A stretch of DNA of 64,000 nt from Halarchaeum rubridurum (lineage in GTDB: Archaea > Halobacteriota > Halobacteria > Halobacteriales > Halobacteriaceae). Positions 1-64,000 of this stretch are shown one piece after another. How positions within the stretch are numbered: the first letter of the stretch is position 1; every line of letters begins with the position of its first letter. The stretch lies in the NCBI RefSeq assembly GCF_014647115.1, contig NZ_BMOO01000002.1:1-64000 (forward strand), in the 5' to 3' direction. The translations under genes and the position numbers were made by a program. A model generated the notes under the pieces. The model saw nothing but the letters and a program-made list of their open reading frames with translations. It had not been told where the DNA came from and ran no database searches.

Positions 1-273
1 GGCGAGTTCGAGGCCGCCGCGTCCGCCGCGGGCGGCTGGGCGCTGCTGGTCTACGACACGCACAGCAACCAGCTGCGCAACCTCGTCGTGGACAAGCACG
101 ACCAGGGCGCGCTCTGGGGCGCACAGCCGATCCTCGCGCTGGACGTCTGGGAGCACTCCTACTACTACGACTACGGGCCGGCCCGCGGCGACTTCGTCGA
201 CGCGTTCTTCGACGTCGTCGACTGGGAGACCCCCGCCGACCGCTACGAAGAGGCCGTCGCGCGCTTCGAGTAA
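1..273 (+). CDS. sod: Superoxide dismutase (Mn/Fe family), 3' part
   Basis: The reading frame is open from base 1, so the 5' part of the gene lies outside the window; 90 C-terminal residues are visible. The product converts superoxide to oxygen and hydrogen peroxide in the cytoplasm. The segment WGAQPILALDVWEHSYYYDY carries the family signature DVWEH, in which the Asp (codon 142-144) and His (codon 154-156) are metal ligands. The end, with VVDWETPADRYEEAV, is the usual alpha-helical C-terminus of the Mn/Fe superoxide dismutases of halophilic archaea. A strong hairpin follows the stop codon by 25 nt. Metal choice (Mn or Fe) cannot be settled from this part; haloarchaeal enzymes are usually Mn. 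Confidence 0.95.
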   Translation, partial: GEFEAAASAAGGWALLVYDTHSNQLRNLVVDKHDQGALWGAQPILALDVWEHSYYYDYGPARGDFVDAFFDVVDWETPADRYEEAVARFE

Positions 274-297
274 CGAGGCTCCGCGGGCGTCCCGACA

Positions 298-322
298 CGA
301 CGAGCGGGTTCGCCGCTCGTCG
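298..322. terminator. Perfect 10-bp hairpin after sod
   Basis: CGACGAGCGG at 298-307 pairs perfectly with CCGCTCGTCG at 313-322 around a 5-nt loop. It sits 25 nt after the sod stop, between two convergent genes. No T-run follows, and archaeal termination normally depends on T-rich tracts, so it may act as a 3' end stabiliser or processing site instead. The rest of 274-527 shows no gene. Confidence 0.45.
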
Positions 323-527
323 CCGTCGAACCGCGACCGAACGCGGTCCCCGGAACGTGTCGGGGCCACGGGTAAGTCGACGGTCGCGGGCCCGGCCCGT
401 CCTCCGACGGTTGGCACGCCGGGTTCACTCCGACGCGCGTTTCCTCACGTCGCGGTGGCTCGCGCCGCCGCGCTCTTTCTCACGTCGCACCGCCGCGCCG
501 TTCTTCTCGTCGCACCGTCGGCGCGCG

Positions 528-1481
528 TCACTCGGCGAGTTGCTCGGTGACGGCGGTGTCGACGACGGTCGCCTCGTCGTCGACGAGGACGCGGAGCTGG
601 TCGCCGTCGCAGGGGAGCGTGAGCTCGACGCGGAGGGGGTCCTCGGAGACGACGGCGGTCCGTTCGTCGCTCACGCACCAGTCGAGGTGCCAGAAGGGTT
701 CGGTGTCGAGGTCGACGCCACGCTCGGAGTGGAAGACGAGCACCGTCGGCGCGTCGAGGAGCGTGAGACCGACCGTCGAGCGGAGCTGATACCCACAGCG
801 CCCGCAGACGTGTTCGACGGCGACGTCGAGGGCCTCGTCGTCGGGGTCGCGGACGAGGGTGGTGTCGACGCTCCCGGTGCACTCCGGGCAGACGCCGTCC
901 GCGGCCAGACAGTAGTGGTGACGAACGTAGTGGTGGAAGGCCTGCAGGAGGTCGTCAGTCGTGCGGCCGTCGAGGCCCCCCGAGGGGAACGGGTAGCTCA
1001 CTTGGATGGTCCCGCAGTCCGCGCACCCGATGGTGAGCGTGTCGTCGACGTACCAGCCGTGGAGGTCGCCCCCACAGTCGTAACAGCTCCCGCCCGCCGG
1101 GAAGAACCCGAGTTGCGCGCGCTCGGTGAGCGAGCCGGCGAAGATGGCGCTCACGACCTTCCGGCCCGGATGCCGGAACTCGTAGCCGTCGCTCCCGTGG
1201 CGCACGAAGTGGCCGGTGAGCTGCTGGAGGTGGTAGTTGAAGTTTGCCGAGTCCTCGATGTCCACTCGCTCGAAGAGCTCCGTGAAGCTGACCGGGTGGT
1301 CGTCCGCGCCGAGGTCGCGCAGCGCCCGCAGGATGTCGACTCTGGTGTCGTTGCCGAGCACCGAGAACACCTCCGCCGGGACCAACGACTCGGCGCGGAC
1401 CGCGGACGGCGCATCGGCGGCGTTCCGGTCGCCATCCGCGGGGCCGGCGCGGAAAGCGCTCTCGGGGTCGGAGTCGCTCAT
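528..1481 (-). CDS. Winged-helix (ArsR-like) regulator with zinc ribbons
   Basis: This 317-residue cytoplasmic protein probably is a DNA-binding regulator. Residues 33-110 look like an ArsR-type winged helix (FSVLGNDTRVDILRAL, then NFNYHLQQL as the recognition region). Two zinc-ribbon-like cysteine sets follow: C133/C136/C153/C156 and C198/C201/C226/C229. This layout, a helix-turn-helix followed by a Cys-rich ligand or metal domain, recurs in haloarchaeal regulators of unknown target. The start at 1481 is supported by a weak TATA-like stretch about 30 nt upstream, consistent with a leaderless transcript. The gene is convergent with sod and directly downstream of, and on the same strand as, the multicopper oxidase. 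A link to copper or redox control is only inference from position. Confidence 0.75.
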   Translation of the reverse strand: MSDSDPESAFRAGPADGDRNAADAPSAVRAESLVPAEVFSVLGNDTRVDILRALRDLGADDHPVSFTELFERVDIEDSANFNYHLQQLTGHFVRHGSDGYEFRHPGRKVVSAIFAGSLTERAQLGFFPAGGSCYDCGGDLHGWYVDDTLTIGCADCGTIQVSYPFPSGGLDGRTTDDLLQAFHHYVRHHYCLAADGVCPECTGSVDTTLVRDPDDEALDVAVEHVCGRCGYQLRSTVGLTLLDAPTVLVFHSERGVDLDTEPFWHLDWCVSDERTAVVSEDPLRVELTLPCDGDQLRVLVDDEATVVDTAVTEQLAE

Positions 1482-1563
1482 ACTGCCCCTCTCGCCCCGA
1501 GGCTAGTGAAGATTTCTCTCCCGTCGTCCCCCGGCGGCGAATCCCGCGCCGCCGCGACCCCCG

Positions 1564-3069
1564 CTACACGTAGCGGACGACGCGCGCCATCCCGGATTCG
1601 AGGTGGTAGAGGTTGTGACAGTGAAAGAGCCAGTTCCCGGGGTTGTCGGCGTGGAAGTCGAACGTCACCTGCCCCATGTGACCGGGGACGCGAACCGTGT
1701 CCATGCGCGCGTCGCCGACGCGGAAGAAGTGACCGTGGAGGTGCATCGGATGCGGAACGGGGCTGTGGTTGGTCATGCGAACGCGAACGTGTTCGCCCGC
1801 GCGGACGTCGAGCGGGTCGGCCTCGGGATAGGCCTGGCCGTCGATCAGCCACGTGTACGAGCCGCCCGCCCGCGAGAGCGTGAGGTCGAACGTCCGATCC
1901 GGGGAGCCCGAAACGCCGAGCGACTCCGTCGCCCGGAGGTCGCCGTAGCCGAGGCGACGCCCGCGTCCCCAGTCGGGCGCTCGCGGTGCGCCGTCGGCGT
2001 CGCCGTAGCGGACGTCGACGCGCGCGGGCGCCTCCGTGCCGTCGACCGGCGACGCGAGGAGCTGCCACGCGCCCGGATTCGCCATCTCCACGACGGCGTC
2101 GTAGCGCTCGCCCGGCCCGAAGACGAACTCGTCGGCCGCGACGGGCTCGACCGGGCGGCCGTCTTTGTGCGAGACGGAGAGCCGGTGGCCGGCGAGGCGC
2201 GTGCGGAACTCCGTCGCGCTCGCGGCGTTCACGAAGCGAAAGCGGACGCGCTCGCCCTCGTTGACGGCGAGCGCGGGCGAGTCGGTCGGCAGCCGGCCGT
2301 TCGCCAGCACCCCCCGGTAGGGTGGGCGGTCGTCGCCGCCCCGCATCCCGCCCATGCCGCCACCGCCGCCCATCCCGCGTCCACTCATGCCGCCTCCGCC
2401 CATACCGCTTCCCCCGCCCGTGCCGCTTCCGTCCCCGTCCTCCGAGAGCGGTTCGGGCGGCCGGCCGAGATAGTCGTCGAGGACGACGACGAACTCGCGG
2501 TCGTAGTCGACGTGTGGGTCCGCCTCCTCGACGACGAGCGGGCCGAGGAGCGCGCGGTCGAGTTGCAGGCCGACGTGGCTGTGGTAGAAGTACGTCCCGG
2601 CGGGCTCGGCGCAAAAGCGGTAGGTGAACGCGGATCCCGCATCGACGGGCTCCTGCGTGACGCCGGGGACGCCGTCGTAGGCGTTCTGCAACGGGACACC
2701 GTGCCAATGCGTCGTCGTCACCTTGGGGAGGGCGTTTTCGAGCGTCACCTCGACGACGTCGCCCTCCCGGACTCGGAGCTCGGGGCCGACGTAGTCGTCG
2801 GTGTACCCCCAGACGTTCGTCGTCGTCGCGGAACCGGGTGCGGCTGTCACGTCACGCGCGCGGAGCGTCCGCGTGACGTCCGGTTCGGGGAGCGGCTCCG
2901 GCTCGGGCGGTGCGTACGTCGGCGCGTCGCCGTCGTCGCGTCGCCCGTCGCCTGCGCCCATCCGCGGGCTCGACCCGCGGCGGCCGAACGGCGCGACACA
3001 GCCGGCGAGGGCGGCGAGCGAGAGACCGCCGGCCCCTTCGAGGAATCGGCGACGGGAATCGTCGGGCAT
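1564..3069 (-). CDS. Multicopper oxidase (laccase/CueO-like), Tat lipoprotein
   Basis: A 501-residue secreted oxidase that should couple one-electron substrate oxidation to reduction of O2 to water. The N-terminus has a twin-arginine signal (SRRRFL) and an LAGC lipobox with Cys24, so it is probably exported folded and lipid-anchored. All copper-site motifs are visible: HWH (121-123), HSH (163-165), HPMHLHGHFF, and the terminal HCHNLYHLESGM with the type-1 Cys, His and Met. Residues 215-245 form a Gly-rich insert with five Met, resembling the Met-rich segment of CueO, and suggest cuprous ion as a substrate. An upstream in-frame GTG (3090) exists, but ATG 3069 gives the compact Tat signal. It follows metE2 by 50 bp on the same strand. 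Confidence 0.9.
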   Translation of the reverse strand: MPDDSRRRFLEGAGGLSLAALAGCVAPFGRRGSSPRMGAGDGRRDDGDAPTYAPPEPEPLPEPDVTRTLRARDVTAAPGSATTTNVWGYTDDYVGPELRVREGDVVEVTLENALPKVTTTHWHGVPLQNAYDGVPGVTQEPVDAGSAFTYRFCAEPAGTYFYHSHVGLQLDRALLGPLVVEEADPHVDYDREFVVVLDDYLGRPPEPLSEDGDGSGTGGGSGMGGGGMSGRGMGGGGGMGGMRGGDDRPPYRGVLANGRLPTDSPALAVNEGERVRFRFVNAASATEFRTRLAGHRLSVSHKDGRPVEPVAADEFVFGPGERYDAVVEMANPGAWQLLASPVDGTEAPARVDVRYGDADGAPRAPDWGRGRRLGYGDLRATESLGVSGSPDRTFDLTLSRAGGSYTWLIDGQAYPEADPLDVRAGEHVRVRMTNHSPVPHPMHLHGHFFRVGDARMDTVRVPGHMGQVTFDFHADNPGNWLFHCHNLYHLESGMARVVRYV

Positions 3070-3094
3070 AGTAGTGCTTGGATCCCACACTACT
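3070..3094. promoter_or_regulatory. Inverted repeat just upstream of the multicopper oxidase start
   Basis: AGTAGTG at 3070-3076 and CACTACT at 3088-3094 are perfect 7-bp arms separated by 11 bp. They abut the ATG of the oxidase. No clear TATA box lies at the expected distance, so this could be an operator, or an RNA hairpin around the start codon in a transcript read through from metE. Role unproven. Confidence 0.35.
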
Positions 3095-3119
3095 TCCCCC
3101 TACTGCTCCGGTCCGCGCG

Positions 3120-4175
3120 TTACCTCGTCCGCCCGTCGGCGTCGATGGCGCCGCTGTCGAGGTCGGCCTCGACGTTGCGCGCGGCGCGGACCATGTTCTC
3201 GACCTTGCGCCGGGCGACGTCGCGCGGGAGGAGCTTGACGCCGCAGTCTGGGCTGACGGTGAGCTTCTCGGGGGGGACGACCCTGAGGCCCTCGCGGATG
3301 TTTGCCTCGATCTCCGCGACGGGCTCGACGTCGGTCGTGTGGACGTCGACGACGCCGAGCCCGAGGTCGGGCTCGAAGGCGCCGTCGGCGAAGACGTCGA
3401 TCTGCTCGTAGTCGCCGTTGGCGAGCTCGACGTCGAACTCGTCGATTGGATAGTCGTTGAGCTCCGGGTGGATCCGCGAGTAGTCGCCGTAGCAGACGTG
3501 GAGGCCGAGACGGACGTCGTCGGGGAGGCCATCGACGATCCGTTCGAGGCACTCGCCGACGACGGCGTGATCGTCGGGCGTCGTGGCGAGGGCGGGTTCG
3601 TCGATCTGGACGTATCTCGCGCCGGCGTCGACGAGCCCCCGGACCTCCTCGTTGACGAGGTCCGCGAGCTCGTACGCGAGCGTCTCCTCGCTCCCGTACG
3701 TCTCGTCGAAACTCCACGACGCGAGGGTGTAGGGACCGGTGATCGGAACCTTGACCGGGCGCTCGGCGACGTCGGCCGTGAACTCGTACTCCTCGCGGAG
3801 CCACGGCTCGTCGTAACTGACCTCGGAGACGACGCTCGGCTTATCGAAGTAGTTGTGTCCCCACACCTTCACGGGGCCGTTGAACTCGTAGCCCTCGATT
3901 CGCTCGGCGAAGAACTCGACCATCTCCTCGCGGCGCATCTCGCCGTCGCAGACGGCGTCGAGGCCCGCGCGTTCGTGCTCCCGCGTGACGAGGCGGCTCG
4001 CGTCGGCGACCGCCTCCTCCCAGTCGTCCGCGTCGAAGCCGGACGCGTCGTCCTCGCGCAGGTCGCGCGCGCGGTTCAGCCACGTCGGCTTCGGGTAGGA
4101 GCCGACGACCGTCGTGAGGAGGAAGTGATCGTGCGGGTGGTCGGCCGGCCGGAAGCGCTCGCGGTCGGTCGTCAT
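3120..4175 (-). CDS. metE: MetE-type methionine synthase, zinc-site copy
   Basis: This 351-residue cobalamin-independent methionine synthase family protein corresponds to the catalytic C-terminal half of bacterial MetE, a common size in archaea. It should transfer a methyl group to homocysteine. The opening TTVVGSYPKP and the QIDEPAL motif (190-196) are typical. The zinc ligands are present: H226 and C228 in LHVCYG, a Glu near 250, and C311 in SPDCG. Its ATG overlaps the stop of the preceding paralogue by 4 bp (ATGA), so the two are translated from one message. Archaeal short MetE proteins may take the methyl group from a corrinoid protein or a pterin rather than from triglutamyl folate; the neighbouring mer and pterin operon favours a pterin here, as inference. 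Confidence 0.88.
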   Translation of the reverse strand: MTTDRERFRPADHPHDHFLLTTVVGSYPKPTWLNRARDLREDDASGFDADDWEEAVADASRLVTREHERAGLDAVCDGEMRREEMVEFFAERIEGYEFNGPVKVWGHNYFDKPSVVSEVSYDEPWLREEYEFTADVAERPVKVPITGPYTLASWSFDETYGSEETLAYELADLVNEEVRGLVDAGARYVQIDEPALATTPDDHAVVGECLERIVDGLPDDVRLGLHVCYGDYSRIHPELNDYPIDEFDVELANGDYEQIDVFADGAFEPDLGLGVVDVHTTDVEPVAEIEANIREGLRVVPPEKLTVSPDCGVKLLPRDVARRKVENMVRAARNVEADLDSGAIDADGRTR

Positions 4176-5158
4176 CGCGCACCCCCCGTGGCCGCGGCGA
4201 GCGCGTCGAGTTTCGCTTCGAACGCGCCGACCGGCAGGTGGAACAGCCCCGTGTTCGGCGCGAGGTACGCGGCGTCGACGTCGCCGGCCGCGCGCGCCGC
4301 GAAGCGGTCCGCCCGCCCGTCGATAGTCTCGGGGGCTTCGACGAGCGTGTTCTGGCCGTCGACGACCCCGAGGAGCGCCCGCGACGGCGCGCCGTACTCC
4401 GCGGCGAGGGCCACCGCGTCGTCCGGGGCCGTCACGAGGTCGTAGCCGAGCCCGTCGACGCCGGTATCGAGGAGGCGGCGGTACAGGTCGTCGTCGGGCG
4501 CCCCCCAGTACGCGTGCACGAGGACCTCGGCGTCGGTCGCGGCCGCGACGGCGTCGATGGCGTCGCCGATCCGCTCGCGCTCGTCCGCCCCCGGCGGGTC
4601 CGCCACGAACCCCGGTTCGAGCAGGGTGAGCGTCCCGACGGCGTCGGGGAAGGCGGCGACTTCGCCCGCGAGGAAGTCCGCGACGGCGTCAAGGAACGCC
4701 GCGAACGAGCCGTAGTGCTCGTCGCGCGCGAGGCCGGCGAGCGAGTAGGGCCCGGGGACGACGGCCTGGAGGTCGTCACAGCGCTTCGCCGCGGTCGCGA
4801 GCTCTCCTGGCACGTCGCCGCTCGCGGTCAGTTCGCCGGTCACGACGGGCTCGCGGTAGAAGTTGTTGTTGTTGTCGTAGTAGCGCACGATGCCCTCCGT
4901 TCGGACGTTGTCGTGGACGCAGAGCGGGTGCGCGAGGAGGTCGTCCCAGCGCGCCTGGCCCTCGACGAGCAGATCGAGGCCGGCCTCGCGCTGTTGCTCG
5001 ACGTACTGCCGTCGGGTCGCCGCGTAGACGTCGCGGGTCGCCGCGGCCTCGTCGCCGTCGATGAGGTCCGATTTCTGGTGGCCTTTCAGCTTGGCGAGCC
5101 GCTCGCGCCGCCCGTCCGGGAGCGGGAAGAGTCCGATAGTCGTCGCAAGTCGATCCAT
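4172..5158 (-). CDS. MetE/UROD-fold protein lacking the zinc ligands
   Basis: A 328-residue paralogue of the next gene, with the same beta-barrel fold (TTIGLFPLP start, VVPGPYSL, TLLEPGF). The positions equivalent to the zinc ligands are changed: LVHAYWG keeps the His (215) but has Tyr for the first Cys, and APNTG replaces the segment with the last Cys. It therefore probably is not a self-sufficient homocysteine methyltransferase; it may bind the methyl donor, as the N-terminal half of full MetE helps to do. The track of reading continues upstream to 5215, but ATG 5158 is chosen because a TATA-like stretch (about 5184-5193) lies some 30 nt upstream. First gene of the metE unit, divergent from mer. 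Confidence 0.78.
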   Translation of the reverse strand: MDRLATTIGLFPLPDGRRERLAKLKGHQKSDLIDGDEAAATRDVYAATRRQYVEQQREAGLDLLVEGQARWDDLLAHPLCVHDNVRTEGIVRYYDNNNNFYREPVVTGELTASGDVPGELATAAKRCDDLQAVVPGPYSLAGLARDEHYGSFAAFLDAVADFLAGEVAAFPDAVGTLTLLEPGFVADPPGADERERIGDAIDAVAAATDAEVLVHAYWGAPDDDLYRRLLDTGVDGLGYDLVTAPDDAVALAAEYGAPSRALLGVVDGQNTLVEAPETIDGRADRFAARAAGDVDAAYLAPNTGLFHLPVGAFEAKLDALAAATGGAR

Positions 5159-5249
5159 GCACTCCCACCGACGCGATACCGTCTGATAATAATTTCTCCG
5201 TTTCCTATGCCTCATAGTTATTTACGTCTCCGGCCGACAACCGGTGAGC
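5159..5249. promoter_or_regulatory. Divergent promoter between metE pair and mer operon
   Basis: This AT-rich gap carries two TATA-like boxes. Reading leftward, AATTATTATC (about 5184-5193) is placed some 30 nt before the metE-side start at 5158. Reading rightward, TTATTTA (5216-5222) is placed 28-34 nt before ATG 5250. Both spacings predict transcripts that begin at or within a few bases of the start codon. The shared region would allow joint control of methyl-carrier synthesis and methionine formation. Confidence 0.55.
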
Positions 5250-5333
5250 ATGGACCGACGCAGACCACGCGGCGACGCGACGCCGTCCCCGACCGCGAGC
5301 GACCCGCGAGCGGAACGGAGGTGGCGCCGGTGA
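5250..5333 (+). CDS. Candidate leader micro-ORF (27 codons) of the mer operon
   Basis: ATG 5250 sits where the transcript predicted from the TATA box at 5216-5222 should begin. The 27-residue Arg-rich peptide starts MDRRRPRGDA and ends ERRWRR. Its TGA (5331-5333) overlaps the GTG start of mer (5330-5332) as GTGA. A strong Shine-Dalgarno-like GGAGGTG (5317-5323) lies inside its end, 6 nt before the GTG. The arrangement suggests leaderless translation of a short ORF that feeds ribosomes into mer. The peptide itself need not be functional. This is not a recognised gene family. Confidence 0.4.
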   Translation: MDRRRPRGDATPSPTASDPRAERRWRR

Positions 5334-6328
5334 GCGACGCGCCCCCGACGACCGGCGTGGAGTTGACGCCAAACGCCCCGACCGAGACCGTCGCCTCGCT
5401 CGCGGCCGACGCCGAGCGCGCCGGCTTCGACCGCGTCTTCGTCTCCGCGCACTACGACAACCGCGACCCTTTCCTCGCGCTCTCGCGGGTCGCGGCCGCG
5501 ACCGAGACGATCCGCCTCGGTCCCGGGGTCGTCAACCCCTACGAGACCCATCCCGTGACGTTGGCGTCCCGGATGGCGACGCTCGCCGAGCGGAGCGACG
5601 GCCGCGCGCTCTTCGGGCTCGGCGCCGGCGACGCCTCGACGCTCGCCGCCCTCGGTATCGAGCGCGAGCGGCCCCTCCGGCGCGTCCTCGAAACCGCGCG
5701 GGTCGCGCGGGCGCTCTGGAACGGCGAGCGCGTCGACCACGACGGCACGTTCCGCGCCGCGGACGCCGCCCTCGGCTACGACGTCTCCCCGCCGCCGATC
5801 TACGTCGGCGCGCAGGGCCCGGACATGCTCCGGATGAGCGCCGCGCACGCCGACGGCGTGCTGGTGAACGCCGCCCACCCGGACGACATCGCCGCCGCGA
5901 CGGATCGGATCGACGACGGCCTCGCCGACCGGCCGCCGGAGCGCGGCGACCTCGACACCGTGGCCTTCACGAGCGTCAGCGTCGCCCGCGACGCCGACGC
6001 CGCGCGCCGCGCCGCCCGAGCGCCCGTCGCCTTCGTGACCGCGGGCGCGCCCCGCGCGGTCCTCGACCGCCACGACCTCGACCCCGAGCGGGCGGCGACC
6101 GTCGGCGACGCCCTCCGCGCCGGTGCGTACGACGAGGCCTTCGCGGCCGTCTCGCCCGCGATGATCGACGCGTTCTGCGTCGCCGGCGACCCCGAGACCG
6201 TCGAGGCCCGCCTCCGCGAGACCCTCGCGCACGTCGACGGCGTCGTCGCCGGCTCGCCCCTCGGGCCCGACCGCGCGAGCGCCATCGACGTCCTCGGCGA
6301 CGTGTTCGAACGGGTGCGTGCGCCGTGA
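5330..6328 (+). CDS. mer: F420-dependent methylene-tetrahydropterin reductase (Mer-like)
   Basis: A 332-residue cytoplasmic flavin-fold enzyme of the bacterial-luciferase-like (LLM) superfamily. Mer reduces 5,10-methylene- to 5-methyl-tetrahydromethanopterin (or tetrahydrofolate in haloarchaea) with coenzyme F420. Family features are VELTPN at the start, LGPGVVNPYETHPVTLAS (near 65-82), FGLGAGD, and PPIYVGAQGPDMLRMSA. GTG 5330 is selected because GGAGGTG lies 6 nt before it; GTG 5321 is a possible alternative. The stop overlaps the next GTG by 4 bp. Its product would be the methyl donor for the divergent MetE pair. LLM proteins can also be unrelated F420 oxidoreductases, but the pterin-synthesis genes behind it support Mer. 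Confidence 0.82.
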   Translation: MSDAPPTTGVELTPNAPTETVASLAADAERAGFDRVFVSAHYDNRDPFLALSRVAAATETIRLGPGVVNPYETHPVTLASRMATLAERSDGRALFGLGAGDASTLAALGIERERPLRRVLETARVARALWNGERVDHDGTFRAADAALGYDVSPPPIYVGAQGPDMLRMSAAHADGVLVNAAHPDDIAAATDRIDDGLADRPPERGDLDTVAFTSVSVARDADAARRAARAPVAFVTAGAPRAVLDRHDLDPERAATVGDALRAGAYDEAFAAVSPAMIDAFCVAGDPETVEARLRETLAHVDGVVAGSPLGPDRASAIDVLGDVFERVRAP

Positions 6329-7173
6329 CGCACGACGCCGCGGGCGACGCCCAGCTCGCGCTCCTCCTCGAACTCGCCGCGACGCCGAAACCGGGGAACG
6401 TCGACCGCGAGCGCGACCACCCCGACCTCCGCTTCGAGCAGTTCCTCGCCGGCGCCGTCGGCGCCCGCCGGGGGTTCGACGCCGCCGCCGCGGGCGCCCC
6501 GGTCGGCGACGCGTTCGAGACCGCCGTCGCCGGCATGGCCGCGCGCGCCCGGGACAACACGCAGTTCGGCGCGCTTCTCCTCCTCGTGCCGCTCGTCGCC
6601 GCGGCCGCGACCGGGGACGACGGCGAGGTGACGCCCGCGGCCGTCGCGGACGTCATCGACGCGACGACCGTCGAGGACGCCGCCGGGTTCTACCGGGCCT
6701 TCGAGCACGTCGACGTCCGCGTCGGCGCGCCCCCCGACGACTGCGACGCCCTCGACGTCCGGCGGGGGCGCGACGCGATCCCGGCCCTCCGGTCCCGCGA
6801 ACTCACCCTCGCCGAGGCCGTGACGGCGGGCGCCCCGACGGACGGCGTCGCCCGCGAGTGGGCGGACGGCTTCGAGCGGACGTTCGACGCCGCCGAGGCG
6901 CTCCGGACGGGGACGGCGCCGCTCCCCGAACGCGTCTCGCGGACCTTCCTCCGCCTGCTCGCGGCCGACCCCGACGGGCTCGTCGCCGCCCGACACGGCG
7001 ACGCCGTCGCCGAGCGCGTCAGCGACCGCGCCGCGGCGCTCGCTGACGCCGACCGGTCGGTGATCGACGCGTGGGCCGACGACCTCGTCGATGCCGGGAT
7101 CAACCCCGGGACGACCGCCGACGTCGTCGCGGCGGCGCTGTTCGTCGCGCTCTCGCGGGGGGTCCGCGAATGA
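6325..7173 (+). CDS. CitG-like (triphosphoribosyl-dephospho-CoA synthase family) protein
   Basis: A 282-residue, mostly helical protein with the family motif ELAATPKPGNVDRERDHPDL near residue 15 and NTQFGALLLLVPL near 87. Family members such as CitG and MdcB link a ribosyl-triphosphate to dephospho-CoA. No citrate or malonate lyase genes are here. The gene is locked by 4-bp overlaps between mer and DUF447, so a role in building the pterin C1 carrier is more likely, perhaps a phosphoribosyl transfer similar in chemistry. CitG-like genes are, as I recall, also found in tetrahydromethanopterin clusters of methylotrophic bacteria. GTG 6325 overlaps the mer stop. The exact reaction is not established. 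Confidence 0.75.
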   Translation: MTHDAAGDAQLALLLELAATPKPGNVDRERDHPDLRFEQFLAGAVGARRGFDAAAAGAPVGDAFETAVAGMAARARDNTQFGALLLLVPLVAAAATGDDGEVTPAAVADVIDATTVEDAAGFYRAFEHVDVRVGAPPDDCDALDVRRGRDAIPALRSRELTLAEAVTAGAPTDGVAREWADGFERTFDAAEALRTGTAPLPERVSRTFLRLLAADPDGLVAARHGDAVAERVSDRAAALADADRSVIDAWADDLVDAGINPGTTADVVAAALFVALSRGVRE

Positions 7174-7742
7174 CCGAGTGGCCGGTCGCGCTCCGCGGCG
7201 TGACCGAGAGCCTCGTCGCCACGCCGGGGCCGAACGGGAGGTGGAACGTCGCCGCGCTCGGCCTCCACGCGGGCGACGTCGTCACCGCGGAGACGTGGGG
7301 ACGAACGCGGACGCGCCGGAACTTCGAGCGGACGGGCGTCGCCTACGTCGGCTTCACGCGGGACCCGCGGCGCTTCGTCGAGGCCGCCCTCGGCGTCCAC
7401 GAGACCGACGAACCGACGCTCCCGAGCGCCGACGCCCGCGTCCGCGTCGACGTGACGCGCCGCGAGGCCGCGGAGCGCGACGGCGTCCCGTGGGCCGCGT
7501 GGACGCTCGAACCCACTGCGGTCGCGGTCCGCGAGGAGCGCGTCCCGGTCACGAACCGCGGGTTCGCGGCTGTGATCGAGGCGACGGTCGCTGTCTCGCG
7601 CCTCGGGGTCGACGCCTACGACGACGACGCCCTCCGTCGCCGCCTGGACCGCGCGACCGACGTCGCGCGCCGATGCGGCGGGCCGGCGGAGCGCGACGCC
7701 ATCGACCGCGTCCACGAACTCGCCGGGGAGGGATCGCCGTGA
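7170..7742 (+). CDS. DUF447 family protein (split-barrel flavin-binding fold)
   Basis: A 190-residue protein. The opening LRGVTESLVATPGPNGRWN, the TWGRTRTRRNFERTG segment (near 37-51) and VGFTRDPRRFVEAAL are typical of DUF447, whose members are thought to adopt a flavin-binding split barrel. Members occur in tetrahydromethanopterin gene clusters of methylotrophs and methanogens, as far as I remember, without a proven reaction. ATG 7170 overlaps the previous stop (ATGA) and the gene stop overlaps the next GTG. The tight coupling implies equal synthesis with mer and the RFAP synthase homologue. Confidence 0.8.
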   Translation: MTEWPVALRGVTESLVATPGPNGRWNVAALGLHAGDVVTAETWGRTRTRRNFERTGVAYVGFTRDPRRFVEAALGVHETDEPTLPSADARVRVDVTRREAAERDGVPWAAWTLEPTAVAVREERVPVTNRGFAAVIEATVAVSRLGVDAYDDDALRRRLDRATDVARRCGGPAERDAIDRVHELAGEGSP

Positions 7743-8752
7743 CGGCCGCCGAGGGCGAATCCGCGTCCACACCCGCGTCCGCGTCCGTCTCCGCCGGCGC
7801 GCGCCTCCACCTCGGGTTCACGAACCTCTCCGCCGAGCGCGAACGCCTCTACGGGAGCCTCGGCGTCGCGCTCGCCGAACCCCGCGTGACGGTGACGGCG
7901 ACGCCCGCGGAGACCGTCGACTGCCCGAGCGTCGTCGACGACTACGTCCGGCGAGCCGTCGCGCACCTGGACGTCCCCGGCGCCCGCGTCACCCTCGACG
8001 AGACGCTCCCGCGACACGTCGGGCTCGGGAGCGGCACCGCGACCGCCCTCGCGACCGCGGCGGCCGTTGCCCGCGCGTACGACCGGCGACCCCGCGTCCG
8101 CGCGCTCGCGCCCGCCCTCGGCCGCGGCCGTCGGAGCGGCGTCGGCGTCGCGGCCTTCGAGCGCGGCGGCTTCGTCCTCGACGGCGGCCGACCCACCGCG
8201 GCCTGCGGCACGCCGACGGCGACGGCCCCCTCGGACACGGCGGACGGATCGTGGACGGTCCCGCGGGTGGTCGCCCGCCACGCCGTCCCGCCCGCGTGGC
8301 GCTTCGTCCTCGTCGTCCCCGCGGCGGATCCCGGGCGCTGCGACGACGCGGAGCGGCGGAGCATGCGCGCGGTCGTCGACGACGCCGACCCGGCGACGGC
8401 GGACCGGATCGCGGGGCTCGTCATTCGGCGCGTCCTCCCGGCGGTCGCCGCGGGCGACGCCGCCGCGTTCGGCGACGCCGTGACCGAGATCGGCCGGCTC
8501 AACGGGACGTGGTACGCCGACGAACAGGACGGCGTCTACCGGGCGCCGGTCGACACGCTCGTCGACACCCTCCTCGCGGCCGACGGGATCACGGGGGCCG
8601 GCCAGTCCTCCTGGGGGCCGGTCGCCTACGGCGTCACGACCACCGACGAGCGGGCCGCGGCCCGCGCGGCCGGCGAGCGCGCGCTCGACCGCGCCGGGGT
8701 CGCCGGCGACGTCAAAATCGTCGCCCCGCAGAACTGCGGCGCTCGGGGGTGA
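7739..8752 (+). CDS. mptG: Beta-ribofuranosylaminobenzene 5'-phosphate synthase (GHMP fold)
   Basis: A 337-residue protein of the GHMP kinase superfamily. Beta-RFAP synthase condenses a phosphoribosyl donor with 4-hydroxybenzoate or 4-aminobenzoate with loss of CO2, the committed step to methanopterin. SAGARLHLGFTNLS near residue 18 and the GHMP loop LPRHVGLGSGTATALA near 95 are the clearest motifs; SSWGPVAYGV and the Cys near the end fit the family too. GTG 7739 overlaps the preceding stop (GTGA). As last gene of the operon it suggests that this cell makes a methanopterin-like carrier or a ribofuranosyl-modified pterin, although haloarchaea are generally described as folate users. Confidence 0.82.
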   Translation: MTAAEGESASTPASASVSAGARLHLGFTNLSAERERLYGSLGVALAEPRVTVTATPAETVDCPSVVDDYVRRAVAHLDVPGARVTLDETLPRHVGLGSGTATALATAAAVARAYDRRPRVRALAPALGRGRRSGVGVAAFERGGFVLDGGRPTAACGTPTATAPSDTADGSWTVPRVVARHAVPPAWRFVLVVPAADPGRCDDAERRSMRAVVDDADPATADRIAGLVIRRVLPAVAAGDAAAFGDAVTEIGRLNGTWYADEQDGVYRAPVDTLVDTLLAADGITGAGQSSWGPVAYGVTTTDERAAARAAGERALDRAGVAGDVKIVAPQNCGARG

Positions 8753-8796
8753 CGACCGACGGGTGCGTCCGCGACGCCCCGATGGTCTCCCGGCGA

Positions 8797-9687
8797 TCAG
8801 GAGGCGGCCGCGAACCCGCCGTAGTGGAGGTCGGCCCAGTAAACCGCTCCGTCGTAGCGGACGAGCCACGAGCCGTGCGTCTCGCCGCGCTGGACGGCGT
8901 CGTGAGCACGGAAGCGTTCGAGGACGGCGCGGTAGGCGTCGTCGTCGGTGTCCTCGGCGTAGTAGCTCCCGTTGGTCGCCTCCGAAACGACGTCGCGCTC
9001 GGTGTCGTCGAGGCCGGTGAGCGTGAACAGGTGCTCGGCTTTCAGATCCCGCGCGTAGCTCTCGGCGTCGTCGGCGACGGGCGTCGACGTGTATCGGTAC
9101 GTGTTGAGCGTGACGTCACGGGTGTCGTCGACGCGGATCGGGTAGGCCTCGCCGTCGTAGACGACGGCGTCGTACCGTTGGGTCGGCACGAGGACGGAGC
9201 GCTCCGCCTTCGCGTCCGTGTACGTCGCCCCCGTACCGAGGTCGGGACCGTCGACCCGCCGACCGTCGTGCGGCGGGAGGAGTCGATCGAGCGCGCGCCG
9301 GTCCGGTGCCGGCAGATCACCGTACGCGATCCGGTTCGGCGGGACGTCCGAGGCGTTGTAGTCGATGGCGACGTCGACGCCCGTCGCGTGTCGCTGTCCC
9401 GTTATCGACCACGAGAGGTCGTAGTACGCGCCTCGGTGGGCGAACGGGAGGCCGGATTCGACCGGCGGGTGGCGAGCCTCGATCGTCGCCGATCCGTTCT
9501 CGATAGCGCCGCGGATCATGCGACTCTCCGTGTCGGGGTCGGCGTCGGTCGCGGAGACGTTCCGGCTGGCGTGCTCGGCGAGCTCGGCGTTCGAGACGGG
9601 ATCCATCGAGATGCTCCCCGCCGCCGAGCATCCGGCGAGGAACACCAGCGGTAGGAGAGCCACGAGGACGAGCAGCTGACGTCGCAT
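8797..9687 (-). CDS. Predicted lipoprotein of unknown function
   Basis: A 296-residue protein. The reading frame extends to 9831, but ATG 9687 gives a standard signal: MRRQLLVLVALLPLVFLAGC, with a lipobox Cys at residue 20, so the mature protein should be lipid-anchored outside the membrane via the Sec route. The rest is acidic, rich in Tyr, Asp and Thr, and contains an NVSATDADPD stretch and a YYDLSWSITG segment. I recognise no catalytic motif or family. It is convergent with the mptG operon (44 bp apart) and divergent from the gene at 9842. Confidence 0.7.
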   Translation of the reverse strand: MRRQLLVLVALLPLVFLAGCSAAGSISMDPVSNAELAEHASRNVSATDADPDTESRMIRGAIENGSATIEARHPPVESGLPFAHRGAYYDLSWSITGQRHATGVDVAIDYNASDVPPNRIAYGDLPAPDRRALDRLLPPHDGRRVDGPDLGTGATYTDAKAERSVLVPTQRYDAVVYDGEAYPIRVDDTRDVTLNTYRYTSTPVADDAESYARDLKAEHLFTLTGLDDTERDVVSEATNGSYYAEDTDDDAYRAVLERFRAHDAVQRGETHGSWLVRYDGAVYWADLHYGGFAAAS

Positions 9688-9841
9688 ACGGGCTCTCGCT
9701 TCGGTAGGGTAACAGGCGTTTCCCAGACACAAGTCGGTGTTTGTCCGTGCTCGACGTGCGTCCCCGCACCCTTCCCCTTTCATGTTGGAACGCGGGCGCA
9801 GGCGCGTGCGACTCAAATGTGTAGAGGCCAAAGTACGCCTC

Positions 9842-10231
9842 GTGACCGAACGACTCGCGCTCCCGACGGGCGAGACGGTAACGCCCGAGGACGTCTTCTG
9901 CTACGGCGGGTACCCCTATCGGTTCCGGCCGCTCCCGGGCGACGAGTACGCGTTCGCGCTCTCCCCGCTCTACTGGGGGCAGAGCGACATGGACGTGCCG
10001 TTCCCGGACGAGGCGGCGCTCGCGGAACAGTGGGAGGACTCGCGTGGCGTCCTCACTACCGAGGAGTGGCGCGCGTGGCTCGCGGACGCCCGCGACGACG
10101 AGCGCTTCGGCGACGACGAACTCGACGCCATCGCCGCCGAACTCGGCCTCGACGACGACACCGACACCGGCGCGGCGTCCCCGGACGACGACTCGCTCGC
10201 CGACCGCCTCCGTGACGTCGTCGGCCTGTAA
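9842..10231 (+). CDS. Conserved haloarchaeal protein of unknown function
   Basis: A 129-residue acidic protein with a beta-rich first half (VFCYGGYPYRFRPLPGDEYA, then LSPLYWGQSDMDVPFP) and a helical acidic C-terminus. No catalytic motif or membrane segment is seen. GTG 9842 (TERLALPTGETVTPEDV) is the most natural start; ATG 9783 in the same frame would add a basic, less conserved-looking extension. It ends 13 bp before the convergent histidine kinase gene. It could be a small partner of that kinase, but nothing in the sequence proves it. Confidence 0.6.
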   Translation: MTERLALPTGETVTPEDVFCYGGYPYRFRPLPGDEYAFALSPLYWGQSDMDVPFPDEAALAEQWEDSRGVLTTEEWRAWLADARDDERFGDDELDAIAAELGLDDDTDTGAASPDDDSLADRLRDVVGL

Positions 10232-10244
10232 CGTCGTTCCCTCG

Positions 10245-12194
10245 TCACTCACCGCCGTCGTCGATTTCGAACTCGAAGCGCGCGCCGCCCCTCGACCCCT
10301 CCGTGACGCTGACCGACCAGCCGTGGGCGTCCGCGATCTCCTGCACGATGGTGAGCCCGAGACCGGAACCCGAGGCGTCCGTCGTGTAGCCGGACTCGAA
10401 GATTCGCTCGCGTTCCGCCTCGGGGATGCCGCCGCCCGTGTCCTCCACGGCGAACCCGTCCGCCGTCGCCTCAACGACGACGGTGAGGTCCGAGCCACCG
10501 TGCGTGACCGCGTTCGTGAAGAGGTTCTCGAGGAGTTGCTGGAGGCGGTTTCGGTCCGCCCGAAGCTCACGCGAGTCGGCAATACGGAGGTCGGCGTCGC
10601 CGGTGGCGACCTGCTCCCAGGCCGCCCGCGCGGTCGCGTCGAGGTCGACCGTCGCGAGCGAGCCGATTCCCTCGCCCTGCCGTGCGAGCGTCGACAGCTC
10701 GTCCAGGAGTTGCTCCATCCGGTCGAGTGCGCCCTCGACGCGCTCGAACGCCCCCTCGTCGCCGCCGCGGCCGAGGTCGAGATAGCCCTGTGCGACCGTG
10801 AGCGGGTTCCGGAGGTCGTGGGAGATGACGCTCGCGAAGCGTTCGAGTCGCTCGTTCTTCTCTTCGAGTTTCGCTTCGCGCTCCGCACGCTCCAGGGCGG
10901 CTTCGACGTTCGCCGCGAGGATGCGCGCCAGCGAGTAGTCCGCGTCGTCGAACGCCCCGGTGTCGGTCGCCCCGATCAGCAACACACCCCACCCGTCGAT
11001 GGGGACGAGCAACTCGCTCCCGAGCGGCGACGACGGGTCGAGGGCGTCCGAGCGCGTTTCGAGGTCCCGCACGAGTTCGGGGTCCCCGGTCTCGAAGACG
11101 GTCCACGCGATTCCCTCCCCGCGAGGGACGGTCGGCGGGTCGGCCAGTGTGGCGTCGTCCGTCACGTACGACTCGGGGACGAGGCGCTCGTTCGCTTCGT
11201 CGTATCGGTAGCCCCCGACGACGTCGGAACGGAAGATGTCGGCCGCCGCGTCGACTGCCGTCTCCGCGACGTCCGTCGTCGAGTCGGCGCTCATGAGGTC
11301 GCGCGTCGTCTCGTGGAGCGAGGTGAGTTGCGTACTGTACCGGTACTCCTCGGAGGTGTCGGTGTAGACGGCGTAGCCGTCGGTCGACGTCGCGTCCGTG
11401 GACAGCGGAATCGCCTGGACGCGGAACACCCGCAGCTCACCGGTGGCCGTCCGACGGAACACCTCCGACGCCTCGAACTGCTCGGCGTCGCGCGCCCGCT
11501 GGCTTATCTCGGTCGCACGCGAGCGAGCGGTGGGCGGCGCGAGCAGCTCGTCGATGCACTCGCCCGTCGCCGCCGCCTCGTCGTACCCGAAGGTCCGCTC
11601 GAACGCCGGGTTGACCGCCCTGATGATGGGCTTCCCCTCGACGAACTCTATCTCCGCGATGCAGCCGGAGCTGTTCGCGAACAGGGCGGATATCTTCGTG
11701 TTCTCGACCTGCACCTGTCGCTGGTGGCGGCGACGCCGGCTGTCGTAGACGCCGACGCCGAGGCCCGCGAGCGTGGCGACCGTAATCGTGTGCGTGAAGA
11801 GCAGATAGGGCTTGAACACGCTCTCGAGGAGCTGGAGCGCGTACACCCAGCCGAGGAGGAGACAGACCGTGACCGCACTGAGGATGCTCCAGCGCGCGAT
11901 CAGGTACGCGGTCTCGGCGGAGACCGAGGACGACGTGACGAGGAGGACGCCCGCGCCGACGAGGACGAGGTTCAAGAAGATCGGAAGCGAGTTCTCGAGG
12001 AGCGTCAAGTGGAGCGGGACGCCCTGATTCAGCACGTCCGCCGGGACGTCGTAGACCGTCAGCGCGAGAAAGACCGAGCCCAACAGCAGGACCGCGCCGC
12101 CACACAGAAGCCGTTTCTGGCGGCTACGGTTCACAGCTCCACGGACGCGGGTAGACGAGGCAAAGGTTTCGATACCGTCCCGGCGTGCGACCAC
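10245..12194 (-). CDS. Membrane histidine kinase (PAS-GAF-HisKA-HATPase)
   Basis: A 649-residue sensor kinase. Four hydrophobic segments lie in residues 28-150 and end in the basic VYDSRRRRHQRQ; then a PAS domain (about 165-285), a GAF domain (about 300-435), the phospho-acceptor H459 in SVISHDLRNPLTVAQGYLDL, and an ATPase with N-box QLLENLFTNAVTHGG, G1 DTGGGIP and G2 SGSGLGLTIV. It should autophosphorylate in response to a membrane or small-molecule cue; no receiver gene is adjacent. The start is uncertain: GTG 12194 is the longest, while GTG 12134 would begin NRSRQKRLLCGGAVLLL directly before the first membrane helix. Its membrane module is homologous to that of the kinase at 22188-24716. 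Confidence 0.88.
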   Translation of the reverse strand: MVARRDGIETFASSTRVRGAVNRSRQKRLLCGGAVLLLGSVFLALTVYDVPADVLNQGVPLHLTLLENSLPIFLNLVLVGAGVLLVTSSSVSAETAYLIARWSILSAVTVCLLLGWVYALQLLESVFKPYLLFTHTITVATLAGLGVGVYDSRRRRHQRQVQVENTKISALFANSSGCIAEIEFVEGKPIIRAVNPAFERTFGYDEAAATGECIDELLAPPTARSRATEISQRARDAEQFEASEVFRRTATGELRVFRVQAIPLSTDATSTDGYAVYTDTSEEYRYSTQLTSLHETTRDLMSADSTTDVAETAVDAAADIFRSDVVGGYRYDEANERLVPESYVTDDATLADPPTVPRGEGIAWTVFETGDPELVRDLETRSDALDPSSPLGSELLVPIDGWGVLLIGATDTGAFDDADYSLARILAANVEAALERAEREAKLEEKNERLERFASVISHDLRNPLTVAQGYLDLGRGGDEGAFERVEGALDRMEQLLDELSTLARQGEGIGSLATVDLDATARAAWEQVATGDADLRIADSRELRADRNRLQQLLENLFTNAVTHGGSDLTVVVEATADGFAVEDTGGGIPEAERERIFESGYTTDASGSGLGLTIVQEIADAHGWSVSVTEGSRGGARFEFEIDDGGE

Positions 12195-12226
12195 GCCACC
12201 GCGACCCGTCGCACGCCCTCATTTGG

Positions 12227-13147
12227 TCACGGCCGTCGCGAGAGCCAGGCGTGACAGGTATCGACGAACACCCGTCGCTCGACGAGTACGAACCCCACGA
12301 AGATGACGCCGAACCCGACCAGACTCGCCCTCGATAATCCGTTGTCGAACAGGAGCAAGCCGAGCGGTGCCGCGACGATTGGTTGCACGTAGAAGCTGAG
12401 GCTCGTCCGCGCCGGCCCGATCCTGTCGATGAGGTCGAAGTGGACCGCGTACAGGACGGCCGTGGCGAGCACGCCCTCGACGAGGACGCCCGCGATGGCG
12501 TCGGCCGACCACGTAATCGCGGCCAGGGGCTGGTGGACGGCAACCGCGATACCGTGGTTCACGACCGCGGCGAGCGCGACCCCCCACGCGGTGAGCGCGA
12601 CCCGGGGGAGCGACGGCTGCATGCGCTGTGTCACGACGGTCCCGAACGCGAATATGGCGACGCTCCCGACCATCAGCCCGAAGCCGACGAGGCGGCCCGC
12701 CCGAACGGCCGTCGGCGATGGCTGTGCGACGATGCCGACCCCGACGAACCCGAGGAGGATGCCGAGCGCGCTGAGGCGGTCGAGCGACGCGCTCGGCAAC
12801 AGGAGCACGGCGAACCCCGTCGTCAGTATCGGCATGAAACTGTAGGTAATCGCGCCGACGGCGCTCGTCACGTACTGTTGTCCGGTGAGTAGCATCGCGT
12901 TCATTACGCCGAGCGTGAACACACCGACGACCGCCACGTCGAGGACGTCACGACGCGTGCGGGGACGCCAGTCGCTCACCCTCCAGCCGGCGACGGCGAG
13001 CAGCGCGACGCCCGCGACGTCGAGACGGAGCGCCGCGAACAGCAGTGGCGGCACGTCCGGCATCCCCAGTTTCGCGCCGACGAAGACGAGCGCACCACAC
13101 ACGCTGTACGCGCCGAAGAGAAGGAGGTCCTGATACTCGGAACGCAC
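12227..13147 (-). CDS. EamA/DMT-family membrane transporter
   Basis: A 306-residue protein with about ten membrane helices in two EamA repeats, for example LLLFGAYSVCGALVFVGAKL at the start, YVTSAVGAITYSFMPILTTGFA at the end of repeat one, and RTSLSFYVQPIVAAPLGLLL near the end of repeat two. These transporters export or import small metabolites (amino acids, nucleotides, sugars); the substrate cannot be told from sequence. GTG 13147 is chosen because the upstream open frame encodes a basic, unlikely extension. It lies 32 bp upstream of, and in line with, the histidine kinase, so they may share a transcript. Confidence 0.82.
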   Translation of the reverse strand: MRSEYQDLLLFGAYSVCGALVFVGAKLGMPDVPPLLFAALRLDVAGVALLAVAGWRVSDWRPRTRRDVLDVAVVGVFTLGVMNAMLLTGQQYVTSAVGAITYSFMPILTTGFAVLLLPSASLDRLSALGILLGFVGVGIVAQPSPTAVRAGRLVGFGLMVGSVAIFAFGTVVTQRMQPSLPRVALTAWGVALAAVVNHGIAVAVHQPLAAITWSADAIAGVLVEGVLATAVLYAVHFDLIDRIGPARTSLSFYVQPIVAAPLGLLLFDNGLSRASLVGFGVIFVGFVLVERRVFVDTCHAWLSRRP

Positions 13148-13546
13148 TGGCCGACCCTTCCGCTCGGAGATGCATATTCGTTCGGCACCCGTCCGAAACA
13201 CGTTGTCTCGCTGCCCCTCGTTCGCGTTACTGACGAGGACCGCTGCTGCACGCCTCTGTGTTGCTTCCGCAGTCGAGGGACAACCGAGGTGGCCTCGTCG
13301 GTTCACGGTGTTCACCGTTCGCGTCGCTCGCGACCGACCAGTCCGGGCATGCGGGCTAAAGTGCATCCGGTCTCGACGCCAACGCTTCACCCGGTCGGGT
13401 CCGGCGGGCCGCGGCTTTGCCGTCCGCGACGGACGGGGTTGCGTCGCGGCGAACGCGTCGGCGTCAACTGGCACTTCGATTCGCCACCCGAATACACACT
13501 CTCCGGAGATTCAAGACGTAGCCGACGCCCGCGCCGAGCAAGAACA
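13148..13546. other. Gap between transporter and CRISPR array, no gene seen
   Basis: Open frames here are short or GC-driven and none resembles a protein family. The segment must hold the transporter promoter on its left side. Its right end (13501-13546) is the leader-distal flank of the CRISPR array; I see no degenerate repeat in it. Confidence 0.5.
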
Positions 13547-14979
13547 GTTTCAATCCCGTTCTGGGTTTCTACCGCGCTGCGACCTCGTGCATCCCGCTCA
13601 TCGACTCCTGGCCCGTCTCGTTTCAATCCCGTTCTGGGTTTCTACCGCGCTGCGACACGCGCTCGTTAATCGATTCGTTAACCTGCTGATTGTTTCAATC
13701 CCGTTCTGGGTTTCTACCGCGCTGCGACCCCGCTCCAGACGGACTCCCGGACGACGGTGCGGATGTTTCAATCCCGTTCTGGGTTTCTACCGCGCTGCGA
13801 CTTTGCACTGGATATTGTCGGGACTGACGTGACAGTCGTTTCAATCCCGTTCTGGGTTTCTACCGCGCTGCGACTGTCCGGCAGTTCTCGACTCGTCGCC
13901 GCGCCACTGTTTCAATCCCGTTCTGGGTTTCTACCGCGCTGCGACACGGCCGTCACAGTCGCGTTGAGGCCGGGCTGCAACTCGTTTCAATCCCGTTCTG
14001 GGTTTCTACCGCGCTGCGACGCCGCCGTCCTCGTCAGCACGGGGGCCGTGAGCGTCGTTTCAATCCCGTTCTGGGTTTCTACCGCGCTGCGACCCGGCAC
14101 GGGAAGACGGTGCCGACGGCGTACCAGTTTCAATCCCGTTCTGGGTTTCTACCGCGCTGCGACTGCTCTGGCTTGAGGTTGCGCTGTCAACGTCAGACGA
14201 CACTGTGAGTTTCAATCCCGTTCTGGGTTTCTACCGCGCTGCGACAACTCCCCGTCGTCGTTCTGGAACTCGATCAACATGTTTCAATCCCGTTCTGGGT
14301 TTCTACCGCGCTGCGACACGCCCCCACGAGCCTCGGGAAATCCCACACCATGTTTCAATCCCGTTCTGGGTTTCTACCGCGCTGCGACGCGCCGTCCGCG
14401 AGCGTCCCCGAGTGCGACACGCTGTGTTTCAATCCCGTTCTGGGTTTCTACCGCGCTGCGACACGGCCAGCACGACGATGACCGGGATGATCCCCCAGAG
14501 GTTTCAATCCCGTTCTGGGTTTCTACCGCGCTGCGACGATGCAGTTGTCGTTAACTCGGTCTCTCGCGTCTCCGTTTCAATCCCGTTCTGGGTTTCTACC
14601 GCGCTGCGACAGCGCGCGATCCCGAGGACGGAGAGGATCGACACGATCAGTTTCAATCCCGTTCTGGGTTTCTACCGCGCTGCGACTCCGCATCACACCG
14701 ACACAGCACGCGCTCATCACCGTTTCAATCCCGTTCTGGGTTTCTACCGCGCTGCGACACGGAGTTGAGTTCGACAAAGTCGATCATCGGATAGTTTCAA
14801 TCCCGTTCTGGGTTTCTACCGCGCTGCGACCGCGTCGTTCCACGAGAGCGGCGTCGTCACTTGATTCTGTTTCAATCCCGTTCTGGGTTTCTACCGCGCT
14901 GCGACCCACCGTCGTTAAGCGCGGCCTCGTCGGCTCTCCGCTGTTTCAATCCCGTTCTGGGTTTCTACCGCGCTGCGAC
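13547..14979 (-). CRISPR. CRISPR array: 20 identical 37-bp repeats, 19 spacers
   Basis: Repeats start at 13547, 13620, 13692, 13765, 13838, 13909, 13984, 14057, 14127, 14209, 14281, 14352, 14426, 14501, 14574, 14650, 14722, 14794, 14869 and 14943. On the plus strand each begins GTTTCAATCCCGTTCTGG and ends TACCGCGCTGCGAC; all 20 read identical. Spacers are 33-39 bp, except one of 45 bp (14164-14208). On the minus strand the repeat ends in ATTGAAAC, the usual 3' end that becomes the crRNA 5' handle, so the array is probably transcribed leftward from a leader at its right end. No cas gene occurs in this window. 37-bp repeats of this kind are common with type I-D or III systems in archaea, which is a tentative assignment. 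Confidence 0.98.
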
Positions 14980-15090
14980 AGGGGATGAATATTCACCGAT
15001 AGGCTGCATAAAGCTTGCTCCACCCGCGATAGCGCGGCGTCGATTCGTGGACCCCCACCGTACACGGCTTTGAAAAAGGTCGACGAAGCG
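14980..15090 (-). promoter_or_regulatory. Probable CRISPR leader
   Basis: This segment next to the repeat at 14943-14979 is lower in GC than its surroundings (GATGAATATTCACC, GCATAAAGC, TTTGAAAAAGG). Reading leftward, a TATA-like CTTTATGC (about 15008-15015) lies some 30 nt before the first repeat, which fits a pre-crRNA start close to the array. Orientation is inferred from the repeat end, not proven. Confidence 0.55.
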
Positions 15091-15139
15091 TGCCCCGAGT
15101 GTCGCCGGCGTCTTGTGCGCCCGTCGTCTTTGTTTCCGT

Positions 15140-15382
15140 ATGTCCCGCCTCGTCGAACGCGACGCGCACGGCCCCGTGAAACTCGACGCCGACGACATCG
15201 ACCCGGAGAAGGGCGATGTCGCGGTCTGTCGATGCGGGCTCTCGGACGACCACCCCTTCTGCGACGGCTCGCATCGGGCGACCGAGGACGAAGTGGCCGA
15301 CGAGACGTACTGCTACGACGCGGACGGCGAGCGTCGCGTCGTCGCGGACGTCGTCTGCGAGGAGGAGGTCGAGACCGAGTAG
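15140..15382 (+). CDS. CDGSH-type iron-sulfur protein
   Basis: An 80-residue cytoplasmic protein with the complete CDGSH signature CRCGLSDDHPFCDGSH (about residues 34-49), whose three Cys and one His bind a [2Fe-2S] cluster. Prokaryotic members are small redox or cluster-transfer proteins. ATG 15140 (MSRLVERDAHGPVKL) is chosen over an upstream in-frame start because the shorter form matches the family. The gene lies just beyond the CRISPR leader and is convergent with the AIM24-like gene; there is no sign that it belongs with CRISPR. Confidence 0.9.
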   Translation: MSRLVERDAHGPVKLDADDIDPEKGDVAVCRCGLSDDHPFCDGSHRATEDEVADETYCYDADGERRVVADVVCEEEVETE

Positions 15383-15392
15383 TGGCTCCGGT

Positions 15393-16067
15393 TCAGGCCT
15401 GCGGGCCGAGCTCCTCGTAGGGCTGGACGACGACGAAGCCGCGCTCGCCCTCGAAGACGAGCTGGTAGCGCTCGTCGGAGGAGCTGCCGACGAGGTCGCT
15501 GAGGCTCCGGTTCGATTCGACGCTCGGGGAGAGCTCGCGGCTCCACGCGACGGTAGCGTCGGGGTCGGTGCGGACGGGCGGTGTGAGGACGAGCGGGTCG
15601 CCGTGGGTGGTGATGGCGACCGTCCCCGGCCCGGAGAGGAAGACGTTCGTCAGCCCGGCGGCGGAGGCCCCGCCGAGGCTCCCGGTGACGCCGATCTCGT
15701 AGGAGATGCGGTCCTCGAAGGCGAGCACGTCCGCGCCGTTCACGGAGAGGGCCTCGTCGGCGTCGAGTTCGAGCAGTTGTATCTCCTTACCCTGGTCGGC
15801 GACGTAGCAGTGGCCCTGCCCCGTGACCTCCATGACGGGCGTCCCCTCGCTCGTCGCCTTCTCCTTCAGGAAGCCGGTGAGACCGCCTTCGGCGGAGGAT
15901 TTCCCCGCGAAGGAGAGGTCGCCGTCGAAGGCGACCATCGCGCCGGCCTTCGTGAGCACGGTGCCGTCGACCGTGATGTCGAGGAGCTTCCCGTTCTCCA
16001 GTTCGAACTGTTCGTCGTTCTCCGCGGGTTCGTTCGCCGTGACGAACTCGTCGAGTTCCATGGACAT
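15393..16067 (-). CDS. AIM24 family protein
   Basis: A 224-residue protein with the repeated beta-strand pattern of the AIM24/TIGR00266-like family: a Gly-rich segment TGSLGGASAAGLTNVFLSGPG, then GTVAITTHG, typical of its double-stranded beta-helix fold. In bacteria and fungi the role is unclear (in yeast, mitochondrial organisation). ATG 16067 (MSMELDEF) or 16061 is likely; the longer frame to 16199 has an unlikely Arg/Pro-rich extension. The C-terminus (SPSVESNRSLSDLVG, then FVVVQPYEEL) also fits. It is flanked by CDGSH (convergent) and hyuB (same strand, 70 bp upstream). Confidence 0.72.
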   Translation of the reverse strand: MSMELDEFVTANEPAENDEQFELENGKLLDITVDGTVLTKAGAMVAFDGDLSFAGKSSAEGGLTGFLKEKATSEGTPVMEVTGQGHCYVADQGKEIQLLELDADEALSVNGADVLAFEDRISYEIGVTGSLGGASAAGLTNVFLSGPGTVAITTHGDPLVLTPPVRTDPDATVAWSRELSPSVESNRSLSDLVGSSSDERYQLVFEGERGFVVVQPYEELGPQA

Positions 16068-16137
16068 GTCGGTATCCGAGCCGTGGAGGGCTCTCGTCCG
16101 GTGGGTCGCGGAGGGCGGGCAAAAAGGTTGGCCGGGA

Positions 16138-17841
16138 CTACGCGTGTCGATTCGCGTCGCCGTCGGTACCGGCGTCACCGTCCGTCTCGGCGTCAGCACC
16201 CACCTCGGCGTCGCCGTTCGCGTCCACGCCGGTATCCGCGTCGGTGACCTTCCCGTCGGCCACGTCGGCGGCGCGAGCGTCCGAGTCGCGTGCTTCGGGG
16301 TCGCCGTGACCGCCGCCGCCCGGCGTTCGGAGCGAGACGGTCGTCCCCGCCCCGACGTCGCGGACGGCCTTCGCGGGCACGGCCTCGCCGTCGATCAGGT
16401 TCTCGCCCGTCGCGCCGTCCGCGCCGCCGGCGAGGCCGCGCGGGGCGCGCCGTCGCCGCTCGGTGAGGAGCGAGACGGTGGCGTCCGTCTCGACGGTGAC
16501 GGTACGGACGACGCCGAGGCCGCCGCGATGCTCGCCGTCGCCGCCGCTGTCGGGGCGGAGCGCGTACTCTTCAACGCGGAGCGGGTACTCCGTTTCGAGG
16601 GCCTCGGCGGGCGTGTTGAGCGTGTTCGTCATCCCGACCTGCACGCCGTCGAGGCCGTCGCCGTTCGGGCGCGCGCCGGCCCCGCCGCCGATGGTCTCGT
16701 AGTACGCGAAGCCGTCGCCCGTCCGGTCGCCGATGGTGAGGTTGTTCATCGTCCCCTGCCCGCCCGCGGGGACGCGCTCGGGGACGGCGTCGGCGAGCGC
16801 GGCGAAGACGACGTCCGTGACGCGCTGGCTCGTCTCGACGTTCCCGCCGACGACGGCGGCCGGCGGGTCGGGGTCGAGGACGCTCCCCGAGGGGATGGCG
16901 AGCGTTATCGGGTCGTAACACCCCTGGTTCGGCGGTATCTCGGGGTCGGTGAGACATCGGAAGACGTAGTAGACGGCGGAGGTGGCGACCGCGCGCGGCG
17001 CGTTCACGTTCCCGTCGACCTGCGCGGCGGTGCCCGCGAAGTCCACGGTGGCGGTGTCGCCGTCGACCGTGACCGCCACCTCGATGGGGATGTCGTCGTC
17101 GGTGAGGCCGTCGCCTTCGAGGGCGTCCCGGGCGCGATACGTGCCGTCGGGGAGGTCGCGGAGCTCGGCCCGCACGCGCTCGCGCGAGTAGTCGAGGACG
17201 GCGTCGAACGCCGCGTGAATCTCCTCGCGGCCGTGGTCGGCGACGAGGTCGGCCACGCGCTCCTCGGCGCGGTCGTTCGCCGCGATCTGCGCGCGGATGT
17301 CGGCACGGCGCTCGCCTGGGTTCCGAACGTTGGCGAGGAGGAGGGCCAACACGTCCTCGACGACCTCGCCGCCGGCGACGAGACGCGTGGGCGGGAGACG
17401 CAGCCCCTCCTGGAATATCTCGCGCGCGCCGGCCGGCATGCTCCCGGGCGTCATCCCGCCGACGTCGGCGTGGTGGGCGCGCGAGACCGCGTACCCCATG
17501 ATCTCGTCGTCGACGGCGACCGGGGAGACCATCGTGACGTCCGGGAGGTGGGTGCCGCCCTCGAAGGGGTCGTTGAGGACGTAGACGTCGCCGGGTTCGG
17601 GGTCGTAGTCGCGGACGGCCTCGACGGCCCGCGGCATCGCGCCGAGGTGGACCGGGATGTGTTCGGCCTGGGCGACGAGTCGCCCCGCCGGGTCGAAGAG
17701 CGCCGTCGAGCAGTCCTCGCGCTCCTTGATGTTCGGGGAGTACGCCCCGCGGATGAGCACCTGGCCCATCTCCTCGGCGAGGCTCTCGAACTGGTTGCGG
17801 ACGACTTCGAGCGTGACGGGGTCGACTCCCGGTTCGCTCAC
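16138..17841 (-). CDS. hyuB: Hydantoinase B / oxoprolinase beta subunit
   Basis: A 567-residue protein that with HyuA forms an ATP-dependent N-methylhydantoinase, oxoprolinase or related carboxylase-type enzyme. The start DPVTLEVVRNQFESLAEEMG and motifs IKEREDCSTALFD, LNDPFEGGTHLPD and GCYDPITLAIPSGS are characteristic. Length is as usual except for a tail of about 55 residues after GGGGHGDPEARDSD, made of Asp/Ala/Gly repeats (DADTGVDANGDAEVGADAE); this is an acidic low-complexity addition. Its ATG overlaps the hyuA stop by 4 bp, so the two subunits are coupled. The substrate is unknown; no hydantoin racemase or carbamoylase is near. Confidence 0.9.
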   Translation of the reverse strand: MSEPGVDPVTLEVVRNQFESLAEEMGQVLIRGAYSPNIKEREDCSTALFDPAGRLVAQAEHIPVHLGAMPRAVEAVRDYDPEPGDVYVLNDPFEGGTHLPDVTMVSPVAVDDEIMGYAVSRAHHADVGGMTPGSMPAGAREIFQEGLRLPPTRLVAGGEVVEDVLALLLANVRNPGERRADIRAQIAANDRAEERVADLVADHGREEIHAAFDAVLDYSRERVRAELRDLPDGTYRARDALEGDGLTDDDIPIEVAVTVDGDTATVDFAGTAAQVDGNVNAPRAVATSAVYYVFRCLTDPEIPPNQGCYDPITLAIPSGSVLDPDPPAAVVGGNVETSQRVTDVVFAALADAVPERVPAGGQGTMNNLTIGDRTGDGFAYYETIGGGAGARPNGDGLDGVQVGMTNTLNTPAEALETEYPLRVEEYALRPDSGGDGEHRGGLGVVRTVTVETDATVSLLTERRRRAPRGLAGGADGATGENLIDGEAVPAKAVRDVGAGTTVSLRTPGGGGHGDPEARDSDARAADVADGKVTDADTGVDANGDAEVGADAETDGDAGTDGDANRHA

Positions 17842-19850
17842 GCGCGCTCACCCCCTTCGAGGACGACGGTGCCGTCCGGCGTCACGCGGCCCGTCCACGC
17901 GGGCGGGACGACGACGGTGCTCTCGCGGCCGTCGAGGACCGCCGGCCCGCCGAACTCGGTGCCGGGTGCGAGCCCCCGGCAGTCGTAGACGGTCGTCTCC
18001 CGGTAGTCGCCGTCGAAGAACGCCGCGCGGGTGCCGCTGACGGGGTCGCCCCCGCCCTCGTACGCGACGTCGAGCGGGTCGCGTTCGACGGTCGCGCTCG
18101 CGCGGAGCGTGACGACCTCGACGGGGTCGTCGAGTCGGTAGCCGAAGGCGTCCTCGTGGGCGGCGTGGAAGCGCTCGGCGACGGTCTCGGGGTCGAACGC
18201 GGGTATCGAGATGGTTTGCTCGAAGCTCTGACCGGCGTAGCGGCAGTCGACGGCGCGCGTCACGCTCGCGGCGTCGGGGTCGGCGACGTCCGCGAGCACC
18301 TCCTCGACGAGGTCGTCGTAGACGGAGTCGACGCTCCCGGGGTCGGCGTCGGCGAGCGCGACCTGGTGGGTGCGCGCGGCGTCGTGTCTCTCGTCGGCGG
18401 CGAGCAGGCCGTAGGCGGAGAGGACGCCGCAGGCGCGGGGTACGACGACGGTGTCGACGTCGAGGTCGGCGGCGAGCGCGCCGGCGTGCATCGGGCCGGC
18501 CCCGCCGAAGGCGACGAGCGCGAAGTTCCGCGGGTCGTGGCCGCGCTCGACGGTGACGCGGCGGATCGCGCGCGTCATGTTCGCGTTGGCGACGCGGTAG
18601 ACGCCGCGGGCGGCCGCGCGGGCGTCGTCGAGGCCGGCGTCGTCCGCGAGGGCGGCGAGCGCGTCGTGGGCGGCCGCGACGTCGAGTTCGAGGTCGCCGC
18701 CGAGCGACGCGTCCGGCCCGATGTACCCCAGGACGACGTTCGCGTCCGTGACCGTGGGGTCGGTGCCACCCTTCCCGTAGCAGGCGGGCCCGGGGTCGGC
18801 TCCGGCGGAGCGCGGGCCGACGCGGAGCGCGCCGCCGGAGTCCACCCACGCGACGGAGCCCCCGCCCGCGCCGACGGTCGTGACGTCGACCATCGGCGTC
18901 CCGATGGGGTGACCGGCGATTTCGGCGTCCGTGGTGCGTTCGGCCGCGCCGTCGCGGACGAGCGAGACGTCGCTCGACGTCCCTCCCATGTCGAACGTGA
19001 CGAGGCCGTCCTTCTCGGTCGCGCCCGTCGCGGTGTCGCTCGCGCCGACGACGCCCGCGGCCGGCCCGGAGAGCGCCGTCGTGACGGCGTGTTCGCGGAC
19101 CGTCTCGCTGGACGAGATGCCGCCGTTCGACTGCATCACGCGCGGCGTCGGCACGCCCCGCTCCGTCACCTCGTCGTCGAGGCGGCCGAGGTAGTCGTCG
19201 ATGGCGGGCGTGACGTACGCGTCGACGGCCGTCGTCGAGGTGCGTTCGTACTCGCGGAACTCCGCGAGCACCTCGTGCGAGGCCGAGACCGGCACGTCGA
19301 GTTCCTCGCGGAGGACCGCCGCGGCCGTCCGCTCGTTCTCGGGGTGTCGGTAGGCGTGGAGGAACGAGACGGCGACGCTCTCAGCCTCGCACGCCCGTAT
19401 CTCGTCCGCGAGCGCGCGCACGTCCGCCTCGTCGACGGCCGTCTCGACCCCGTCGACGGTGACGCGTTCGTCCACCTCGAAGCGCCGGCGGCGCGGGACG
19501 AGTGGGTCGGGCTTCTCCGCGTCGAGGTCGTAGAGGCTCGGGCGGTCCTGCCGGCGGAGTTCGAGGACGTCGCGGAAGCCTGCGGTGGTGACGAGCGCGG
19601 TCCGCGCGCCGTCGCCTTCGAGGAGCGCGTTCGTCGAGACGGTCATCGCGTGCGCGAACGCGTCGACGTCCGCGGGGGCGATGCCAGCGCGCTCGCAGGC
19701 CGTCTCGATGCCGCGGACGACGCCGACGCTCTGGTCGGCGGTGCTCGGCACTTTCGCGGTCACGAGGCCGCCGTCGGCGGTGTGGAGGACGACGTCGGTG
19801 AAGGTGCCGCCGACGTCGACGCCGACGCGCGTCGTCGGGTCGTCGGCCAT
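17838..19850 (-). CDS. hyuA: Hydantoinase A / oxoprolinase alpha subunit (ATP-dependent)
   Basis: A 670-residue subunit with the ASKHA-type ATP fold: VGVDVGGTFTDVVL at the N-terminus, FDMGGTSSDVSLV near 270, and AGGGSVAWVDSGGALRVGP and ADPGPACYG near 310-340. Together with HyuB it should phosphorylate and open a cyclic amide or activate a carbonyl for hydrolysis or carboxylation. ATG 19850 is preceded by GGAGGTG with 6-nt spacing and directly by the stop of a 27-codon ORF, so translation may be coupled. It is divergent from the regulator at 20061, which may control it, although this is only a position argument. Confidence 0.92.
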   Translation of the reverse strand: MADDPTTRVGVDVGGTFTDVVLHTADGGLVTAKVPSTADQSVGVVRGIETACERAGIAPADVDAFAHAMTVSTNALLEGDGARTALVTTAGFRDVLELRRQDRPSLYDLDAEKPDPLVPRRRRFEVDERVTVDGVETAVDEADVRALADEIRACEAESVAVSFLHAYRHPENERTAAAVLREELDVPVSASHEVLAEFREYERTSTTAVDAYVTPAIDDYLGRLDDEVTERGVPTPRVMQSNGGISSSETVREHAVTTALSGPAAGVVGASDTATGATEKDGLVTFDMGGTSSDVSLVRDGAAERTTDAEIAGHPIGTPMVDVTTVGAGGGSVAWVDSGGALRVGPRSAGADPGPACYGKGGTDPTVTDANVVLGYIGPDASLGGDLELDVAAAHDALAALADDAGLDDARAAARGVYRVANANMTRAIRRVTVERGHDPRNFALVAFGGAGPMHAGALAADLDVDTVVVPRACGVLSAYGLLAADERHDAARTHQVALADADPGSVDSVYDDLVEEVLADVADPDAASVTRAVDCRYAGQSFEQTISIPAFDPETVAERFHAAHEDAFGYRLDDPVEVVTLRASATVERDPLDVAYEGGGDPVSGTRAAFFDGDYRETTVYDCRGLAPGTEFGGPAVLDGRESTVVVPPAWTGRVTPDGTVVLEGGERA

Positions 19851-19934
19851 CTACGCCACCTCCGCGGCGGAGCGATGCGTTCGGATGCCGCGCCGGACGG
19901 GCGTGACGGCGGGCGCGTGGCGGGTCGAAGACAC
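19851..19934 (-). CDS. Candidate leader micro-ORF (27 codons) of hyuA
   Basis: A GTG-start ORF (peptide begins VSSTRHAPAV, ends RSAAEVA) whose TAG (19851-19853) directly abuts the hyuA ATG (19848-19850). GGAGGTG (19859-19865) inside its end is ideally placed for hyuA. A TATA-like GTGAAAAG (about 19966-19972) lies some 35 nt upstream of the GTG, so the transcript could start close to it. Same architecture as at 5250, 27154, 31509 and 47102. Translation is unproven. Confidence 0.3.
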   Translation of the reverse strand: MSSTRHAPAVTPVRRGIRTHRSAAEVA

Positions 19935-20060
19935 GGTCGAGAGACGGGGCGAAACGGTGTTAGCGCTTTTCACTCGACGTCCCATCAGAGACGCTAGCGA
20001 TAGATAGGGGATGTATCCAAACGTATATGCCCGCATACGCCCTACGGTGCGTAAGAATCG

Positions 20061-20582
20061 ATGGATCTGACTGATTCGCAGCAGGCGATTCTCACCGCGC
20101 TCATCGACGGCTATCAGTCCACGGAATCCCCGATGACGGGGGAGGAAATCGCGGAGGCGGTTGATCGCCACCCCGGGACGATACGCAATCAGATGCAGAC
20201 GCTGAAGGCTCTCGACCTCGTCGAGGGTATCCCCGGCCCACGCGGGGGATACAAGCCCACGACGAACGCGTACGAGGCGCTCGACCAACAGGACCTCGAC
20301 GAGTCCGACGCCGAAGCGCTCACGGTCGCGAGCGACTACGACCGCATCACCGCTACCGTCGAGCGAATCGACTTCCTCGAAGTGAACCACCCGGACGAGT
20401 GTACGGCCGAACTCGAGTTCACCGAGGCCGTCGACGTCGAGGTCGGCGACCCAATCGTCATCGGCCCGACGCCGAACACGGCCCTCGTCGTCGCCGGGCA
20501 GGTCACGGCCGTCGAGGACGGCGGCCAGACGGTCCAGATCGACGTCACGAAGCTCGAAGCGCCGCTCGTCGCCGACGCGTAA
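20061..20582 (+). CDS. Winged-helix transcriptional regulator
   Basis: A 173-residue protein. Residues 1-70 form a winged helix (LTDSQQAILTALIDGYQ, GEEIAEAVDRHPGTIRNQMQ, LVEGIPGPRGGYKPT). The start resembles archaeal regulators that carry C-terminal CBS domains, but here the C-terminus (85-173) is a short beta-rich domain with VDVEVGDPIVIGPTPNTALV, perhaps a ligand-binding barrel, and no CBS pair. A TATA-like ACGTATATGCC (about 20022-20032) lies 30-38 nt before ATG 20061, so the message is leaderless or nearly so. It may be co-transcribed with the photolyase 58 bp downstream and is divergent from hyuA. Confidence 0.75.
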   Translation: MDLTDSQQAILTALIDGYQSTESPMTGEEIAEAVDRHPGTIRNQMQTLKALDLVEGIPGPRGGYKPTTNAYEALDQQDLDESDAEALTVASDYDRITATVERIDFLEVNHPDECTAELEFTEAVDVEVGDPIVIGPTPNTALVVAGQVTAVEDGGQTVQIDVTKLEAPLVADA

Positions 20583-20640
20583 CCGACCGTACGCGGACGC
20601 GGCCGCAACGACCATCCACGTCCCCCGCGACGACGTACCC

Positions 20641-22158
20641 GTGACCGTCCTCGTTCTCGGCGACCAACTCACCCGCCGCGTCGGCCCGCTCGCCGCCCGC
20701 CCCGACGAGCGCGTCCTCATGGTCGAGGCGCGCGCGTTCGCCGCTCGCCACCCCTACCACCCGCACAAGCGCACGCTCGTCGCCAGCGCGATGCGCCACT
20801 TCCGCGACGCGCTCCGCGACGACGGCCGCGACGTCGAGTACCACGTCGTCGAGACGTTCGGCGACGGCCTCGACGCGCACTTCGACGCCCACCCCGGCGA
20901 CGACCTCGTCGTCATGCGCCCGTCGAGTTACGGCGCGGCCGACCGCCTCCGGGACCTCGTCGCGGCGCGCGACGGTGCGCTCACGGTCGTCGAGAACGAG
21001 ACGTTCTGCTGTTCGCCCGCCGAGTTCGACGAGTGGTACGACGGCGGGACGCTGCGCCACGAGGACTTCTATCGGTATCTGCGCCGGGAGACCGGGGTGC
21101 TGATGGACGGGGACGACCCGGTCGGCGGCGAGTGGAACTACGACGAGGCGAACCGTGAGACGCCGCCCGCGGACTACGAGCCGCCGGCGGTCCCGACGTT
21201 CGAGCCGGACGCGACGACGCGCGCCGTGCAGGACGACTACGCCGACCTGAACGCCGAGTCGTGGGCGGCCCCCGAGCCGTTCGGCTGGCCGGTGACGCGC
21301 GCGGACGCGCTCGCCGCCCTGGAGGACTTCTGCGAGCACCGCCTCCCCGACTTCGGGCCGTACGAGGACGCGATGGTCGCGGGCGAACCGACGCTCGACC
21401 ACGCGCTCCTCTCCGCGCCGCTGAACCTCGGGCTCCTCGGCCCCCGCGAGGTCGTCGAGCGCGCCGTCGAGGCCTCCGAGTCGCGCGACGACGTTCCCAT
21501 CGAGAGCGTCGAGGGGTTTGTCCGGCAGATACTGGGGTGGCGCGAGTTCGTCCGCCACGCCTATCGCGTCGGGATGCCCGCCCTCGCGGACGCGAACCGC
21601 CTCGACGCGACGCGCGACCTTCCGCCGGTCTACTGGGACGGCGACACCGACATGGCGTGTCTCGACGCCGCCGTCGGGGGCGTCCGCGAGCGCGGCTACG
21701 CCCACCACATCCAGCGCCTGATGGTGCTCTCGAACTTCGCGCTCCTCTACGGCGTCGACCCCCACGAGCTCAACCGGTGGTTCCACGTCGCCTTCGTCGA
21801 CGGCTACCACTGGGTGTCGACGCCGAACACGGTCGAGATGGGCCAATACGCGGGTGACCTGTTCGCCACGAAGCCGTACGCGGCGTCGGCGAACTACCTG
21901 GACCGGATGGGCGACTACTGCGCCGGGTGCGCCTACGACCCGGACGCGACGACGGGCGCGGACGCCTGCCCGTTCAACGCGCTCTACTGGGACTTCCTCG
22001 CGGAGAACGAGGACGACCTCCGCTCGAACCACCGGATGGGGCTCGTCTACTCGCACCTCGACGACAAGCGCGACGCCGACGACCTCGCCGGGATTCGGGA
22101 GCGCGCTGAGGGGGTCCGCGCGGCGATGAGCGAGGGCGAGTCGCCGCGGAACGAGTGA
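20641..22158 (+). CDS. Iron-sulfur bacterial-type (6-4) photolyase / cryptochrome
   Basis: A 505-residue member of the FeS-BCP branch of the photolyase/cryptochrome family, formerly annotated as deoxyribodipyrimidine photolyase-related protein. It should bind FAD and repair (6-4) photoproducts, or sense light. Cys340, Cys427, Cys430 and Cys443 have the spacing of the four [4Fe-4S] ligands of Agrobacterium PhrB (350, 438, 441, 454). The N-terminal antenna domain begins VLVLGDQLTRRVGPL; RQILGWREFVRHAYR and the FHVAFVDGYHWVSTPN segment belong to the FAD domain. GTG 20641 starts right at the conserved beta-strand. No Shine-Dalgarno sequence is evident. Confidence 0.92.
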   Translation: MTVLVLGDQLTRRVGPLAARPDERVLMVEARAFAARHPYHPHKRTLVASAMRHFRDALRDDGRDVEYHVVETFGDGLDAHFDAHPGDDLVVMRPSSYGAADRLRDLVAARDGALTVVENETFCCSPAEFDEWYDGGTLRHEDFYRYLRRETGVLMDGDDPVGGEWNYDEANRETPPADYEPPAVPTFEPDATTRAVQDDYADLNAESWAAPEPFGWPVTRADALAALEDFCEHRLPDFGPYEDAMVAGEPTLDHALLSAPLNLGLLGPREVVERAVEASESRDDVPIESVEGFVRQILGWREFVRHAYRVGMPALADANRLDATRDLPPVYWDGDTDMACLDAAVGGVRERGYAHHIQRLMVLSNFALLYGVDPHELNRWFHVAFVDGYHWVSTPNTVEMGQYAGDLFATKPYAASANYLDRMGDYCAGCAYDPDATTGADACPFNALYWDFLAENEDDLRSNHRMGLVYSHLDDKRDADDLAGIRERAEGVRAAMSEGESPRNE

Positions 22159-22187
22159 ACGGCGTGGTGCCGTGAACCGTCCGCCCG

Positions 22188-24716
22188 CTACCCGTTCCCG
22201 TTCGCCTCCTCCTCGGCCAGCGGGAAGACGAGATCGAAGACGGTGCCGCGGGCGTCGTCGCGCGCGTCGTTGTCGCGGACCTCTATCGACCCGCCGTAGG
22301 CGTGCATCATCTCCTTCACGAGGTAGAGCCCGAAGCCGTTCCCGGGTTCGTTGAGCTCCGAGACGCCCTTTCGGACGACGGTCTCCTTCTCGTCGTCGGG
22401 GATGCCGGGGCCGTTGTCGGCGACGTGGACGGCGAGCGCGGGCCGTTCGGCCTCGGTCGTCTCGACGGCCGGCCGGTCGGCGTCGACGTCCGGGATGACC
22501 GCGTCCGTCTCGGCGTCGAGTTGCACCTCGCAGGTCGTCCGCGTCGTCCACACGTCGACTTCCGGTGTCTCCTTGTCGTTGTGGACGACGGCGTTCGAGA
22601 GGACGTTCTCGAAGACCTCGCCGACGAGGTCGTCGCCGACGACCGTGGTGTCGGGGTCGGGGAGGTCGTGCGTCGTGAACGCCGCGTCCGGGTGGGCGTC
22701 GCGCGCGAGTTCGACCTTCTCGTCGAGGGCGTCGCGCAGCGACACCGGGTGGGTCTCGTGCTCGCTCTCGTGGACGACCGCGTCCATGAACGTCCGCATC
22801 GTGTCGATGACGTCGGCGAGGTCGTCGACGCGCTCGCGGATCGTCCGCAGGTGGTCGCTCGCCGCCTCGTCCGTGACGTACTCGTCCGCGAGCAGGCCGG
22901 CGCGGGCGTCGACGAGGTTCAGCCCGTTCAGGATGTTGTGCCGGATGATGCGGTTCATGAACTCCAGGCGTTCGCGTTCGTGTTCGAGGGCGCGCTGGCG
23001 CTCGCGCTGCTCGGTCATGTCCTCGACGACCTTCGTGTACCCCTGAAGGTCGCCGTCGGCGTCGCGGCGGGCGGCGATGGTCACGTCCGCCCAGAAGCGC
23101 GTGCCGTCCTCGCGGACGCGCCACCCCTCGTGGTGGGCCCGACCGGTCTCGCGCGCCTCGGCGAGGAGCTCCTCGGGGAGGTCGTCCTCGACGTCCTCAA
23201 CGGTGTAGAAGACCGAGAAGTGTTCGCCGACGATCTCGTCCTCGTCGTACCCCTTGATACGCGCGGCCCCCTCGTTCCACGAGACGACGCGGCCCTCGTC
23301 GTCGAGGGCGAATATCGCGTAGTTGTCGACGCCCTCGACGACCTCCTCGAACTTCGACTCCTCTTCGCGGAGGCGACGGCGGCGCTCCTCCAGTAGACGC
23401 TTGCGGTCGAGTTCGTAGCCGATCCAGTTCCCCATCAGTTCGACCATCGTCAGCTCCCAGTCGTCGAAGGGGTCGGCCTCCTCGCGGTCGAGGAAGCACA
23501 GCGACCCGTAGAGGGTGTCGTCGACGTAGACGGGGGTTCCGACGTACATCTCGAAGCCGGTGTCGGTGCCGTAGCTCCGCTCCGGGACGTCGAACGGTCG
23601 GGCCTCGAACTGGACCGTCCGGTCCTCCTCGACGAGGCGCTGGCAGTGCGTCTGGGCGAGCGGGATGACGTCGCCCGCCTCCCGGTCGGCCGTCTCGCAT
23701 CGAACGGCCTCGATTCGGTACTCGCCCGTGTCGGTGTCGATGCGCGCGAACGAGCCGTATTCGGCGTCGAAGAGGTCGCGCCCGACGTCGACGAGCGCCT
23801 CGACCTTCGCGTCGAGGTCGCGCTCCGGGTCGGAGATGACCTCGTACATCTCGCGGAGCGTGCGCTCGCGGGCGTCGAGTTCCTGCTCGCGGCGCTTCGT
23901 CGCCGTGATGTCCGTGTAGTGCTCGATGCGCCCCCCCTCGTAGCGCCCGCTCTCGACCGGCTTGCTCCAGTGTTTCAGCCAGCGCTCCTCGCGGTCGGGG
24001 CCGGCCGTGATGTGACACTCGAACTCGACGGTCCCTTCGTTGTGTTCGTACGCCTCGAAGAGGCGCTCGCGGAAGCACTCGGAGTCCGCGACGCGCTCCG
24101 CGATTCGTTCCGTGATGAGTTCGCGCTTGTCGCGGCCGACGACGGCCGAGCGCTCGAGACCGAAGTACTCCGCCGTCGCCTCGTTGATCCAGACGACGCG
24201 GCAGTCGTCGTCGAGGACGAACGTGGCGACCTCCGAGGTGTCGAGGACGTCGTTCGTGAGCGTCCGGTACTCCTCGCGGCTCCGTTCGAGGTCCGCCTCC
24301 GTCCGGCGGCGGCGGGCGTTGTAGACCCCCGCACCGAACGCGGCGATGGAGCCGAAGAGGACGCCGTCGAGGGCGAGTATCCACGGCTTGAGGTCGTGCA
24401 TCGCCCACAGCTGGAGGGCGATGACGAGCGCGTAGAGGAGCGCGATGCCGGCCGCGACGCCGACGTTCCACTTCGTGACCGTCCAGACGTACTCCGGTTC
24501 CCACCCCGAGCGCCCGAGCCGGACGCCGCCGTAGACGAGCGTGAGCGAGAGGACGATGAGCGGGGCGTTCTCGACCGCCGTCGTCGTGACGGCCCACGAG
24601 AGCGCCGTGGCGTCCTCCCACATGTCGTAGAGCGGAACGGCGAGGAGCAGGAGGCCGAGCAGGGAAATCGGCACCCACGCCAATCCGCTGGAGGACGGTC
24701 CTCCCGATTCGTTCAT
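22188..24716 (-). CDS. Membrane histidine kinase (PAS-GAF-PAS-kinase)
   Basis: An 842-residue sensor kinase. Four membrane helices lie in residues 12-130 and end in VYNARRRR; then PAS (about 150-270), GAF (about 285-425), PAS (about 435-565), the haloarchaeal-type H-box RIIRHNILNGLNLV with H593, and an ATPase with N-box FENVLSNAVVHN, G1 DNGPGIP and GNGFGLYLV. The ATPase contains an acidic insert of about 40 residues between N- and G1-boxes (CEVQLDAETDAVIPDVDADR), probably a surface loop. A TATA-like TATTCAAG lies about 28 nt before ATG 24716, so it is leaderless. No adjacent response regulator. Its membrane domain is homologous to that of the kinase at 10245-12194. Confidence 0.9.
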   Translation of the reverse strand: MNESGGPSSSGLAWVPISLLGLLLLAVPLYDMWEDATALSWAVTTTAVENAPLIVLSLTLVYGGVRLGRSGWEPEYVWTVTKWNVGVAAGIALLYALVIALQLWAMHDLKPWILALDGVLFGSIAAFGAGVYNARRRRTEADLERSREEYRTLTNDVLDTSEVATFVLDDDCRVVWINEATAEYFGLERSAVVGRDKRELITERIAERVADSECFRERLFEAYEHNEGTVEFECHITAGPDREERWLKHWSKPVESGRYEGGRIEHYTDITATKRREQELDARERTLREMYEVISDPERDLDAKVEALVDVGRDLFDAEYGSFARIDTDTGEYRIEAVRCETADREAGDVIPLAQTHCQRLVEEDRTVQFEARPFDVPERSYGTDTGFEMYVGTPVYVDDTLYGSLCFLDREEADPFDDWELTMVELMGNWIGYELDRKRLLEERRRRLREEESKFEEVVEGVDNYAIFALDDEGRVVSWNEGAARIKGYDEDEIVGEHFSVFYTVEDVEDDLPEELLAEARETGRAHHEGWRVREDGTRFWADVTIAARRDADGDLQGYTKVVEDMTEQRERQRALEHERERLEFMNRIIRHNILNGLNLVDARAGLLADEYVTDEAASDHLRTIRERVDDLADVIDTMRTFMDAVVHESEHETHPVSLRDALDEKVELARDAHPDAAFTTHDLPDPDTTVVGDDLVGEVFENVLSNAVVHNDKETPEVDVWTTRTTCEVQLDAETDAVIPDVDADRPAVETTEAERPALAVHVADNGPGIPDDEKETVVRKGVSELNEPGNGFGLYLVKEMMHAYGGSIEVRDNDARDDARGTVFDLVFPLAEEEANGNG

Positions 24717-24919
24717 GCCGACTCTTGAGAGGCCGGACGCTTGAATACCCCGGCCGTCTCCCGACGCGCCCCGTCGCGAGACGGGGCGTCACGACGCTGC
24801 GCGGTGCGTCGCGTCCGCCCGACGAGCACCGCGTCGTGCCCGCGTGACCGGCCGACGTCGCGTCCGCCCGGCGGCCGCCAATCCCGGGGATTTTACACGC
24901 CGGCGTCGTACGCGACGTA

Positions 24920-25426
24920 ATGGCAGAGATATCTGATTCGATTCGACTGCTGTTCGAAGGCGAAATCGAGGCCGAGGACGACCGCTACGTGGTGTCGATA
25001 CCGAAGGCACTCGTCGAGAACGGGTCGCTGTCGCTCGAGGAGCCGTATCGCGTCGCGCTGCTCGCGGCCGCCGACGGAGCGGTCGAGGCGGACACGACGG
25101 AGTCGGACGCGACGAGCGCGAACGCGACGAGCGCGAACGCGACGTCCCAGTCGTCGAGTCCCTCGCGCTCGTCGCGCTCGACGGCCGCGGGCGGTTCGAA
25201 CGGAGCCGGGCGGCGGACGCAGGAGCCCCCGGTCAGCGAGGGCGACATCCGGACGGTGACCATCGACACGCTCGGCGACCAGGGTGACGGCATCGCCAAG
25301 GTCGAGCGCGGCTTCATCGTCATCGTCCCGGGGACGAAGCCGGGCGACCAGCTCAACGTCGAGATCACGGACGTGAAGGAGACGGTGGCGTTCGCGGAGC
25401 CGGTCGAGTCCGACGAGTCGCTCTGA
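24920..25426 (+). CDS. TRAM-domain protein
   Basis: A 168-residue protein with a TRAM domain in the last 60 residues (VSEGDIRTVTIDTLGDQGDG, then KVERGFIVIVPGTKPGDQLN), an OB-type RNA-binding fold. Small TRAM proteins are abundant in archaea and one from Methanococcus has been shown to act as an RNA chaperone-like cold-response protein. Here the N-terminal 45 residues (YVVSIPKALVENGSLSLEEPYRVAL) form a separate beta-rich element and a Ser/Thr/Ala linker with repeated SANAT joins the two, an unusual length for the family. ATG 24920 is about 30 nt after a TTTTACA box. It is likely transcribed alone. Confidence 0.85.
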   Translation: MAEISDSIRLLFEGEIEAEDDRYVVSIPKALVENGSLSLEEPYRVALLAAADGAVEADTTESDATSANATSANATSQSSSPSRSSRSTAAGGSNGAGRRTQEPPVSEGDIRTVTIDTLGDQGDGIAKVERGFIVIVPGTKPGDQLNVEITDVKETVAFAEPVESDESL

Positions 25427-25452
25427 GGCTGCCGGGTCGTTTCGCTTCGGTC

Positions 25453-26370
25453 CTACGCGCGCCGACGCGTCGCGCGGCCGCCGCCGGCGCTCGCGCTCAC
25501 GTTTTTCGCGGCGCGCGCGAGCAGCACGAACGCGCAGAACTGCACGACGAGCAGGACGTACGTCACGGCCTCGACGCGCGCGGTGACGAGGAAGAGGCCG
25601 GCGACGAGGTAGGTGTTGGCGAGCGTCGCGCACGCGCCGAGCGCGCCGTAGGCGGCGATTCCGGCTTCGCCGGCGTCGAGCGCCCAGAGGACGAGGGCGA
25701 GCAGGACGGCGAGGCCGACGAGACCGAAGAGGTGGTAGGCGGTCTGGACGCTCGGCCAGAAGGTGAAGAGGAGGTCGCGGGCGAAGACGGCCTGGAGGAC
25801 GGGGAGGGCGAGGCCGCCGACGGCGGCGTAGCGGAAGCGGGATGCGGTCGCGCCGCGGCCGCGCTCGGCGTCGACCCAGACGAGCGCGGCGACGAGCGCG
25901 ACGAAGATGGCGAGCGCGGTCGTCAGGTGGACGAGCTGGGTCGGGGGCGCGTAGCCGCCGGGGACGAGGCCGGCGACGGTGACGGTGAGCGCGCCGAAGG
26001 CGACCTGCACGGGGAGGAGGAGCGCGGCGAGCCACGCGCTGCGGGAGACGCGCGTGCCGCGATGCGCCCACCAGAGGAGGACGGCGTTCCCGACGATGAC
26101 GTAGCCGACGCTCATGGCGACGAGGCGGTGGAACCACTCGATGAACTGCGGAATCGAGAGGCCGACGGGCGAGAACTGCCCGGCGCACCCCGGGTAGGTG
26201 TTGTTGCAGGTCGCGCCGGCACCCGCGGCGGCGGTGTACTCGCCGAGGAGGACGAGGAGGGAGGTGACGACGAGCGTGAGCGCGGCGAACCCGCGGGCGT
26301 GGCGGACGAAGAAGCCCCCGACGCGCCGCGGGAGCGCGGCGAGCGAGCGTCCCGACGTCGACGTTTCCAT
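25453..26370 (-). CDS. ctaA: Heme A synthase (CtaA/Cox15)
   Basis: A 305-residue membrane enzyme with eight helices that oxidises the methyl group of heme O to form heme A for cytochrome oxidase. The first extracellular loop has GEYTAAAGAGATCNNTYPGC: a Glu and a Cys pair spaced by six residues, as in the Bacillus CtaA redox-sensitive loop. Histidines for heme lie in EWFHRLVAM, QLVHLTTAL and TAYHLFGL. ATG 26370 is chosen over the upstream GTG because a TATA-like ATATATAC box (about 26391-26400) lies about 25 nt upstream. It is divergent from a halocyanin gene, another respiratory component. Confidence 0.92.
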   Translation of the reverse strand: METSTSGRSLAALPRRVGGFFVRHARGFAALTLVVTSLLVLLGEYTAAAGAGATCNNTYPGCAGQFSPVGLSIPQFIEWFHRLVAMSVGYVIVGNAVLLWWAHRGTRVSRSAWLAALLLPVQVAFGALTVTVAGLVPGGYAPPTQLVHLTTALAIFVALVAALVWVDAERGRGATASRFRYAAVGGLALPVLQAVFARDLLFTFWPSVQTAYHLFGLVGLAVLLALVLWALDAGEAGIAAYGALGACATLANTYLVAGLFLVTARVEAVTYVLLVVQFCAFVLLARAAKNVSASAGGGRATRRRA

Positions 26371-26555
26371 GGTCGGCCGTAGGGACACGCGCGTATATAT
26401 GCCTGTCAGGTTCGCCGCCGCGAGCGCGCCGGGGGCGGCACGGGTCGCTCGCCTCCGCCGTCGGGCCGGTCGGCGTGCGTCCGGCCCCCGTCCCTTGACC
26501 GCCCCGCCGGCCCGGACCGGGGAGTATTAGTCCGTCGTCGCCCCAACGCTCTGGC
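26371..26555. promoter_or_regulatory. Divergent promoter region ctaA / halocyanin
   Basis: TATA-like ATATATAC (about 26391-26400) faces ctaA, and GAGTATTAG (26522-26530) faces the halocyanin gene, 26-34 nt before ATG 26556. Both genes would be leaderless. The central part is plain GC-rich sequence with no gene. Confidence 0.5.
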
Positions 26556-27095
26556 ATGGATCGGCGCGCGTTCCTCGCACGCGGCGCGGCGGTCGCGCTC
26601 GGCGCGGCGACGGCCGGCTGTCTCGGCGGCACCGGGGGCGACTACGACGTGGCGATGACCTCGGACGCGTACGTCCCGCGCTCGACGGCGAGCGTCCCCG
26701 ACGACGCACCGAGTTGGGTCCCCCGCGACCTCCCGACCGTCGAGGTCGTCGCGGGCGACACCGTCGTCTGGGAGAACACGGGCGCGCGCAACCACACCGT
26801 GACGGCCGCGACGTACGACCACGACCGCGTCGAGGAACTCCTCGGCGTCAGCGGCGACGCCGCGCACTCACACGACCCGCGCCTCCCGGCCGGGGCCGAC
26901 TTCTTCGCCTCGGGGTCGTTCGACGGCGAGGTCGCCGCGACGCGGTCGTTCATCGACGAGGTCAACGGCGGCGGCGTCGTCCCGCCCGGCGAGCGCTACG
27001 AGCACCGCTTCGAGACCCCCGGCTGGTACCACTACTACTGCATCCCCCACCTCCCCGCGGGCATGATGGGGAACGTCCACGTCCTCGAGGGCTGA
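26556..27095 (+). CDS. Halocyanin-like blue copper lipoprotein
   Basis: A 179-residue electron carrier. The twin-Arg signal (MDRRAFLARG) and lipobox Cys22 (TAGCLGG) predict a Tat-exported, lipid-anchored protein at the outer face of the membrane. The plastocyanin-type copper ligands are H80 (ARNHTV), C162 (YYCIPH), H165 and M170 (PAGM), with the usual spacing C-x2-H-x4-M. An insert of about 50 residues between strand H80 and the Cys loop contains AAHSHDPRLPAG. Halocyanins carry electrons to terminal oxidases, which matches the divergent ctaA gene. Confidence 0.93.
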   Translation: MDRRAFLARGAAVALGAATAGCLGGTGGDYDVAMTSDAYVPRSTASVPDDAPSWVPRDLPTVEVVAGDTVVWENTGARNHTVTAATYDHDRVEELLGVSGDAAHSHDPRLPAGADFFASGSFDGEVAATRSFIDEVNGGGVVPPGERYEHRFETPGWYHYYCIPHLPAGMMGNVHVLEG

Positions 27096-27153
27096 GGTCG
27101 CGCCCGCGCATCGGCGTGTTTTAGGGGTGCGCGACAGAACAGCGCCGATACGC

Positions 27154-27228
27154 ATGGTAGCGACGGCTGACACGACGGCGCGGCGGCGGAGCGCGCGACG
27201 ACCGACGGCCACGGGGGCGGGACGATGA
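27154..27228 (+). CDS. Candidate leader micro-ORF (24 codons) before the 2-hydroxyacid dehydrogenase
   Basis: ATG 27154 lies 28-35 nt after a TATA-like GTTTTAGG (about 27118-27125), the position expected for a leaderless start. The peptide begins MVATADTTARRR and ends TGAGR. Its TGA (27226-27228) overlaps the next ATG (27225-27227) as ATGA. No clear Shine-Dalgarno motif is present for the downstream gene, so coupling would rely on re-initiation. Translation is unproven. Confidence 0.35.
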   Translation: MVATADTTARRRSARRPTATGAGR

Positions 27229-28157
27229 CGGACGTCGTCGTCCTCCGGCAGAAGATACACGGCCTCGACCCGGTGGATTACGCCGACGCGATCCGCGAGC
27301 GCCTCCCCGAAGCGGAGGTCGCGCTCGCGCGCACGCCGAGCGAGGAGCGCGAACTGCTGATGGAGGCGACGGTCGCCACGGGCTTCCGGATAGACCCCGA
27401 GACGGTCGCGGCCTCCGACAGCCTCGACCTCTTCGTCTGCACGTTCGCCGGCACGGACCACCTCCCGCTCGACGCCCTGGAGGACGCGGGCGTCACGGTC
27501 GCCAACGCCTCCGGCGTGCACGGCCCGAACATCGCCGAACAGGTGCTGGGGTACGTCCTCGCGGACGTGCGGAACCTCCGGCAGGGGTGGACGCAGAACG
27601 AGCGCGGGGAGTGGAACCACTACCAGGGCGGCGAGCTCGCGGGGTCGACGGCGACCGTCGTCGGGATGGGCCCCATCGGCGAGACGATCATCGACCGCTT
27701 CGGCGCGTTCGACGTCGAGACCATCGGCGTCCGCTACACCCCCGAGAAGGGTGGGAACGCCGACGACGTCATCGGCTTCGAGGAGACGGCGCTGCTCGAC
27801 GCCGTCGCGCGCAGCGACTACCTCGTGCTCGCCTGCCCGCTGACCGACACCACCGAGGGTCTCGTCGACGAGGAGGTCTTCCTCACGCTCCCGACGGACG
27901 CGATGGTCGTCAACGTCGCGCGCGGCCCCGTCGTCGACACGGACGCGCTCGTCGCGGCGCTGCGCGGCAACGACATCGGGAGCGCCGCCCTCGACGTCAC
28001 CGACCCCGAACCCCTCCCCGCCGACCACCCGCTCTGGGGGCTCTCGAACTGCCTCGTCACGCCCCACAACGCCGGCCACACGCCCGAGTACTGGAACCGC
28101 TGTGCGGACATCCTCCGCGACGCCGCGAACGACGCGGGTCTCGACTACGGGCAGTAA
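27225..28157 (+). CDS. D-2-hydroxyacid dehydrogenase (NAD-dependent)
   Basis: A 310-residue cytoplasmic enzyme that interconverts 2-ketoacids and D-2-hydroxyacids. The Rossmann motif is VVGMGPIGETI (near 143-153). The catalytic set is visible: Arg in VNVARGPVVD, Glu in DVTDPEPLPADHPLW and His in TPHNAGHTPEYW. The N-terminal catalytic domain (FAGTDHLPLDAL, then NIAEQVLGYVL) is normal for the family. Similar genes in Haloferax and Haloarcula encode broad 2-ketocarboxylate reductases. The natural substrate cannot be fixed; glycerate or phosphoglycerate dehydrogenase is less likely given the 310-residue length. Confidence 0.9.
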   Translation: MTDVVVLRQKIHGLDPVDYADAIRERLPEAEVALARTPSEERELLMEATVATGFRIDPETVAASDSLDLFVCTFAGTDHLPLDALEDAGVTVANASGVHGPNIAEQVLGYVLADVRNLRQGWTQNERGEWNHYQGGELAGSTATVVGMGPIGETIIDRFGAFDVETIGVRYTPEKGGNADDVIGFEETALLDAVARSDYLVLACPLTDTTEGLVDEEVFLTLPTDAMVVNVARGPVVDTDALVAALRGNDIGSAALDVTDPEPLPADHPLWGLSNCLVTPHNAGHTPEYWNRCADILRDAANDAGLDYGQ

Positions 28158-28175
28158 CGCGTCGTCACCGCTTCC

Positions 28176-29699
28176 TCACCGGCCACTCTCCGACGCGCCG
28201 CGCGCGGCCGCACACCTCCCCGCCCACCGGACGTCGTGCGCCACGGGCTCGGGCTCCTCAAGGCGCGCCTCCTGGACGGCGACGGCGACCGACACACGTT
28301 CCAGGTCGTCCGCGTGTGTCGCGTTCCAGCGCGCACAGAGGTGGCCGGCGTACGCCCGCTGGACGCCGACGAGGTCGCGTTTGTGCGCGTTTCTGAGGAG
28401 CTTTCGCCAGCGCGCCGTCGGGTACTGGCGCTCGAACGACGGCGGCGGGGCCCACGACACCGCCCCGCCCGTGACCGCGTCGACGCGCTCGCCGCTCGCC
28501 GTCTCGGCGGGCGCGACGTACCACACCTCGGTCGTGACGGGGTCGGGCGCGAACATGTTCCAGCCGTACTGCGCCGGGTCGACGCCTTCTCCGCCTCCGA
28601 GGTCGGCGTAGCCGAGCGACGCGGCGTTCCACGCGCACATGGCGACGAGGAGGACGCAGACGACCACGGCGAGCCCCCGGCCCGCGACGCGCGCCGCCCC
28701 CGCGGGGAGTGACGGCGTGACGTCCCGGGGCGTCGGGAGGCGCGCCGCGACTCCGTTCACACCCTCTGCGAGCCGCGACCCGTCGAGGCGGCGCTCCCCC
28801 GCGTCCCAGACGACCGACGGGAGGAAGGGGAGGAGCGCGACGAGGTCGACGAGCGGGAAGATTCCGACGCCGACGGTGCAGAGCAGACCGAGGTGCGCGA
28901 GGGCGAACGCGCCGACGAGCGCGGCACGAACGCGCCCCGTCGTGAGGACGAGGAGCGGCGCGCAGGTGAGGAGCGCGAGCCACGCGTAGTTCGCGGCGGT
29001 GAGCGGGAGGGCGTGGCCGGCGAGGACGGGGCCGAAGAACACCGTGAACTCCCGGAGGTCGAAGACGTAGCGGACGGCGAGCCCGCGCCCCCAGAGCGTC
29101 CCCTGGTGTTTGAACAGCGCCGTGACGACGTAGACGAGGACGACCTGGAGGAGGAGCGCCGCGGACGCCGCCGTGGCGACGCGCGTCGGGCCGAGCGGGG
29201 CGTCGCGGGCCCGTTCGCGGGCGCGAGCGAGGGCGTCGAGCGACCAGCGCGAGCCGAGCGGCAGGAGGAGCCCCCAGAACGCCAGGCGGCGGAGGAGCGA
29301 GTCGCCGCCGTTCAATACGAGGGGGTTGCGCGCGTGCAGGGAGACGAGGAGGACGACCGAGCAGAGGAGCGCGAGGCGGGTGTGGTAGCCGAGGAGCACC
29401 GCGAGGGCGAACGCGGCGGCGAGCGCGAACAGGACGACTTCGACCCACAGCGCCCCGGAGAGCGCGTGGAGCGAGAGGCGCGACAGCGCCGGGTAGAGGG
29501 CGTGGAGGGTCCCGCGGGGGAGGACGCCGGCGTCCGTGTAGAACGCCCGGAGGTTCCGTGCGCGCAGGAGCAGGTCGAGACAGAGGAGCGCGCCGAGCGC
29601 GATTCGGAAGGCTGCGAGTCCGCGTCGGTCGACGCCGAAGCGCGCGGCGAACCCGGTTCGGAGACGGGTGAGGACGGACGGGCGTTGGCGGGACCGCAC
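28176..29699 (-). CDS. HTTM-domain (vitamin K carboxylase-like) membrane protein
   Basis: A 507-residue protein with about eight to ten membrane helices. The first third (DRRGLAAFRIALGALLCLDLLLRA, then FYTDAGVLPRG) and TALFKHQGTLWGRGLAVRYV are typical of the HTTM family, related to the membrane part of vitamin K-dependent gamma-glutamyl carboxylase; microbial members have no established reaction. The C-terminal 130 residues (YGWNMFAPDPVTTEVWYVAP) are a soluble domain common to family members. GTG 29699 lies about 28 nt after a CTTTATCG box. It is convergent with the 2-hydroxyacid dehydrogenase, 18 bp apart. Confidence 0.85.
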   Translation of the reverse strand: MRSRQRPSVLTRLRTGFAARFGVDRRGLAAFRIALGALLCLDLLLRARNLRAFYTDAGVLPRGTLHALYPALSRLSLHALSGALWVEVVLFALAAAFALAVLLGYHTRLALLCSVVLLVSLHARNPLVLNGGDSLLRRLAFWGLLLPLGSRWSLDALARARERARDAPLGPTRVATAASAALLLQVVLVYVVTALFKHQGTLWGRGLAVRYVFDLREFTVFFGPVLAGHALPLTAANYAWLALLTCAPLLVLTTGRVRAALVGAFALAHLGLLCTVGVGIFPLVDLVALLPFLPSVVWDAGERRLDGSRLAEGVNGVAARLPTPRDVTPSLPAGAARVAGRGLAVVVCVLLVAMCAWNAASLGYADLGGGEGVDPAQYGWNMFAPDPVTTEVWYVAPAETASGERVDAVTGGAVSWAPPPSFERQYPTARWRKLLRNAHKRDLVGVQRAYAGHLCARWNATHADDLERVSVAVAVQEARLEEPEPVAHDVRWAGRCAAARGASESGR

Positions 29700-29839
29700 G
29701 TCGGCGTGTTCCGCCGACGCGGTCGATAAAGCTTCGCTTCGCCGCGGCCGCGCGTCCGGTCGCGGCGCGGCCGACGCGACGCCGCGCTCTCGTGGGCGCT
29801 CGTCGCTGTACCGCGCTCACCGCGACGCCGCGCTCGTCC

Positions 29840-30646
29840 CTAGTTCCAGGGCGCCCAGTCGAAGTCGATGCAGCGCTCGCGCTCCTCGACGGCGTCGATG
29901 GCGGCGAGTTCGTCGTCGCTCAGTTCGAGGTCACGGGCGGCGAAGTTGTCCGCGATGTGGTCGCGGCCGGTCGCGCGCGGGACGGCCGCGACGTTCTCCT
30001 TCGAGAGGAGCCACGCGAGCGCCACCTGATACGGGCTCGCGTCGTGGGCCTCGGCGGCGTCGACGACGGGGTCGACGTCCGCGACCGCCCCCTGCGCGAG
30101 CGGGGAGTACGCGACCGCCCAGTAGTCGTGTTCGCGGGCGTCCGCGCGGAGTTCCTCCTGCGGGAGGAGGGGGTGCATCTCGAACTGGTGGGCGGCGATG
30201 GGGGCGTCGAGGATTTCGCGGGCCTCTTCCAGATGCTCGGGGGTGAAGTTCGAGACGCCGATGTTGTCGATCAGGCCGTCGTCGTAGGCCTCCTGATAGG
30301 TCGTGAGGACGGGTTCGGCCTCGTAGACGCCGACCGGCCAGTGGACGTAGCAGAGGTCGACGCTGTCGACGCCGAGGCGCTCCAGACAGCCCTCGATGGC
30401 GTCCCGGACGAGGTCGGTGGATTCGGGGACGGTGTTGTGGACGGTCTTTGTCGCGAGGAAGACGTCGTCGCGCTCGACCGGCGAGTCCGCGATGCCGCGC
30501 CCGACGTACTCCTCGTTCTCGTAGACCTGCGCGGTGTCGACGTGGCGATAGCCGACGTCGAGGGCGGTCTTGACGGCGTCGTAGCGTCCCTCCTGGTCGT
30601 CGTCCGTGTACGTCCCGAGCCCGATGCGGGGCATCTCGATGGCCAT
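29840..30646 (-). CDS. Aldo/keto reductase
   Basis: A 268-residue NADPH-dependent oxidoreductase of the aldo/keto reductase family, of the short type like 2,5-diketo-D-gluconate reductase. The catalytic tetrad is visible: Asp and Tyr in VDTAQVYENE, Lys in LATKTVHN, His in LCYVHWP. IDNIGVSNFTPEHLEEA and AYSPLAQG complete the signature. ATG 30646 (MAIEMPRIGLGTY) starts the first strand; the frame further upstream is not protein-like. It is divergent from the hydrolase at 30748, with short GC-rich direct repeats of GGTGG..CCGGCC type between them. Confidence 0.92.
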   Translation of the reverse strand: MAIEMPRIGLGTYTDDDQEGRYDAVKTALDVGYRHVDTAQVYENEEYVGRGIADSPVERDDVFLATKTVHNTVPESTDLVRDAIEGCLERLGVDSVDLCYVHWPVGVYEAEPVLTTYQEAYDDGLIDNIGVSNFTPEHLEEAREILDAPIAAHQFEMHPLLPQEELRADAREHDYWAVAYSPLAQGAVADVDPVVDAAEAHDASPYQVALAWLLSKENVAAVPRATGRDHIADNFAARDLELSDDELAAIDAVEERERCIDFDWAPWN

Positions 30647-30747
30647 ACGTGGCCTTCTCGGCCCGCGGCCTTCAAGGGTGGTCAGCCGGCCGTGTTCACC
30701 TCCTTCGGGCCCCGCGTTTGAAGGTGGCCGGCCGCGACGGTCACGGC

Positions 30748-31464
30748 GTGACGACGTTCGTTCTCCTCCACGGGGCGTACCACGGCGCGTGGTGTTGGTA
30801 TCGGGTCCGGGCCGAACTCGAAGCACGCGGCCACACCGTCGAGACGTTCGACCTCCCGGCACACGGGGTCGACACGACGCCGCCGGGCGACATCTCGCTC
30901 GCCGACTACGTCGAGGCGGCCTGCGAGGCCGTCGACGCCGCCGCGGGCGACCCGGTGCTCGTCGGGCACAGCATGTCCGGGGTCGTCGCCGCGGGCGCGG
31001 CCGAGCGCCGCCCGAACGCGCTCGCCGCGACGATCTACCTCACGGCCTACCTCCCGACTGACGGGGACTCGATGCTCGACCTGCGCGCGCCCGACACCGC
31101 GCTCGACGGGAACTTCGTCGTCGACGAGGAGCGCGGGCTCGGCTCCGTCCCCGAGGAGGCGCTTGACGACGTGTTCTACGGGGAGTGCGACCCGGCCGAG
31201 CGCGCGCTCGCGCACTCGCTCGTCCGCCCGGAGCCCATGGCCCCCATCTCGACCGGCGTCTCGCTCACCGCGGATGGCTTTGGCCGCGTCCCCCGCGCGT
31301 ACGTCGAGTGCACGGCGGACGCGACGATTCCGCTCGCCCACCAGCGCGCGATGCGCGAGGCGACGCCGGCCGAGCGCGTCGAGACCGTCGACGCCGACCA
31401 CTCGCCGTTCCTCGCCGCGCCGACGGCGACCGCGGCCGCCCTCGAACGCGCGGCCGACGTCTGA
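30748..31464 (+). CDS. Alpha/beta hydrolase (esterase/hydroxynitrile lyase-like branch)
   Basis: A 238-residue cytoplasmic hydrolase. FVLLHGAYHGAWCWYRV holds the oxyanion-hole HG motif; the nucleophile Ser lies in VGHSMSGV, with Asp in CTADATIPL and His in DADHSPFLA. The sequence pattern is that of the plant methylesterase/hydroxynitrile lyase branch and its bacterial esterase relatives. The substrate is unknown; a small ester is likely. GTG 30748 is preceded by a GTTTGAA box about 30 nt upstream, fitting a leaderless message. Confidence 0.88.
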   Translation: MTTFVLLHGAYHGAWCWYRVRAELEARGHTVETFDLPAHGVDTTPPGDISLADYVEAACEAVDAAAGDPVLVGHSMSGVVAAGAAERRPNALAATIYLTAYLPTDGDSMLDLRAPDTALDGNFVVDEERGLGSVPEEALDDVFYGECDPAERALAHSLVRPEPMAPISTGVSLTADGFGRVPRAYVECTADATIPLAHQRAMREATPAERVETVDADHSPFLAAPTATAAALERAADV

Positions 31465-31508
31465 GCGACCGGGAGCGTTATGCCGACCCCCCGCGTCAGA
31501 AACGCACG

Positions 31509-31568
31509 ATGTGTCGGCGATGGGCCGCCCCGCGGTCGGGGCCGTCGGGCGTGGGAGGCGTGCGCTGA
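31509..31568 (+). CDS. Candidate leader micro-ORF (19 codons) before a small membrane protein
   Basis: ATG 31509 lies about 29 nt after a TATA-like GCGTTATGCC (31475-31484). The peptide is MCRRWAAPRSGPSGVGGVR. Its TGA (31566-31568) shares one base with the ATG of the next gene (31568-31570). GGGAGG (31553-31558) lies 9 nt before that ATG. Same arrangement as upstream of mer, hyuA and the thiolase. Translation is unproven. Confidence 0.35.
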   Translation: MCRRWAAPRSGPSGVGGVR

Positions 31569-31828
31569 TGCGCAGCGGCTCGTACTCCCTGCTGTTGCTC
31601 GTCGTCGGCTGTCTCGGGCTCTGCATCGGCGCGACCGTCTTCCTCCGCGAGTTCCTCGGCGCGCCGCTCGCCGTCGCTACCGGCGTGCGGGTCGTCGGCG
31701 GCGGGAACGCGCTCGCCGGGGCGATAATCGTCACCGCGAGTTTCGCGCTGATGGCGTTCGCCGCCGTCGTCTTCTACATCTCGCGGGGGAAACACCGGCG
31801 ACGCGAGCGCGTCCTCCGGCGCTGGTGA
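31568..31828 (+). CDS. Small two-helix membrane protein, function unknown
   Basis: An 86-residue protein with two hydrophobic helices (SLLLLVVGCLGLCIGATVFL and GAIIVTASFALMAFAAVVFYI) and a basic C-terminus (SRGKHRRRERVLRRW) likely on the cytoplasmic side. I recognise no family. ATG 31568 is preferred because it directly precedes the first helix and has GGGAGG 9 nt upstream. It lies 90 bp before the CetZ-like pair on the same strand; a role at the membrane with them is possible but unsupported. Confidence 0.65.
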   Translation: MRSGSYSLLLLVVGCLGLCIGATVFLREFLGAPLAVATGVRVVGGGNALAGAIIVTASFALMAFAAVVFYISRGKHRRRERVLRRW

Positions 31829-31918
31829 CCGGCGTCGCGTCCCCGACTCGACCCGTCGCGTCACCGAAACACACGGCGGATTTATCCGTTCGAGACGAGT
31901 CCGAGTAACACGACAGCT

Positions 31919-33097
31919 ATGAAGCTCGCTACCATCGGCGTCGGGAACGCCGGGAGCAAGATCGTGGACCGGATGCTCGAGTTCGAGTCCCGAACCGACC
32001 GGAACCTCTGCCGACACGTACACGCCATCAACACGGCGCGCACGGACCTGGCGAAGCCGGACTACATCCCCGAGGAGCGCCGCGTCCTCATCGGCGACAC
32101 GAACCAGAAGGCGAAGGGCCACGGCGTCGGCGGCGACGTCGAGATCGGCGCCGAGGTGGCGAAGGCGGACCTCGACGAGATTCGCCGCGCGTTCGACGAC
32201 GTCGAGATTCACACGGTGGACGCCATCCTCGTCGTCGCCGGCCTCGGCGGCGGCTCAGGAAGCGGCGGCGGCCCCGTCGTCATCGACGCCCTTCAGGAGA
32301 TGTACGACGAGCCGGTGTACGCCCTCGGCGTCCTCCCCGGCGAGTACGAGGGCGGCCGCCCGGCGCTGAACGCCGCGCGCTCGCTCCAGTCGTTCGTCTC
32401 GAAGGTGGACAACTTCATCGGGTTCGACAACGACGCGTGGCGGGCCCGCGAGCAGACCATCGAGGAGGGGTACGAGCAGATGAACCGCGAGCTCGCGGCG
32501 CGCCTCGTCACCCTCCTCGCGGCCGGTGAGACGGACGACTCGGACGTCGCCGAGAACGCGATGGACTCCAGCGACATCATCCGCACGCTCGACACGGGCG
32601 GCGTCTCCTCCATCGGCTACGCCGCGACGCAGGTCGAGGAGACCTCCGAGGGCCTCCTCGATCGGTGGAGTTCGGACTCCCAGCGCGTCAACCGCGACGA
32701 CGGGAGCCAGGCGACGAAGATAAAGGGGCTCGTCCGGCGCGCCGTCAACTCCCGGCTGACCCTCCCCGGCGAGGTGTCAAGCGCCGACCGCGCGCTCGCC
32801 GTCATCTCCGGGCCGCCGAGCGAGTTCTCCCGGAAGGGCATCGAGAGCGCGCGCCAGTGGCTCGAACAGGAGGCGGACACCGTCGAGGTGCTCGTGGGCG
32901 ACGACCCCCGCGAGAACTCGCCGCGCCTCTCCGCCGCGGTCCTCCTCTCGAACGTCACGGAAGCGCCGCGCATCGACCAGATTCAGAACCAGGCGGTCGA
33001 CGCCCAACAGAAGATCGCCGAACAGGAGGCCGTGCGCGAGGAGCAGATCAACGACCTCATCACGGACGACAACAACGACCTCGACCCCGTCGTCTAG
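31919..33097 (+). CDS. CetZ/FtsZ-like tubulin-superfamily GTPase, copy 1
   Basis: A 392-residue cytoskeletal GTPase. The N-terminus MKLATIGVGNAGSKIVDRML contains the T1 loop; VAGLGGGSGSGGGPVVIDAL is the tubulin signature loop (GGGSGSG); FDNDAW (near 170) matches the nucleotide-contact region and NAMDSSDIIRTL the T7 loop with the two catalytic Asp. CetZ proteins of haloarchaea control cell shape and motility rather than division; the absence of a typical FtsZ C-terminal peptide fits CetZ. The C-terminal end (AQQKIAEQEAVREEQINDL) is helical. A GATTTATCC box lies about 35 nt before ATG 31919. Copy 2 starts 3 bp after its stop. Confidence 0.85.
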   Translation: MKLATIGVGNAGSKIVDRMLEFESRTDRNLCRHVHAINTARTDLAKPDYIPEERRVLIGDTNQKAKGHGVGGDVEIGAEVAKADLDEIRRAFDDVEIHTVDAILVVAGLGGGSGSGGGPVVIDALQEMYDEPVYALGVLPGEYEGGRPALNAARSLQSFVSKVDNFIGFDNDAWRAREQTIEEGYEQMNRELAARLVTLLAAGETDDSDVAENAMDSSDIIRTLDTGGVSSIGYAATQVEETSEGLLDRWSSDSQRVNRDDGSQATKIKGLVRRAVNSRLTLPGEVSSADRALAVISGPPSEFSRKGIESARQWLEQEADTVEVLVGDDPRENSPRLSAAVLLSNVTEAPRIDQIQNQAVDAQQKIAEQEAVREEQINDLITDDNNDLDPVV

Positions 33098-33100
33098 TCG

Positions 33101-34450
33101 ATGAAGCTCGCACTCGTCGGCGTCGGCGCGGTCGGGAGTCGGATGGTCGACCGAATCCTCGAAGTCGAGGCGGACACCGGGCGGGCGTTCACCCGCGGGA
33201 ACGCCCTCGTCTGCGACATCGCTCGGACGCCCGCCGACGGGTTCGACGCCGTCCCCGAGGACCAGCGCGTCCTCCTCGGCGACACCCACGAGGACGTCAC
33301 CGCGGAGGGCGTCGAGGGCGACCTCGAACTCGCCGCGGACGTCGCGGGGACCGACCTCCCCGAGTTCCGGCGCGCGCTCGACTCGCTCGCCATCCACGAG
33401 TCCGACGGCGTGCTCGTCGTCGCGGACCTCGGGAGCGCGACCGGGAGCGGTGCCGGGGCGGTGCTCGTGGAGGAGCTACAGGGCCTCTACGACGAACCGC
33501 TCTACGTCCTCGGCGCGCTCCCGGCCGACGACGACGGCGGCGTGGCGGCGCTGAACGCCGCCCGCGCGCTTCGCTCCGTCGTCCCGACGGCCGACAGCAC
33601 GCTCGCCTTCGACCGCGAGACGTGGCCGGGCGACCCCGAGAGCGACGACGACCCGGAAATCCGCGCGCTGGCGACGCGCGTCGCCACGCTGTTCGCCGCG
33701 GGCGAACTCGACTCGGACGCCGTCGCGGAGAACGCGATGGACTCGAGCGACCTCATCCGCACGCTCGAACCCGGCGGAATCGCCTCCGTCGGGTACGCCT
33801 CGACGGACGTCGAGCCGGACGAGCGCGGCCTCTTCGCGCGTCTCGTGGCCTGGTTCAGCCGGGGCGGCGACGACGGCGACGAGGCGACGGACGCCGCGAA
33901 GGTGAAGTCGCTCGTCCAGCGCGCCGCGAACACCCGCCTCACCGTCCCCTGCGAGGTATCGAGCGCGGAGCGCGCGCTCGTCGTCCTCTCGGGACCCCCG
34001 AGCGAGCTCTCGCGGCGCGGCTTCGAGAGCGCGCGCCAGTGGCTGGAGGCGGAGGCGGACACCGTCGAAATCCTCGCGGGCGACGACCCGCGCCCGCGCT
34101 CCTCGACCCTCGAGGCCGTCGTCATCTTCTCGAACGTCACGGACGTCCCGCGTATCGACGCCCTGCAGCAGCGCGCGCTCGACACCCAGGCGGCCCGCGA
34201 GGGTGGACGCGCGTCCGATAGCGACGCGGTCGAGTCGCGTGACCACGACTCCGCGACGGACGCCGCCCCTTCGGAAGCGGGCGACGAGGGCGACGGTGGA
34301 GACGGTGGAGACGCAGCCGACGCCGATGCCGCCGATGCCGACGCTGCCGACGCCGACGCTGCCGACGCCGACGCTGCCGACGCCGGCACCGCCGACGACG
34401 TCCCGCTGATTCAGGACGCGGAGGCGGTGGCGGACGACGGGAGCGAGTAG
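33101..34450 (+). CDS. CetZ/FtsZ-like tubulin-superfamily protein, copy 2, divergent
   Basis: A 449-residue paralogue of the preceding gene and clearly co-transcribed with it. The N-terminus (MKLALVGVGAVGSRMVDRIL) and T7 loop (NAMDSSDLIRTL, both Asp kept) are conserved. The T4 signature is altered: DLGSATGSGAGA has GSATGSG instead of GGGSGSG, and the nucleotide-contact FDND of copy 1 is FDRE. An extra loop (FSRGGDDGDEATDAAK) and a tail of about 85 residues with repeated DAADA units are added; the tail is acidic and probably disordered. It may be a slow or inactive GTPase that co-assembles with or regulates copy 1, by analogy with other paired tubulins. Family placement is sure; role is inference. 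Confidence 0.82.
   Translation: MKLALVGVGAVGSRMVDRILEVEADTGRAFTRGNALVCDIARTPADGFDAVPEDQRVLLGDTHEDVTAEGVEGDLELAADVAGTDLPEFRRALDSLAIHESDGVLVVADLGSATGSGAGAVLVEELQGLYDEPLYVLGALPADDDGGVAALNAARALRSVVPTADSTLAFDRETWPGDPESDDDPEIRALATRVATLFAAGELDSDAVAENAMDSSDLIRTLEPGGIASVGYASTDVEPDERGLFARLVAWFSRGGDDGDEATDAAKVKSLVQRAANTRLTVPCEVSSAERALVVLSGPPSELSRRGFESARQWLEAEADTVEILAGDDPRPRSSTLEAVVIFSNVTDVPRIDALQQRALDTQAAREGGRASDSDAVESRDHDSATDAAPSEAGDEGDGGDGGDAADADAADADAADADAADADAADAGTADDVPLIQDAEAVADDGSE
34310..34384 (+). repeat. Five tandem 15-bp units in the CetZ copy 2 tail
   Basis: Units begin at 34310, 34325, 34340, 34355 and 34370. The last three are perfect copies of GACGCTGCCGACGCC; the first has one mismatch and the second three. 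Each encodes DAADA. This is an in-frame minisatellite likely to vary in copy number between strains. Confidence 0.85.
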
Positions 34451-34477
34451 CGAACGACCGTCGGTCCTCCGCGCCGC

Positions 34478-35224
34478 CTATCGTCGCGGCCGCGGGCCGC
34501 GTTCCTGTGGCCGGACGGCGTCGGCGACGGTGACGAGGAGGCCGAGCGCCCATCCAATCGGGATGGCGAAGCCGAACCACATGCCGACGAACGCGAAGCC
34601 GGCGAGGTCGAAGCGCGCCCTGATGGTCGCGGCGAGTCCCGCGACGCCGAGAACGTTGTCGAGGAGCCACGCGGCCAGCGACGTACTCCCCGGGAGGACG
34701 ACGTTCCCGAGCGTCGGCGAGAAGAGCGCGGCCGTCACGGGCGGGAGGAAGACGGCGGCGACGCCGAAGGGGTAGGCGAGGAGGAGCGTGAGGGCGCGCG
34801 AGCGGTGGCGCGCGAACGCCCAGCAGCAGCCGACGGAGACCGTGGCGACGACGCTCGCGGCGAGGACGGCGCGGAACCCCGCGGTCGGGAGGCGGTCCCA
34901 CGCGAGCGCGGTCAGCCCACCCCAGACGAGCGCGACGACGCCGACGACCACGAGGACGCCGAGCCCGGCGGCGATGCGGTCGAGTTGGTGCGCGACGTAC
35001 CTGACCCAGAACCCGAGGAGGACGAAGGGGTAGCTCGCGGCGACCAGTACCGCACCGAGGGCGTACCAACACCAGAAGGCGACCCGCGTCGCCGCGCCGT
35101 CGGGTCGCCACCCGCGGGCCGCGTACTCGTCCGCCGGCCGGTCGAAGGCGAGGTCGAGCCACGCGCCGAGCAGCCGCACGAGGTCGATTTTCACCGCGGC
35201 GAGGAGGTCCGGTGACGTTCCCAT
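34478..35224 (-). CDS. Multi-pass membrane protein, function unknown
   Basis: A 248-residue protein with about six hydrophobic helices, for example ALGAVLVAASYPFVLLGFWV and GLGVLVVVGVVALVWGG. A polar N-terminal 45 residues (AVKIDLVRLLGAWLDLAFDR) precede the first helix. No motif of a transporter or enzyme family is recognised. A TATA-like AGTAATACC lies about 28 nt before ATG 35224, so it is leaderless. It is convergent with CetZ copy 2. Confidence 0.7.
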   Translation of the reverse strand: MGTSPDLLAAVKIDLVRLLGAWLDLAFDRPADEYAARGWRPDGAATRVAFWCWYALGAVLVAASYPFVLLGFWVRYVAHQLDRIAAGLGVLVVVGVVALVWGGLTALAWDRLPTAGFRAVLAASVVATVSVGCCWAFARHRSRALTLLLAYPFGVAAVFLPPVTAALFSPTLGNVVLPGSTSLAAWLLDNVLGVAGLAATIRARFDLAGFAFVGMWFGFAIPIGWALGLLVTVADAVRPQERGPRPRR

Positions 35225-35285
35225 CGTCCGCAGGTATCGCCGGGGACGGTATTACTCTCCCGACTCGCACGCGACGCGAGCCGCG

Positions 35286-35843
35286 TCAGCCGAGGAGCGC
35301 GCGCAGGCAGAAGACGACGGCGAGGTTCGCGGTCGTGAGGAGACCGACCAGCAACGCGCTCGCGTTGACGACGGGGGAGTCGCTCCGGTAGAGCCCGGCG
35401 GCGACGGCGCGGTCCGAGACGGGCGCGAACGGCCGGAGGACGAATCGGCCGTCGCCCCGCGCGCCGCCGTCGACGGCGATGTGGACGAGCCACGAGCCGC
35501 CGACGGTCCCGGCGACGCCGAGCGCGATTGCTCCCCAGGTCGCCGTCCCGGCCATCGACCCGACGACCGTCCGGACCTGCGTGCCCGCGCCGAGGACGAG
35601 CAGGTAGCACACCGGCGCGAACGCGACGGGCGCGAGGACGCTGTGGGGGTAGCCCCGCCGTCGCGTCCCCGTGAGCGATTCGAGCGCGTTCGGGAGCGGC
35701 GCGCAACACGCCCCGAGCGCGAGACAGCCGGCGAGCGCCGCGCCGACCGTCGGCGTCGGCGCGACCAGGTCCGCCCCGAGGAGCACGATTCCCGCGCTGG
35801 CGATCACCGTCAACACGACACCGAGGTGTCCGCGGGTCTCCAT
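35286..35843 (-). CDS. Membrane protein, possibly YdjM/DUF457-like
   Basis: A 185-residue protein with about five helices. The segment LPNALESLTGTRRRGYPHSV (near 51-70) resembles the LPDxD...HRGxTHS motif of the YdjM family of membrane-bound predicted metal-dependent hydrolases, and LVHIAVDG further on carries another His and Asp. The resemblance is weak, with Asn at the place of the usual Asp. A CTTAAG box lies about 30 nt before ATG 35843. It is a single-gene unit on the same strand as the membrane protein at 34478, 61 bp upstream of it. Confidence 0.6.
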   Translation of the reverse strand: METRGHLGVVLTVIASAGIVLLGADLVAPTPTVGAALAGCLALGACCAPLPNALESLTGTRRRGYPHSVLAPVAFAPVCYLLVLGAGTQVRTVVGSMAGTATWGAIALGVAGTVGGSWLVHIAVDGGARGDGRFVLRPFAPVSDRAVAAGLYRSDSPVVNASALLVGLLTTANLAVVFCLRALLG

Positions 35844-36395
35844 TCACCCCGCTTTCGACGTTCGGGGACTTAAGCACCCGGTCGGCGTCGGACGCGCGTC
35901 AGTCGCCGGGGCACGGGCTGACCGATACGCGTCACTCGCGGGTTCGGGTCCGGCGTCGCCCTCGACTCGCCCCTCTCGACGCCCGCCGCCGCCACCAGGG
36001 AAAAAAGACAGGTAATATACTATATCTAGAATGTATCAAAATAACTTATTGACTATCGGACCGTGTGAATATCGTCGGCCCGAGACTGTCGACACGATAA
36101 ATTCGACGAACGGATGGATTATATTTGTGTACTATGCCAATACGGGTTCTAAATGGGGATAAAATTCACTCTCGCCGTCGACTTTTGCGTTCGAGATTTG
36201 GACTACGTTCGGCATCTATCAGAGATTTTCTCAGAACAATACGATTCCGTATATGTATTCAAAATATATCTGTCTGTCCGAACTGTCTCCGGAAGCCACG
36301 CTGTGTCGGGTGTGGTCGGCCGACTCGCCGACTCCGTACGCGTGGTCTTCGTTGACACGAACCTATATACTCGTGCTGGCCGTATCGCCGTCGGC
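35844..36395. other. Gene-poor gap with an AT-rich island
   Basis: About 36000-36370 is far lower in GC than any other part of the window (TAATATACTATATCTAG, ATGTATCAAAATAACTTATT, TATGTATTCAAAATATATC). Open frames such as 36153-36395 and 36125-36355 have no protein-like features, and the first merely runs into the aldehyde dehydrogenase. The right end carries that gene's promoter (CCTATATACTC, about 36362-36372). No inverted repeats or integrase typical of an insertion are evident. It could be a relic of a transferred element, a regulatory region or an origin-like segment. Confidence 0.6.
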
Positions 36396-37883
36396 ATGGA
36401 CCGAGACATCGCGGAGCGGGAGTGGTCACGACAGTACATCGGGGGCGAGTGGACGGCGAGCGAGAGCGGCGAGACGCTCGCCGTCGAGGACCCATCGACG
36501 CGGGAGCACCGCTTCGACGTCCCGGCGTCGACGGAGGCGGACGTCGACGCGGCGTACGAGGCGGCGGTCGCCGCTCAGCCCGAGTGGGAGGCGACGAGCC
36601 CCGGCCAGCGACAGCGTATCGTCCTCGACGCGATGGACGCCCTCGAGGAGTCGTTCGACGACGTCGTCGGCCTCCTCACTGCCGAGGGCGGGTCCTCGGC
36701 CGCGAAGGCGAACATCGAGACGCAGAACACGGTCGCCTCGATGGGTGAGGCCGCGACGTTCCCGTCGCGGATGAAGGGCGAGCACGCCGACTCGAACATC
36801 CCCGCGAAGGAGAACATCGTCGAGCGAAAACCCGAGGGGGTCGTCTCCGTCATCACGCCGTGGAACTTCCCGCTCGTGCTCACGATGCGCGCGGTCGCGC
36901 CCGCCATCGCCACCGGGAACAGCGTCGTGCTCAAGCCGGCCTCCGAGACGCCGGTCACGGGCGGCCTGCTCGTCGCGGCGCTGTTCGCGGAGACCGACCT
37001 CCCCGACGGCGTTCTGAACGTCGTCACGGGACGCGGCTCCGCCATCGGCGACCGGATGGCGGGCCACCCGGCCGCGGACGTCGTCGCGTTCACGGGGAGC
37101 ACCGAAGTCGGCCGCGAGGTCGCGGCCACCGCGGGGCGGAACCTCGCGCTCCCCGCGATGGAGCTCGGCGGGAACAACGCGCACATCGTCGCCGCGGACG
37201 CGGACGTCGACGACGCCGTCGAGGCCGGTGCGTTCGGCTCCTTCATCCACTCCGGGCAGATATGTATCTCCATCAACCGCCACGTGGTCGTCGACGACGT
37301 CTACGACGAGTACGTCGAGAAGCTCGCCGGGATGGCCGAGCACGTCCCCACGGGGAGCGCCCACGACCCCGAGACCATCGTCGGTCCCATCGTCAACGAG
37401 CGCCAGCGCGAGACGGTGCTCGGCTTCATCGAGGACACGCTCGACGCGGGCGCGACGCTCGAAGCCGGCGGCGGCGTCCACGAACTCGACGGCATCGAGG
37501 ACTCCCTCGTCGTCGAGCCGACCGTGCTCTCCGGCGTCACGAACGACATGGCGGCGGCGTGCAACGAACACTTCGGCCCCATCGCGCCCGTCATCCGCGC
37601 GAGCGACATCGACGAGGCGGTCGAAATCGCCAACGACACCGACTACGGCCTCTCCGGGAGCGTCTACGCGGGCGACACCGGCCGCGGGCGCGAAATCGCA
37701 AAGCGCGTCGAGACGGGGATGATTCACGTCAACGACCAGCCGATCAACGAGGAGCCCCACATGCCCTTCGGCGGCGTCGGTGCCTCCGGCATCGGCCGGT
37801 TCAACGCCGACGAGGTCGTCCACGAGTTCACGCAGACGAAGTGGATGAGCGTCCAGCACGAACAGCGCGACTACGGGTTCTGA
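36396..37883 (+). CDS. Aldehyde dehydrogenase, NAD(P)-dependent
   Basis: A 495-residue soluble enzyme oxidising an aldehyde to the acid. The oxyanion Asn lies in ITPWNFPLVLT, the cofactor loop in AFTGSTEVGREVA, the general-base Glu in AMELGGNNAHIV, and the nucleophile Cys in HSGQICISINRHVV. The end GVGASGIGRFNADEVVHEFT is typical. ATG 36396 is set by a CCTATATACTC box (about 36362-36372), 24-34 nt upstream; the frame before it is not protein-like. It is the first gene of the catabolic region and a paralogue of the enzyme at 50202. The natural aldehyde is unknown; an aromatic or medium-chain aldehyde is possible (benzaldehyde dehydrogenase-like C-terminus). Confidence 0.93.
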   Translation: MDRDIAEREWSRQYIGGEWTASESGETLAVEDPSTREHRFDVPASTEADVDAAYEAAVAAQPEWEATSPGQRQRIVLDAMDALEESFDDVVGLLTAEGGSSAAKANIETQNTVASMGEAATFPSRMKGEHADSNIPAKENIVERKPEGVVSVITPWNFPLVLTMRAVAPAIATGNSVVLKPASETPVTGGLLVAALFAETDLPDGVLNVVTGRGSAIGDRMAGHPAADVVAFTGSTEVGREVAATAGRNLALPAMELGGNNAHIVAADADVDDAVEAGAFGSFIHSGQICISINRHVVVDDVYDEYVEKLAGMAEHVPTGSAHDPETIVGPIVNERQRETVLGFIEDTLDAGATLEAGGGVHELDGIEDSLVVEPTVLSGVTNDMAAACNEHFGPIAPVIRASDIDEAVEIANDTDYGLSGSVYAGDTGRGREIAKRVETGMIHVNDQPINEEPHMPFGGVGASGIGRFNADEVVHEFTQTKWMSVQHEQRDYGF

Positions 37884-37965
37884 GGGCCCGCCACGCGCTC
37901 CGTTCGACCCCGCGACGGCCGAGTCCCACACCAACGTTTATGACGTATTGGGGAGTGGTACCGCC

Positions 37966-38496
37966 ATGCCCACCGCAACGTACACGCACGTCACGCTCGC
38001 CGTCGACGACCTCGACGAGTCCGTCGCCTTCTACGGCGACGCCTTCGGGATGGGGCGCATCCCGACGCCCGACTGGGACCTCCCCGTGCAGTGGCTCGCC
38101 TGTGGCGGTCTCCAGTTACACCTCGTGGAGACCGAGGCGGAGGCACCGGCGTTCCACCACTTCGGCGTCCACGTCGACGACGTCGAGGCGGTGTACGAGG
38201 CGGTCGCGGCCCACCCGGACGCCACCTTCGACGACCTCGGCGTCACGGAGGACGGCGACTGGGCGGACGGCGACCCGCCGGTCTACGCCCTGCCGGAAAT
38301 CGGGACCCTCCAGTTGTACGTCCGCGACCCGAGCGGGAACATGGTCGAGGTCGACGCGCCCGACGTCGACGCCCTCGACCGCGATGTCGCGCCGAACGTC
38401 GTCGAGCGGACCGACCTCGACGCGCCCGACCCGGACTCGGACGCGAACCTCTACGGTCCCTTCGGGCTGGACCCCAAGAACCCGTTCAGGGATTGA
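37966..38496 (+). CDS. VOC-family (glyoxalase/dioxygenase-like) protein
   Basis: A 176-residue protein with two beta-alpha-beta-beta-beta units. YTHVTLAVDDLDESVAFYGD carries the first likely metal-binding His; HHFGVHVDDVEAVYEAV a second; LQLYVRDPSGNMVEVD ends with the metal-binding Glu. Members act as glyoxalases, ring-cleaving dioxygenases, epimerases or resistance proteins. In a catabolic context an isomerase or dioxygenase role is plausible, but no specific signature is visible. A GTTTATGAC box lies about 26-34 nt before ATG 37966. Its 3' end overlaps the convergent alcohol dehydrogenase by 11 bp. Confidence 0.82.
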   Translation: MPTATYTHVTLAVDDLDESVAFYGDAFGMGRIPTPDWDLPVQWLACGGLQLHLVETEAEAPAFHHFGVHVDDVEAVYEAVAAHPDATFDDLGVTEDGDWADGDPPVYALPEIGTLQLYVRDPSGNMVEVDAPDVDALDRDVAPNVVERTDLDAPDPDSDANLYGPFGLDPKNPFRD

Positions 38497-39541
38497 GGAC
38501 GACCTTGACGCCCGCGCGCTCGGCCTCGGCCGCGAACCCCGCCTCGTAGTCGGCCATGTCGAAGGCGGGGCCGACGACGCGCGAGAGGTCGAGGTCCGCG
38601 GCCAGCGCGAGCGTCCGCCGCCAGTCCGACTGTCGGCGGCCGTTCACCGTCTCGATCGACACCTCCTCGTTGAGCAGTCCCGTGAGCCCGACGGGGACGC
38701 GCTCGTCGTGGAAGACGCCGACCTGCGCGATTTCGCCGCCCGGACGGGTGCTCGCCTCCGCGAGCCGGAGCGCGGACTCGTGGCCCGAAGCCTCCACGAA
38801 CACGTCGACGGGACGGTTGAGCGCCCCCTCGCTCGCGTTCCGCGTCGCCGTCGCGCCCATCTCGGCGGCGATGGGGAGCCGCGTCCCCTCGTCGGCGTCG
38901 GCACCGACGATCACGATTTCGCTCGCGCCGGCCTCGCGGGCGGCGAGGAGCGCGCTCAGTCCCGCCGAGCCCGGCCCCGTGATCGCCACGCGGTCGCCCA
39001 CCTCGAACGCCGACGCCTCGATGGCGTGGACGCCGATGGCGAGCAGTTCGAGGAAGACCCCCTCGTCGAACGTGACGCCCGCGGGGAGCTCGTAGAGGTT
39101 CCGGGCGGGGACGACGACGTACTCGGCGAGCGCGCCCGGCGTGTCGACGTCGATACCCACCGCCTTCCGGCCGTGCGGCGAGAAGCCGGGTTCCTCCGTA
39201 CAGAGGTTCTGTCGGCCCTCGCGGCAGTTCCGACAGCGCCCGCAGGAGTAGCGAGGTTCGACGGCGACGCGCTCGCCGCCCGCCCAGTCGACGACGTCGG
39301 ACCCGACGGCGTCCACGACGCCCGCGAACTCGTGGCCGAACACCTGCGGGAGGTGTGGCTCGTAGCGGTGGTAGTAGTCGTCCCAGCGGTAGAACGGGGC
39401 CTCGACGCCGCCGTCGATGCCGACGGACCGGACGGCGATTCGGACCTCGTCGGCCCCCGGTGTCGGTACCGGTCGCTCGGCCAGACGCATCCCGGGTTCG
39501 GCGGCGTGCTTCTCCAACACGGTCATCGAGGTGTCGGTCAT
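38486..39541 (-). CDS. Zinc alcohol/polyol dehydrogenase with altered catalytic site
   Basis: A 351-residue medium-chain dehydrogenase. The structural zinc lobe is complete (CGRCRNCREGRQNLC) and the Rossmann loop is GPGSAGLSALLAA. The catalytic zinc Cys of the usual CGICGSD motif is replaced: VRSVGIDGGVEAP has Asp at that position, as described for the glucose dehydrogenase of Haloferax mediterranei (VGVDGTD). GHE follows as normal. The enzyme could act on a sugar or polyol. ATG 39541 (MTDTSMTVLEKH) or 39526 is the start; a CGATTATCG box lies about 26 nt upstream. It is divergent from the VOC gene at 39707. Confidence 0.87.
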   Translation of the reverse strand: MTDTSMTVLEKHAAEPGMRLAERPVPTPGADEVRIAVRSVGIDGGVEAPFYRWDDYYHRYEPHLPQVFGHEFAGVVDAVGSDVVDWAGGERVAVEPRYSCGRCRNCREGRQNLCTEEPGFSPHGRKAVGIDVDTPGALAEYVVVPARNLYELPAGVTFDEGVFLELLAIGVHAIEASAFEVGDRVAITGPGSAGLSALLAAREAGASEIVIVGADADEGTRLPIAAEMGATATRNASEGALNRPVDVFVEASGHESALRLAEASTRPGGEIAQVGVFHDERVPVGLTGLLNEEVSIETVNGRRQSDWRRTLALAADLDLSRVVGPAFDMADYEAGFAAEAERAGVKVVLNP

Positions 39542-39706
39542 CGACTCACTATCTCGGACGAACGATAATCGTGTTTTCGGGTCGTTGGGTCGGACCCCGG
39601 CGACGCCGCCCCTCCGGCGTCGGGTGCACGCCGCGCTCTCCCCACTGTCGTGCGGTACGTTCACGACCAGCGAAACGCTCTTGTGGCCGGTCGCCGCAGA
39701 CGCCGT

Positions 39707-40063
39707 ATGGACGTGCTCCACGTCGCGGTCGACGTCACGGACATCGAGACGACGAGCGGCTTCTACGAGGACGCCCTCGGTCTCGACTTCACCCGCGAGT
39801 TCACCGTCGAGGGGACGTACAACTACTGCGTCGGCGGCGAGAGCGCCGCCGAGATACAGTTCTGTGAGGTCGACGCGCCCGTCGAGCCCGCGGGCATCAA
39901 CCACCTCTCCGTGGGTGTCTCCGACCTCGATGCGACCGTCGAGACGGCGACCGAGGAGTGGAACGCCGAAATCGAGCAGGGACCGTTCGCCATCGACGAC
40001 GAGACGCGCGCCGCCTTCGTCACCGACCCCGAGGGGTACAGCGTCGAGCTGATCGAACAGTAG
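39707..40063 (+). CDS. VOC-family small protein (lactoylglutathione lyase-like)
   Basis: A 118-residue single-domain VOC protein, probably a dimer. VLHVAVDVTDIETTSGFYED is the first strand-helix pair; INHLSVGVSDLDATVETA the second; FVTDPEGYSVELIEQ supplies the terminal Glu. Family enzymes handle 2-oxoaldehyde hemithioacetals or methylmalonyl-CoA epimerisation. ATG 39707 is preferred over the longer frame because it starts at the first beta-strand. It is not closely similar to the VOC protein at 37966. Confidence 0.82.
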   Translation: MDVLHVAVDVTDIETTSGFYEDALGLDFTREFTVEGTYNYCVGGESAAEIQFCEVDAPVEPAGINHLSVGVSDLDATVETATEEWNAEIEQGPFAIDDETRAAFVTDPEGYSVELIEQ

Positions 40064-40102
40064 CGTAGCCCGACGCGCACACGAACCGGAAACGACCGGC
40101 GC

Positions 40103-40873
40103 TCACTCGTTCTCGCGCTTCGAGCGGAGTTGGCCGCCGCCGTCGACTTCGAGGACCGTCCCCGTGATGTACTCGGCCTCGTCCGAGGCGAGAAACGCCG
40201 CCGCCTCCGCCTGGTCCTCCGGGCGCGCCCACCGGCCCAGCGGGACGTCCTCGGTGAACGCCTCGCGCTCCGCCTCGGTCGTCGTGCGCTCGGCCAACGG
40301 CGTCAGCGTCGCCGACGGGCAGACGGCGTTCGCCCGGACACCCTTCGGTCCGAGGTCGAACGCCGTGTGCTTCGTCAATCCGATCAACCCCCACTTCGAG
40401 GCCGTGTAGTTCGCCGCGCCGTTGTGACTGATTCCCCGGCCTGCCATCGACGATATGTTCACGATACGCCCGTCGCCCTGCTCGACCATCGGCGGGATGG
40501 CCTCGCTCGTGCAGACGAACGCGCCCGTGAGGTTGACGTCGACGATTCGTCGCCACTCGTCGAGCGAGAGGTCCTCGATGGACCCCCCGGTGGCGACGCC
40601 GGCGTTGTTGACGAGGACGTCCACGCTTCCGAACCGGTCCAACGCGGTCTCGACCATCGCCGCGGCCTCCGCCTGCGCGGTCACGTCGCACTCGACGGCC
40701 TCGACCGCGTGCCCCGCCGCGCGGAGGTCCGCCGCGGTCGAGTCGAGCGTCTCCGTGTCGACGTCCGCGAGGACGAGTTCCGCGCCGTACTCCCCCATCG
40801 TCTCCGCGACCCCCCGCCCGATTCCCTTCGCCGCGCCGGTCACGATTGCCGTCCGGCCGCTGAACTCTGGCAT
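40103..40873 (-). CDS. Short-chain dehydrogenase/reductase
   Basis: A 256-residue NAD(P)-dependent oxidoreductase of classical SDR type. TGAAKGIGRG binds the cofactor; LADVDTETL with its Asp suggests NAD preference; NNAG, the Ser in NISSMAGRG and YTASK form the active site; TGTVLEVDGGGQL is the C-terminal end. It is FabG-like in pattern, but the catabolic neighbours make a hydroxyacyl, alcohol or polyol substrate more likely than fatty acid synthesis. A CACTTATCAC box lies about 28 nt before ATG 40873. It is a paralogue of the SDR at 51775-52530. Confidence 0.92.
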   Translation of the reverse strand: MPEFSGRTAIVTGAAKGIGRGVAETMGEYGAELVLADVDTETLDSTAADLRAAGHAVEAVECDVTAQAEAAAMVETALDRFGSVDVLVNNAGVATGGSIEDLSLDEWRRIVDVNLTGAFVCTSEAIPPMVEQGDGRIVNISSMAGRGISHNGAANYTASKWGLIGLTKHTAFDLGPKGVRANAVCPSATLTPLAERTTTEAEREAFTEDVPLGRWARPEDQAEAAAFLASDEAEYITGTVLEVDGGGQLRSKRENE

Positions 40874-40964
40874 ACGTTCTCGTGTCTTCTGGTACCGTGA
40901 TAAGTGTACGCCCCGGGTACGACACCGTCACCGTCCCCCCTCCCACCCGGGCGGCGTGCGCGCG

Positions 40965-42110
40965 CTACGAGCGCTTGTAGACGATGTCGCGCTGGACCTC
41001 GTTGACGCCCTCGTAGATGAGCGGGAGGCGCGCGTCCCGGTAGAGCCGCGAGATACGCCGCTCGTCGAGGACGCCGCGGCCGCCGTGGAGGCGCATCCCG
41101 GTCTCGGCGCACTCGACGGCTGTCTCCGTCGCCTTCGTCTTCGCCATCGCGCTCCAGTCGCTCGCCGAGTCGTTCGTCTCGACGCGCTCCGCCGCCCGCC
41201 ACGTCAGGGCGCGCGCGCTCTCGAACTCCGTGCGCATGTCCGCGAGGTCGTGTTGGACGGACTGGAACTCGCCGACGGGCCGGCCGAACTCCTCGCGCTC
41301 CTCGACGAACGCCCACGCCTCCTCGATGGCCGCGGCGGCGATACCGAGTCCGTGACCCGCGGCCGAGATGCGGCCGTGGTCGAAGAACTCCGCGACCATC
41401 CGGAACCCCTCGCCGCGCTCGCCGACGAGGTTCGCCGCCGGGACGCGACAGTCGTCGAAGACGATGTGGGCCTGCTGGGAGGCCCGCATCCCGATCTTTT
41501 CGGGGATGTGCTCGGCCGCGTACCCCGGCGCATCCGTCGGGACGACCACGAGCGAGTGGTTCGCGTGCCGGTCGTCGGTATCCTCCGTCTTCACGTACGT
41601 CAGGACCCAGTCGGCGTCGATGCCGTTCCCGATCCAGTACTTCTCGCCGTCGATGACCCACTCGTCGCCGTCGCGCTCCGCCCGCGTCTCCATTCCCGCG
41701 AGGTCGCTCCCCGTCTCGGGCTCGGAGATAGCCATCCCCGTGAACGACTCGCCGCTCGGAACTCCCGGCAGGTAGCGCTCCTTTTGCGCCTCCGTGCCGT
41801 AGCGTTCGAGGATGTTCGTCCCGAAACTCCGCCCGCGGATCGCCATCCCGATGCCGGCGTCCGCGCGGAAGAGTTCCTCCGTGATGGCGAGGCTCTCCGC
41901 GAGCGACGCCCCCCGGCCGCCGTACGACGCCGGTATCTCGACCCCGACGAGGTCAGCCTCGACCGCCGCCTCGACGACCTTGTCGGGGTACGTCCCGTCC
42001 GCGAAGTGCCGGGCCGCGTTCGGTTCGACGTGCTCACGGGCGAACGCCCGCGCGTCGCGTTTGGCTTCGCGGACCGCCGCCGGGACGAGGGACTCGTCCA
42101 AGAGCTCCAT
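40965..42110 (-). CDS. Acyl-CoA dehydrogenase
   Basis: A 381-residue FAD enzyme for the first step of beta-oxidation. FTGMAISEPETGSDLAGMET and WVIDGEKYWIGNG are the two family signatures, and the catalytic base Glu lies in PLIYEGVNEVQRDIV. MRLHGGRGVLDERRISRLYRD is the usual C-terminal region. Electrons would go to an electron transfer flavoprotein not present here. ATG 42110 is about 30 nt after an AGCTTTGC box, so it is leaderless. It lies in line with the acyl-CoA synthetase (67 bp upstream) and HAD/hydratase genes, all read leftward. Acyl chain preference cannot be judged. Confidence 0.94.
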   Translation of the reverse strand: MELLDESLVPAAVREAKRDARAFAREHVEPNAARHFADGTYPDKVVEAAVEADLVGVEIPASYGGRGASLAESLAITEELFRADAGIGMAIRGRSFGTNILERYGTEAQKERYLPGVPSGESFTGMAISEPETGSDLAGMETRAERDGDEWVIDGEKYWIGNGIDADWVLTYVKTEDTDDRHANHSLVVVPTDAPGYAAEHIPEKIGMRASQQAHIVFDDCRVPAANLVGERGEGFRMVAEFFDHGRISAAGHGLGIAAAAIEEAWAFVEEREEFGRPVGEFQSVQHDLADMRTEFESARALTWRAAERVETNDSASDWSAMAKTKATETAVECAETGMRLHGGRGVLDERRISRLYRDARLPLIYEGVNEVQRDIVYKRS

Positions 42111-42177
42111 GGCGGGACCGACGCACAACGCCAGCAAAGCTCTTTCGCCGCCGTCGTCCGGTACCGTCGCCGTCGCG

Positions 42178-43863
42178 CTACGACTCCTCGATGCCCTCCT
42201 CCTCGCGGAGCTCGGTCCGCCGAATCTTTCCGGTCGACGTCCGCGGGAGCGTGTGCACGAACTCCAGTTCGCGCGGGTACTCGTACTTCGCCAGGCGCTC
42301 TTTGACGTGCGACTGGAGGTCGGCGCGGAGGTCCTCGGAGGCCTCGTAGCCGTCCGCGAGGACGATGAAGGCCTTCGGAATCTCGCCGCGCGTCTCGTGC
42401 GGGATGCCGATGACGCCGGCCTCCGAGACGGCCTCGTGGGTGACGAGCGCCTCCTCGATCTCGTCCGGGCCGAAGCGGTAGCCGGAGCTGATGATGAGGT
42501 CGTTGTCGCGGGCGTGGAACTGGTAGTAGCCGTCCTCGTCGCGCGAGACGAGGTCCTCCGAGAGCAGCCAGCCGTCCTGGACCTTCTCCGCGGTCGCCTC
42601 CGGCTTCCCGAGGTACTCGACGAACAGCATCGGGTCGCCATCGTACGTCACGGCGAGCTCGCCGATTTCGCCCGGCTCCGTGATCTCCTCGCGCGTGTCG
42701 GGGTCGAGAATCGCCACCTCGTGGCCGACCGAGGGGACGCCGAAGTGGTCGATGCGGTGGTCGATGCCGAAGCCGGGGTCGTCGGAGATGAGGCCGCCGA
42801 CCTCCGTGGAGCCGTACCCCTCGATGAACGCGGCGTTCTCGAAGGTCGTCGTCGCCCACTCGATGATGCTCTCGCCGGCGGACTCCCCGCCCGTCGAGAA
42901 CGACTGGAGGCTCGTGAGGTCGTAGCGCTCGCCCGCGTCCTCGACCTGCATCATCATCCGGACGGCCGTCGGCGGGAGGTTCAGCTGCGTCACCTCGAAG
43001 CGCTCGACGAGTTCGAACTCCGCCTCGGCGTCGAACTTCCCCTCCGGGCGGCCGACGACCGGGATGCCGTAGAACAGCGGCGGGAGCACCATCTGGTTCA
43101 GCGACATGATCCACGACCACTCCGAGATGGTCCGCACGACCTGGTCGTCGCCCGTCTCGTGGCCCTGGAGGCTGACGAACTGCGGGAGGAGCCCGAGCAG
43201 GTGGCGGTGGGCGTGGACCGCGCCCTTCGGTTGGCCCGTCGTCCCGCTCGTGTAGATGATGCAGGCCGGGTCCTCCGGGTCGGTCGCGCGCGTCTCGAAC
43301 TCGGTGCTTCGACCCTCGATGGCGTCCCAGAAGCACGTCTCGTCGCCCTCGTCGAACCCCTCGTTCGTCACGACGACGGAGAGCGAGTCGAGGTCGTCGC
43401 GGATCGGCCGGAACGTCTCGATTGCCCCCTCGTCGACGACGAACGCCACGGAGTCCGAGTCGTCGAGCCGGTAGCGGAGGCCGTCCGTCCCGAGGAGCAC
43501 GCTGAGCGGGACCGTGACCGCGCCGAGTTTGAACGCCGCGAGGTGCGCGACGAGCGATTGGAGGCGCTGGGTCCCGTTCACCGCGACGCGGTCGCCCGCC
43601 GCCACGCCGCGCTCGTCGAGGTAGTTCGCAAAGCGGTTCGCGTACCCCCGGAGCTGTCGGAAGGTGTACGTCCGCTCCTCGCCGTCCTCGGCGACGTAGA
43701 GCGCGACGCTGTTCTTCTTCTCCTCCGCCCACCGGTCGCAGACGTAGTGCGCGATGTTGAACGTCTCCGGCACCTCCCACTCGAACCACTCGCGGGCCTC
43801 CGCGAGCGTATCGAACCCCTGCTCGTGGAAGTAGTAGCTCTCCAGTCGGTCTCTTTCGTCCAT
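42178..43863 (-). CDS. Acyl-CoA synthetase (AMP-forming)
   Basis: A 561-residue ligase that activates a carboxylate with ATP and CoA. Core motifs are the P-loop CIIYTSGTTGQPKGAVHAH, the adenylate motif IEGYGSTEVGG, the hinge LLSEDLVSRDEDGYYQFHAR and the catalytic Lys in LPRTSTGKIRRTEL. The pattern resembles medium-chain and acetyl-CoA synthetase-like haloarchaeal enzymes. A GTTTATTG box (about 43889-43896) lies about 30 nt before ATG 43863. It feeds the acyl-CoA dehydrogenase directly downstream. Confidence 0.94.
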   Translation of the reverse strand: MDERDRLESYYFHEQGFDTLAEAREWFEWEVPETFNIAHYVCDRWAEEKKNSVALYVAEDGEERTYTFRQLRGYANRFANYLDERGVAAGDRVAVNGTQRLQSLVAHLAAFKLGAVTVPLSVLLGTDGLRYRLDDSDSVAFVVDEGAIETFRPIRDDLDSLSVVVTNEGFDEGDETCFWDAIEGRSTEFETRATDPEDPACIIYTSGTTGQPKGAVHAHRHLLGLLPQFVSLQGHETGDDQVVRTISEWSWIMSLNQMVLPPLFYGIPVVGRPEGKFDAEAEFELVERFEVTQLNLPPTAVRMMMQVEDAGERYDLTSLQSFSTGGESAGESIIEWATTTFENAAFIEGYGSTEVGGLISDDPGFGIDHRIDHFGVPSVGHEVAILDPDTREEITEPGEIGELAVTYDGDPMLFVEYLGKPEATAEKVQDGWLLSEDLVSRDEDGYYQFHARDNDLIISSGYRFGPDEIEEALVTHEAVSEAGVIGIPHETRGEIPKAFIVLADGYEASEDLRADLQSHVKERLAKYEYPRELEFVHTLPRTSTGKIRRTELREEEGIEES

Positions 43864-43935
43864 TCAGTTCGACCTGTTCCGGTCACACTACAATAAACGT
43901 TATCTAAGGTGTTCAACACCAGCCGCCGGAAATCC

Positions 43936-45879
43936 CTACTCGAAGTCGGGGTCCCGGTCGTGGGTGAACGCCTCGACGCCCTCCAGCATGTCGTCCGTCG
44001 TCGACAGCAGGCCGAACGCCTGGCTCTCCATGGCGATGGCGGTCTTCAGGCTCGCGTCCTGCCCCTCGTTGATGACCTGCTTTGCGACCTTCAGCGCTGT
44101 CTGCGGGCCGTCGGCGATGTCGGAGACGAACGCCTCGACGGTCTCCTCGAACTCCTCCTCGGGGACGGCGCGGTTCAGGATGCCCCAGTCGACGGCTTTC
44201 TCGGCGCTTATCTGCTCGCCCCGGAAGACGAGTTCCTTCGTGCGCGCCTCGCCGACGAGGCGCACGAGACGCTGCGTGCCGCCGCCGCCGGGGATGAGTC
44301 CGAGGTTTATCTCGGGGCTCCCGAGGCGCGAGCTCTCCGTGGCGAGGCGGATGTCGCAGGCCATCGTGATCTCGAAGCCGCCGCCGAGACAGAGGCCGTC
44401 GATCTTGGCTATCGTCGGGCGCTCGAAGTCGTAGATGGTCTCGACGGCGTCCTCAACCGCCATCAGGTCGGTCGCGTCCGCGGTCGTGAAGCCCGTGATG
44501 TCCGCGCCCGCGCTGAACGCGCGGTCGCCCGCCCCCTCGAAGGTGACACAGGTGACCTCGTCCGTGTCGACGCGCTTGAGCAGCCGGTCGATCTCGTTCA
44601 GCATGTCGTCCGAGAGCGCGTTCAGGCGCTCCTCGCGGTCGAAGACGACGCGCAGGACGCCGTCCTCGTCGATCTCGTGCTCGATGTAGTGGTACGGGCC
44701 GCCGTCCGCGTAGTCGTAGAAGCCCCGTCCGGCGTCCTCGCCCGTGTGGCCGTTCTCGACGAGTTCGACGAGGTAGTCCGCGGGCTCGTAGCGTTCCGCG
44801 CCGGTCTCCTCGTAGAGCGACTCGACTTTCTCCAGCACGCGGTCGAGGCCGAGCTTATCGCCGGTTCGACACGTCCCCTCGGGGAGGCCGCCGCCGAGGC
44901 GCATGGCGATGTCGATGTCCTCGGGGTCCGCGACGCCCTGCCCGACGAGCCGCGCCGCCTCGTTGACCATCCGTGCCTCGACGCGGAGCGTGTCGAACCC
45001 CTCGCCGTCACCCGGCTCGTAGTTCACGCCCGCGCCGTCCTCGTAGTCGTAGAAGCCCTCGCCGGTCTTGCGCCCGAGGTCGTCGGCGTCGACGAGCGAG
45101 CGATAACACTCGGGGACGGGTTCGTCCCACTGGTCGCGCGTGTGGACGAAGATGTCGAGGCCGCCGAAGTCCGCGAGCTCGAACGGGCCCATCGGGTAGC
45201 CGCGCCGGTAGACCATCGCCGCGTCGGCCTGCCGGACGCCGTCGGCGTCGCCCGCGTCGAGCATCCAGCCCGGCTCCTCCATGAACGGCACGAGGACGTT
45301 GTTCACGACGAACTCGGGGATGTCCTTGCGGACGAGTACCGGCGTCTTGTCGAGGGACTCGACGAACGCGTAGGCCGTATCGACGACCTCCTCGTCGGTC
45401 TCCTCGCCGGAGACGACCTCGACGAGGTCCATCTTCACCGGCGGGTTGAAGAAGTGCATCCCGCAGAGGCGCTCGGGGTGGTCCGTCTCCGCCGCGATGT
45501 CCGTCACGCGCAGGCTCGAGGTGTTCGTGGCGAGAATCGTCCCCTCGTCGGTCGCCGCCTCGACGTCCGCGAAGAGGCCGCGCTTCATCTCCAGGTCCTC
45601 GGGGATGGCCTCGACGACGAGGTCGGCGTCCCCGACGGCCTCGGCGAGGTCCGTCGTCGTCCGCACGCGCTCGAGGACGTCCTCGGGGTCCTCGTCGAGT
45701 TGGCCCTTCTCGGCCAGCTTCCCGACGCTCCACTTCAGTTGCTCGTAGCCGTCCTCGACGTACGACTCCTCGATGTCCCGGAGGAAGACGTCGTAGCCCG
45801 CAATCGCCGAGACCTCGGCGATTCCGTGACCCATGCTTCCCGCTCCGAGCACTGCGACGGTGTCGATCTCGCGTCCCAT
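43936..45879 (-). CDS. Fused 3-hydroxyacyl-CoA dehydrogenase / enoyl-CoA hydratase
   Basis: A 647-residue bifunctional beta-oxidation enzyme in the archaeal order, dehydrogenase first and hydratase last, the reverse of bacterial FadB. The dehydrogenase has VLGAGSMGHGIAEV and the His-bearing GMHFFNPPVKMDLVEVV; a second dehydrogenase C-domain follows (about 290-385). The hydratase has RAFSAGADITG, the oxyanion segment GLCLGGGFEITMACD and PEINLGLIPGGGGTQRL with a catalytic Glu. ATG 45879 (MGREIDTVAV) is chosen over 45891 because the TATA-like TTGATTACC (45902-45910) predicts a transcript start near 45881. The enzyme would convert enoyl-CoA to 3-ketoacyl-CoA for the thiolase. Confidence 0.95.
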   Translation of the reverse strand: MGREIDTVAVLGAGSMGHGIAEVSAIAGYDVFLRDIEESYVEDGYEQLKWSVGKLAEKGQLDEDPEDVLERVRTTTDLAEAVGDADLVVEAIPEDLEMKRGLFADVEAATDEGTILATNTSSLRVTDIAAETDHPERLCGMHFFNPPVKMDLVEVVSGEETDEEVVDTAYAFVESLDKTPVLVRKDIPEFVVNNVLVPFMEEPGWMLDAGDADGVRQADAAMVYRRGYPMGPFELADFGGLDIFVHTRDQWDEPVPECYRSLVDADDLGRKTGEGFYDYEDGAGVNYEPGDGEGFDTLRVEARMVNEAARLVGQGVADPEDIDIAMRLGGGLPEGTCRTGDKLGLDRVLEKVESLYEETGAERYEPADYLVELVENGHTGEDAGRGFYDYADGGPYHYIEHEIDEDGVLRVVFDREERLNALSDDMLNEIDRLLKRVDTDEVTCVTFEGAGDRAFSAGADITGFTTADATDLMAVEDAVETIYDFERPTIAKIDGLCLGGGFEITMACDIRLATESSRLGSPEINLGLIPGGGGTQRLVRLVGEARTKELVFRGEQISAEKAVDWGILNRAVPEEEFEETVEAFVSDIADGPQTALKVAKQVINEGQDASLKTAIAMESQAFGLLSTTDDMLEGVEAFTHDRDPDFE

Positions 45880-45921
45880 CGTGCCATCCATTCGCGCAAT
45901 CGGTAATCAAGGTGACGGTGC

Positions 45922-46674
45922 CTACCGCCCGTACTGATACTTGATGGAGATGCGGTTGCGCGACTCCTTGAGCGCGCCGACCAGTTCGTCCTGGTACGAC
46001 TCGTTCCGGATGCGCTCCGAGGGACAGGCGATGGCGAGGCTGGCGACGTGGTCGTCGTCCGGGTGGAGCGGGACGGCGACGGTCCCCATCCCGACGACCT
46101 GCTGGTCGACGTCGACGGCGTGGCCGTCCTCGCGGATGCTCGCCAGGCGCTCCCGGAGGCGCTCGGGGTCTGTCACGGTCCGGTCGGTCACGCGTTCGAG
46201 GCCGCCGTCGAGGACCGCGTCGACGCGCTCCGCGGGCATGTGCGCGAGGATGGTCTTCCCGGACGCGGTCGTGTGGAGCGGGGTCCGCATCCCCGAGTAC
46301 GTCCCGAGTTCGAGGGCGTTCTCCCCCGGGCGCTGGTGGAGGATGACCGCGCCCCCCGCCTCCTCGACGGCGAGCGTCGGGAGCTCCCCCGTCTCGCGCG
46401 ACAAGCGCGATATCTCCTCGCGCGCGGCCTGGAAGACCCGATTGCGGTACTGTAGGCGCGTCCCCATATCTAAAAACCGGTAGCTCAGCTCGTACGTCCC
46501 GCCGTCGTTGACCGCGTAGCCGACGGCTTCGAGCGAGCGCAGGTAGCCGTGCGCGGTGCTCCGGTGGATGTCGAGGGCCTCGGCGACCGCCGCCGGCCCC
46601 GCCCCGTCCTCGCGCCAGAGCACGTCCACCACCTCGAAGACCCGTTCGACCGATTGCATCGTGGGCGTCGTCAT
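45922..46674 (-). CDS. IclR-family regulator 1
   Basis: A 250-residue regulator. Residues 5-65 form the winged helix (SVERVFEVVDVLWREDG, then DIHRSTAHGYLRSLEAVGY) and residues 80-250 the IclR effector domain (TPLHTTASGKTILAHMP, then VVGMGTVAVPLH). Such proteins control aromatic and fatty-acid catabolism in response to a pathway metabolite. ATG 46674 or 46659 could be the start; the promoter has a GATATACCC box and a palindrome at 46699-46712. It sits between the beta-oxidation genes and the thiolase, so these are the likely targets. The HAD/hydratase gene lies 42 bp downstream. Confidence 0.92.
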   Translation of the reverse strand: MTTPTMQSVERVFEVVDVLWREDGAGPAAVAEALDIHRSTAHGYLRSLEAVGYAVNDGGTYELSYRFLDMGTRLQYRNRVFQAAREEISRLSRETGELPTLAVEEAGGAVILHQRPGENALELGTYSGMRTPLHTTASGKTILAHMPAERVDAVLDGGLERVTDRTVTDPERLRERLASIREDGHAVDVDQQVVGMGTVAVPLHPDDDHVASLAIACPSERIRNESYQDELVGALKESRNRISIKYQYGR

Positions 46675-46698
46675 CGTCTCGCAGTTCGTCGCGCACCA

Positions 46699-46712
46699 CC
46701 AAATTCGTTTGG
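46699..46712. promoter_or_regulatory. Palindromic operator candidate upstream of IclR regulator 1
   Basis: CCAAATTCGTTTGG is a perfect 5-bp-arm palindrome with a 4-bp centre. It lies between the TATA-like box (about 46709-46718, leftward) and the start codon, where a bound dimer would block initiation. A half-site-like ACCAAACGG occurs at about 46915-46923. Autoregulation by IclR is common, so this is a reasonable but untested site. Confidence 0.4.
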
Positions 46713-46719
46713 GTATATC

Positions 46720-47070
46720 AGACGAGGTACGGCGACGCCGGCTCGACCGTGGCACGCCGTCACGGGCGAACCCCCGCGTGCCGCGCCGCTGGACGGCGTG
46801 ACTCGTCACGCGAACGCCCGCGAATGCGTCCGCCCGTCGCCCCCGTTCCTTACAGCGGTATCGTCGTAAAGTGAGAGCGGGTCCCTCCCGGCTGGCGCCG
46901 AGACGTTTCTCATTACCAAACGGATACTCGGGAAGTCGTTCGACGCGGCGACGACGCGCGCCCGCTGGTCGCCCACTCAAGCATACCTACTTGCGCGCCG
47001 TCGGCCCCGACGGGACGCGGGATTCGGCCCGTGCCGGGCGCGTCGGCCGTCGCGTGCACGGACCGCAACA
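46720..47070. other. Gap between IclR regulator 1 and the thiolase unit, no gene seen
   Basis: No protein-like frame is visible. The segment contains TTCTCATTACCAAACGG (about 46907-46923), which is AT-richer and may be an operator half-site. A promoter for the thiolase leader follows at 47071-47076 (TTAATT). Confidence 0.5.
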
Positions 47071-47101
47071 TTAATTGTGTCACTCTCCCTTGCCACACGT
47101 G

Positions 47102-47167
47102 ATGCAGAGTGATAACGAGCGCCACGACGTGGTCGGCGGCGGCGACGCGCCGGAGGCCGCGCCGTGA
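47102..47167 (+). CDS. Candidate leader micro-ORF (21 codons) of the thiolase unit
   Basis: A TATA-like TTAATT (47071-47076) lies 26-31 nt before ATG 47102, placing the transcript start at the ATG. The peptide begins MQSDNERHDV and ends APEAAP. Its TGA (47165-47167) overlaps the thiolase GTG (47164-47166) as GTGA. GGAGG (47152-47156) is 7 nt before that GTG. It has the same form as the leader ORFs at 5250, 27154, 31509 and 19934. Translation is unproven. Confidence 0.4.
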   Translation: MQSDNERHDVVGGGDAPEAAP

Positions 47168-48357
47168 CGCGGAACGCCGCAATCGTCGGTGGCGGCCACA
47201 CCGACTGGGGCGAGCGGGACGCGACGTGGAAGGACCTCGCGCAGGAGGCCGGGAAGGCGACGTTCGACGACGTGCCGGACGTCGGCCCGAAGGACATCGA
47301 GGGGCTGTTCGTCGGCGCCGTGCAGCCGGAGCGCTTCGCGTTCCAGTCGCACGTTGCGCCGCTCGTCGCCGAACTCCTCGGCGTCGAGGCGGACTCGATG
47401 ATCGCCCGGACCGAACTCGCGTGCGCGAGCGGGCAGGCCGCGCTGCGCTACGCGTGGCTCGCCATCGCCGCCGGCCAACTCGACACCGCGCTCGTCGTCG
47501 GCGTCGAGAAGATGCACCTCCCCGACGGCCACGGCGAGGAGATGCAGACGAGCATGTCGAACGTCGTTGATCGCGAGTTCGACGGCGTCAACGGGCTCAA
47601 CGCCCCGACGTACTTCTCCTTCCTCGGCCAGCGACACATGCACGAGTACGGGACGACCCAAGAACAGCTGGCGAAGGTCGCGGTGAAGAACAAGAGCCAC
47701 GCCGCGAACAACCCCTACGCGCAGTTCCAGATGGACATCGACGTCGACGACGTCCTCGACTCCTACCCCATCGCGCCGCCCCTACACCTCTTCGACTGTA
47801 GCGGCGTCACGGACGGCGCGGCGGGCCTCATACTCATGAGCGAGGAGAAGGCCCGCGAGGTCACCGACGAGGCGACGTACATCACCGGGAGCGGTCAGTC
47901 CACCATGGCCGGCAACTCCGTCAACAACATCCCGTCGTTCTCCGCGTGGCCGCAGGCGACCGTCGCCGCCGAGCAGGCCTACGAGCAGGCCGGCATCGAG
48001 GACCCCGTGAGGGACCTCGACGTCGCCGAGATACACGACTGCTTCTCCATCAGCGAGATAATCGAGTACGAGGACCTCGGGTGGGTCGAGAAGGGCGAGG
48101 GCGGGCAGTTCATCGAGGACGGCCGCAGCGAACTCGACGGCGATATCGCCGTCAACCCCCGCGGTGGCCTGCTCGGCTGCGGGCACCCGCTGGGCGCGAC
48201 CGGCGTCTCGCAGGCCCTCGAAGTCCACAAGCAGTTCACGGGGCAGGTCGAGTCCGCCCGCCAGGTGCCGGACAGCCCCGAGACGGGCCTCATCCACAAC
48301 CTCAGCGGGAGCGCGTCGGTACACAGCGTCATGACGCTCGGGAGGGACCCGCAATGA
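47164..48357 (+). CDS. Thiolase (SCP-2 type acetyl-CoA acetyltransferase)
   Basis: A 397-residue condensing/cleaving enzyme. ELACASGQAALRYAW has the nucleophile Cys, EIHDCFSISEII a catalytic His, and LLGCGHPLGATGVSQALEV the second His. This is the archaeal type that works together with a DUF35 protein, which follows with a 4-bp ATGA overlap. It could cleave the 3-ketoacyl-CoA made by the HAD/hydratase, or run in reverse as in mevalonate synthesis; in this cluster degradation is more likely. GTG 47164 is supported by GGAGG 7 nt upstream and by overlap with the leader ORF stop. Confidence 0.92.
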   Translation: MTRNAAIVGGGHTDWGERDATWKDLAQEAGKATFDDVPDVGPKDIEGLFVGAVQPERFAFQSHVAPLVAELLGVEADSMIARTELACASGQAALRYAWLAIAAGQLDTALVVGVEKMHLPDGHGEEMQTSMSNVVDREFDGVNGLNAPTYFSFLGQRHMHEYGTTQEQLAKVAVKNKSHAANNPYAQFQMDIDVDDVLDSYPIAPPLHLFDCSGVTDGAAGLILMSEEKAREVTDEATYITGSGQSTMAGNSVNNIPSFSAWPQATVAAEQAYEQAGIEDPVRDLDVAEIHDCFSISEIIEYEDLGWVEKGEGGQFIEDGRSELDGDIAVNPRGGLLGCGHPLGATGVSQALEVHKQFTGQVESARQVPDSPETGLIHNLSGSASVHSVMTLGRDPQ

Positions 48358-48866
48358 GCGACGAGCCGCCCCGCGGGTCGACGAGCGTGCCGGACGCCGT
48401 GGACTTCCCGCGACTCTTCGACTTCTACGAGATACAGAGCGAGGACGAGACGCGCATCCACGAGTTCTACGAGAACCTCGACGCGGGGTCGCTCACGACC
48501 ACGGAGTGTGAGGACTGCGGCGAACTCCACTTCCCGCCGCGCGTCGTCTGCCCCGAGTGCACCAGCGACGACCTCTCCTACACGTCGCTCCCGCACACGG
48601 GGACGCTCCACGCGTTCTCCGTGATGCGCGCCGGTGCGCCCATCGGGAAGGTCGACGACCTCCCGTTCGTCGTCGGCATCGTCGACCTCGACGGCGTCGA
48701 CGTGCGCCTCTCCGCGCGCATCGACGACGCCGAGTACGACGACCTCACCATCGGCGACCCGGTCGAACTGAAGGTCGTCGACATCGAGGGCCCGGACGAC
48801 CTCGAACGCGTCTTCTACCGCTTCGTCCCCACGGACACGGACGCGGAGGCGGGCGCGGACGCGTAG
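48354..48866 (+). CDS. DUF35 zinc-ribbon/OB-fold partner of thiolase
   Basis: A 170-residue protein with a rubredoxin-like zinc ribbon (TECEDCGELHFPPRVVCPEC, four Cys near residues 49-66) followed by an OB fold (GTLHAFSVMRAG, VDVRLSARIDDAEYD, DPVELKVVDIEG). In archaea the homologue bridges thiolase and HMG-CoA synthase and channels the acyl-CoA. Here it overlaps the thiolase stop, and no HMG-CoA synthase is near, so it probably is a dedicated subunit of this thiolase. The N-terminal extension (about 40 residues) contains a helical DFPRLFDFYEIQSEDE. Confidence 0.93.
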   Translation: MSDEPPRGSTSVPDAVDFPRLFDFYEIQSEDETRIHEFYENLDAGSLTTTECEDCGELHFPPRVVCPECTSDDLSYTSLPHTGTLHAFSVMRAGAPIGKVDDLPFVVGIVDLDGVDVRLSARIDDAEYDDLTIGDPVELKVVDIEGPDDLERVFYRFVPTDTDAEAGADA

Positions 48867-48905
48867 TCGACGCGGAACGAGGGCGCGGGGCGATTCCCGC
48901 CTCTC

Positions 48906-49943
48906 CTACGGGCGCACGAGGACCTTCACCTCGCCCGAGTCGCTGTCCGCGAGCGCCTCGAAGCCCTCGGACTCGATGTCGTCGAGGGCGATACGCGAGG
49001 TCACGAGCGGCTCGGGGTCGAGGTCGCCGGCCGCGAACTTCCGGAGGACGGTGCCGAACTCCTCGCCGGCGCGCGGCCCGGTCTGGTAGGCGGCGGAGCC
49101 GGTCGCGCTCCGCTGTGCGCTCACGTACTCCATGATGTCGGCCTCGATTGCGTCCTCGAAGACGCCGACGAGCGTCGTGTGCCCGTCCGGCCGGGTGGCC
49201 CCGACCGCGTCCGCGTAGCCCGATTCGGTCCCCGTGACGTCGAAGGCGACGTCGGCCCCGCCCCGCGTGTTCTCACGGACGGTCTCGACGAAGTCCGTCT
49301 CGCGCGGGTCGACGACGACGTCGGCCCCACACTCGGCGGCGAGCGCGCGCCGGGCCTCGCGGTGGCCGGAGGCGTACACCGTTCCGGCACCCACGTCGCG
49401 GGCCAACTGGACGGTTGCGAGCCCGATGGGCCCCATCCCGACGACGGCGACGTCGTCGCCCGACCGGATGGGCGACTGCAGCAGGCCGTGGTAGGCGACC
49501 GTGAACGGTTCGGCGACGGCGGCCGTCTCCGGCGAGACGCCGTCGGGGAGGGGGACGACGTTCGTCGCGGGGACGCGCACCCGCTCCGCGTACGCGCCGG
49601 GGCGCTGTGCGCCGACCACGACGAGGTTCCGACAGAGGTTGTACTGTCCGGCGTCGCAACACCAGCAGTCCTCGCAGGCGACGAGGGGGTTCACCACCAC
49701 CTCGGTCCCGACGGCGACGTCCGCGTCGGCCCCGGTCTCGGCGACGGTGCCACCGAACTCGTGGCCCATGACGTAGGGGAGCGACTCCTCGCCAGCGCGC
49801 GGGCCGTGGCTGTACTCGGCGAGGTCGGACCCGCAGATGCCGCAGGCCGCGACGTCGACGACGACTTCGTCCGGTTCGGGCGCGGGCGCGGCGACGTCCT
49901 CCACGCGGACGTCGCGGTTGGCGTGGTATCTGGCTGCTCGCAT
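48906..49943 (-). CDS. Zinc-dependent alcohol/polyol dehydrogenase, copy 2
   Basis: A 345-residue medium-chain dehydrogenase with intact sites: catalytic zinc Cys in AACGICGSDLAEY, HE in MGHEFGG, structural zinc CEDCWCCDAGQYNLC, Rossmann GMGPIGLATVQL. The double Cys in the structural lobe (CWCC) gives five Cys, which it shares with copy 3 at 58602. It resembles threonine/butanediol/sorbitol-type dehydrogenases. ATG 49943 (MRAARYHAN) is chosen since GATTTATGTG about 33 nt upstream looks like its promoter; the frame to 49958 adds five residues. It is divergent from the aldehyde dehydrogenase at 50202. Confidence 0.93.
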   Translation of the reverse strand: MRAARYHANRDVRVEDVAAPAPEPDEVVVDVAACGICGSDLAEYSHGPRAGEESLPYVMGHEFGGTVAETGADADVAVGTEVVVNPLVACEDCWCCDAGQYNLCRNLVVVGAQRPGAYAERVRVPATNVVPLPDGVSPETAAVAEPFTVAYHGLLQSPIRSGDDVAVVGMGPIGLATVQLARDVGAGTVYASGHREARRALAAECGADVVVDPRETDFVETVRENTRGGADVAFDVTGTESGYADAVGATRPDGHTTLVGVFEDAIEADIMEYVSAQRSATGSAAYQTGPRAGEEFGTVLRKFAAGDLDPEPLVTSRIALDDIESEGFEALADSDSGEVKVLVRP

Positions 49944-50201
49944 GACGGTCCGATACACGCGCGTCTATGCACATAAATCGTCGTATATGCGTCCTGATGG
50001 GACGACGATGGCGTATCGGCGGTCGCCCGCGGCCCCGCCGAGGCCGGTCATCCCCTCTGCCCGTCCTGGACACGTGCCGTCCGCGGCATCGCCGACCGAA
50101 CCGTAAGAACCGTTATGGATAGAACTATTTGGGTCGCGTCCGTACGCGAGGACAACAGCGGACCCACCAGCGCGGAGACGGTCGGCCGTTGTCCACAAAT
50201 C

Positions 50202-51644
50202 ATGTCACTTGCAACCAACGAGCGATACCGGATGTTCATCGGCGGCGAGCTCGTCGAATCGACGAGCGGGGAGTACCGCGAGACGATAGACCCCGCGACG
50301 GAGGAACCCATCGCGGAGTTCGCGGCCGGGACGAGCGAGGACGTCGACCGGGCGGTCGCGGCCGCCCGCGACGCCCTGCCCGAGTGGCAGGCGAAGACGC
50401 CCACGGAGCGCGGCGAGGTCGTCCAGCGACTCGCCGACGTCGTCCGCGAGAACGCCGAGAGCCTCGCGGAGGTCGAGACGCGCGACCAGGGTAAACCACT
50501 CTCCGACTCCCGCGGTGCCGTCGAAGGCCTCGCGCAGACCCTCGAGTACTACGCGGGCGCGGCGGGCAAACTTGAGGGGAAGAGCATCCCCACGGGCGGC
50601 GAGGAGGTCGACTTCACCGTTCGCGAGCCCTACGGCGTGAGCGCACAGATAATCCCGTGGAACGCCCCGCTCAACCTGATGGGACAGGGGACCGCGCCGG
50701 CGCTCGTCGCGGGTAACACCGTCGTCATCAAGCCCGCACCGACCACGCCGCTCTCCGCCGTCCACCTCGCGGAGCTCTTCGAGGACGCCGGCGTCCCCGA
50801 CGGCGTCGTCAACGTCGTCACCGGCGGGACGGAGCCGGGCGCGGCGCTCTCCGGCCACGAGGACGTCGACACCGTCTCCTTCACGGGGAGCGTCCAGACC
50901 GGCGCGGCCGTCATGGAGTCCGCCGCGGCCAACATTACGCCCGTCACGCTCGAACTCGGCGGGAAGAACCCCGCCGTCGTCCTCCCCGACGCGGACCTCG
51001 AGGAGGCCGCCGACGCCATCGCGCTCGGTATCTTCATGAACACCGGGCAGATATGCGCCGCCGCGGACCGCGCCATCGTCCACGAGGACGTCTACGACGA
51101 GTTCCTCGACCTCATCGTCGAACGCGCCGAGGCGTACGAACTCGGCGACGGCATCGACGACCCCGACATGGGCCCGCTCAACTACGAGGCGCACTTCGAG
51201 AAGGTGATGGACTACATCGACCTCGGCGTCGAGGAGGGCGCGACCATCGAGACCGGCGGCGAGGCCCTCGACCGCGAGGGCTACTTCGTCGAGCCCACGG
51301 TCTTCTCGGACGTCGAGACCGACATGCGAATCGCCCAGGAGGAGATATTCGGACCGGTGCTCTGCGTCATCCCGTTCTCGGAGCGCCGCGAGGCCATCGA
51401 CATCGCCAACGACGTCGAGATGGGCCTCACCGGCGGCGTCTTCTCGAACGACGTCCGCGCCGCGCTCAACACCGCCGAGCAGATAGAGGCGGGGAGCATC
51501 TACGTCAATCAGTGGTTCGGCGGCCCCATCGGCGCGCCCTTCGGCGGCTTCAAGAAGAGCGGTATCGGCCGCGAGATGGGGATGGAGGCCTTCGACTCCT
51601 ACCTCCAGACGAAGAACATCTGCGTCAACCTCACCGAGCGCTGA
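50202..51644 (+). CDS. Aldehyde dehydrogenase (succinate-semialdehyde/glycolaldehyde-type)
   Basis: A 480-residue NAD(P)-dependent enzyme. PWNAPLNLMG holds the oxyanion Asn, FTGSVQTGAAVM the cofactor loop, LELGGKNPAVVLPDADLEEA the Glu, and NTGQICAAADRAIV the nucleophile Cys; FGGFKKSGIGREMGMEAFDS is the C-terminal signature. It is a normal full-length enzyme. ATG 50202 (MSLATNERYRMFIGG) starts the family consensus; ATG 50115 in the same frame would add 29 residues. With the alcohol dehydrogenase read in the opposite direction from the same gap it would form an alcohol-to-acid pair. The 258-bp gap otherwise shows no gene. Confidence 0.93.
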   Translation: MSLATNERYRMFIGGELVESTSGEYRETIDPATEEPIAEFAAGTSEDVDRAVAAARDALPEWQAKTPTERGEVVQRLADVVRENAESLAEVETRDQGKPLSDSRGAVEGLAQTLEYYAGAAGKLEGKSIPTGGEEVDFTVREPYGVSAQIIPWNAPLNLMGQGTAPALVAGNTVVIKPAPTTPLSAVHLAELFEDAGVPDGVVNVVTGGTEPGAALSGHEDVDTVSFTGSVQTGAAVMESAAANITPVTLELGGKNPAVVLPDADLEEAADAIALGIFMNTGQICAAADRAIVHEDVYDEFLDLIVERAEAYELGDGIDDPDMGPLNYEAHFEKVMDYIDLGVEEGATIETGGEALDREGYFVEPTVFSDVETDMRIAQEEIFGPVLCVIPFSERREAIDIANDVEMGLTGGVFSNDVRAALNTAEQIEAGSIYVNQWFGGPIGAPFGGFKKSGIGREMGMEAFDSYLQTKNICVNLTER

Positions 51645-51774
51645 ACGCGGCTCGGCCGCCCGCTCGACCGTCGAACCGAACCGGACCGAACGAACCGGAC
51701 CGGACAGCACGTTTTCGCGCGCCACGACGCCGAGCGACGGCCGTCCGCGACGCGTCGATGCCGCGCGTCGCCGA

Positions 51775-52530
51775 TTACTGGTCCTGCAGGAACTCCGGCC
51801 ACTCCTCCGGCGGTTTGCTCAGGTAGTCCGGTCGTTCGTTCAGGCTGCCGCCGCCGTCGAGTTCGATGGCGGTTGCGTTGACGTACGCGGAGAGGTCGGA
51901 GACGAGAAAGAGGACGGTGTCGGCGACGTCCTCGGAGGTGACGCCGCGGTCCAGCGGGCCGTTCGGCGACCCGCCGGGACAGATGGCGTTCACGCGGACG
52001 TCCGGGCCGAGGTCGCGGGCGGTGTGCTTCGACAGCCCGATGACGCCCCACTTCGCCGCGGTGTAACTCGGGTTCCCGTGGACGGTGACGTTCGTCCCCG
52101 CCATCGAGGAGATGTTGACGATGCGGCCGTTCCCGTGCTCCAGCAGCTCCGCCGAGGCCGCCTTCGAGCAGTTGAACGGCCCGGAGAGGTTGAGCGAGAT
52201 ACCGCTCGCCCACTCGTCGTAGTCGAGTTCCGTGAAGTGGTCCGTACTGCTTCCGCCGGCGTTGTTGACGAGGATTTCGAGGCTCCCGAAGCGCTCGACC
52301 GTCGCCTCCACGAGCGCCTCCGCGGACGCCGGGTCGGTGACGTCGCACTCGACCACCTCGACGTCGATTCCGTCCGCGCGGAGCTCGTCCGCCGTCTCCT
52401 CCGCGAGCTCCACCTGTACGTCGGCGAGTACCACGTTGCTTCCGGCCTCGCCGAGTCGCGCGGCGATCTCGCGGCCGAACCCCTGCGCACCGCCGGTGAC
52501 GATAGCTGTCTCACCGTCGAGGTCTATCAT
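51775..52530 (-). CDS. Short-chain dehydrogenase/reductase, copy 2
   Basis: A 251-residue classical SDR: TGGAQGFGREIA, LADVQVELAEE, NNAGGSSTDHF, NISSMAGTN and YTAAKWGVIGLSKHT. An extension after GGGSLNERP (DYLSKPPEEWPEFLQDQ) closes the protein. The Asp after the second strand suggests NAD. A TATCTTTAAC box lies about 26 nt before ATG 52530. It lies between an aldehyde dehydrogenase and a GMC oxidoreductase, so a secondary alcohol of the same pathway is a likely substrate. It resembles the SDR at 40103 throughout, pointing to duplication. Confidence 0.92.
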   Translation of the reverse strand: MIDLDGETAIVTGGAQGFGREIAARLGEAGSNVVLADVQVELAEETADELRADGIDVEVVECDVTDPASAEALVEATVERFGSLEILVNNAGGSSTDHFTELDYDEWASGISLNLSGPFNCSKAASAELLEHGNGRIVNISSMAGTNVTVHGNPSYTAAKWGVIGLSKHTARDLGPDVRVNAICPGGSPNGPLDRGVTSEDVADTVLFLVSDLSAYVNATAIELDGGGSLNERPDYLSKPPEEWPEFLQDQ

Positions 52531-52665
52531 ACCTCGTCCTCTCGGCCGACGGGGTTAAAGATAACGAACGATTGCCTTGTTTCGCGCGTGGCGTGCCGTA
52601 CCGCGCCGACGCTCGTCCGTACGGCACGCGCGGCGGCGCCGTCGGGACTGCGGTGTCGCGTCGGT

Positions 52666-54207
52666 TCAGTCGTTCCGAACGAGGTCCGCGCCCTTCTCCG
52701 CGACGGCGATGGTGGGCGCGTTCGTGTTCCCGCTGGGGACGCGGGGCATCACGGAGGCGTCGATGACGCGGAGGCCGTCGATGCCGTGGAGTCGGAGGTC
52801 GTCGTCGACGACGGCCATCTCGTCGTCACCCATCTTGCACGTGCAGGTCGGGTGGTAGCCCGAGACGGCGTTGTTCCGGATGTACTCCGCGATCTCCTCG
52901 TCGCTCTGCGCGTCCTCGCCGGGGTAGAGTTCGCGTTCGCGGTACTCGGCGAGCGCGTCCGTCTCGCCGATACGGCGCGCGCGGCGGATGCCCGTGACGA
53001 AGTCGTCGACGTCTTTCTCGTCGAGCATGTACTGGGGGTCCATCACCGGGTCGTCGTGGGGGTCGGCGGACCGGAGCGTGACGCGCCCGCGGGCGCTCGG
53101 GCGCAGCGGCAGCACCATGATCGAGAACCCGGCCTGCGGGTCGTTCTCCGCGCCGGGCGCGAGCCCGTACTGGAGGTCGGGCGCGGGGAGGTCCGGGTCG
53201 GAGCGCTCGAAGGCACCGACCATCGAGCGGTCGTAGCGGGTGCCCCGCTCCTCGCCGTCCGCCGTCTCGATGGGCTCCGGGGCGGCCTCGATGGGTTTCG
53301 GGCTCTCGTAGACGACGGGGACCCGAAGGTGGTCCTGGAGGTTTCGCCCGACGCCCGGGAGGTCGTGGCGGACGTCGATGCCGTGCGCTTCGAGGTGGTC
53401 CGCGGGGCCGATACCCGAGAGCATCAGCAACTGGGGCGTCTGGAGCGCCCCCGCGGCGAGGAGGACCTCGCCGTCGTCCGCGACCTCCACGGTCTCCGTC
53501 GCGCCGTCCTGCTCGTAGGTCGCACCCGTCGCGCGGTCGCCGTCGAAGGTAAGTTCGGTGACGTGCGCGCCCGTCTCCACGTGGAGGTTCGGGCGGTCGA
53601 GGACGGGCTTGATGAACGCCGCCGCCGCGCTGTGGCGATGCCCGTTGTCCATCGTCGAGTGGTAGTAGCCGATACCCGACTGCTGTTCGCCGTTGAAGTC
53701 CCTGTTCACGTCGAGGCCCGCCTCCTCGCCGGCCTCGACGAGGGTCTCGCTGAACTCGTCCGGCGTCCCGCGCCAGACGCTCAGCGGCCCGTCGTCGCCG
53801 TGGTACGCCTCGTCGCCCTCGGCGTTCAGCGTCTCGGACCTCTTGAAGTAGTCGAGCATCGCGTCGTACCCCCATCCCTCGTTCCCGAGGTCCTCCCAGT
53901 TGTCGTAGTCGTAGGGGTGACCGCGGACGTACGCCATGCCGTTGATGACGCTCGACCCGCCGAGGGCCTTCCCGCGCGGCCAGTCGATGCGCCGGCCGTT
54001 GAGCCCGGGTTGGGGCTCGGTCTCGAACTCCCAGTCGAGGTCGGAGCCGAGCACGTCCCAGATGCGCGTGGGGTCCTTGACCATGTCGCGGTCCTCCGCC
54101 GGCTCCCCCGCCTCCAACAACAGCACGTCGACGTCCTCGTCTTCCGTCAGCCGGTGGGCGAGCACGCAGCCCGCGCTCCCACCGCCGACGATGAGGTAAT
54201 CGTACAT
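52666..54207 (-). CDS. GMC-family FAD alcohol oxidoreductase (choline dehydrogenase-like)
   Basis: A 513-residue flavoenzyme. YDYLIVGGGSAGCVLAHRL is the FAD-binding start; GKALGGSSVINGMAYVRGH and GALQTPQLLMLSGIGPADHL are GMC signatures 1 and 2. The active-site His lies in SGYHPTCTCKMG and the second residue is Asn in GNTNAPTIAVAEKGADLV, as in choline dehydrogenase-like and polyethylene-glycol dehydrogenase-like members. ATG 54207 is chosen because it begins exactly at the FAD strand; 54225 is an alternative. The promoter is in the AT-rich 54215-54260 segment. Substrates may be long-chain or polyether alcohols; choline is possible but no betaine aldehyde pair is specifically marked. Confidence 0.92.
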   Translation of the reverse strand: MYDYLIVGGGSAGCVLAHRLTEDEDVDVLLLEAGEPAEDRDMVKDPTRIWDVLGSDLDWEFETEPQPGLNGRRIDWPRGKALGGSSVINGMAYVRGHPYDYDNWEDLGNEGWGYDAMLDYFKRSETLNAEGDEAYHGDDGPLSVWRGTPDEFSETLVEAGEEAGLDVNRDFNGEQQSGIGYYHSTMDNGHRHSAAAAFIKPVLDRPNLHVETGAHVTELTFDGDRATGATYEQDGATETVEVADDGEVLLAAGALQTPQLLMLSGIGPADHLEAHGIDVRHDLPGVGRNLQDHLRVPVVYESPKPIEAAPEPIETADGEERGTRYDRSMVGAFERSDPDLPAPDLQYGLAPGAENDPQAGFSIMVLPLRPSARGRVTLRSADPHDDPVMDPQYMLDEKDVDDFVTGIRRARRIGETDALAEYRERELYPGEDAQSDEEIAEYIRNNAVSGYHPTCTCKMGDDEMAVVDDDLRLHGIDGLRVIDASVMPRVPSGNTNAPTIAVAEKGADLVRND

Positions 54208-54306
54208 GATTAACGATACACTCATTCATCGAATGATACCAAATAATTTCCGGTTATTCTCGGCGGCGCGGACGCCCCCTCGCGTGCGCGCCGTGCCGTC
54301 GCGCTA

Positions 54307-54397
54307 CCCGCGGCGGTTCGCTGCCGCTCAGGCTCGCGCGGCTCACGGGTCACTTCGCTCCCCGTTCGCTCTGCCCGCGGCGGTTCGCTGCCGCTCA
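54307..54397. repeat. Pair of 24-bp direct repeats in the GMC/thioredoxin-reductase gap
   Basis: CCCGCGGCGGTTCGCTGCCG and four more bases (CTCA) occur at 54307-54330 and again, identical, at 54374-54397, 67 bp apart. They lie between the GMC gene promoter and the 3' end of the thioredoxin-reductase-like gene. No gene overlaps them. Haloarchaeal intergenic GC-rich repeats of this sort are often dispersed genome-wide. Confidence 0.85.
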
Positions 54398-54407
54398 CCG
54401 CCGCGCC

Positions 54408-55319
54408 CTACAGATACTCCTTCGCAGACTCGATGGCGGTGATGCCGTCGCCGACGCCCGCGCCGATTTCGAAGACGCTGTCCTGTCGGACGTCGCCGGC
54501 CGCGAAGATGCCCTCGACGCTCGACTCCATGTTCGGGCCGACGACGACGGCCCCCTCGTCGTCTAAGGCCACCGCACCGTCGAGGAAGCCCGTGTTCGGA
54601 ACGGAGCCGACGTTGATGTTCAACCCGCCGACGTCGAGCGTCTCCGCCTCGCCCTCGGCGTTCACGACCGCGAGCCCGTCCACGACGCCGTCGCTCCCCA
54701 GGACCTCCGTGACCTCGACGCCCGTTCGGACCGTGAGGCCGTCCGCGTCCGCGACCTCCTCGCGGAACGCCGCGTCGGCCGACAGTTCCTCATCGGGCGT
54801 GAGGAGGAGGACCTCGGAGCCGTACTCCGTGAGGAAGACGGCGTCGATGGCGGCGTGGTTCCCGCCGCCGACGACCGCGAGGCGCTCGCCCTGATAGAGC
54901 GGGCCGTCGCACGTCGCGCAGTGGAAGATGCCGCGCCCCTCGTACTCCTCCTCGCCGGGCACGCCGAGCGGCTCCGAGTGGCTCCCCGTCGCCACGATGA
55001 CCGTCTCCGCCTCGTGGGCCGCGCCGCCCGCGCGGACGACGTGGGGCTCGTCGCCCTCGCCGGGTTCGACGGCCTCGACGGCCTCCAGTTCGACGTCGAC
55101 CTCGTACTGTTCGACCTGCTCGACGAGCCGCGACCGGAGCTCCGTGCCCGCGACGCCGTCCGGGAACCCCGGGAAGGACTCGACCTCGTGTCGGTTCACC
55201 AGTTCGCCGCCGATGGACTCCGCCTCGAAGAACAGCGTGTCGAGCGCGGCCCGGCCGGCGTACGTGCCCGCGGCCAACCCGGCGGGTCCCGTCCCGATGA
55301 TGAGAACGTCGTGTACCAT
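54408..55319 (-). CDS. Thioredoxin reductase-like FAD disulfide oxidoreductase
   Basis: A 303-residue two-domain flavoprotein. VLIIGTGPAGLAAGTYAGRA binds FAD, VVGGGNHAAIDAVFL binds NAD(P)H, and the redox-active disulfide is C134-A-T-C137 in FHCATCDGPLY. GIFAAGDVRQDSVFEIGAGV is the C-terminal FAD motif. It should pass electrons from NAD(P)H to a thioredoxin or a direct protein partner. ATG 55319 follows an AGCTTTTTT box by about 30 nt. It is divergent from the UGSC module across 119 bp, so it could supply reducing power to it; general redox housekeeping is the alternative. Confidence 0.92.
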   Translation of the reverse strand: MVHDVLIIGTGPAGLAAGTYAGRAALDTLFFEAESIGGELVNRHEVESFPGFPDGVAGTELRSRLVEQVEQYEVDVELEAVEAVEPGEGDEPHVVRAGGAAHEAETVIVATGSHSEPLGVPGEEEYEGRGIFHCATCDGPLYQGERLAVVGGGNHAAIDAVFLTEYGSEVLLLTPDEELSADAAFREEVADADGLTVRTGVEVTEVLGSDGVVDGLAVVNAEGEAETLDVGGLNINVGSVPNTGFLDGAVALDDEGAVVVGPNMESSVEGIFAAGDVRQDSVFEIGAGVGDGITAIESAKEYL

Positions 55320-55438
55320 TGTCGCCACGCGCAGGTCCGCGAGAGAGCGCAAAAAAGCTTTCTACCGCCCCGATTCGTGCGATTCGCCCGCGCCGGCGCA
55401 AAGCCCAAGGCGGCCGGCGGAGTAGCCGGCACCGACAC

Positions 55439-56521
55439 ATGGCCCGAGACGACGCCGACGACGAGTCCATAGCGGCGGTTTCGCGTGACCTCTACCGGCA
55501 GGGGATGACCGACGGCCTCCCCGTGATCCCGCCGACGGAGGCGCGCGTCGCGGAGATGCTACGCGGCACCGACACGCCCGACGACGCGGTCATCGGCCGC
55601 CTCGGGAACGACGACAACCCCATCACGGTCGCGGGGCTGGCGTCGAACGCCGTGATGGCGGGCTGTCTGCCCACTCACATGCCGGTGCTGGAGGCCGGCG
55701 TCCGCGCGCTCGCCGACCCGGACTCGAACTCCATCCAGTTCTCCGTCAGCACGGGCGGGTGGGCGTACCAGTGGGTCGTCAACGGCCCCGTCCGCGACGA
55801 CGTCGGGATCGCCGGCGGGACGGGCGCGTACGGGCCGAACTACCGCGCGAACCGGGCCATCGCCCGGGCGCTCGGGATCGCCTACCGGAACACCGCGAAG
55901 ATCCACCCCGGCGAGAAGGACATGGGCGTCATGGGCAACCCCTTCAAGTTCAGCCTGCTCCTCGGGGAGCACGAGGAAGCGAGCCCGTGGGAGCCGTTCC
56001 ACGTCACGGCCGGTCACGACGAGGCGGACAGCACGATCTCGCTCGCCGGGCCGAACAGCTTCGTCCAGTGGGAGCCCGCGGCGCGCGAGGCCGCGGCCGT
56101 CCTCCGCGGGATGCTCGCCAACACGCCGCCGGCGATGGTCGGCGGCGAACAGCAGGGCGGGGACTTCGACCAGACGATCACGTACGTCCTCTGTCCCGAG
56201 AGCATCGACCTCCTCGCGGACGCCGGCCTCTCGAAGCGCGACGTCAAGCGGTACGTCGCGGACAACTCCGCGATCCCGGTCGACGAGTTCCAGAAGGGCG
56301 TCCTCTGGGAGGGCGCACTGGAGGGGTACCACGGCCGCGTCGAGAACGCTCAGGTCCCACAGATCCGGGGCCCCGAGTACGTCCGGGTCGTCGCCGGCGG
56401 CGGCCGTACTGGCCAGTACGACGCCGTTATCGGCCCCTCCATCGGCGGGCCGGTCACGGAGGGAGTCGACTACCCCGACGACTGGCCGGCGCTCGTCGAG
56501 GAGTACGGCGCCGCCGAGTGA
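55439..56521 (+). CDS. UGSC-associated protein A, function unknown
   Basis: A 360-residue soluble protein with no recognised catalytic family. It opens with a helical segment, then MTDGLPVIPPTEARVAEML (24-41), a conserved Cys76 in NAVMAGCLPTHMPVLEAG, DPDSNSIQFSVSTGGWAYQW, RALGIAYRNTAKIHPGEKDM and MGNPFKFS. The same landmarks appear in the gene at 57175, at the same residue numbers at the start, so the two are recent or strongly constrained duplicates, with divergence mainly in residues 235-330. The unknown protein is found beside UGSC-motif proteins here on both sides, so a common complex or pathway is likely. ATG 55439 is preceded by GGAG about 20 nt upstream; the promoter is not clear. Confidence 0.75.
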   Translation: MARDDADDESIAAVSRDLYRQGMTDGLPVIPPTEARVAEMLRGTDTPDDAVIGRLGNDDNPITVAGLASNAVMAGCLPTHMPVLEAGVRALADPDSNSIQFSVSTGGWAYQWVVNGPVRDDVGIAGGTGAYGPNYRANRAIARALGIAYRNTAKIHPGEKDMGVMGNPFKFSLLLGEHEEASPWEPFHVTAGHDEADSTISLAGPNSFVQWEPAAREAAAVLRGMLANTPPAMVGGEQQGGDFDQTITYVLCPESIDLLADAGLSKRDVKRYVADNSAIPVDEFQKGVLWEGALEGYHGRVENAQVPQIRGPEYVRVVAGGGRTGQYDAVIGPSIGGPVTEGVDYPDDWPALVEEYGAAE

Positions 56522-56585
56522 CGCCGCGGAATCATCATTATCTGTCACCAAAAACTATATGATCCGTGCGTATAGTACCCATACT

Positions 56586-57155
56586 ATGGGTCTCGTAACC
56601 CCCTCTTCGACGGGCAACGACACGGAACAAAAGCCCCTCACGCCGCGTGTCGACTCCCTCGACGGGAAGCACATCGGGCTGTACGACAACGGGAAGCCGG
56701 CGGCTGAACCCCTCCTCACCGCGGTACAGGAGATGCTCGCCGAGCGCTACCCGGACGCGACGTTCGAGTGGTACCACGTCGAGCACCTCAACCAGATCAA
56801 GAACGACGAGGAGCAGGCCGCGGTCACCGAGTGGGCCGAGGACGTCGACGTCGCCATCGGCGCCATCGGCGACTGTGGCTCCTGCACGAAGTTCCTCACG
56901 TGGGGCATCGAGTTCATCGAGGACGCCGGGACGCCCGGCGTCGGCCTCATCGACGAGGGCTTCGAGCTCGACTACCAGTCGAACGCCGTCGAGCGCGGCC
57001 GCCCGCTGCGCTACAAGAAGACCCCGGTCCGCTGCGAGACGACGGACCTCGAACGCGTCCGCGAGGAGGTCACCGACGAAGTCCTCGACGGCATCGTCGA
57101 CGAGCTCACCCGCCCCCTGAACGACAAGGAACGCGCCGACCCGGTCGCGCAGTAA
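56586..57155 (+). CDS. UGSC-motif family protein, cysteine form
   Basis: A 189-residue protein. The motif GDCGSCTKFLTWGIEFIEDA carries C97-G-S-C100, the position where bacterial UGSC-family (seleno)proteins have Sec-Gly-Ser-Cys; the codon here is TGT (56874-56876), not TGA, so no selenocysteine. The context of the motif, a Cys pair at the start of a helix followed by GTPGVGLID, resembles the substrate-reducing subunits of glycine-reductase-type selenoenzymes (GrdB family), although the protein is much shorter. The strand-helix opening (GKHIGLYDNGKPAAEPLL) is Rossmann-like. A CTATATG box (about 56554-56560) lies about 28 nt before ATG 56586. The enzyme reaction is unknown; thiol-dependent reduction is a reasoned guess. 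Confidence 0.78.
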   Translation: MGLVTPSSTGNDTEQKPLTPRVDSLDGKHIGLYDNGKPAAEPLLTAVQEMLAERYPDATFEWYHVEHLNQIKNDEEQAAVTEWAEDVDVAIGAIGDCGSCTKFLTWGIEFIEDAGTPGVGLIDEGFELDYQSNAVERGRPLRYKKTPVRCETTDLERVREEVTDEVLDGIVDELTRPLNDKERADPVAQ

Positions 57156-57174
57156 CCCCACCCCGAGATATCTC

Positions 57175-58257
57175 ATGTCCCAGCAATCACCAGACGAGCA
57201 GTCGCTAGCGGAGATCAACCAATCGCTGTACGAGGACGGCCTGACGGACGGCCTCCCCGTGATCCCGCCGACGGACGAGCGGGTCGACGAGATGCTGCGC
57301 GGCACCGACAAGCCCCGCGACCACGTCCTCGGCGACCTCGGCAACAACGAGAACGTCATCACGGTCGAACAGCTCGCGTCGAACGCCGTGATGGCGGGCT
57401 GTCTCCCGACCTACATGCCGGTACTGGAGGCCGGCATCCGCGCGCTCGCCGACCCGGACTCGAACTCCATCCAGTTCTCCGTCAGCACCGGGTCGTGGGC
57501 GTACCAGTGGGTCGTCAACGGCCCCGTCCGCGAGGCGCTCGACATCGAGACGAGCTCCGGCGCGTTCGGCCCGAGCTTCCACGCGAACCAGACGATCCCC
57601 CGCGCGCTCGGGATCGCCTACCGGAACACCGCGAAGATCTACCCCGGCGAGAAGGACATGGGCGTCATGGGCAACCCCTTCAAGTTCAGCTTCCTCGCCG
57701 GCGAGAACCAGGACGCGAGCCCGTGGGAGCCCTATCACGTCACGAACGGCTACGACGAGGAGGACAGCACCATCTCGCTCTCCGGGCCGAACGGCTGGGT
57801 GCAGTGGTTCCCCGACGAGAACAACGCCGAGAACGTCCTGCGCAACATGATCGAGAACACGCCGACCTCGATGCGCGCGAGCTCCGGCGAGGACCTCAAC
57901 GCGACGATCACGCACTTCTTCAACCCCTACAACGCCGAGGAGCTGGAGAAGGAGGACCTGAGCAAGCAGGAGGTCAAGGAGTACCTCGTCGAGAACTCCT
58001 ATCGGACCCTGGACGGCTACGAGGAGCCCCGCGACGACACGGGGAAGGTTCCGCCCCGGCAGACCCAGCAGTACGCCGACACGGACGCCATCAACATCAT
58101 CGCCGTCGGCGGCCCGGGTCGCGTGAACGCCATCGCCGGCACCTCCATCGGCGGTCCCGTCACGAAGAAGATCGAGTTCCCCGACAACTGGGACGCGCTC
58201 CTCGACGAGTACGCGCTCGAAGAGAACTGGGTCCCGACCGAGGGCTTCTACGACTGA
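57175..58257 (+). CDS. UGSC-associated protein B, function unknown
   Basis: A 360-residue paralogue of the gene at 55439, placed 19 bp after the UGSC gene and probably co-transcribed with it. Conserved blocks: LTDGLPVIPPTDERVDEML (23-41), Cys76 in NAVMAGCLPTYMPVLEAG, DSNSIQFSVSTGSWAYQWVV, LGIAYRNTAKIYPGEKDM. The middle (about 235-330) differs from copy A: it has a DLNATITHFFNPYNAEELEK stretch and lacks the Cys of LCPESIDLL. The end IAGTSIGGPVTKKIEFPDNW matches copy A (IGPSIGGPVTEGVDYPDDW). The pair could form a heterodimer around UGSC. No secretion signal and no metal motif beyond the conserved Cys are seen. Confidence 0.75.
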   Translation: MSQQSPDEQSLAEINQSLYEDGLTDGLPVIPPTDERVDEMLRGTDKPRDHVLGDLGNNENVITVEQLASNAVMAGCLPTYMPVLEAGIRALADPDSNSIQFSVSTGSWAYQWVVNGPVREALDIETSSGAFGPSFHANQTIPRALGIAYRNTAKIYPGEKDMGVMGNPFKFSFLAGENQDASPWEPYHVTNGYDEEDSTISLSGPNGWVQWFPDENNAENVLRNMIENTPTSMRASSGEDLNATITHFFNPYNAEELEKEDLSKQEVKEYLVENSYRTLDGYEEPRDDTGKVPPRQTQQYADTDAINIIAVGGPGRVNAIAGTSIGGPVTKKIEFPDNWDALLDEYALEENWVPTEGFYD

Positions 58258-58340
58258 ACGCGCGCGTCGAGCGCCGGTCCCCGCGGCTTCGCGGGACCGC
58301 GACCAAACTGTTTTGAGCGCACGGGGCGTCGGTGACGAGC

Positions 58341-58592
58341 ATGCGCGCCACGACGGTCGAGTGTCCGCGGTGTGAGGCGACCCACGAGTTCTTCCTGCAG
58401 GACGAGGAGCGACACCTCCGCCAGTGTCCCGACTGCGACGGCTGGTTCGTCTTCGCGGAGACGCGGACGGGCGTCGAGCGGACCGCGCTCGACGACCCGG
58501 CGACGTGTCCGGTCGCGGACTGCGAGGAGCGCGTCGACGCGGACGACCTCCCGGCGCACATCGTCGCCACGCACGACGGGGCGCTCGACTGA
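58341..58592 (+). CDS. Small zinc-finger protein
   Basis: An 83-residue protein with a zinc ribbon (CPRCEATHEFFLQDE, later CPDCDGWFVF) and a second finger of Cys2His2 pattern (CPVADCEE, then LPAHIVATHDG). Such small zinc-finger proteins are frequent in haloarchaea; they act as adaptors or nucleic-acid binders and few have known roles. A TGTTTTGAG box lies about 28 nt before ATG 58341, so it is leaderless. It is convergent with the alcohol dehydrogenase, 9 bp apart. Confidence 0.8.
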   Translation: MRATTVECPRCEATHEFFLQDEERHLRQCPDCDGWFVFAETRTGVERTALDDPATCPVADCEERVDADDLPAHIVATHDGALD

Positions 58593-58601
58593 AACCGCGC
58601 C

Positions 58602-59633
58602 CTACGGGCAGACGAGGATCTTGCGCTCCTCGCTCTCGCCGTCGAGCAGCGTCTCGAAGCCCTCCTCGACGACGTCTTCGAGGTCGATGCGTGACGTGAC
58701 GTAGTCGTTGGCGTCGAGGTCGCCGCTGGCGAGCTGGCGGAGTACGACGTTGTACTCCTTGGCGACGCGGGGGCCGAGCTGGTGGGACGTCGAGCCGGCG
58801 ACCGTGCGCTGGTGGCGGACGAGCTTCTGCGGTTCGAAGGCGGCTTCGCCGCCGAAGACGCCGATGACCGTGGTGTGCCCGCCGGCGCGCGTGGCGCTGA
58901 CGGCCTGGTCGAGCGTCGCCTCGTGGCCGACGGCCTCGAAGGCGACGTCGGCGCCCGTCCCGGTCTCCTCGTGGATTCGTTCGACGGGGTCCTCCTCCTC
59001 GGGGTCGATGACCACGTCCGCGCCGAAGTCCGCGGCGACCTCTCGACGCGACGCCTGGGGTTCGGAGACGTAGATGGGGCCCGCGCCGGCGGAGGCGGCG
59101 AACCGCACCGCGCCGAGGCCGATGGGGCCCGCGCCGACGACGACGGCGCTGTCACCGACGCCGACGGGCGATTGGCGGACGGCGTGGAGGCCGACGCTTA
59201 TCGGCTGGGCGATGGCGGCGTCCGCCGGCGAGACGCCGTCGGGAAGCACGAGCGCGTTGTCGGCGTGTTCGACGACCGTCTCGGCGTAGCCGCCCGGTCG
59301 CGCCGACGTCGCGTCGAGGTTCCGACAGAGGTTGTACATCGCGTTCTCGCAGCACCAGCAGTCCATGCAGGGCGTGTGGGGGCTGAGGACGACGTCGGTC
59401 CCGACCTCGATGTCGACGCCGTCGCCGGTCTCGACGACGGTGCCGCCGATTTCGTGACCGAGCGTCGTCGGGTACCCCGTGTCGCCGTGGAGCCCGTCGG
59501 TGTAGAAGTGGAGGTCGGACCCGCATATCCCGCACGCGGCGACGTCGACGAGTATCTCGCCGTCGCTCGGGCTCGGTTCGTCGACGTCTTCGACGCGCAT
59601 GTCCTCCGGTCCGTAGAAGAGTGCGGCTCTCAT
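58602..59633 (-). CDS. Zinc-dependent alcohol/polyol dehydrogenase, copy 3
   Basis: A 343-residue enzyme closely related to copy 2 (48906). Catalytic Cys in AACGICGSDLHFY, GHE in LGHEIGG, structural zinc CMDCWCCENAMYNLC, Rossmann GAGPIGLGAVRF. The DLHFYTDG loop resembles sorbitol and 2,3-butanediol dehydrogenases. ATG 59633 follows a TTTATTAATGAATAAT stretch about 20-35 nt upstream that provides the TATA box. A hairpin (59674-59706) and a TGGTCAAAC site (59722-59730) lie further upstream, so the IclR regulator at 59910 is a candidate controller. Confidence 0.93.
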   Translation of the reverse strand: MRAALFYGPEDMRVEDVDEPSPSDGEILVDVAACGICGSDLHFYTDGLHGDTGYPTTLGHEIGGTVVETGDGVDIEVGTDVVLSPHTPCMDCWCCENAMYNLCRNLDATSARPGGYAETVVEHADNALVLPDGVSPADAAIAQPISVGLHAVRQSPVGVGDSAVVVGAGPIGLGAVRFAASAGAGPIYVSEPQASRREVAADFGADVVIDPEEEDPVERIHEETGTGADVAFEAVGHEATLDQAVSATRAGGHTTVIGVFGGEAAFEPQKLVRHQRTVAGSTSHQLGPRVAKEYNVVLRQLASGDLDANDYVTSRIDLEDVVEEGFETLLDGESEERKILVCP

Positions 59634-59673
59634 GCCCGTACCCTCACATTATTCATTAATAAATCTATGTGCT

Positions 59674-59706
59674 CGGTGCCGCGTCGCCCGACGCGGCGGC
59701 ACACCG
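59674..59706. other. GC-rich hairpin upstream of alcohol dehydrogenase copy 3
   Basis: CGGTG CCGCGT (59674-59685 region) can pair with ACGCGG and CACCG (to 59706), with a small bulge. It lies just before the AT-rich promoter of the dehydrogenase and downstream of the IclR gene on the same strand, so it could help terminate the IclR transcript. No T-run is evident. Confidence 0.3.
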
Positions 59707-59909
59707 AACGGACTTTTGGGATGGTCAAACCAAACTGCCGAAACCCCTATTTGGCTGTTCTGGCCGGGTGTGTGACATAGTCCCGAGGATACTGCGTCGT
59801 ACGCGCCGCCGAGACCGAGCGCGGAACGCGGTATCAGCCCCCTCGTTTTACACTAATATCGCTGTCTGTAGAATTGGGTCGCCGGCCCACTACCTTTGAC
59901 GACGCCGAA

Positions 59910-60701
59910 TCAGTCGTGTCGGTCGGCGGTGTGGATGTTTATCTCCACGCTGTTCGCCGCGCGCACGACCGCGTCCGCGAGTTCGTCCTGAAAGCGCTCC
60001 TCGCGCCACTTGCTCGCCGGGCCGGACATGCTAACCGACCCGAGGACCGTCCCGTCGTCGTCGAGGACCGGCGCGCCGATCGCGCGGTTCCCGTGTACGA
60101 CCTCCTCGTGGTTGATGGCGTACTCCTGCTCCCGAATCTCCGCGAGCTCCTCGTAGAGCGCCTCCTCGTCCGTGACCGTGTGGCTCGTGTACGCGGGGAG
60201 CCCGTGTCGCTCGACGATCTCCCGCGTTCGCTCCTCGGGGAGGTGAGCGAGAATCGCCTTCCCGCCGGCCGTACAGTGGATGTGCGTCTGCGGACGGCCG
60301 CGTTTGGCCGTGTGGACCTCCTTGCCGACCGCCTCCTCGCCGGACATCTCGTAGAGGGTGAGGGTCTTCCCGCGGTACTCCGTGACGAGGTGAGCGACGG
60401 CGTCGTACTCGTGCGCGAGGTCGTCGACCTCGGTCTTCGCCGCCCGGTAGAGCGGGCTCTGTCGCCGCACCCACTCGCCGAACGGGACGAACTCCATTCC
60501 AAGTTTGTACTCGCCGTCGACCTGTTGGACGAAGCCGTTCGACGCGAGCGTCGAGAGGTGCGTGTGGACCGTCCCCGGCGAGAGGTCCGTCCCCGCCGCG
60601 AGCTCCGAGACGGTGCTCGCGCCCCGTTCGCCGAGCTCCTGCAGGATGTCGCACGTCCGGTCGACGGACTGAATCTTCCGTCCACCCGTGTTCTCGCTCA
60701 T
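59910..60701 (-). CDS. IclR-family regulator 2
   Basis: A 263-residue regulator: winged helix (SVDRTCDILQELGERGASTV, then LSPGTVHTHLSTLASNGFV) and IclR effector domain (HIHCTAGGKAILAHLPEE, then NRAIGAPVLDDDGTVLGSVS). ATG 60701 is chosen since ACGTTTATGATG (about 60723-60734) lies about 28 nt upstream; ATG 60728 would lie inside that box. It is divergent from a PaaK-like ligase and upstream of alcohol dehydrogenase copy 3. The repeated TGGTCAAA(C/T) sites at 59722, 60741 and 60849 (inverted) are candidate binding sites. Likely inducer: a CoA-pathway intermediate or an alcohol-derived acid. Confidence 0.93.
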   Translation of the reverse strand: MSENTGGRKIQSVDRTCDILQELGERGASTVSELAAGTDLSPGTVHTHLSTLASNGFVQQVDGEYKLGMEFVPFGEWVRRQSPLYRAAKTEVDDLAHEYDAVAHLVTEYRGKTLTLYEMSGEEAVGKEVHTAKRGRPQTHIHCTAGGKAILAHLPEERTREIVERHGLPAYTSHTVTDEEALYEELAEIREQEYAINHEEVVHGNRAIGAPVLDDDGTVLGSVSMSGPASKWREERFQDELADAVVRAANSVEINIHTADRHD

Positions 60702-60923
60702 ACCGTTCTGGAGCCACCCAAACATCATAAACGTTTGTGGTGGTCAAATCGGTCGGTCGCCGCGGCGTCTCGGGCAGCAAACCGACACGCGCACACACGA
60801 GGGGGTCGACCGGACACCGTATCGCGCCGCTCTCGCCCGCCATCGGTCGTTTGACCACGTGATGGGGTACGCGGATCGGAGTAACCGATAGGTTAATCAT
60901 GGTAGACTGTGAGTCGTCGCAAC
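60702..60923. promoter_or_regulatory. Divergent promoter with repeated TGGTCAAA motifs
   Basis: TGGTCAAAT at 60741-60749 and its inverted form GTTTGACCA at 60849-60857 bracket the middle of this region; a third copy, TGGTCAAAC, is at 59722-59730. CCACCCAAACAT and ACGTTTGTGGTGG (60715-60743) form an imperfect palindrome over the IclR2 TATA box. GGTTAATC (60890-60897) is the TATA-like box of the ligase, about 27-34 nt before ATG 60924. Confidence 0.5.
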
Positions 60924-62255
60924 ATGGCTGACGTCTATGACGAGATAGAGGTCCAACCGTGGGACGACGTGCTCGCCGAGCACGAACGTCTCCTGCCGAA
61001 ACAGTTCGACTACCTCGTCGAACACTCGGACTACTACCGACGCAGGTTCGACGAGTGGGGTGTCGACCCCGGCGACGTCACCTCCTTTGAGGACCTGCGC
61101 GAGCTCCCCTTCATGACGAAGCAGGACGAGCGGGACTGCCAGGAGGTCCAGACGGCCGCGAAACCGCTCGGGAAGCACCAGACGGCACCGAAGTCCGCGC
61201 TCAACCGCACGATTTCCTCCTCTGGGACGACCGGGAAACCGACGTACTTCGGGCTCACCGCGCAGGACCGGCGCGACTGGAACGAGGTCCAGACCCGGGC
61301 GTTCTACACCGCCGGCGTCCGCCCCGAGGACACCGTCCTCTTCGGTGCCGGCCAGACGATGGTCACCGGCGGGACGCCCTACTTCGAGTCCCTGACGAAA
61401 CTCGGCGCGAACGTCGTGCCCGCGGGCGGGGAGAGCACCGAACGCCTCCTCTCCGTCGGCAAGGACATCAACGCGGACGTCCTCTGGACGACGACGTCGC
61501 ACATCCGCTATCTCGGCGAGAACGCGGAGGACGTCTGCGGCGTCGCTCCCGAGGACCTCTCGATGCACAAGGTCATCGGCGGCGCCGGCCCCGGCATCGC
61601 CAACCCCGAAATCCGTCAGGAGTTCTACGACACGTGGGACGCCTCGCTCGTCCGCGAGGGGATGGGCCTCGGCGACATCCTCGGTTGCATGTGGGCGGAG
61701 TGCGAGGAGGAGGACGGGATGCACTTCCACGCGCAGGGACACGTCCACGTCGAGCTCATCGATCCGGAGACGGGCGAGGCGAGGCCGTTCGAGGACGGCG
61801 CGGAGGGCGAACTCGTCTACACGCACCTCCGGCGCGAGGCGACGCCGCTCGTCCGCTTCCGCTCCGGCGACTACGCGAAGGTGACCGGCACCGAGTGCGC
61901 TTGCGGGCGCACCGCGCCGAAGATGCAGTGTATCGGCCGCGCCGACGACATGCTCATCTACAAGGGCATGAACGTCTTCCCGTCCGCGGTCCGCGACGTC
62001 GTCTCCGAGGTCGAGGGCGCGGCCCCGCGCATTCGCGTGCTCACGCCCGACGCCGACAAGGTCCACTTCGAGGACCCCATCGAGATCGAGATCGCGCGCG
62101 AGGCCGGCACCGACCGCGCCGACGACGCGATAATCGAGGACGTCGTCTCCGAGGTCCGCGGACAGCTCAAGGTCCGCGTCGACCCGACCATCGTCGACGT
62201 CGAGGACCTCCCGCCGTCCGAGTACAAGACGGACCTCATCGAAGTCCGCGCCTAA
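60924..62255 (+). CDS. PaaK-type (phenylacetate-CoA ligase-like) AMP-forming ligase
   Basis: A 443-residue adenylate-forming enzyme of the phenylacetate-CoA ligase family, usual length. The P-loop is RTISSSGTTGKPTYFGLT (near 92-109); GLGDILGCMWAEC holds the adenylate region; FRSGDYAKVTGTECACGRTA contains the conserved Asp and zinc-like CxC; GRADDMLIYKGMNVFPSAV the hinge. It activates an aromatic or other carboxylate to its CoA thioester. ATG 60924 (MADVYDEIEVQPWDD) is placed by the TATA-like box at 60890-60897. It is divergent from IclR regulator 2, the usual arrangement for a regulated catabolic ligase. No phenylacetate epoxidase genes are here, so the true acid may differ. Confidence 0.9.
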   Translation: MADVYDEIEVQPWDDVLAEHERLLPKQFDYLVEHSDYYRRRFDEWGVDPGDVTSFEDLRELPFMTKQDERDCQEVQTAAKPLGKHQTAPKSALNRTISSSGTTGKPTYFGLTAQDRRDWNEVQTRAFYTAGVRPEDTVLFGAGQTMVTGGTPYFESLTKLGANVVPAGGESTERLLSVGKDINADVLWTTTSHIRYLGENAEDVCGVAPEDLSMHKVIGGAGPGIANPEIRQEFYDTWDASLVREGMGLGDILGCMWAECEEEDGMHFHAQGHVHVELIDPETGEARPFEDGAEGELVYTHLRREATPLVRFRSGDYAKVTGTECACGRTAPKMQCIGRADDMLIYKGMNVFPSAVRDVVSEVEGAAPRIRVLTPDADKVHFEDPIEIEIAREAGTDRADDAIIEDVVSEVRGQLKVRVDPTIVDVEDLPPSEYKTDLIEVRA

Positions 62256-62597
62256 CGCGTCTCCTTCTCTTCTCCCGCTCCGCCTCGATGTCCGATGGTG
62301 GTACGTCGGCCTCCCCTCTCCAAACACCGCTTTCCGACGTCTCACGCCCCACCGAGCCGACGGTCTCGTCCCGGAGGAACCGCTCACCGCTCCGCGTTCC
62401 CCCCGACATCCGGGAGTGACGCGACCCGATTCGCTCACGAACGGGTCGCTCGGCGGCCGAGGGCGACGAACCGGCGATTGTCGGTATATTTATTATGTTC
62501 GATGATGAGCGATTGTGTGTGGATGGCCGTCATGGCTCCGGCCGCCCGACGAGCGCGTCGGGTCGCGGAGTCGACGTCACACGAGACAGATTCAACC
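62256..62597. other. Gap with strong promoter for the binding-protein gene
   Basis: The left part shows no gene. TCGGTATATTTATTATG (about 62480-62496) is the best TATA-like element in the window. A transcript from it would begin near 62512-62520. ATG 62523 lies there and is in frame with the gene below, so the protein could have 25 further N-terminal residues; otherwise the leader is about 80 nt long with no Shine-Dalgarno motif. Confidence 0.5.
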
Positions 62598-64000
62598 ATG
62601 GCTGATGATTCATCGGAACGCGACGGGATGGACCGACGAACGTACTTGGGCGCGCTGGGCGCAGCGGGGGCGGCGGGCCTCGCCGGCTGCAACGGTGGCG
62701 GCGGTGGCGGCGGGTCGAGTAGCGAGGACCTGGGCGAGCGAGTGCCGGCGCTGACGGTGGCGTCGCTGGGCGGCGTCGCGGGGGCGTCCTCCATCGAGCA
62801 GGCGAACCAACACGTCGCCAAGCAGATCGACGAGGTGCTCGGCGTCCCGGCGGAGGTGACCATCAAGGAGCTGACGACGCTGTGGAACGAGGCGTACAGC
62901 GACTCCCGAACGTTCAGCTTCCACGTGGACCTCTCCCCGCAGTTCCCGAGCAACCTCGACCCGGACAACCTCCTCTACTCCTACCACATCACGAACGCGG
63001 GCGCGAACGGCGGCCCGAACGTCATCAACTACGCGAACTGCGAGTTCTCCGAACTCCTCGACGAACAGCGCACCGCGTCCTCGACGGAGCAGCGCCGGGA
63101 GTACGTCACGGACGCCCTCTCGACCGCCTCCGAGGAGGTCACGCCAACCACGCTCTGTACGAACACGGGGTCGTCCATCTACCGGAACGACCAGTTGAAC
63201 GCGCGCGACATCGGGCGCGCGGGGCCGGTCGACCGGAACCCGGAGTTCCTCTGGAACACCGAACCCATCAACGGCGCGGACGCGATGAAGTCGAACGTGA
63301 CGCCGGGGAACATCCCGAACGTCGTCTACATGAACAATCGGCCTTCGACGCCGTGGGTGGGGACGGTCTACATGCCCCTCCTCTACCGCGACAAGAACTA
63401 CGAGCTCGCGGCGGGCGCGGCCCAGGATTGGACCGTCGAGGACAGCTACCAGACGTTCACCTTCGACCTCCGCGAGGGCATGACCTTCCACGACGGCAGT
63501 CCGCTCACCGCCGAGGACGCCAAGTGGACGCTGGAGTTCCTCAACGACAACGCCGACACCTTCGCCGTCATCAGCGAATACCCCTACGACACGATTACCG
63601 CCGTCGACGACACGACCCTCCGCGTCGAGATGTCGCGGTCGGCGCCGTCGTGGCTGTCGGCGTTCGTCCCGATCTGGTCGGGCATCCTGCCGAAGGACGT
63701 CTGGCAGGCGGCGGGTGCCGAGGAGGACCCGATGAACGTCGAGTTCGACGAGATAATCGGCTCGGGCCCCTACCAGGTCCGGGACTTCCAGACCCGCCAG
63801 ATTCTCGCCATGGAGCCCTACGAGGACCACTACCTCGACGTCAACGGCGACCTCATCTTCCGGGGCTACTCCGACCGGCAGAGCGCCCGCCGGGCCCTCG
63901 AATCCGGCAGCCTCAACATCCTCCTCAACAGCACCAACGACACGAACGAACAGATACAGAACGCCCTCGGGGACAAGGCGACGGTGGTGACGTCGGACAC
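62598..64000 (+). CDS. Peptide/dipeptide-type ABC solute-binding lipoprotein, lobes apparently permuted, 3' end outside
   Basis: The frame is open from ATG 62598 to the window end (467 codons seen). MDRRTYLGALGAAGAAGLAGC (from codon 11) is a Tat lipoprotein signal with lipobox Cys, so the protein is anchored outside the membrane and hands its ligand to an ABC permease beyond the edge. The segment after about residue 240 (MPLLYRDKNYELAAGAAQDW, then FDLREGMTFHDGSPLTAEDA) is the N-terminal lobe motif of family 5 binding proteins. Before it, residues 60-200 read like the normal C-terminal part of the same family (FPSNLDPDNLLYSY, NYANCEFSELLDEQR, STEQRREYVTDALSTASEEV). The domain order is thus swapped. 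Ligand unknown. Confidence 0.88.
   Translation, partial: MADDSSERDGMDRRTYLGALGAAGAAGLAGCNGGGGGGGSSSEDLGERVPALTVASLGGVAGASSIEQANQHVAKQIDEVLGVPAEVTIKELTTLWNEAYSDSRTFSFHVDLSPQFPSNLDPDNLLYSYHITNAGANGGPNVINYANCEFSELLDEQRTASSTEQRREYVTDALSTASEEVTPTTLCTNTGSSIYRNDQLNARDIGRAGPVDRNPEFLWNTEPINGADAMKSNVTPGNIPNVVYMNNRPSTPWVGTVYMPLLYRDKNYELAAGAAQDWTVEDSYQTFTFDLREGMTFHDGSPLTAEDAKWTLEFLNDNADTFAVISEYPYDTITAVDDTTLRVEMSRSAPSWLSAFVPIWSGILPKDVWQAAGAEEDPMNVEFDEIIGSGPYQVRDFQTRQILAMEPYEDHYLDVNGDLIFRGYSDRQSARRALESGSLNILLNSTNDTNEQIQNALGDKATVVTSD

Follow-up and report, generated by a model that had tools for sequence, protein, structure and literature searches.

A conserved pair of a UGSC-family protein and a partner protein, linked to a thioredoxin reductase-like flavoprotein: a candidate thiol-driven reductase in haloarchaea

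Introduction

The 64,000-nucleotide stretch of Halarchaeum rubridurum DNA analysed here (hereafter the window) codes for a small protein with a Cys-Gly-Ser-Cys motif, whose gene lies between two copies of a gene for a 360-residue protein and close to a divergently oriented flavoprotein gene. This raises the question of whether the four genes code for one enzyme system and what kind of reaction it could perform. An ocean metagenome survey published in 2008 found UGSC to be one of the most frequent selenoprotein families and proposed a thioredoxin-like fold for it (PMC2398784). In the accessible parts of the literature found, it is described only as a predicted selenoprotein, to which no function has been assigned (PMC2398784, PMC13188914). 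An earlier note, made from the sequence of the window, suggested that the four genes form a thiol-driven reductive or cleaving enzyme, analogous to glycine and proline reductase, which feeds the surrounding alcohol and aldehyde oxidation genes.

Results

The four open reading frames and their motifs lie where the earlier note had placed them, within the following set of genes, in which window-type loci are those with a UGSC protein of the type found here:

50115-51644 (start perhaps 50205), plus strand: aldehyde dehydrogenase, betaine-aldehyde-dehydrogenase-like; frequent neighbour of window-type loci
52666-54225, minus strand: GMC (choline-dehydrogenase-like) alcohol oxidoreductase (NCBIfam); conserved neighbour of window-type loci
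54408-55319, minus strand: thioredoxin reductase (TrxR)-like flavoprotein; Pyr_redox_2 5.9e-36 (Pfam), TIGR01292 273.7 bits; CATC at residues 134-137
55439-56521, plus strand: protein A, 360 aa; Cys76; family without Pfam, NCBIfam or PDB sequence match
56586-57155, plus strand: UGSC family protein, Cys form, 189 aa; Cys97-Gly-Ser-Cys100; PF24696 3.5e-26
57175-58257, plus strand: protein B, second copy of A, 360 aa; Cys76
58602-59633, minus strand: zinc alcohol dehydrogenase; conserved neighbour of window-type loci
59910-60728, minus strand: IclR-type regulator; homologue about 60% identical near window-type loci in three genomes of another family
60909-62255, plus strand: PaaK-like acyl-CoA ligase; homologue about 75% identical near the same three loci

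The start codons of the flavoprotein gene and of A diverge across 119 bp, in agreement with the description in the earlier note.

By Pfam, the window UGSC protein is a member of PF24696 (92.8 bits, cut-off 25); against the NCBI equivalog NF041046 it scores 70.9 bits, which is under the cut-off of 125. In most bacterial UGSC genes, the codon for the first residue of the motif, corresponding to Cys97, is an in-frame TGA beyond which the reading frame continues. Variants with serine or another residue in place of the second cysteine are also found. An in-frame TGA is likewise present in the UGSC genes of two Archaeoglobi genomes, both of which contain tRNA-Sec and a SelB-family gene; a PSTK-SelB fusion is known from one Archaeoglobi species (PMC9499178). 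The window protein is not a selenoprotein, as positions 97 and 100 are cysteine codons and the gene lacks an in-frame TGA; it has one further cysteine, C150. No tRNA-Sec scored above the Rfam cut-off in the window genome, the best match being a tRNA-Ser. All haloarchaeal UGSC proteins are Cys forms, which occupy several separate places on the tree of A and fall into the window type (GAIGDCGSCTKF/YL), a YGDCGSCSSWT type and a YGDCGSCTSWC type. The latter two are nested among bacterial selenocysteine (Sec) forms on this tree, indicating that Sec was changed to Cys more than once. The expectation that a Cys version in an aerobic halophile would be new did not hold, since 22 of 392 haloarchaeal genomes possess UGSC and several of these proteins are already named 'UGSC family (seleno)protein' by NCBI.

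A search of 392 Halobacteria genomes with an alignment of A gave 22 positive genomes, and a search of the same genomes with PF24696 returned the identical 22, with A adjoining UGSC in each (hypergeometric 1.8e-36, a value that ignores relatedness). A haloarchaeal UGSC gene without a flanking A gene, named beforehand as evidence against the proposed system, was thus not encountered in this set. Scanning GTDB contigs with the alignment of A yielded more than 592 matches, from which 80 loci were kept; they come from Betaproteobacteria, Chloroflexota, Rokubacteria, Methylomirabilota, Nitrospinota, Deltaproteobacteria, Archaeoglobi and haloarchaea. UGSC adjoins A on the same strand in 74 of these bacterial and archaeal loci, lies 2-4 kb away in two and is absent from the stretch covered in four. 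One of these four (L084) is cut off by the end of the contig immediately upstream of A. Eight A/UGSC loci were found in one Chloroflexi genome, which points to an expansion of paralogues. The two proteins are also fused: about twelve single-ORF UGSC-A fusions occur among bacteria, and further fusions were found in Sporomusa, Vibrio and on Variovorax plasmids, those of Sporomusa and Vibrio having neither Sec nor Cys and lying near aconitase X. For one natural fusion (L031:7377-9086), AlphaFold gave a confident two-domain model (pLDDT 94.1, pTM 0.93), which suggests that the A and UGSC halves pack against each other in a defined manner. The predicted topology is Rossmann-like alpha/beta; a Foldseek search with this model returned nothing at E<=0.001, and among the matches listed there were only partial Rossmann-like ones and no thioredoxin. 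The shared distribution, adjacency and natural fusions confirm A and UGSC as a conserved unit, and we consider them an obligate pair belonging to one system, presumably as two parts of one enzyme.

The two 360-residue proteins are paralogues with an identically placed Cys76, as the earlier note had recognised; they are 58% identical, and Cys76 is the sole cysteine of B. This residue is invariant across 46 aligned relatives of A; one Archaeoglobi paralogue has alanine at this position. Alignments of the A family also show D25, G26, R143, N151 and E177, among others, to be invariant. Neither A nor B matched a family in Pfam or NCBIfam, and sequence and profile searches with A against the PDB gave no match. 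The structure of A was predicted with a pLDDT of 86.6, and a Foldseek search with A alone gave a few matches at E ~1e-3 to cyclic amide hydrolases and class I fumarases; as the leading ones had TM-scores no higher than 0.24 and rmsd values of about 12-18 Å, we judged these fold assignments to be unreliable. A role of A and UGSC as defence genes was also discarded, PADLOC having returned no match. Triads of the order A-UGSC-A' are found in two types, the window type and the SSWT type. As A and A' are 58-77% identical inside triad loci and only 30-34% identical between the two types, the sequences suggest that A was duplicated twice, once per triad type, with gene conversion as an alternative. 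Many loci, including many in haloarchaea, have a single A, so that B appears to be an optional elaboration, possibly for heteromeric assembly. Of the proposed order A-UGSC-B, the adjacency of A and UGSC is thus widely conserved and B is optional.

The likeness to glycine and proline reductase was followed through the catalytic subunits GrdB and PrdB. When the UGSC alignment was compared by hhalign with one of the GRDB family, made from loci gathered in this analysis, the probability was 95.6% (E 1.2e-8, 114 columns), where single-comparison E-values are generous and about 114 columns are covered; five control comparisons gave 0.1-3.3%. In this match, C97 and C100 fall on the Sec/Cys columns of the GRDB family, and the GrdB protein of one surveyed genome reads TUGSCT at its Sec. 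The similarity is detected at the profile-profile level only: a direct HMM search of the GRDB loci with the UGSC profile gave no match, nor did the window protein match PF07355 at E<=1 (Pfam). PDB searches with the UGSC and GRDB profiles returned designed proteins only. An alignment of A (A5) compared with one of GrdE gave 0.1%, and A was dismissed as a GrdE/PrdA relative. Because the profile match concerns UGSC and A is unrelated to GrdE/PrdA, UGSC is best seen as a short, remote cousin of the GrdB/PrdB catalytic domain that would work with a different partner. The glycine/proline reductase analogy hence fails if taken as membership, for which both the PF07355 match and a relation of A to PF09338 (GrdE/PrdA) are missing, and survives as a distant relationship of one domain with aligned active sites.

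A TrxR-family gene lies within 8 kb of A in 13 of 14 window-type haloarchaeal loci, in many arrangements that include TrxR divergent from A-UGSC-A and the orders UGSC-A-TrxR and TrxR-UGSC-A. The association is met again in bacteria, as trxB-trxA-A-UGSC in Arthrobacter (a Cys type, with thioredoxin included) and as A-UGSC-trxB in Roseovarius, and TrxR is often linked to bacterial Cys forms on plasmids. Recurrence of the arrangement in independent lineages and different gene orders argues that it is not due to chance and that the proposed link between UGSC and a TrxR-family protein is real. The TrxR at the bacterial Cys-type loci L104, L105, L108 and L217 is of the canonical HRR type. No TrxR gene was found within about 8 kb of the loci of the other two haloarchaeal Cys types and of Archaeoglobi, and a local TrxR is therefore not obligatory. 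Overall, TrxR is linked at 18 of 31 Cys loci and at 1 of 93 Sec loci; the former becomes 19 of 32 once Variovorax SRS16, which the script left unclassified, is assigned by hand (CGSC; genes for two GMC oxidoreductases and one aldehyde dehydrogenase lie close by). Related branches of the tree tend to share their Cys/Sec and TrxR labels, so that Fisher values overstate independence. On the tree of A, the TrxR label changes seven times, at least five of which are forced by supported branches; with four supported independent pairs, two or three for the link and none or one against it, the correlation of Cys with TrxR is suggestive rather than proven.

The window flavoprotein scores below the TIGR01292 equivalog cut-off of 343.45, and canonical TrxR proteins of haloarchaea also mostly fall just below it. 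It has the CxxC motif at the position in the NAD(P) domain, and the NADPH motif HRRxxFRA is replaced by LLTPDEEL. The same holds for all flavoproteins linked to window-type loci, in which the CxxC is kept and HRRxxFRA is lost, often with acidic residues instead. In Rossmann folds, such a motif change suggests a preference for NADH over NADPH, or another donor. Given the lost motif and the acidic residues in its relatives, the window flavoprotein probably uses NADH or another donor. In a survey of 23 haloarchaeal genomes with one to five TrxR-family genes each, this distinct type formed clades apart from canonical TrxR, which the window genome also has (L256). Its 14 copies are found exactly in the 13 genomes that hold the 14 window-type UGSC loci (13/13 versus 0/10 others; Fisher 8.7e-7, which overstates independence), and it is missing from the congener G003, one of the ten. 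In three genomes (G504, G306 and G607) its gene and A are on one contig, 17-28 kb apart, and in the latter two a canonical-type TrxR is closer to A.

The alcohol and aldehyde oxidation genes put forward as the setting proved to be conserved neighbours of the window type. At six window-type loci outside the genus, homologues of the GMC protein (67-83% identity) and of the zinc alcohol dehydrogenase (72-78%) are present, and an aldehyde dehydrogenase is common to most such loci; this set is not shared by the UGSC-A-TrxR loci L207-L211. CoA-transferases, acyl-CoA dehydrogenases and carboxylate transporters surround the other haloarchaeal types and the bacterial loci. Burkholderiales carry very many TctC genes, and the TctC count among Sec-type neighbours (49/120, Pfam) is therefore a weak hint at imported carboxylates. 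Taken together, the neighbourhoods support a role of A/UGSC in the breakdown of imported organic compounds, with paralogues that may differ in substrate.

Discussion

The family membership of UGSC, its pairing with A and the link to an electron donor are shown by these data; with an inferred substrate and reductive direction, we propose that A and UGSC form a thiol-driven, GrdB-like reductase with the TrxR-like flavoprotein as donor, whose product passes to the neighbouring dehydrogenases (probability about 0.55). The proposal of one thiol-driven enzyme is in this way retained for the A-UGSC unit, its TrxR link and its oxidative neighbourhood, and dropped for B as a required part. UGSC would be the nucleophilic or redox subunit. 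A would hold a small organic acid or alcohol-derived substrate, using the region of Cys76, Arg143, Asn151 and Glu177. Sec/Cys97 could then attack an activated carbon-heteroatom (or similar) bond of the substrate and Cys100 would resolve the adduct, resulting in a C97-C100 disulfide. In the next step, the disulfide would be reduced again by a thioredoxin reductase-type donor, in the window the divergent, dedicated flavoprotein, and the product could enter the GMC, aldehyde and alcohol dehydrogenase and acyl-CoA steps.

A relative of known function is lacking for A, the neighbouring genes are chiefly oxidative and a flavoprotein without the NADPH motif could also run the opposite way. GliT- and HlmI-type enzymes are oxidases with a TrxR fold. 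One might thus speculate that the flavoprotein is a flavin dithiol oxidase, which keeps C97/C100 oxidised, so that A/UGSC would oxidise its substrate or form disulfides in an oxidative catabolic island. The loss of HRRxxFRA with retention of CxxC, the aerobic halophilic host and the neighbouring oxidases and dehydrogenases fit such a direction, which we nevertheless think unlikely, since the canonical HRR-type TrxR at bacterial Cys loci and the thioredoxin in Arthrobacter point to reduction, and acidic residues in place of the motif are consistent with binding of NADH. Slightly more doubtful is a role of UGSC as a general thiol-disulfide or peroxide repair protein for pathway enzymes rather than as a catalytic subunit. 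Most UxxC Sec proteins are indeed thiol oxidoreductases, and a thioredoxin-like fold has been suggested for UGSC (PMC2398784); the obligate pairing and fusion with A and the expansion into paralogues, such as the eight Chloroflexi loci, speak against it, as do the profile match to GrdB/PrdB and the predicted Rossmann-like topology.

It is also conceivable, if improbable, that the actual enzyme is A, acting as a hydrolase or lyase, and that the Sec/Cys of UGSC serves as nucleophile in a step that is redox-neutral overall, such as acyl or carboxymethyl transfer. The variants lacking the second cysteine, the Sec/Cys-less fusions near aconitase X and the weak fold matches of A would agree with this; those matches are the unreliable ones described above, and for the Cys forms at least, the linked TrxR genes indicate a redox cycle. 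CxxC pairs are frequently metal ligands and UGSC has a further cysteine, yet a purely structural or metal-binding role of C97/C100 is very improbable, as Sec in place of C97 in most bacterial members would be unexpected at a structural site and this position aligns with the GrdB/PrdB selenocysteine.

More tentatively than the GrdB-like reductase itself, we suggest that A/UGSC is an unrecognised enzyme class of bacteria and archaea, operating with Sec or Cys, in which a GrdB-like domain and a substrate-binding A of new fold would form thiol-driven reductases, with many paralogues that are specialised for different substrates in the catabolism of organic acids and alcohols; the Cys branch of haloarchaea might have evolved its own NADH-type TrxR-like donor, offsetting the loss of selenium. 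Partner A, the GrdB/PrdB-related domain and the thioredoxin-type donor turn the orphan UGSC into a testable enzyme. As the haloarchaeal Cys form needs no selenocysteine machinery, it is a convenient member to express and assay, and the dedicated flavoprotein may provide a natural case of a Sec enzyme rebuilt with Cys.

Compared with known systems, the window flavoprotein resembles thioredoxin-disulfide reductase (TIGR01292) in its FAD and NAD(P) domains and CATC redox motif, and differs by its sub-cut-off score, separate clade and loss of HRRxxFRA. The UGSC protein belongs to the published family (PF24696/NF041046) through its Pfam membership, with CGSC in place of UGSC, whereas partner A and the dedicated flavoprotein are not described in the accessible parts of the family reports (PMC2398784, PMC13188914). 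The UGSC-fused Unknown_1 domain of the 2008 ocean survey, which like the other fused domains is reported to have a conserved cysteine, is possibly the same as A (PMC2398784). With GrdB/PrdB (PF07355), UGSC shares the aligned Sec/Cys and resolving Cys, the catabolic setting and Sec in most relatives; a coupling to thioredoxin reductase is suggested for A/UGSC by genomic linkage. It differs in being a single short domain whose partner is not a pyruvoyl GrdE/PrdA protein (PF09338). A/UGSC would accordingly be a system separate from glycine and proline reductase, with a proposed mode of action that is alike.

UGSC and A-family proteins in other genomes

Two Archaeoglobi genomes encode a UGSC protein with the motif HCD-U-GSCTAW, in which U is an in-frame TGA:

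L014:8422-9072, + strand, UGSC with in-frame TGA, genome G258 (JdFR-42)
L016:2112-2756, - strand, UGSC with in-frame TGA, genome G249

Both genomes also contain tRNA-Sec and a SelB-like gene, and the two proteins are apparent archaeal selenoproteins of the UGSC family. The following Archaeoglobi proteins of the A family, the UGSC partner, carry 100-125 extra N-terminal residues, and no UGSC partner gene was found near them within the locus stretch examined:

L015:8844-10169, A-family protein with N-terminal extension
L017:1116-2435, A-family protein with N-terminal extension

Judging by the motifs, some lineages can do without the resolving Cys: the UGSC proteins of L023, L065, L072 and L094 retain Sec with the second Cys replaced by Ser or another residue (for example, GHUGSSTSW and GHUGASASW). 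Neither Sec nor Cys is present at the motif of two plasmid-encoded UGSC-A fusions, which lie near aconitase X and DUF126 genes:

L102:8323-10047, Sporomusa termitida, motif site LGDMGTS
L103:8323-10008, Vibrio europaeus, motif site LADMGTS

A single Chloroflexi genome, JACPQD01, has A/UGSC paralogues at eight loci (L021, L027, L028, L029, L044, L079, L083, L096), some in tandem and one copy lacking the Sec/Cys motif.

Catabolic island of the window

36153-62255, large catabolic island

The island encodes several aldehyde and zinc alcohol dehydrogenases, SDRs, an acyl-CoA dehydrogenase, an AMP ligase, a hydroxyacyl-CoA dehydrogenase/hydratase fusion, a thiolase and IclR regulators.

Follow-up and report, generated by a model that had tools for sequence, protein, structure and literature searches.

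Family 5 (SBP_bac_5, PF00496; also cluster C) is a large and widespread family of binding proteins, with DppA, OppA, AppA and NikA among its members. In OppA, domain III comprises residues 270-486 (PMC6305025). A natural circular permutation has been described for Tp0684/MglB-2 of Treponema pallidum ('Type Ic / Cluster Bc'), a Type I glucose-binding protein. TpMglB-2 binds ligand, changes conformation and is tethered to the membrane; the permutation relocates N-lobe strands and creates a fourth crossing at the hinge, and the authors raised tethering as a possible reason for it (PMC4990184). This precedent shows that a naturally permuted binding protein can work. Within the open-licence PMC literature, a scope outside which most subscription papers fall, no description of a permuted family 5 protein turned up, and the sole natural permuted binding protein found there was MglB-2, a member of another family (PMC4990184).

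Here we analyze a solute-binding protein (SBP) gene at the edge of the window, by which we mean the whole stretch of 64,000 nucleotides under study (positions 1-64000 of contig C2, NZ_BMOO01000002.1, from a genome of 2.8 Mb). The gene begins with an ATG at 62598 and its frame is open up to the window edge; in the whole genome, the stop ends 391 bases past the window and the product is 597 amino acids long (Table 1). The original prediction held that this protein carries C-terminal-type family 5 sequence first (DPDNLLYSY, NYANCEFSELLDEQR) and N-terminal-type sequence second, and a profile built from 90 canonical proteins confirmed this order. Residues 67-197 match profile positions 348-469 (i-E 4e-11) and residues 245-568 match positions 30-340 (i-E 3e-61), and none of 200 shuffles of residues 61-597 matched the same canonical-only profile. 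Taken in any order, these canonical segments of the 491-position profile are each present once; the outer ends of the profile (positions 1-29 and 470-491) are unmatched in the window protein and largely matched in other permuted proteins.

We also compared the window protein with Pfam SBP_bac_5, which it matched at 134.1 bits against a cut-off of 32.4 and which places it in the family. Only positions 4-286 of the 368 in the model are matched, by residues 272-564, a short way before the end of the protein; a linear match to the whole model, N lobe and then C lobe, was not obtained, and the missing part precedes the matched part in the chain. BLASTP against canonical haloarchaeal relatives returned two reversed blocks (for example, query 226-567 aligned to residues 60-391 of L016, and query 71-180 to residues 403-506). 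By alignment ends, the stretch between the two blocks is 47 residues long in the window protein and 1-77 residues across 37 rows of the main group of permuted proteins, window gene included. The N-terminal-type match ends at residue 568 (C2:64301) and is followed by a tail of 29 residues. At the other end of the chain are RRTYLG and LAGC, which we take to be a twin-arginine motif and a lipobox, and the predicted lipid anchor would sit ahead of the lobe 2 segment.

Table 1. The permuted SBP gene, its parts and the genes downstream. Coordinates are window positions unless prefixed.
Feature	Coordinates	Strand	Basis or location
Permuted family 5 solute-binding protein gene, 597 aa	62598..64000, on to C2:64391	+	Frame read in whole genome
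Putative twin-arginine type signal with lipobox (RRTYLG ... LAGC), aa 1-31	62598..62690	+	Sequence and pattern check
Second half of lobe 2 (domain III), canonical C-terminal segment, aa 67-197, profile 348-469 of 491	62796..63188	+	Canonical-only profile; same mapping on solved structures
Stretch between matched blocks, old C-terminus joined to old N-terminus, aa 198-244	63189..63329	+	Alignment ends
Canonical N-terminal part (domains I, II and first half of III), aa 245 onward, profile 30-340	63330..64000	+	Pfam and profile
Thioredoxin-like frame, CxxC motif	C2:64454-65176 (L004:4455-5177)		Between SBP gene and OppC; judged by eye
OppC	C2:65292-66236		Downstream of permuted SBP gene
Fused OppDF ATPase	C2:66245-68341		Downstream of permuted SBP gene
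DppB	C2:68338-69321		Downstream of permuted SBP gene

The window sequence alone is also compatible with an N-terminal duplication, in which an extra C-terminal-type block lies ahead of a normal protein whose own C-terminal block falls beyond the window. Reading past position 64000 excluded this partial-duplication alternative, as the stop at C2:64391 was reached without a second C-terminal block and the last match in the gene lies at profile position 340 of 491. In addition, no C-N-C or N-C-N order occurred among 200 frames with block matches in 181 loci, and we regard a duplication as exceedingly improbable. Because the stop coincides with the expected start of the second half of lobe 2, and because no second C-terminal block is present, we conclude that this gene encodes a true circular permutation of an SBP_bac_5 protein, which was the reading favored by the original prediction.

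The same reversal was observed in relatives of the window protein. At least two significant stretches against the canonical-only profile were found in all 37 different permuted proteins (the window protein and 36 others), in a run of 38 rows into which the window protein had been entered twice (P0001 and L002). A strict reversal rule was passed by 36 of the 38 rows; L009 and L171 fail the rule yet are reversed, with stretches that share about 20 and 40 profile positions. When a profile of ten permuted proteins, window protein included, was aligned to solved structures, it did so as two reversed blocks (5isu 21-343 then 353-471; 1xoc 33-358 then 370-501; 6i3g 22-329 then 345-465). The block scan of the 181 loci gave 200 frames, a count that includes genes fetched more than once, with the orders N-C (111), C-N, that is permuted (83), N alone (4), C alone (1) and C-N-N (1); without repeats and short matches, there were 109 canonical and 67 permuted block pairs. 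No double or half-permuted intermediate gene was found among these frames. For eight permuted proteins, the best Pfam match breaks off at position 275-288 of 368. None of the permuted proteins scanned matched a Pfam or NCBIfam model specific to the permuted form, and none passed an NCBIfam cut-off. We also noted one permuted gene of subgroup c (L025, G015:C53) whose C block and N block lie in separate frames, and which is probably a frameshifted copy.

These relatives bear on another explanation of the rotated order, namely an assembly error, or a recent recombination between tandem SBP genes, confined to one genome. Tandem SBP genes do exist (L110, L117 and L146, and two adjacent permuted copies in the congeneric species G005), but the two G005 copies (L033 and L008, G005:C2:135185-138944) are 69% and 91% identical to the window gene, and the 67 permuted block pairs among the loci compared are all different. 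Moreover, the genome that holds the window has a second permuted SBP gene (L005:6177-8102, contig C13), which heads its own DppB-DppC-OppDF operon and whose product shares 95.5% identity with a plasmid-encoded protein of Halarchaeum sp. CBA1220. These independent genomes refute an error or event limited to a single genome, to which we give almost no credence. A third SBP_bac_5 gene of the same genome (L006:4791-6728) has the canonical order, and a search of this genome listed one copy of the L033/L008 kind.

To place the cut in the family 5 fold, we used the ends of the profile matches and structural models. Across 39 permuted sequences (37 of the main group, window gene included, and two of a second group), the median start of the first block is profile position 332 (range 288-352) and the median end of the last block is 330 (range 305-346), so that the profile is covered about once; across 36 permuted relatives, the cut lies near position 331. 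The AF2 model of a Halorussus relative (L077, 14 sequences) had a mean pLDDT of 80.7 and a pTM of 0.78, with pLDDT under 50 at residues 1-76 and 96-99. In this model, residues 286-634 match residues 18-355 of 1xoc (AppA; Z 24.1), residues 292-634 match residues 1-345 of 1dpe (DppA; Z 21.1) and residues 284-632 match residues 1-358 of 1ola (OppA; Z 20.7). The in-sequence Foldseek comparison of the L077 model with 1xoc, its top match, gave a TM of 0.39 by query and 0.50 by target; a low value is expected because the chain is rotated, and it is no proof of rotation. A model of window protein residues 46-232 alone was poor (pLDDT 56.4) and had weak PDB matches (best Z 6.5 to 4oet; 5.9 to 5u4o), with most rows listed being family 5 proteins matched in their C-terminal half at low Z. 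No solved structure of a permuted member was among the PDB matches listed (60 of 83 and 60 of 116; PDB of 252,289 entries).

On this mapping, the cut at about OppA residue 358 falls within domain III as delimited above, and lobe 2 is therefore split between both ends of the chain. Thus, where the original prediction spoke of permuted lobes, the rotated order holds and a whole-lobe exchange at the hinge is ruled out, since the break lies inside lobe 2. We propose that a linker would have joined the former N- and C-termini, which both lie in domain I (lobe 1), and that the chain would have been opened at one lobe 2 loop, near OppA residue 358 or DppA residue 345. By this mapping, both lobe-to-lobe crossings would stay covalent, and the protein may fold as a normal two-lobe clamp with these crossings intact. 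Such a clamp would close on its solute and hand it to the neighboring permeases in the manner of canonical members, and the lipid anchor would now lead into lobe 2 rather than lobe 1.

The neighboring genes provide evidence on the role of this protein. The permuted SBP gene heads a complete Opp/Dpp-type operon (Table 1), in which the thioredoxin-like frame gave no Pfam match at E 1e-4. Opp/Dpp permease and ATPase genes were found near the permuted gene in 13 of 16 permuted loci scanned, and the SBP gene comes first, followed by membrane genes and ATPases, in 12 of those 13 (in L095, two permease genes lie ahead). Within the fetched stretch, no transporter genes were found in the subgroup c loci (L069, L075 and L122), as would fit a permuted protein that is a sensor or scavenger and not a transport receptor, and whose permutation is tolerated since import no longer requires it. 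Given that 13 of the 16 loci have transporter genes nearby and that OppC, fused OppDF and DppB follow the window gene, we consider a sensor or scavenger very unlikely. An ordinary importer receptor with a rotated chain is the most economical reading, and we put at roughly 93% the probability that the window gene encodes a circularly permuted substrate receptor of an Opp/Dpp-type ABC importer.

Two possible correlates of the permuted order were rejected. The permutation is not tied to a fused OppDF, as the ATPases were fused in 7, separate in 6 and absent in 3 permuted cases, against 21, 35 and 10 canonical ones. Lipid tethering is not a necessary link, as a crude lipobox pattern scored in 20 of the 37 main-group rows, window gene included, a count to be read as at least 20 because the pattern misses forms such as SGC. 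Upstream of the window SBP gene lie genes for a UGSC protein, a zinc alcohol dehydrogenase, an IclR regulator and an AMP-dependent ligase, and downstream lies a GMC oxidoreductase gene; these neighbors suggest that the permuted SBP operon sits in a catabolic island. A UGSC family gene is flanked by genes for two proteins that are alike by eye (window 55319-56521 and 57175-58257), neither of which had a Pfam match at E 1e-4. Across permuted members, the residues ahead of a conserved DP motif in lobe 2 vary (for example, GRTDRLDP and PQRGLDP). Peptide-binding members presumably have at this site a W..D motif that holds the amino end of the peptide, and the varied residues in its place suggest that many permuted members may not be peptide binders.

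To assess how common the permuted order is, we searched genomes of haloarchaea and bacteria. In the haloarchaeal class, a match at E 1e-30 or better was found in 374 of 391 genomes. By search score, about 309 of the 391 genomes are at the permuted level (2.5e-65 or better) and, in a recount of the table, 65 of the 374 matches are at the canonical level (1.8e-58 or weaker); these counts rest on three candidates scored per genome, with block order checked in a sample only. In a check of 14 genomes at the border, the nine with E values of 1e-65 to 1e-82 were permuted and the five at 1.8e-58 or weaker were canonical. The permuted gene is rare in three bacterial phyla, being found in at least 7 of 299 Bacillota genomes and at least 3 of 246 Actinomycetota genomes (each including the genome at the center of the search, with four further score-passers in Actinomycetota being canonical) and in at least 1 of 249 Pseudomonadota genomes, this one being the center itself; with a threshold of E 1e-65 and four or five scored candidates from each genome, all three counts are lower bounds. 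With a bacterial-led profile, 39 of 392 genomes of the host's own phylum pass 1e-65, 38 of them inside the host's order and one outside it (G1350), whose match is in order over residues 23-538 of 549 and was assigned by score alone. The plasmid matches listed (25 of 425) include some from Nitratireductor, Roseomonas, Neorhizobium, Ketogulonicigenium, Maritalea and Microvirga, which are in order, as a single piece, over 91-93% of the permuted query. The annotated genes in the plasmid rows listed are named 'ABC transporter substrate-binding protein', one row adding 'hypothetical protein'.

We asked whether the permutation arose once or more often, using trees for which all proteins were turned to canonical order. 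In one 53-row tree, the 21 main permuted rows form one clade (support 89/78) adjoining a canonical haloarchaeal group, and two Bacillota permuted proteins, L095 (Sporosarcina quadrami) and L190, lie inside canonical proteins (100/99 and 95/89). The first block of these two proteins starts at profile positions 330 and 332 and their last block stops at 325 and 324, so the second group is cut at the same position as the main group. The type represented by L095 was found in 2 of 249 Bacillota genomes, search center included.

A single event for all permuted family 5 proteins, with the Sporosarcina-type lineage misplaced by its long branch, would explain this identical cut position, and it agrees with the long stem shared by L095 and L190 (1.7 changes per column), with the finding of only two members, and with the 53-row tree that lacks them, in which one change suffices at weak support (38/78). 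However, in the tree that contains them, the starred branches force two changes and 0% of 200 bootstrap trees show one; constraining all 23 permuted rows to a single origin cost 39.9 log-likelihood units (AU p 5e-5, in a test run after this tree had been seen). The rows of both 53-row trees were hand-picked, the later tree having dropped 7 and added 7. We also built a quick tree of 127 rows without L095 and L190 (176 block pairs, 109 canonical and 67 permuted, in NC or CN order with enough coverage, thinned at 70% identity to 90 and 37), in which the permuted rows need 2 changes, and in which the long-branched canonical protein L003 of the host genome and a five-row canonical group lie among permuted rows; when relatives of L003 were added (L183, L184, L186, L187 and L188), the L003 group moved out as a sister group. 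Single origin is rejected by the test, but given the long stem, the hand-picked rows and the differing earlier trees, two independent origins are likely and not proven, and we judge a single event unlikely.

The likeliest path to a permuted gene would be a tandem duplication of an SBP gene followed by loss of the outer parts. On two Chloroflexota contigs, canonical SBP genes stand in tandem (5 on L110 and 4 on L146), and repeats of this sort could give rise to a permuted gene. Taken as a whole, the data lead us to a tentative proposal, to which we give a little less than even odds: that family 5 contains a large, old and unnamed permuted class, present in most haloarchaea and in scattered bacteria, that it arose at least twice independently by breaks at the same lobe 2 loop, that this loop is a privileged break point, and that the receptor presents itself differently to its permeases once its chain ends, and in lipoproteins its membrane anchor, have been shifted to lobe 2. 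If the class is real as described, it probably affects hundreds of haloarchaeal proteins, of which current profiles match only part, and ideas on chain order, hinge and tether could be tested with natural permuted and canonical proteins from the same cell. Independent cuts on two occasions at a single loop, if true, would offer a natural guide to sites that tolerate new ends, which are what designers of biosensors seek.

Among known systems, the closest is SBP_bac_5 itself. The window protein is homologous to this family over nearly its whole chain, the larger part of the permuted relative L077 has the same predicted fold, and the operon partners are the same; the difference is that the permuted chain both starts and ends inside lobe 2, with its block order rotated. 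Among the sequence and fold matches listed, the names are those of family 5-type proteins, and neither MglB nor TpMglB-2 occurs, an absence that excludes nothing. With TpMglB-2, the permuted chain order is a shared property and not a sign of relationship. TpMglB-2 is a Type I sugar-binding protein of a family other than SBP_bac_5, whereas the present cut lies in lobe 2 and, by our mapping, would add no crossing (PMC4990184). Set against the tethering idea raised for TpMglB-2 by its authors, all three named Pseudomonadota permuted members have no lipobox recognizable by pattern. The domain-swapped dimer of pneumococcal AliC, a related oligopeptide-binding protein, also departs from the usual chain connectivity between lobes; there, the swap takes place between two chains at the hinge, unlike the permutation within the gene described here (PMC11192437).
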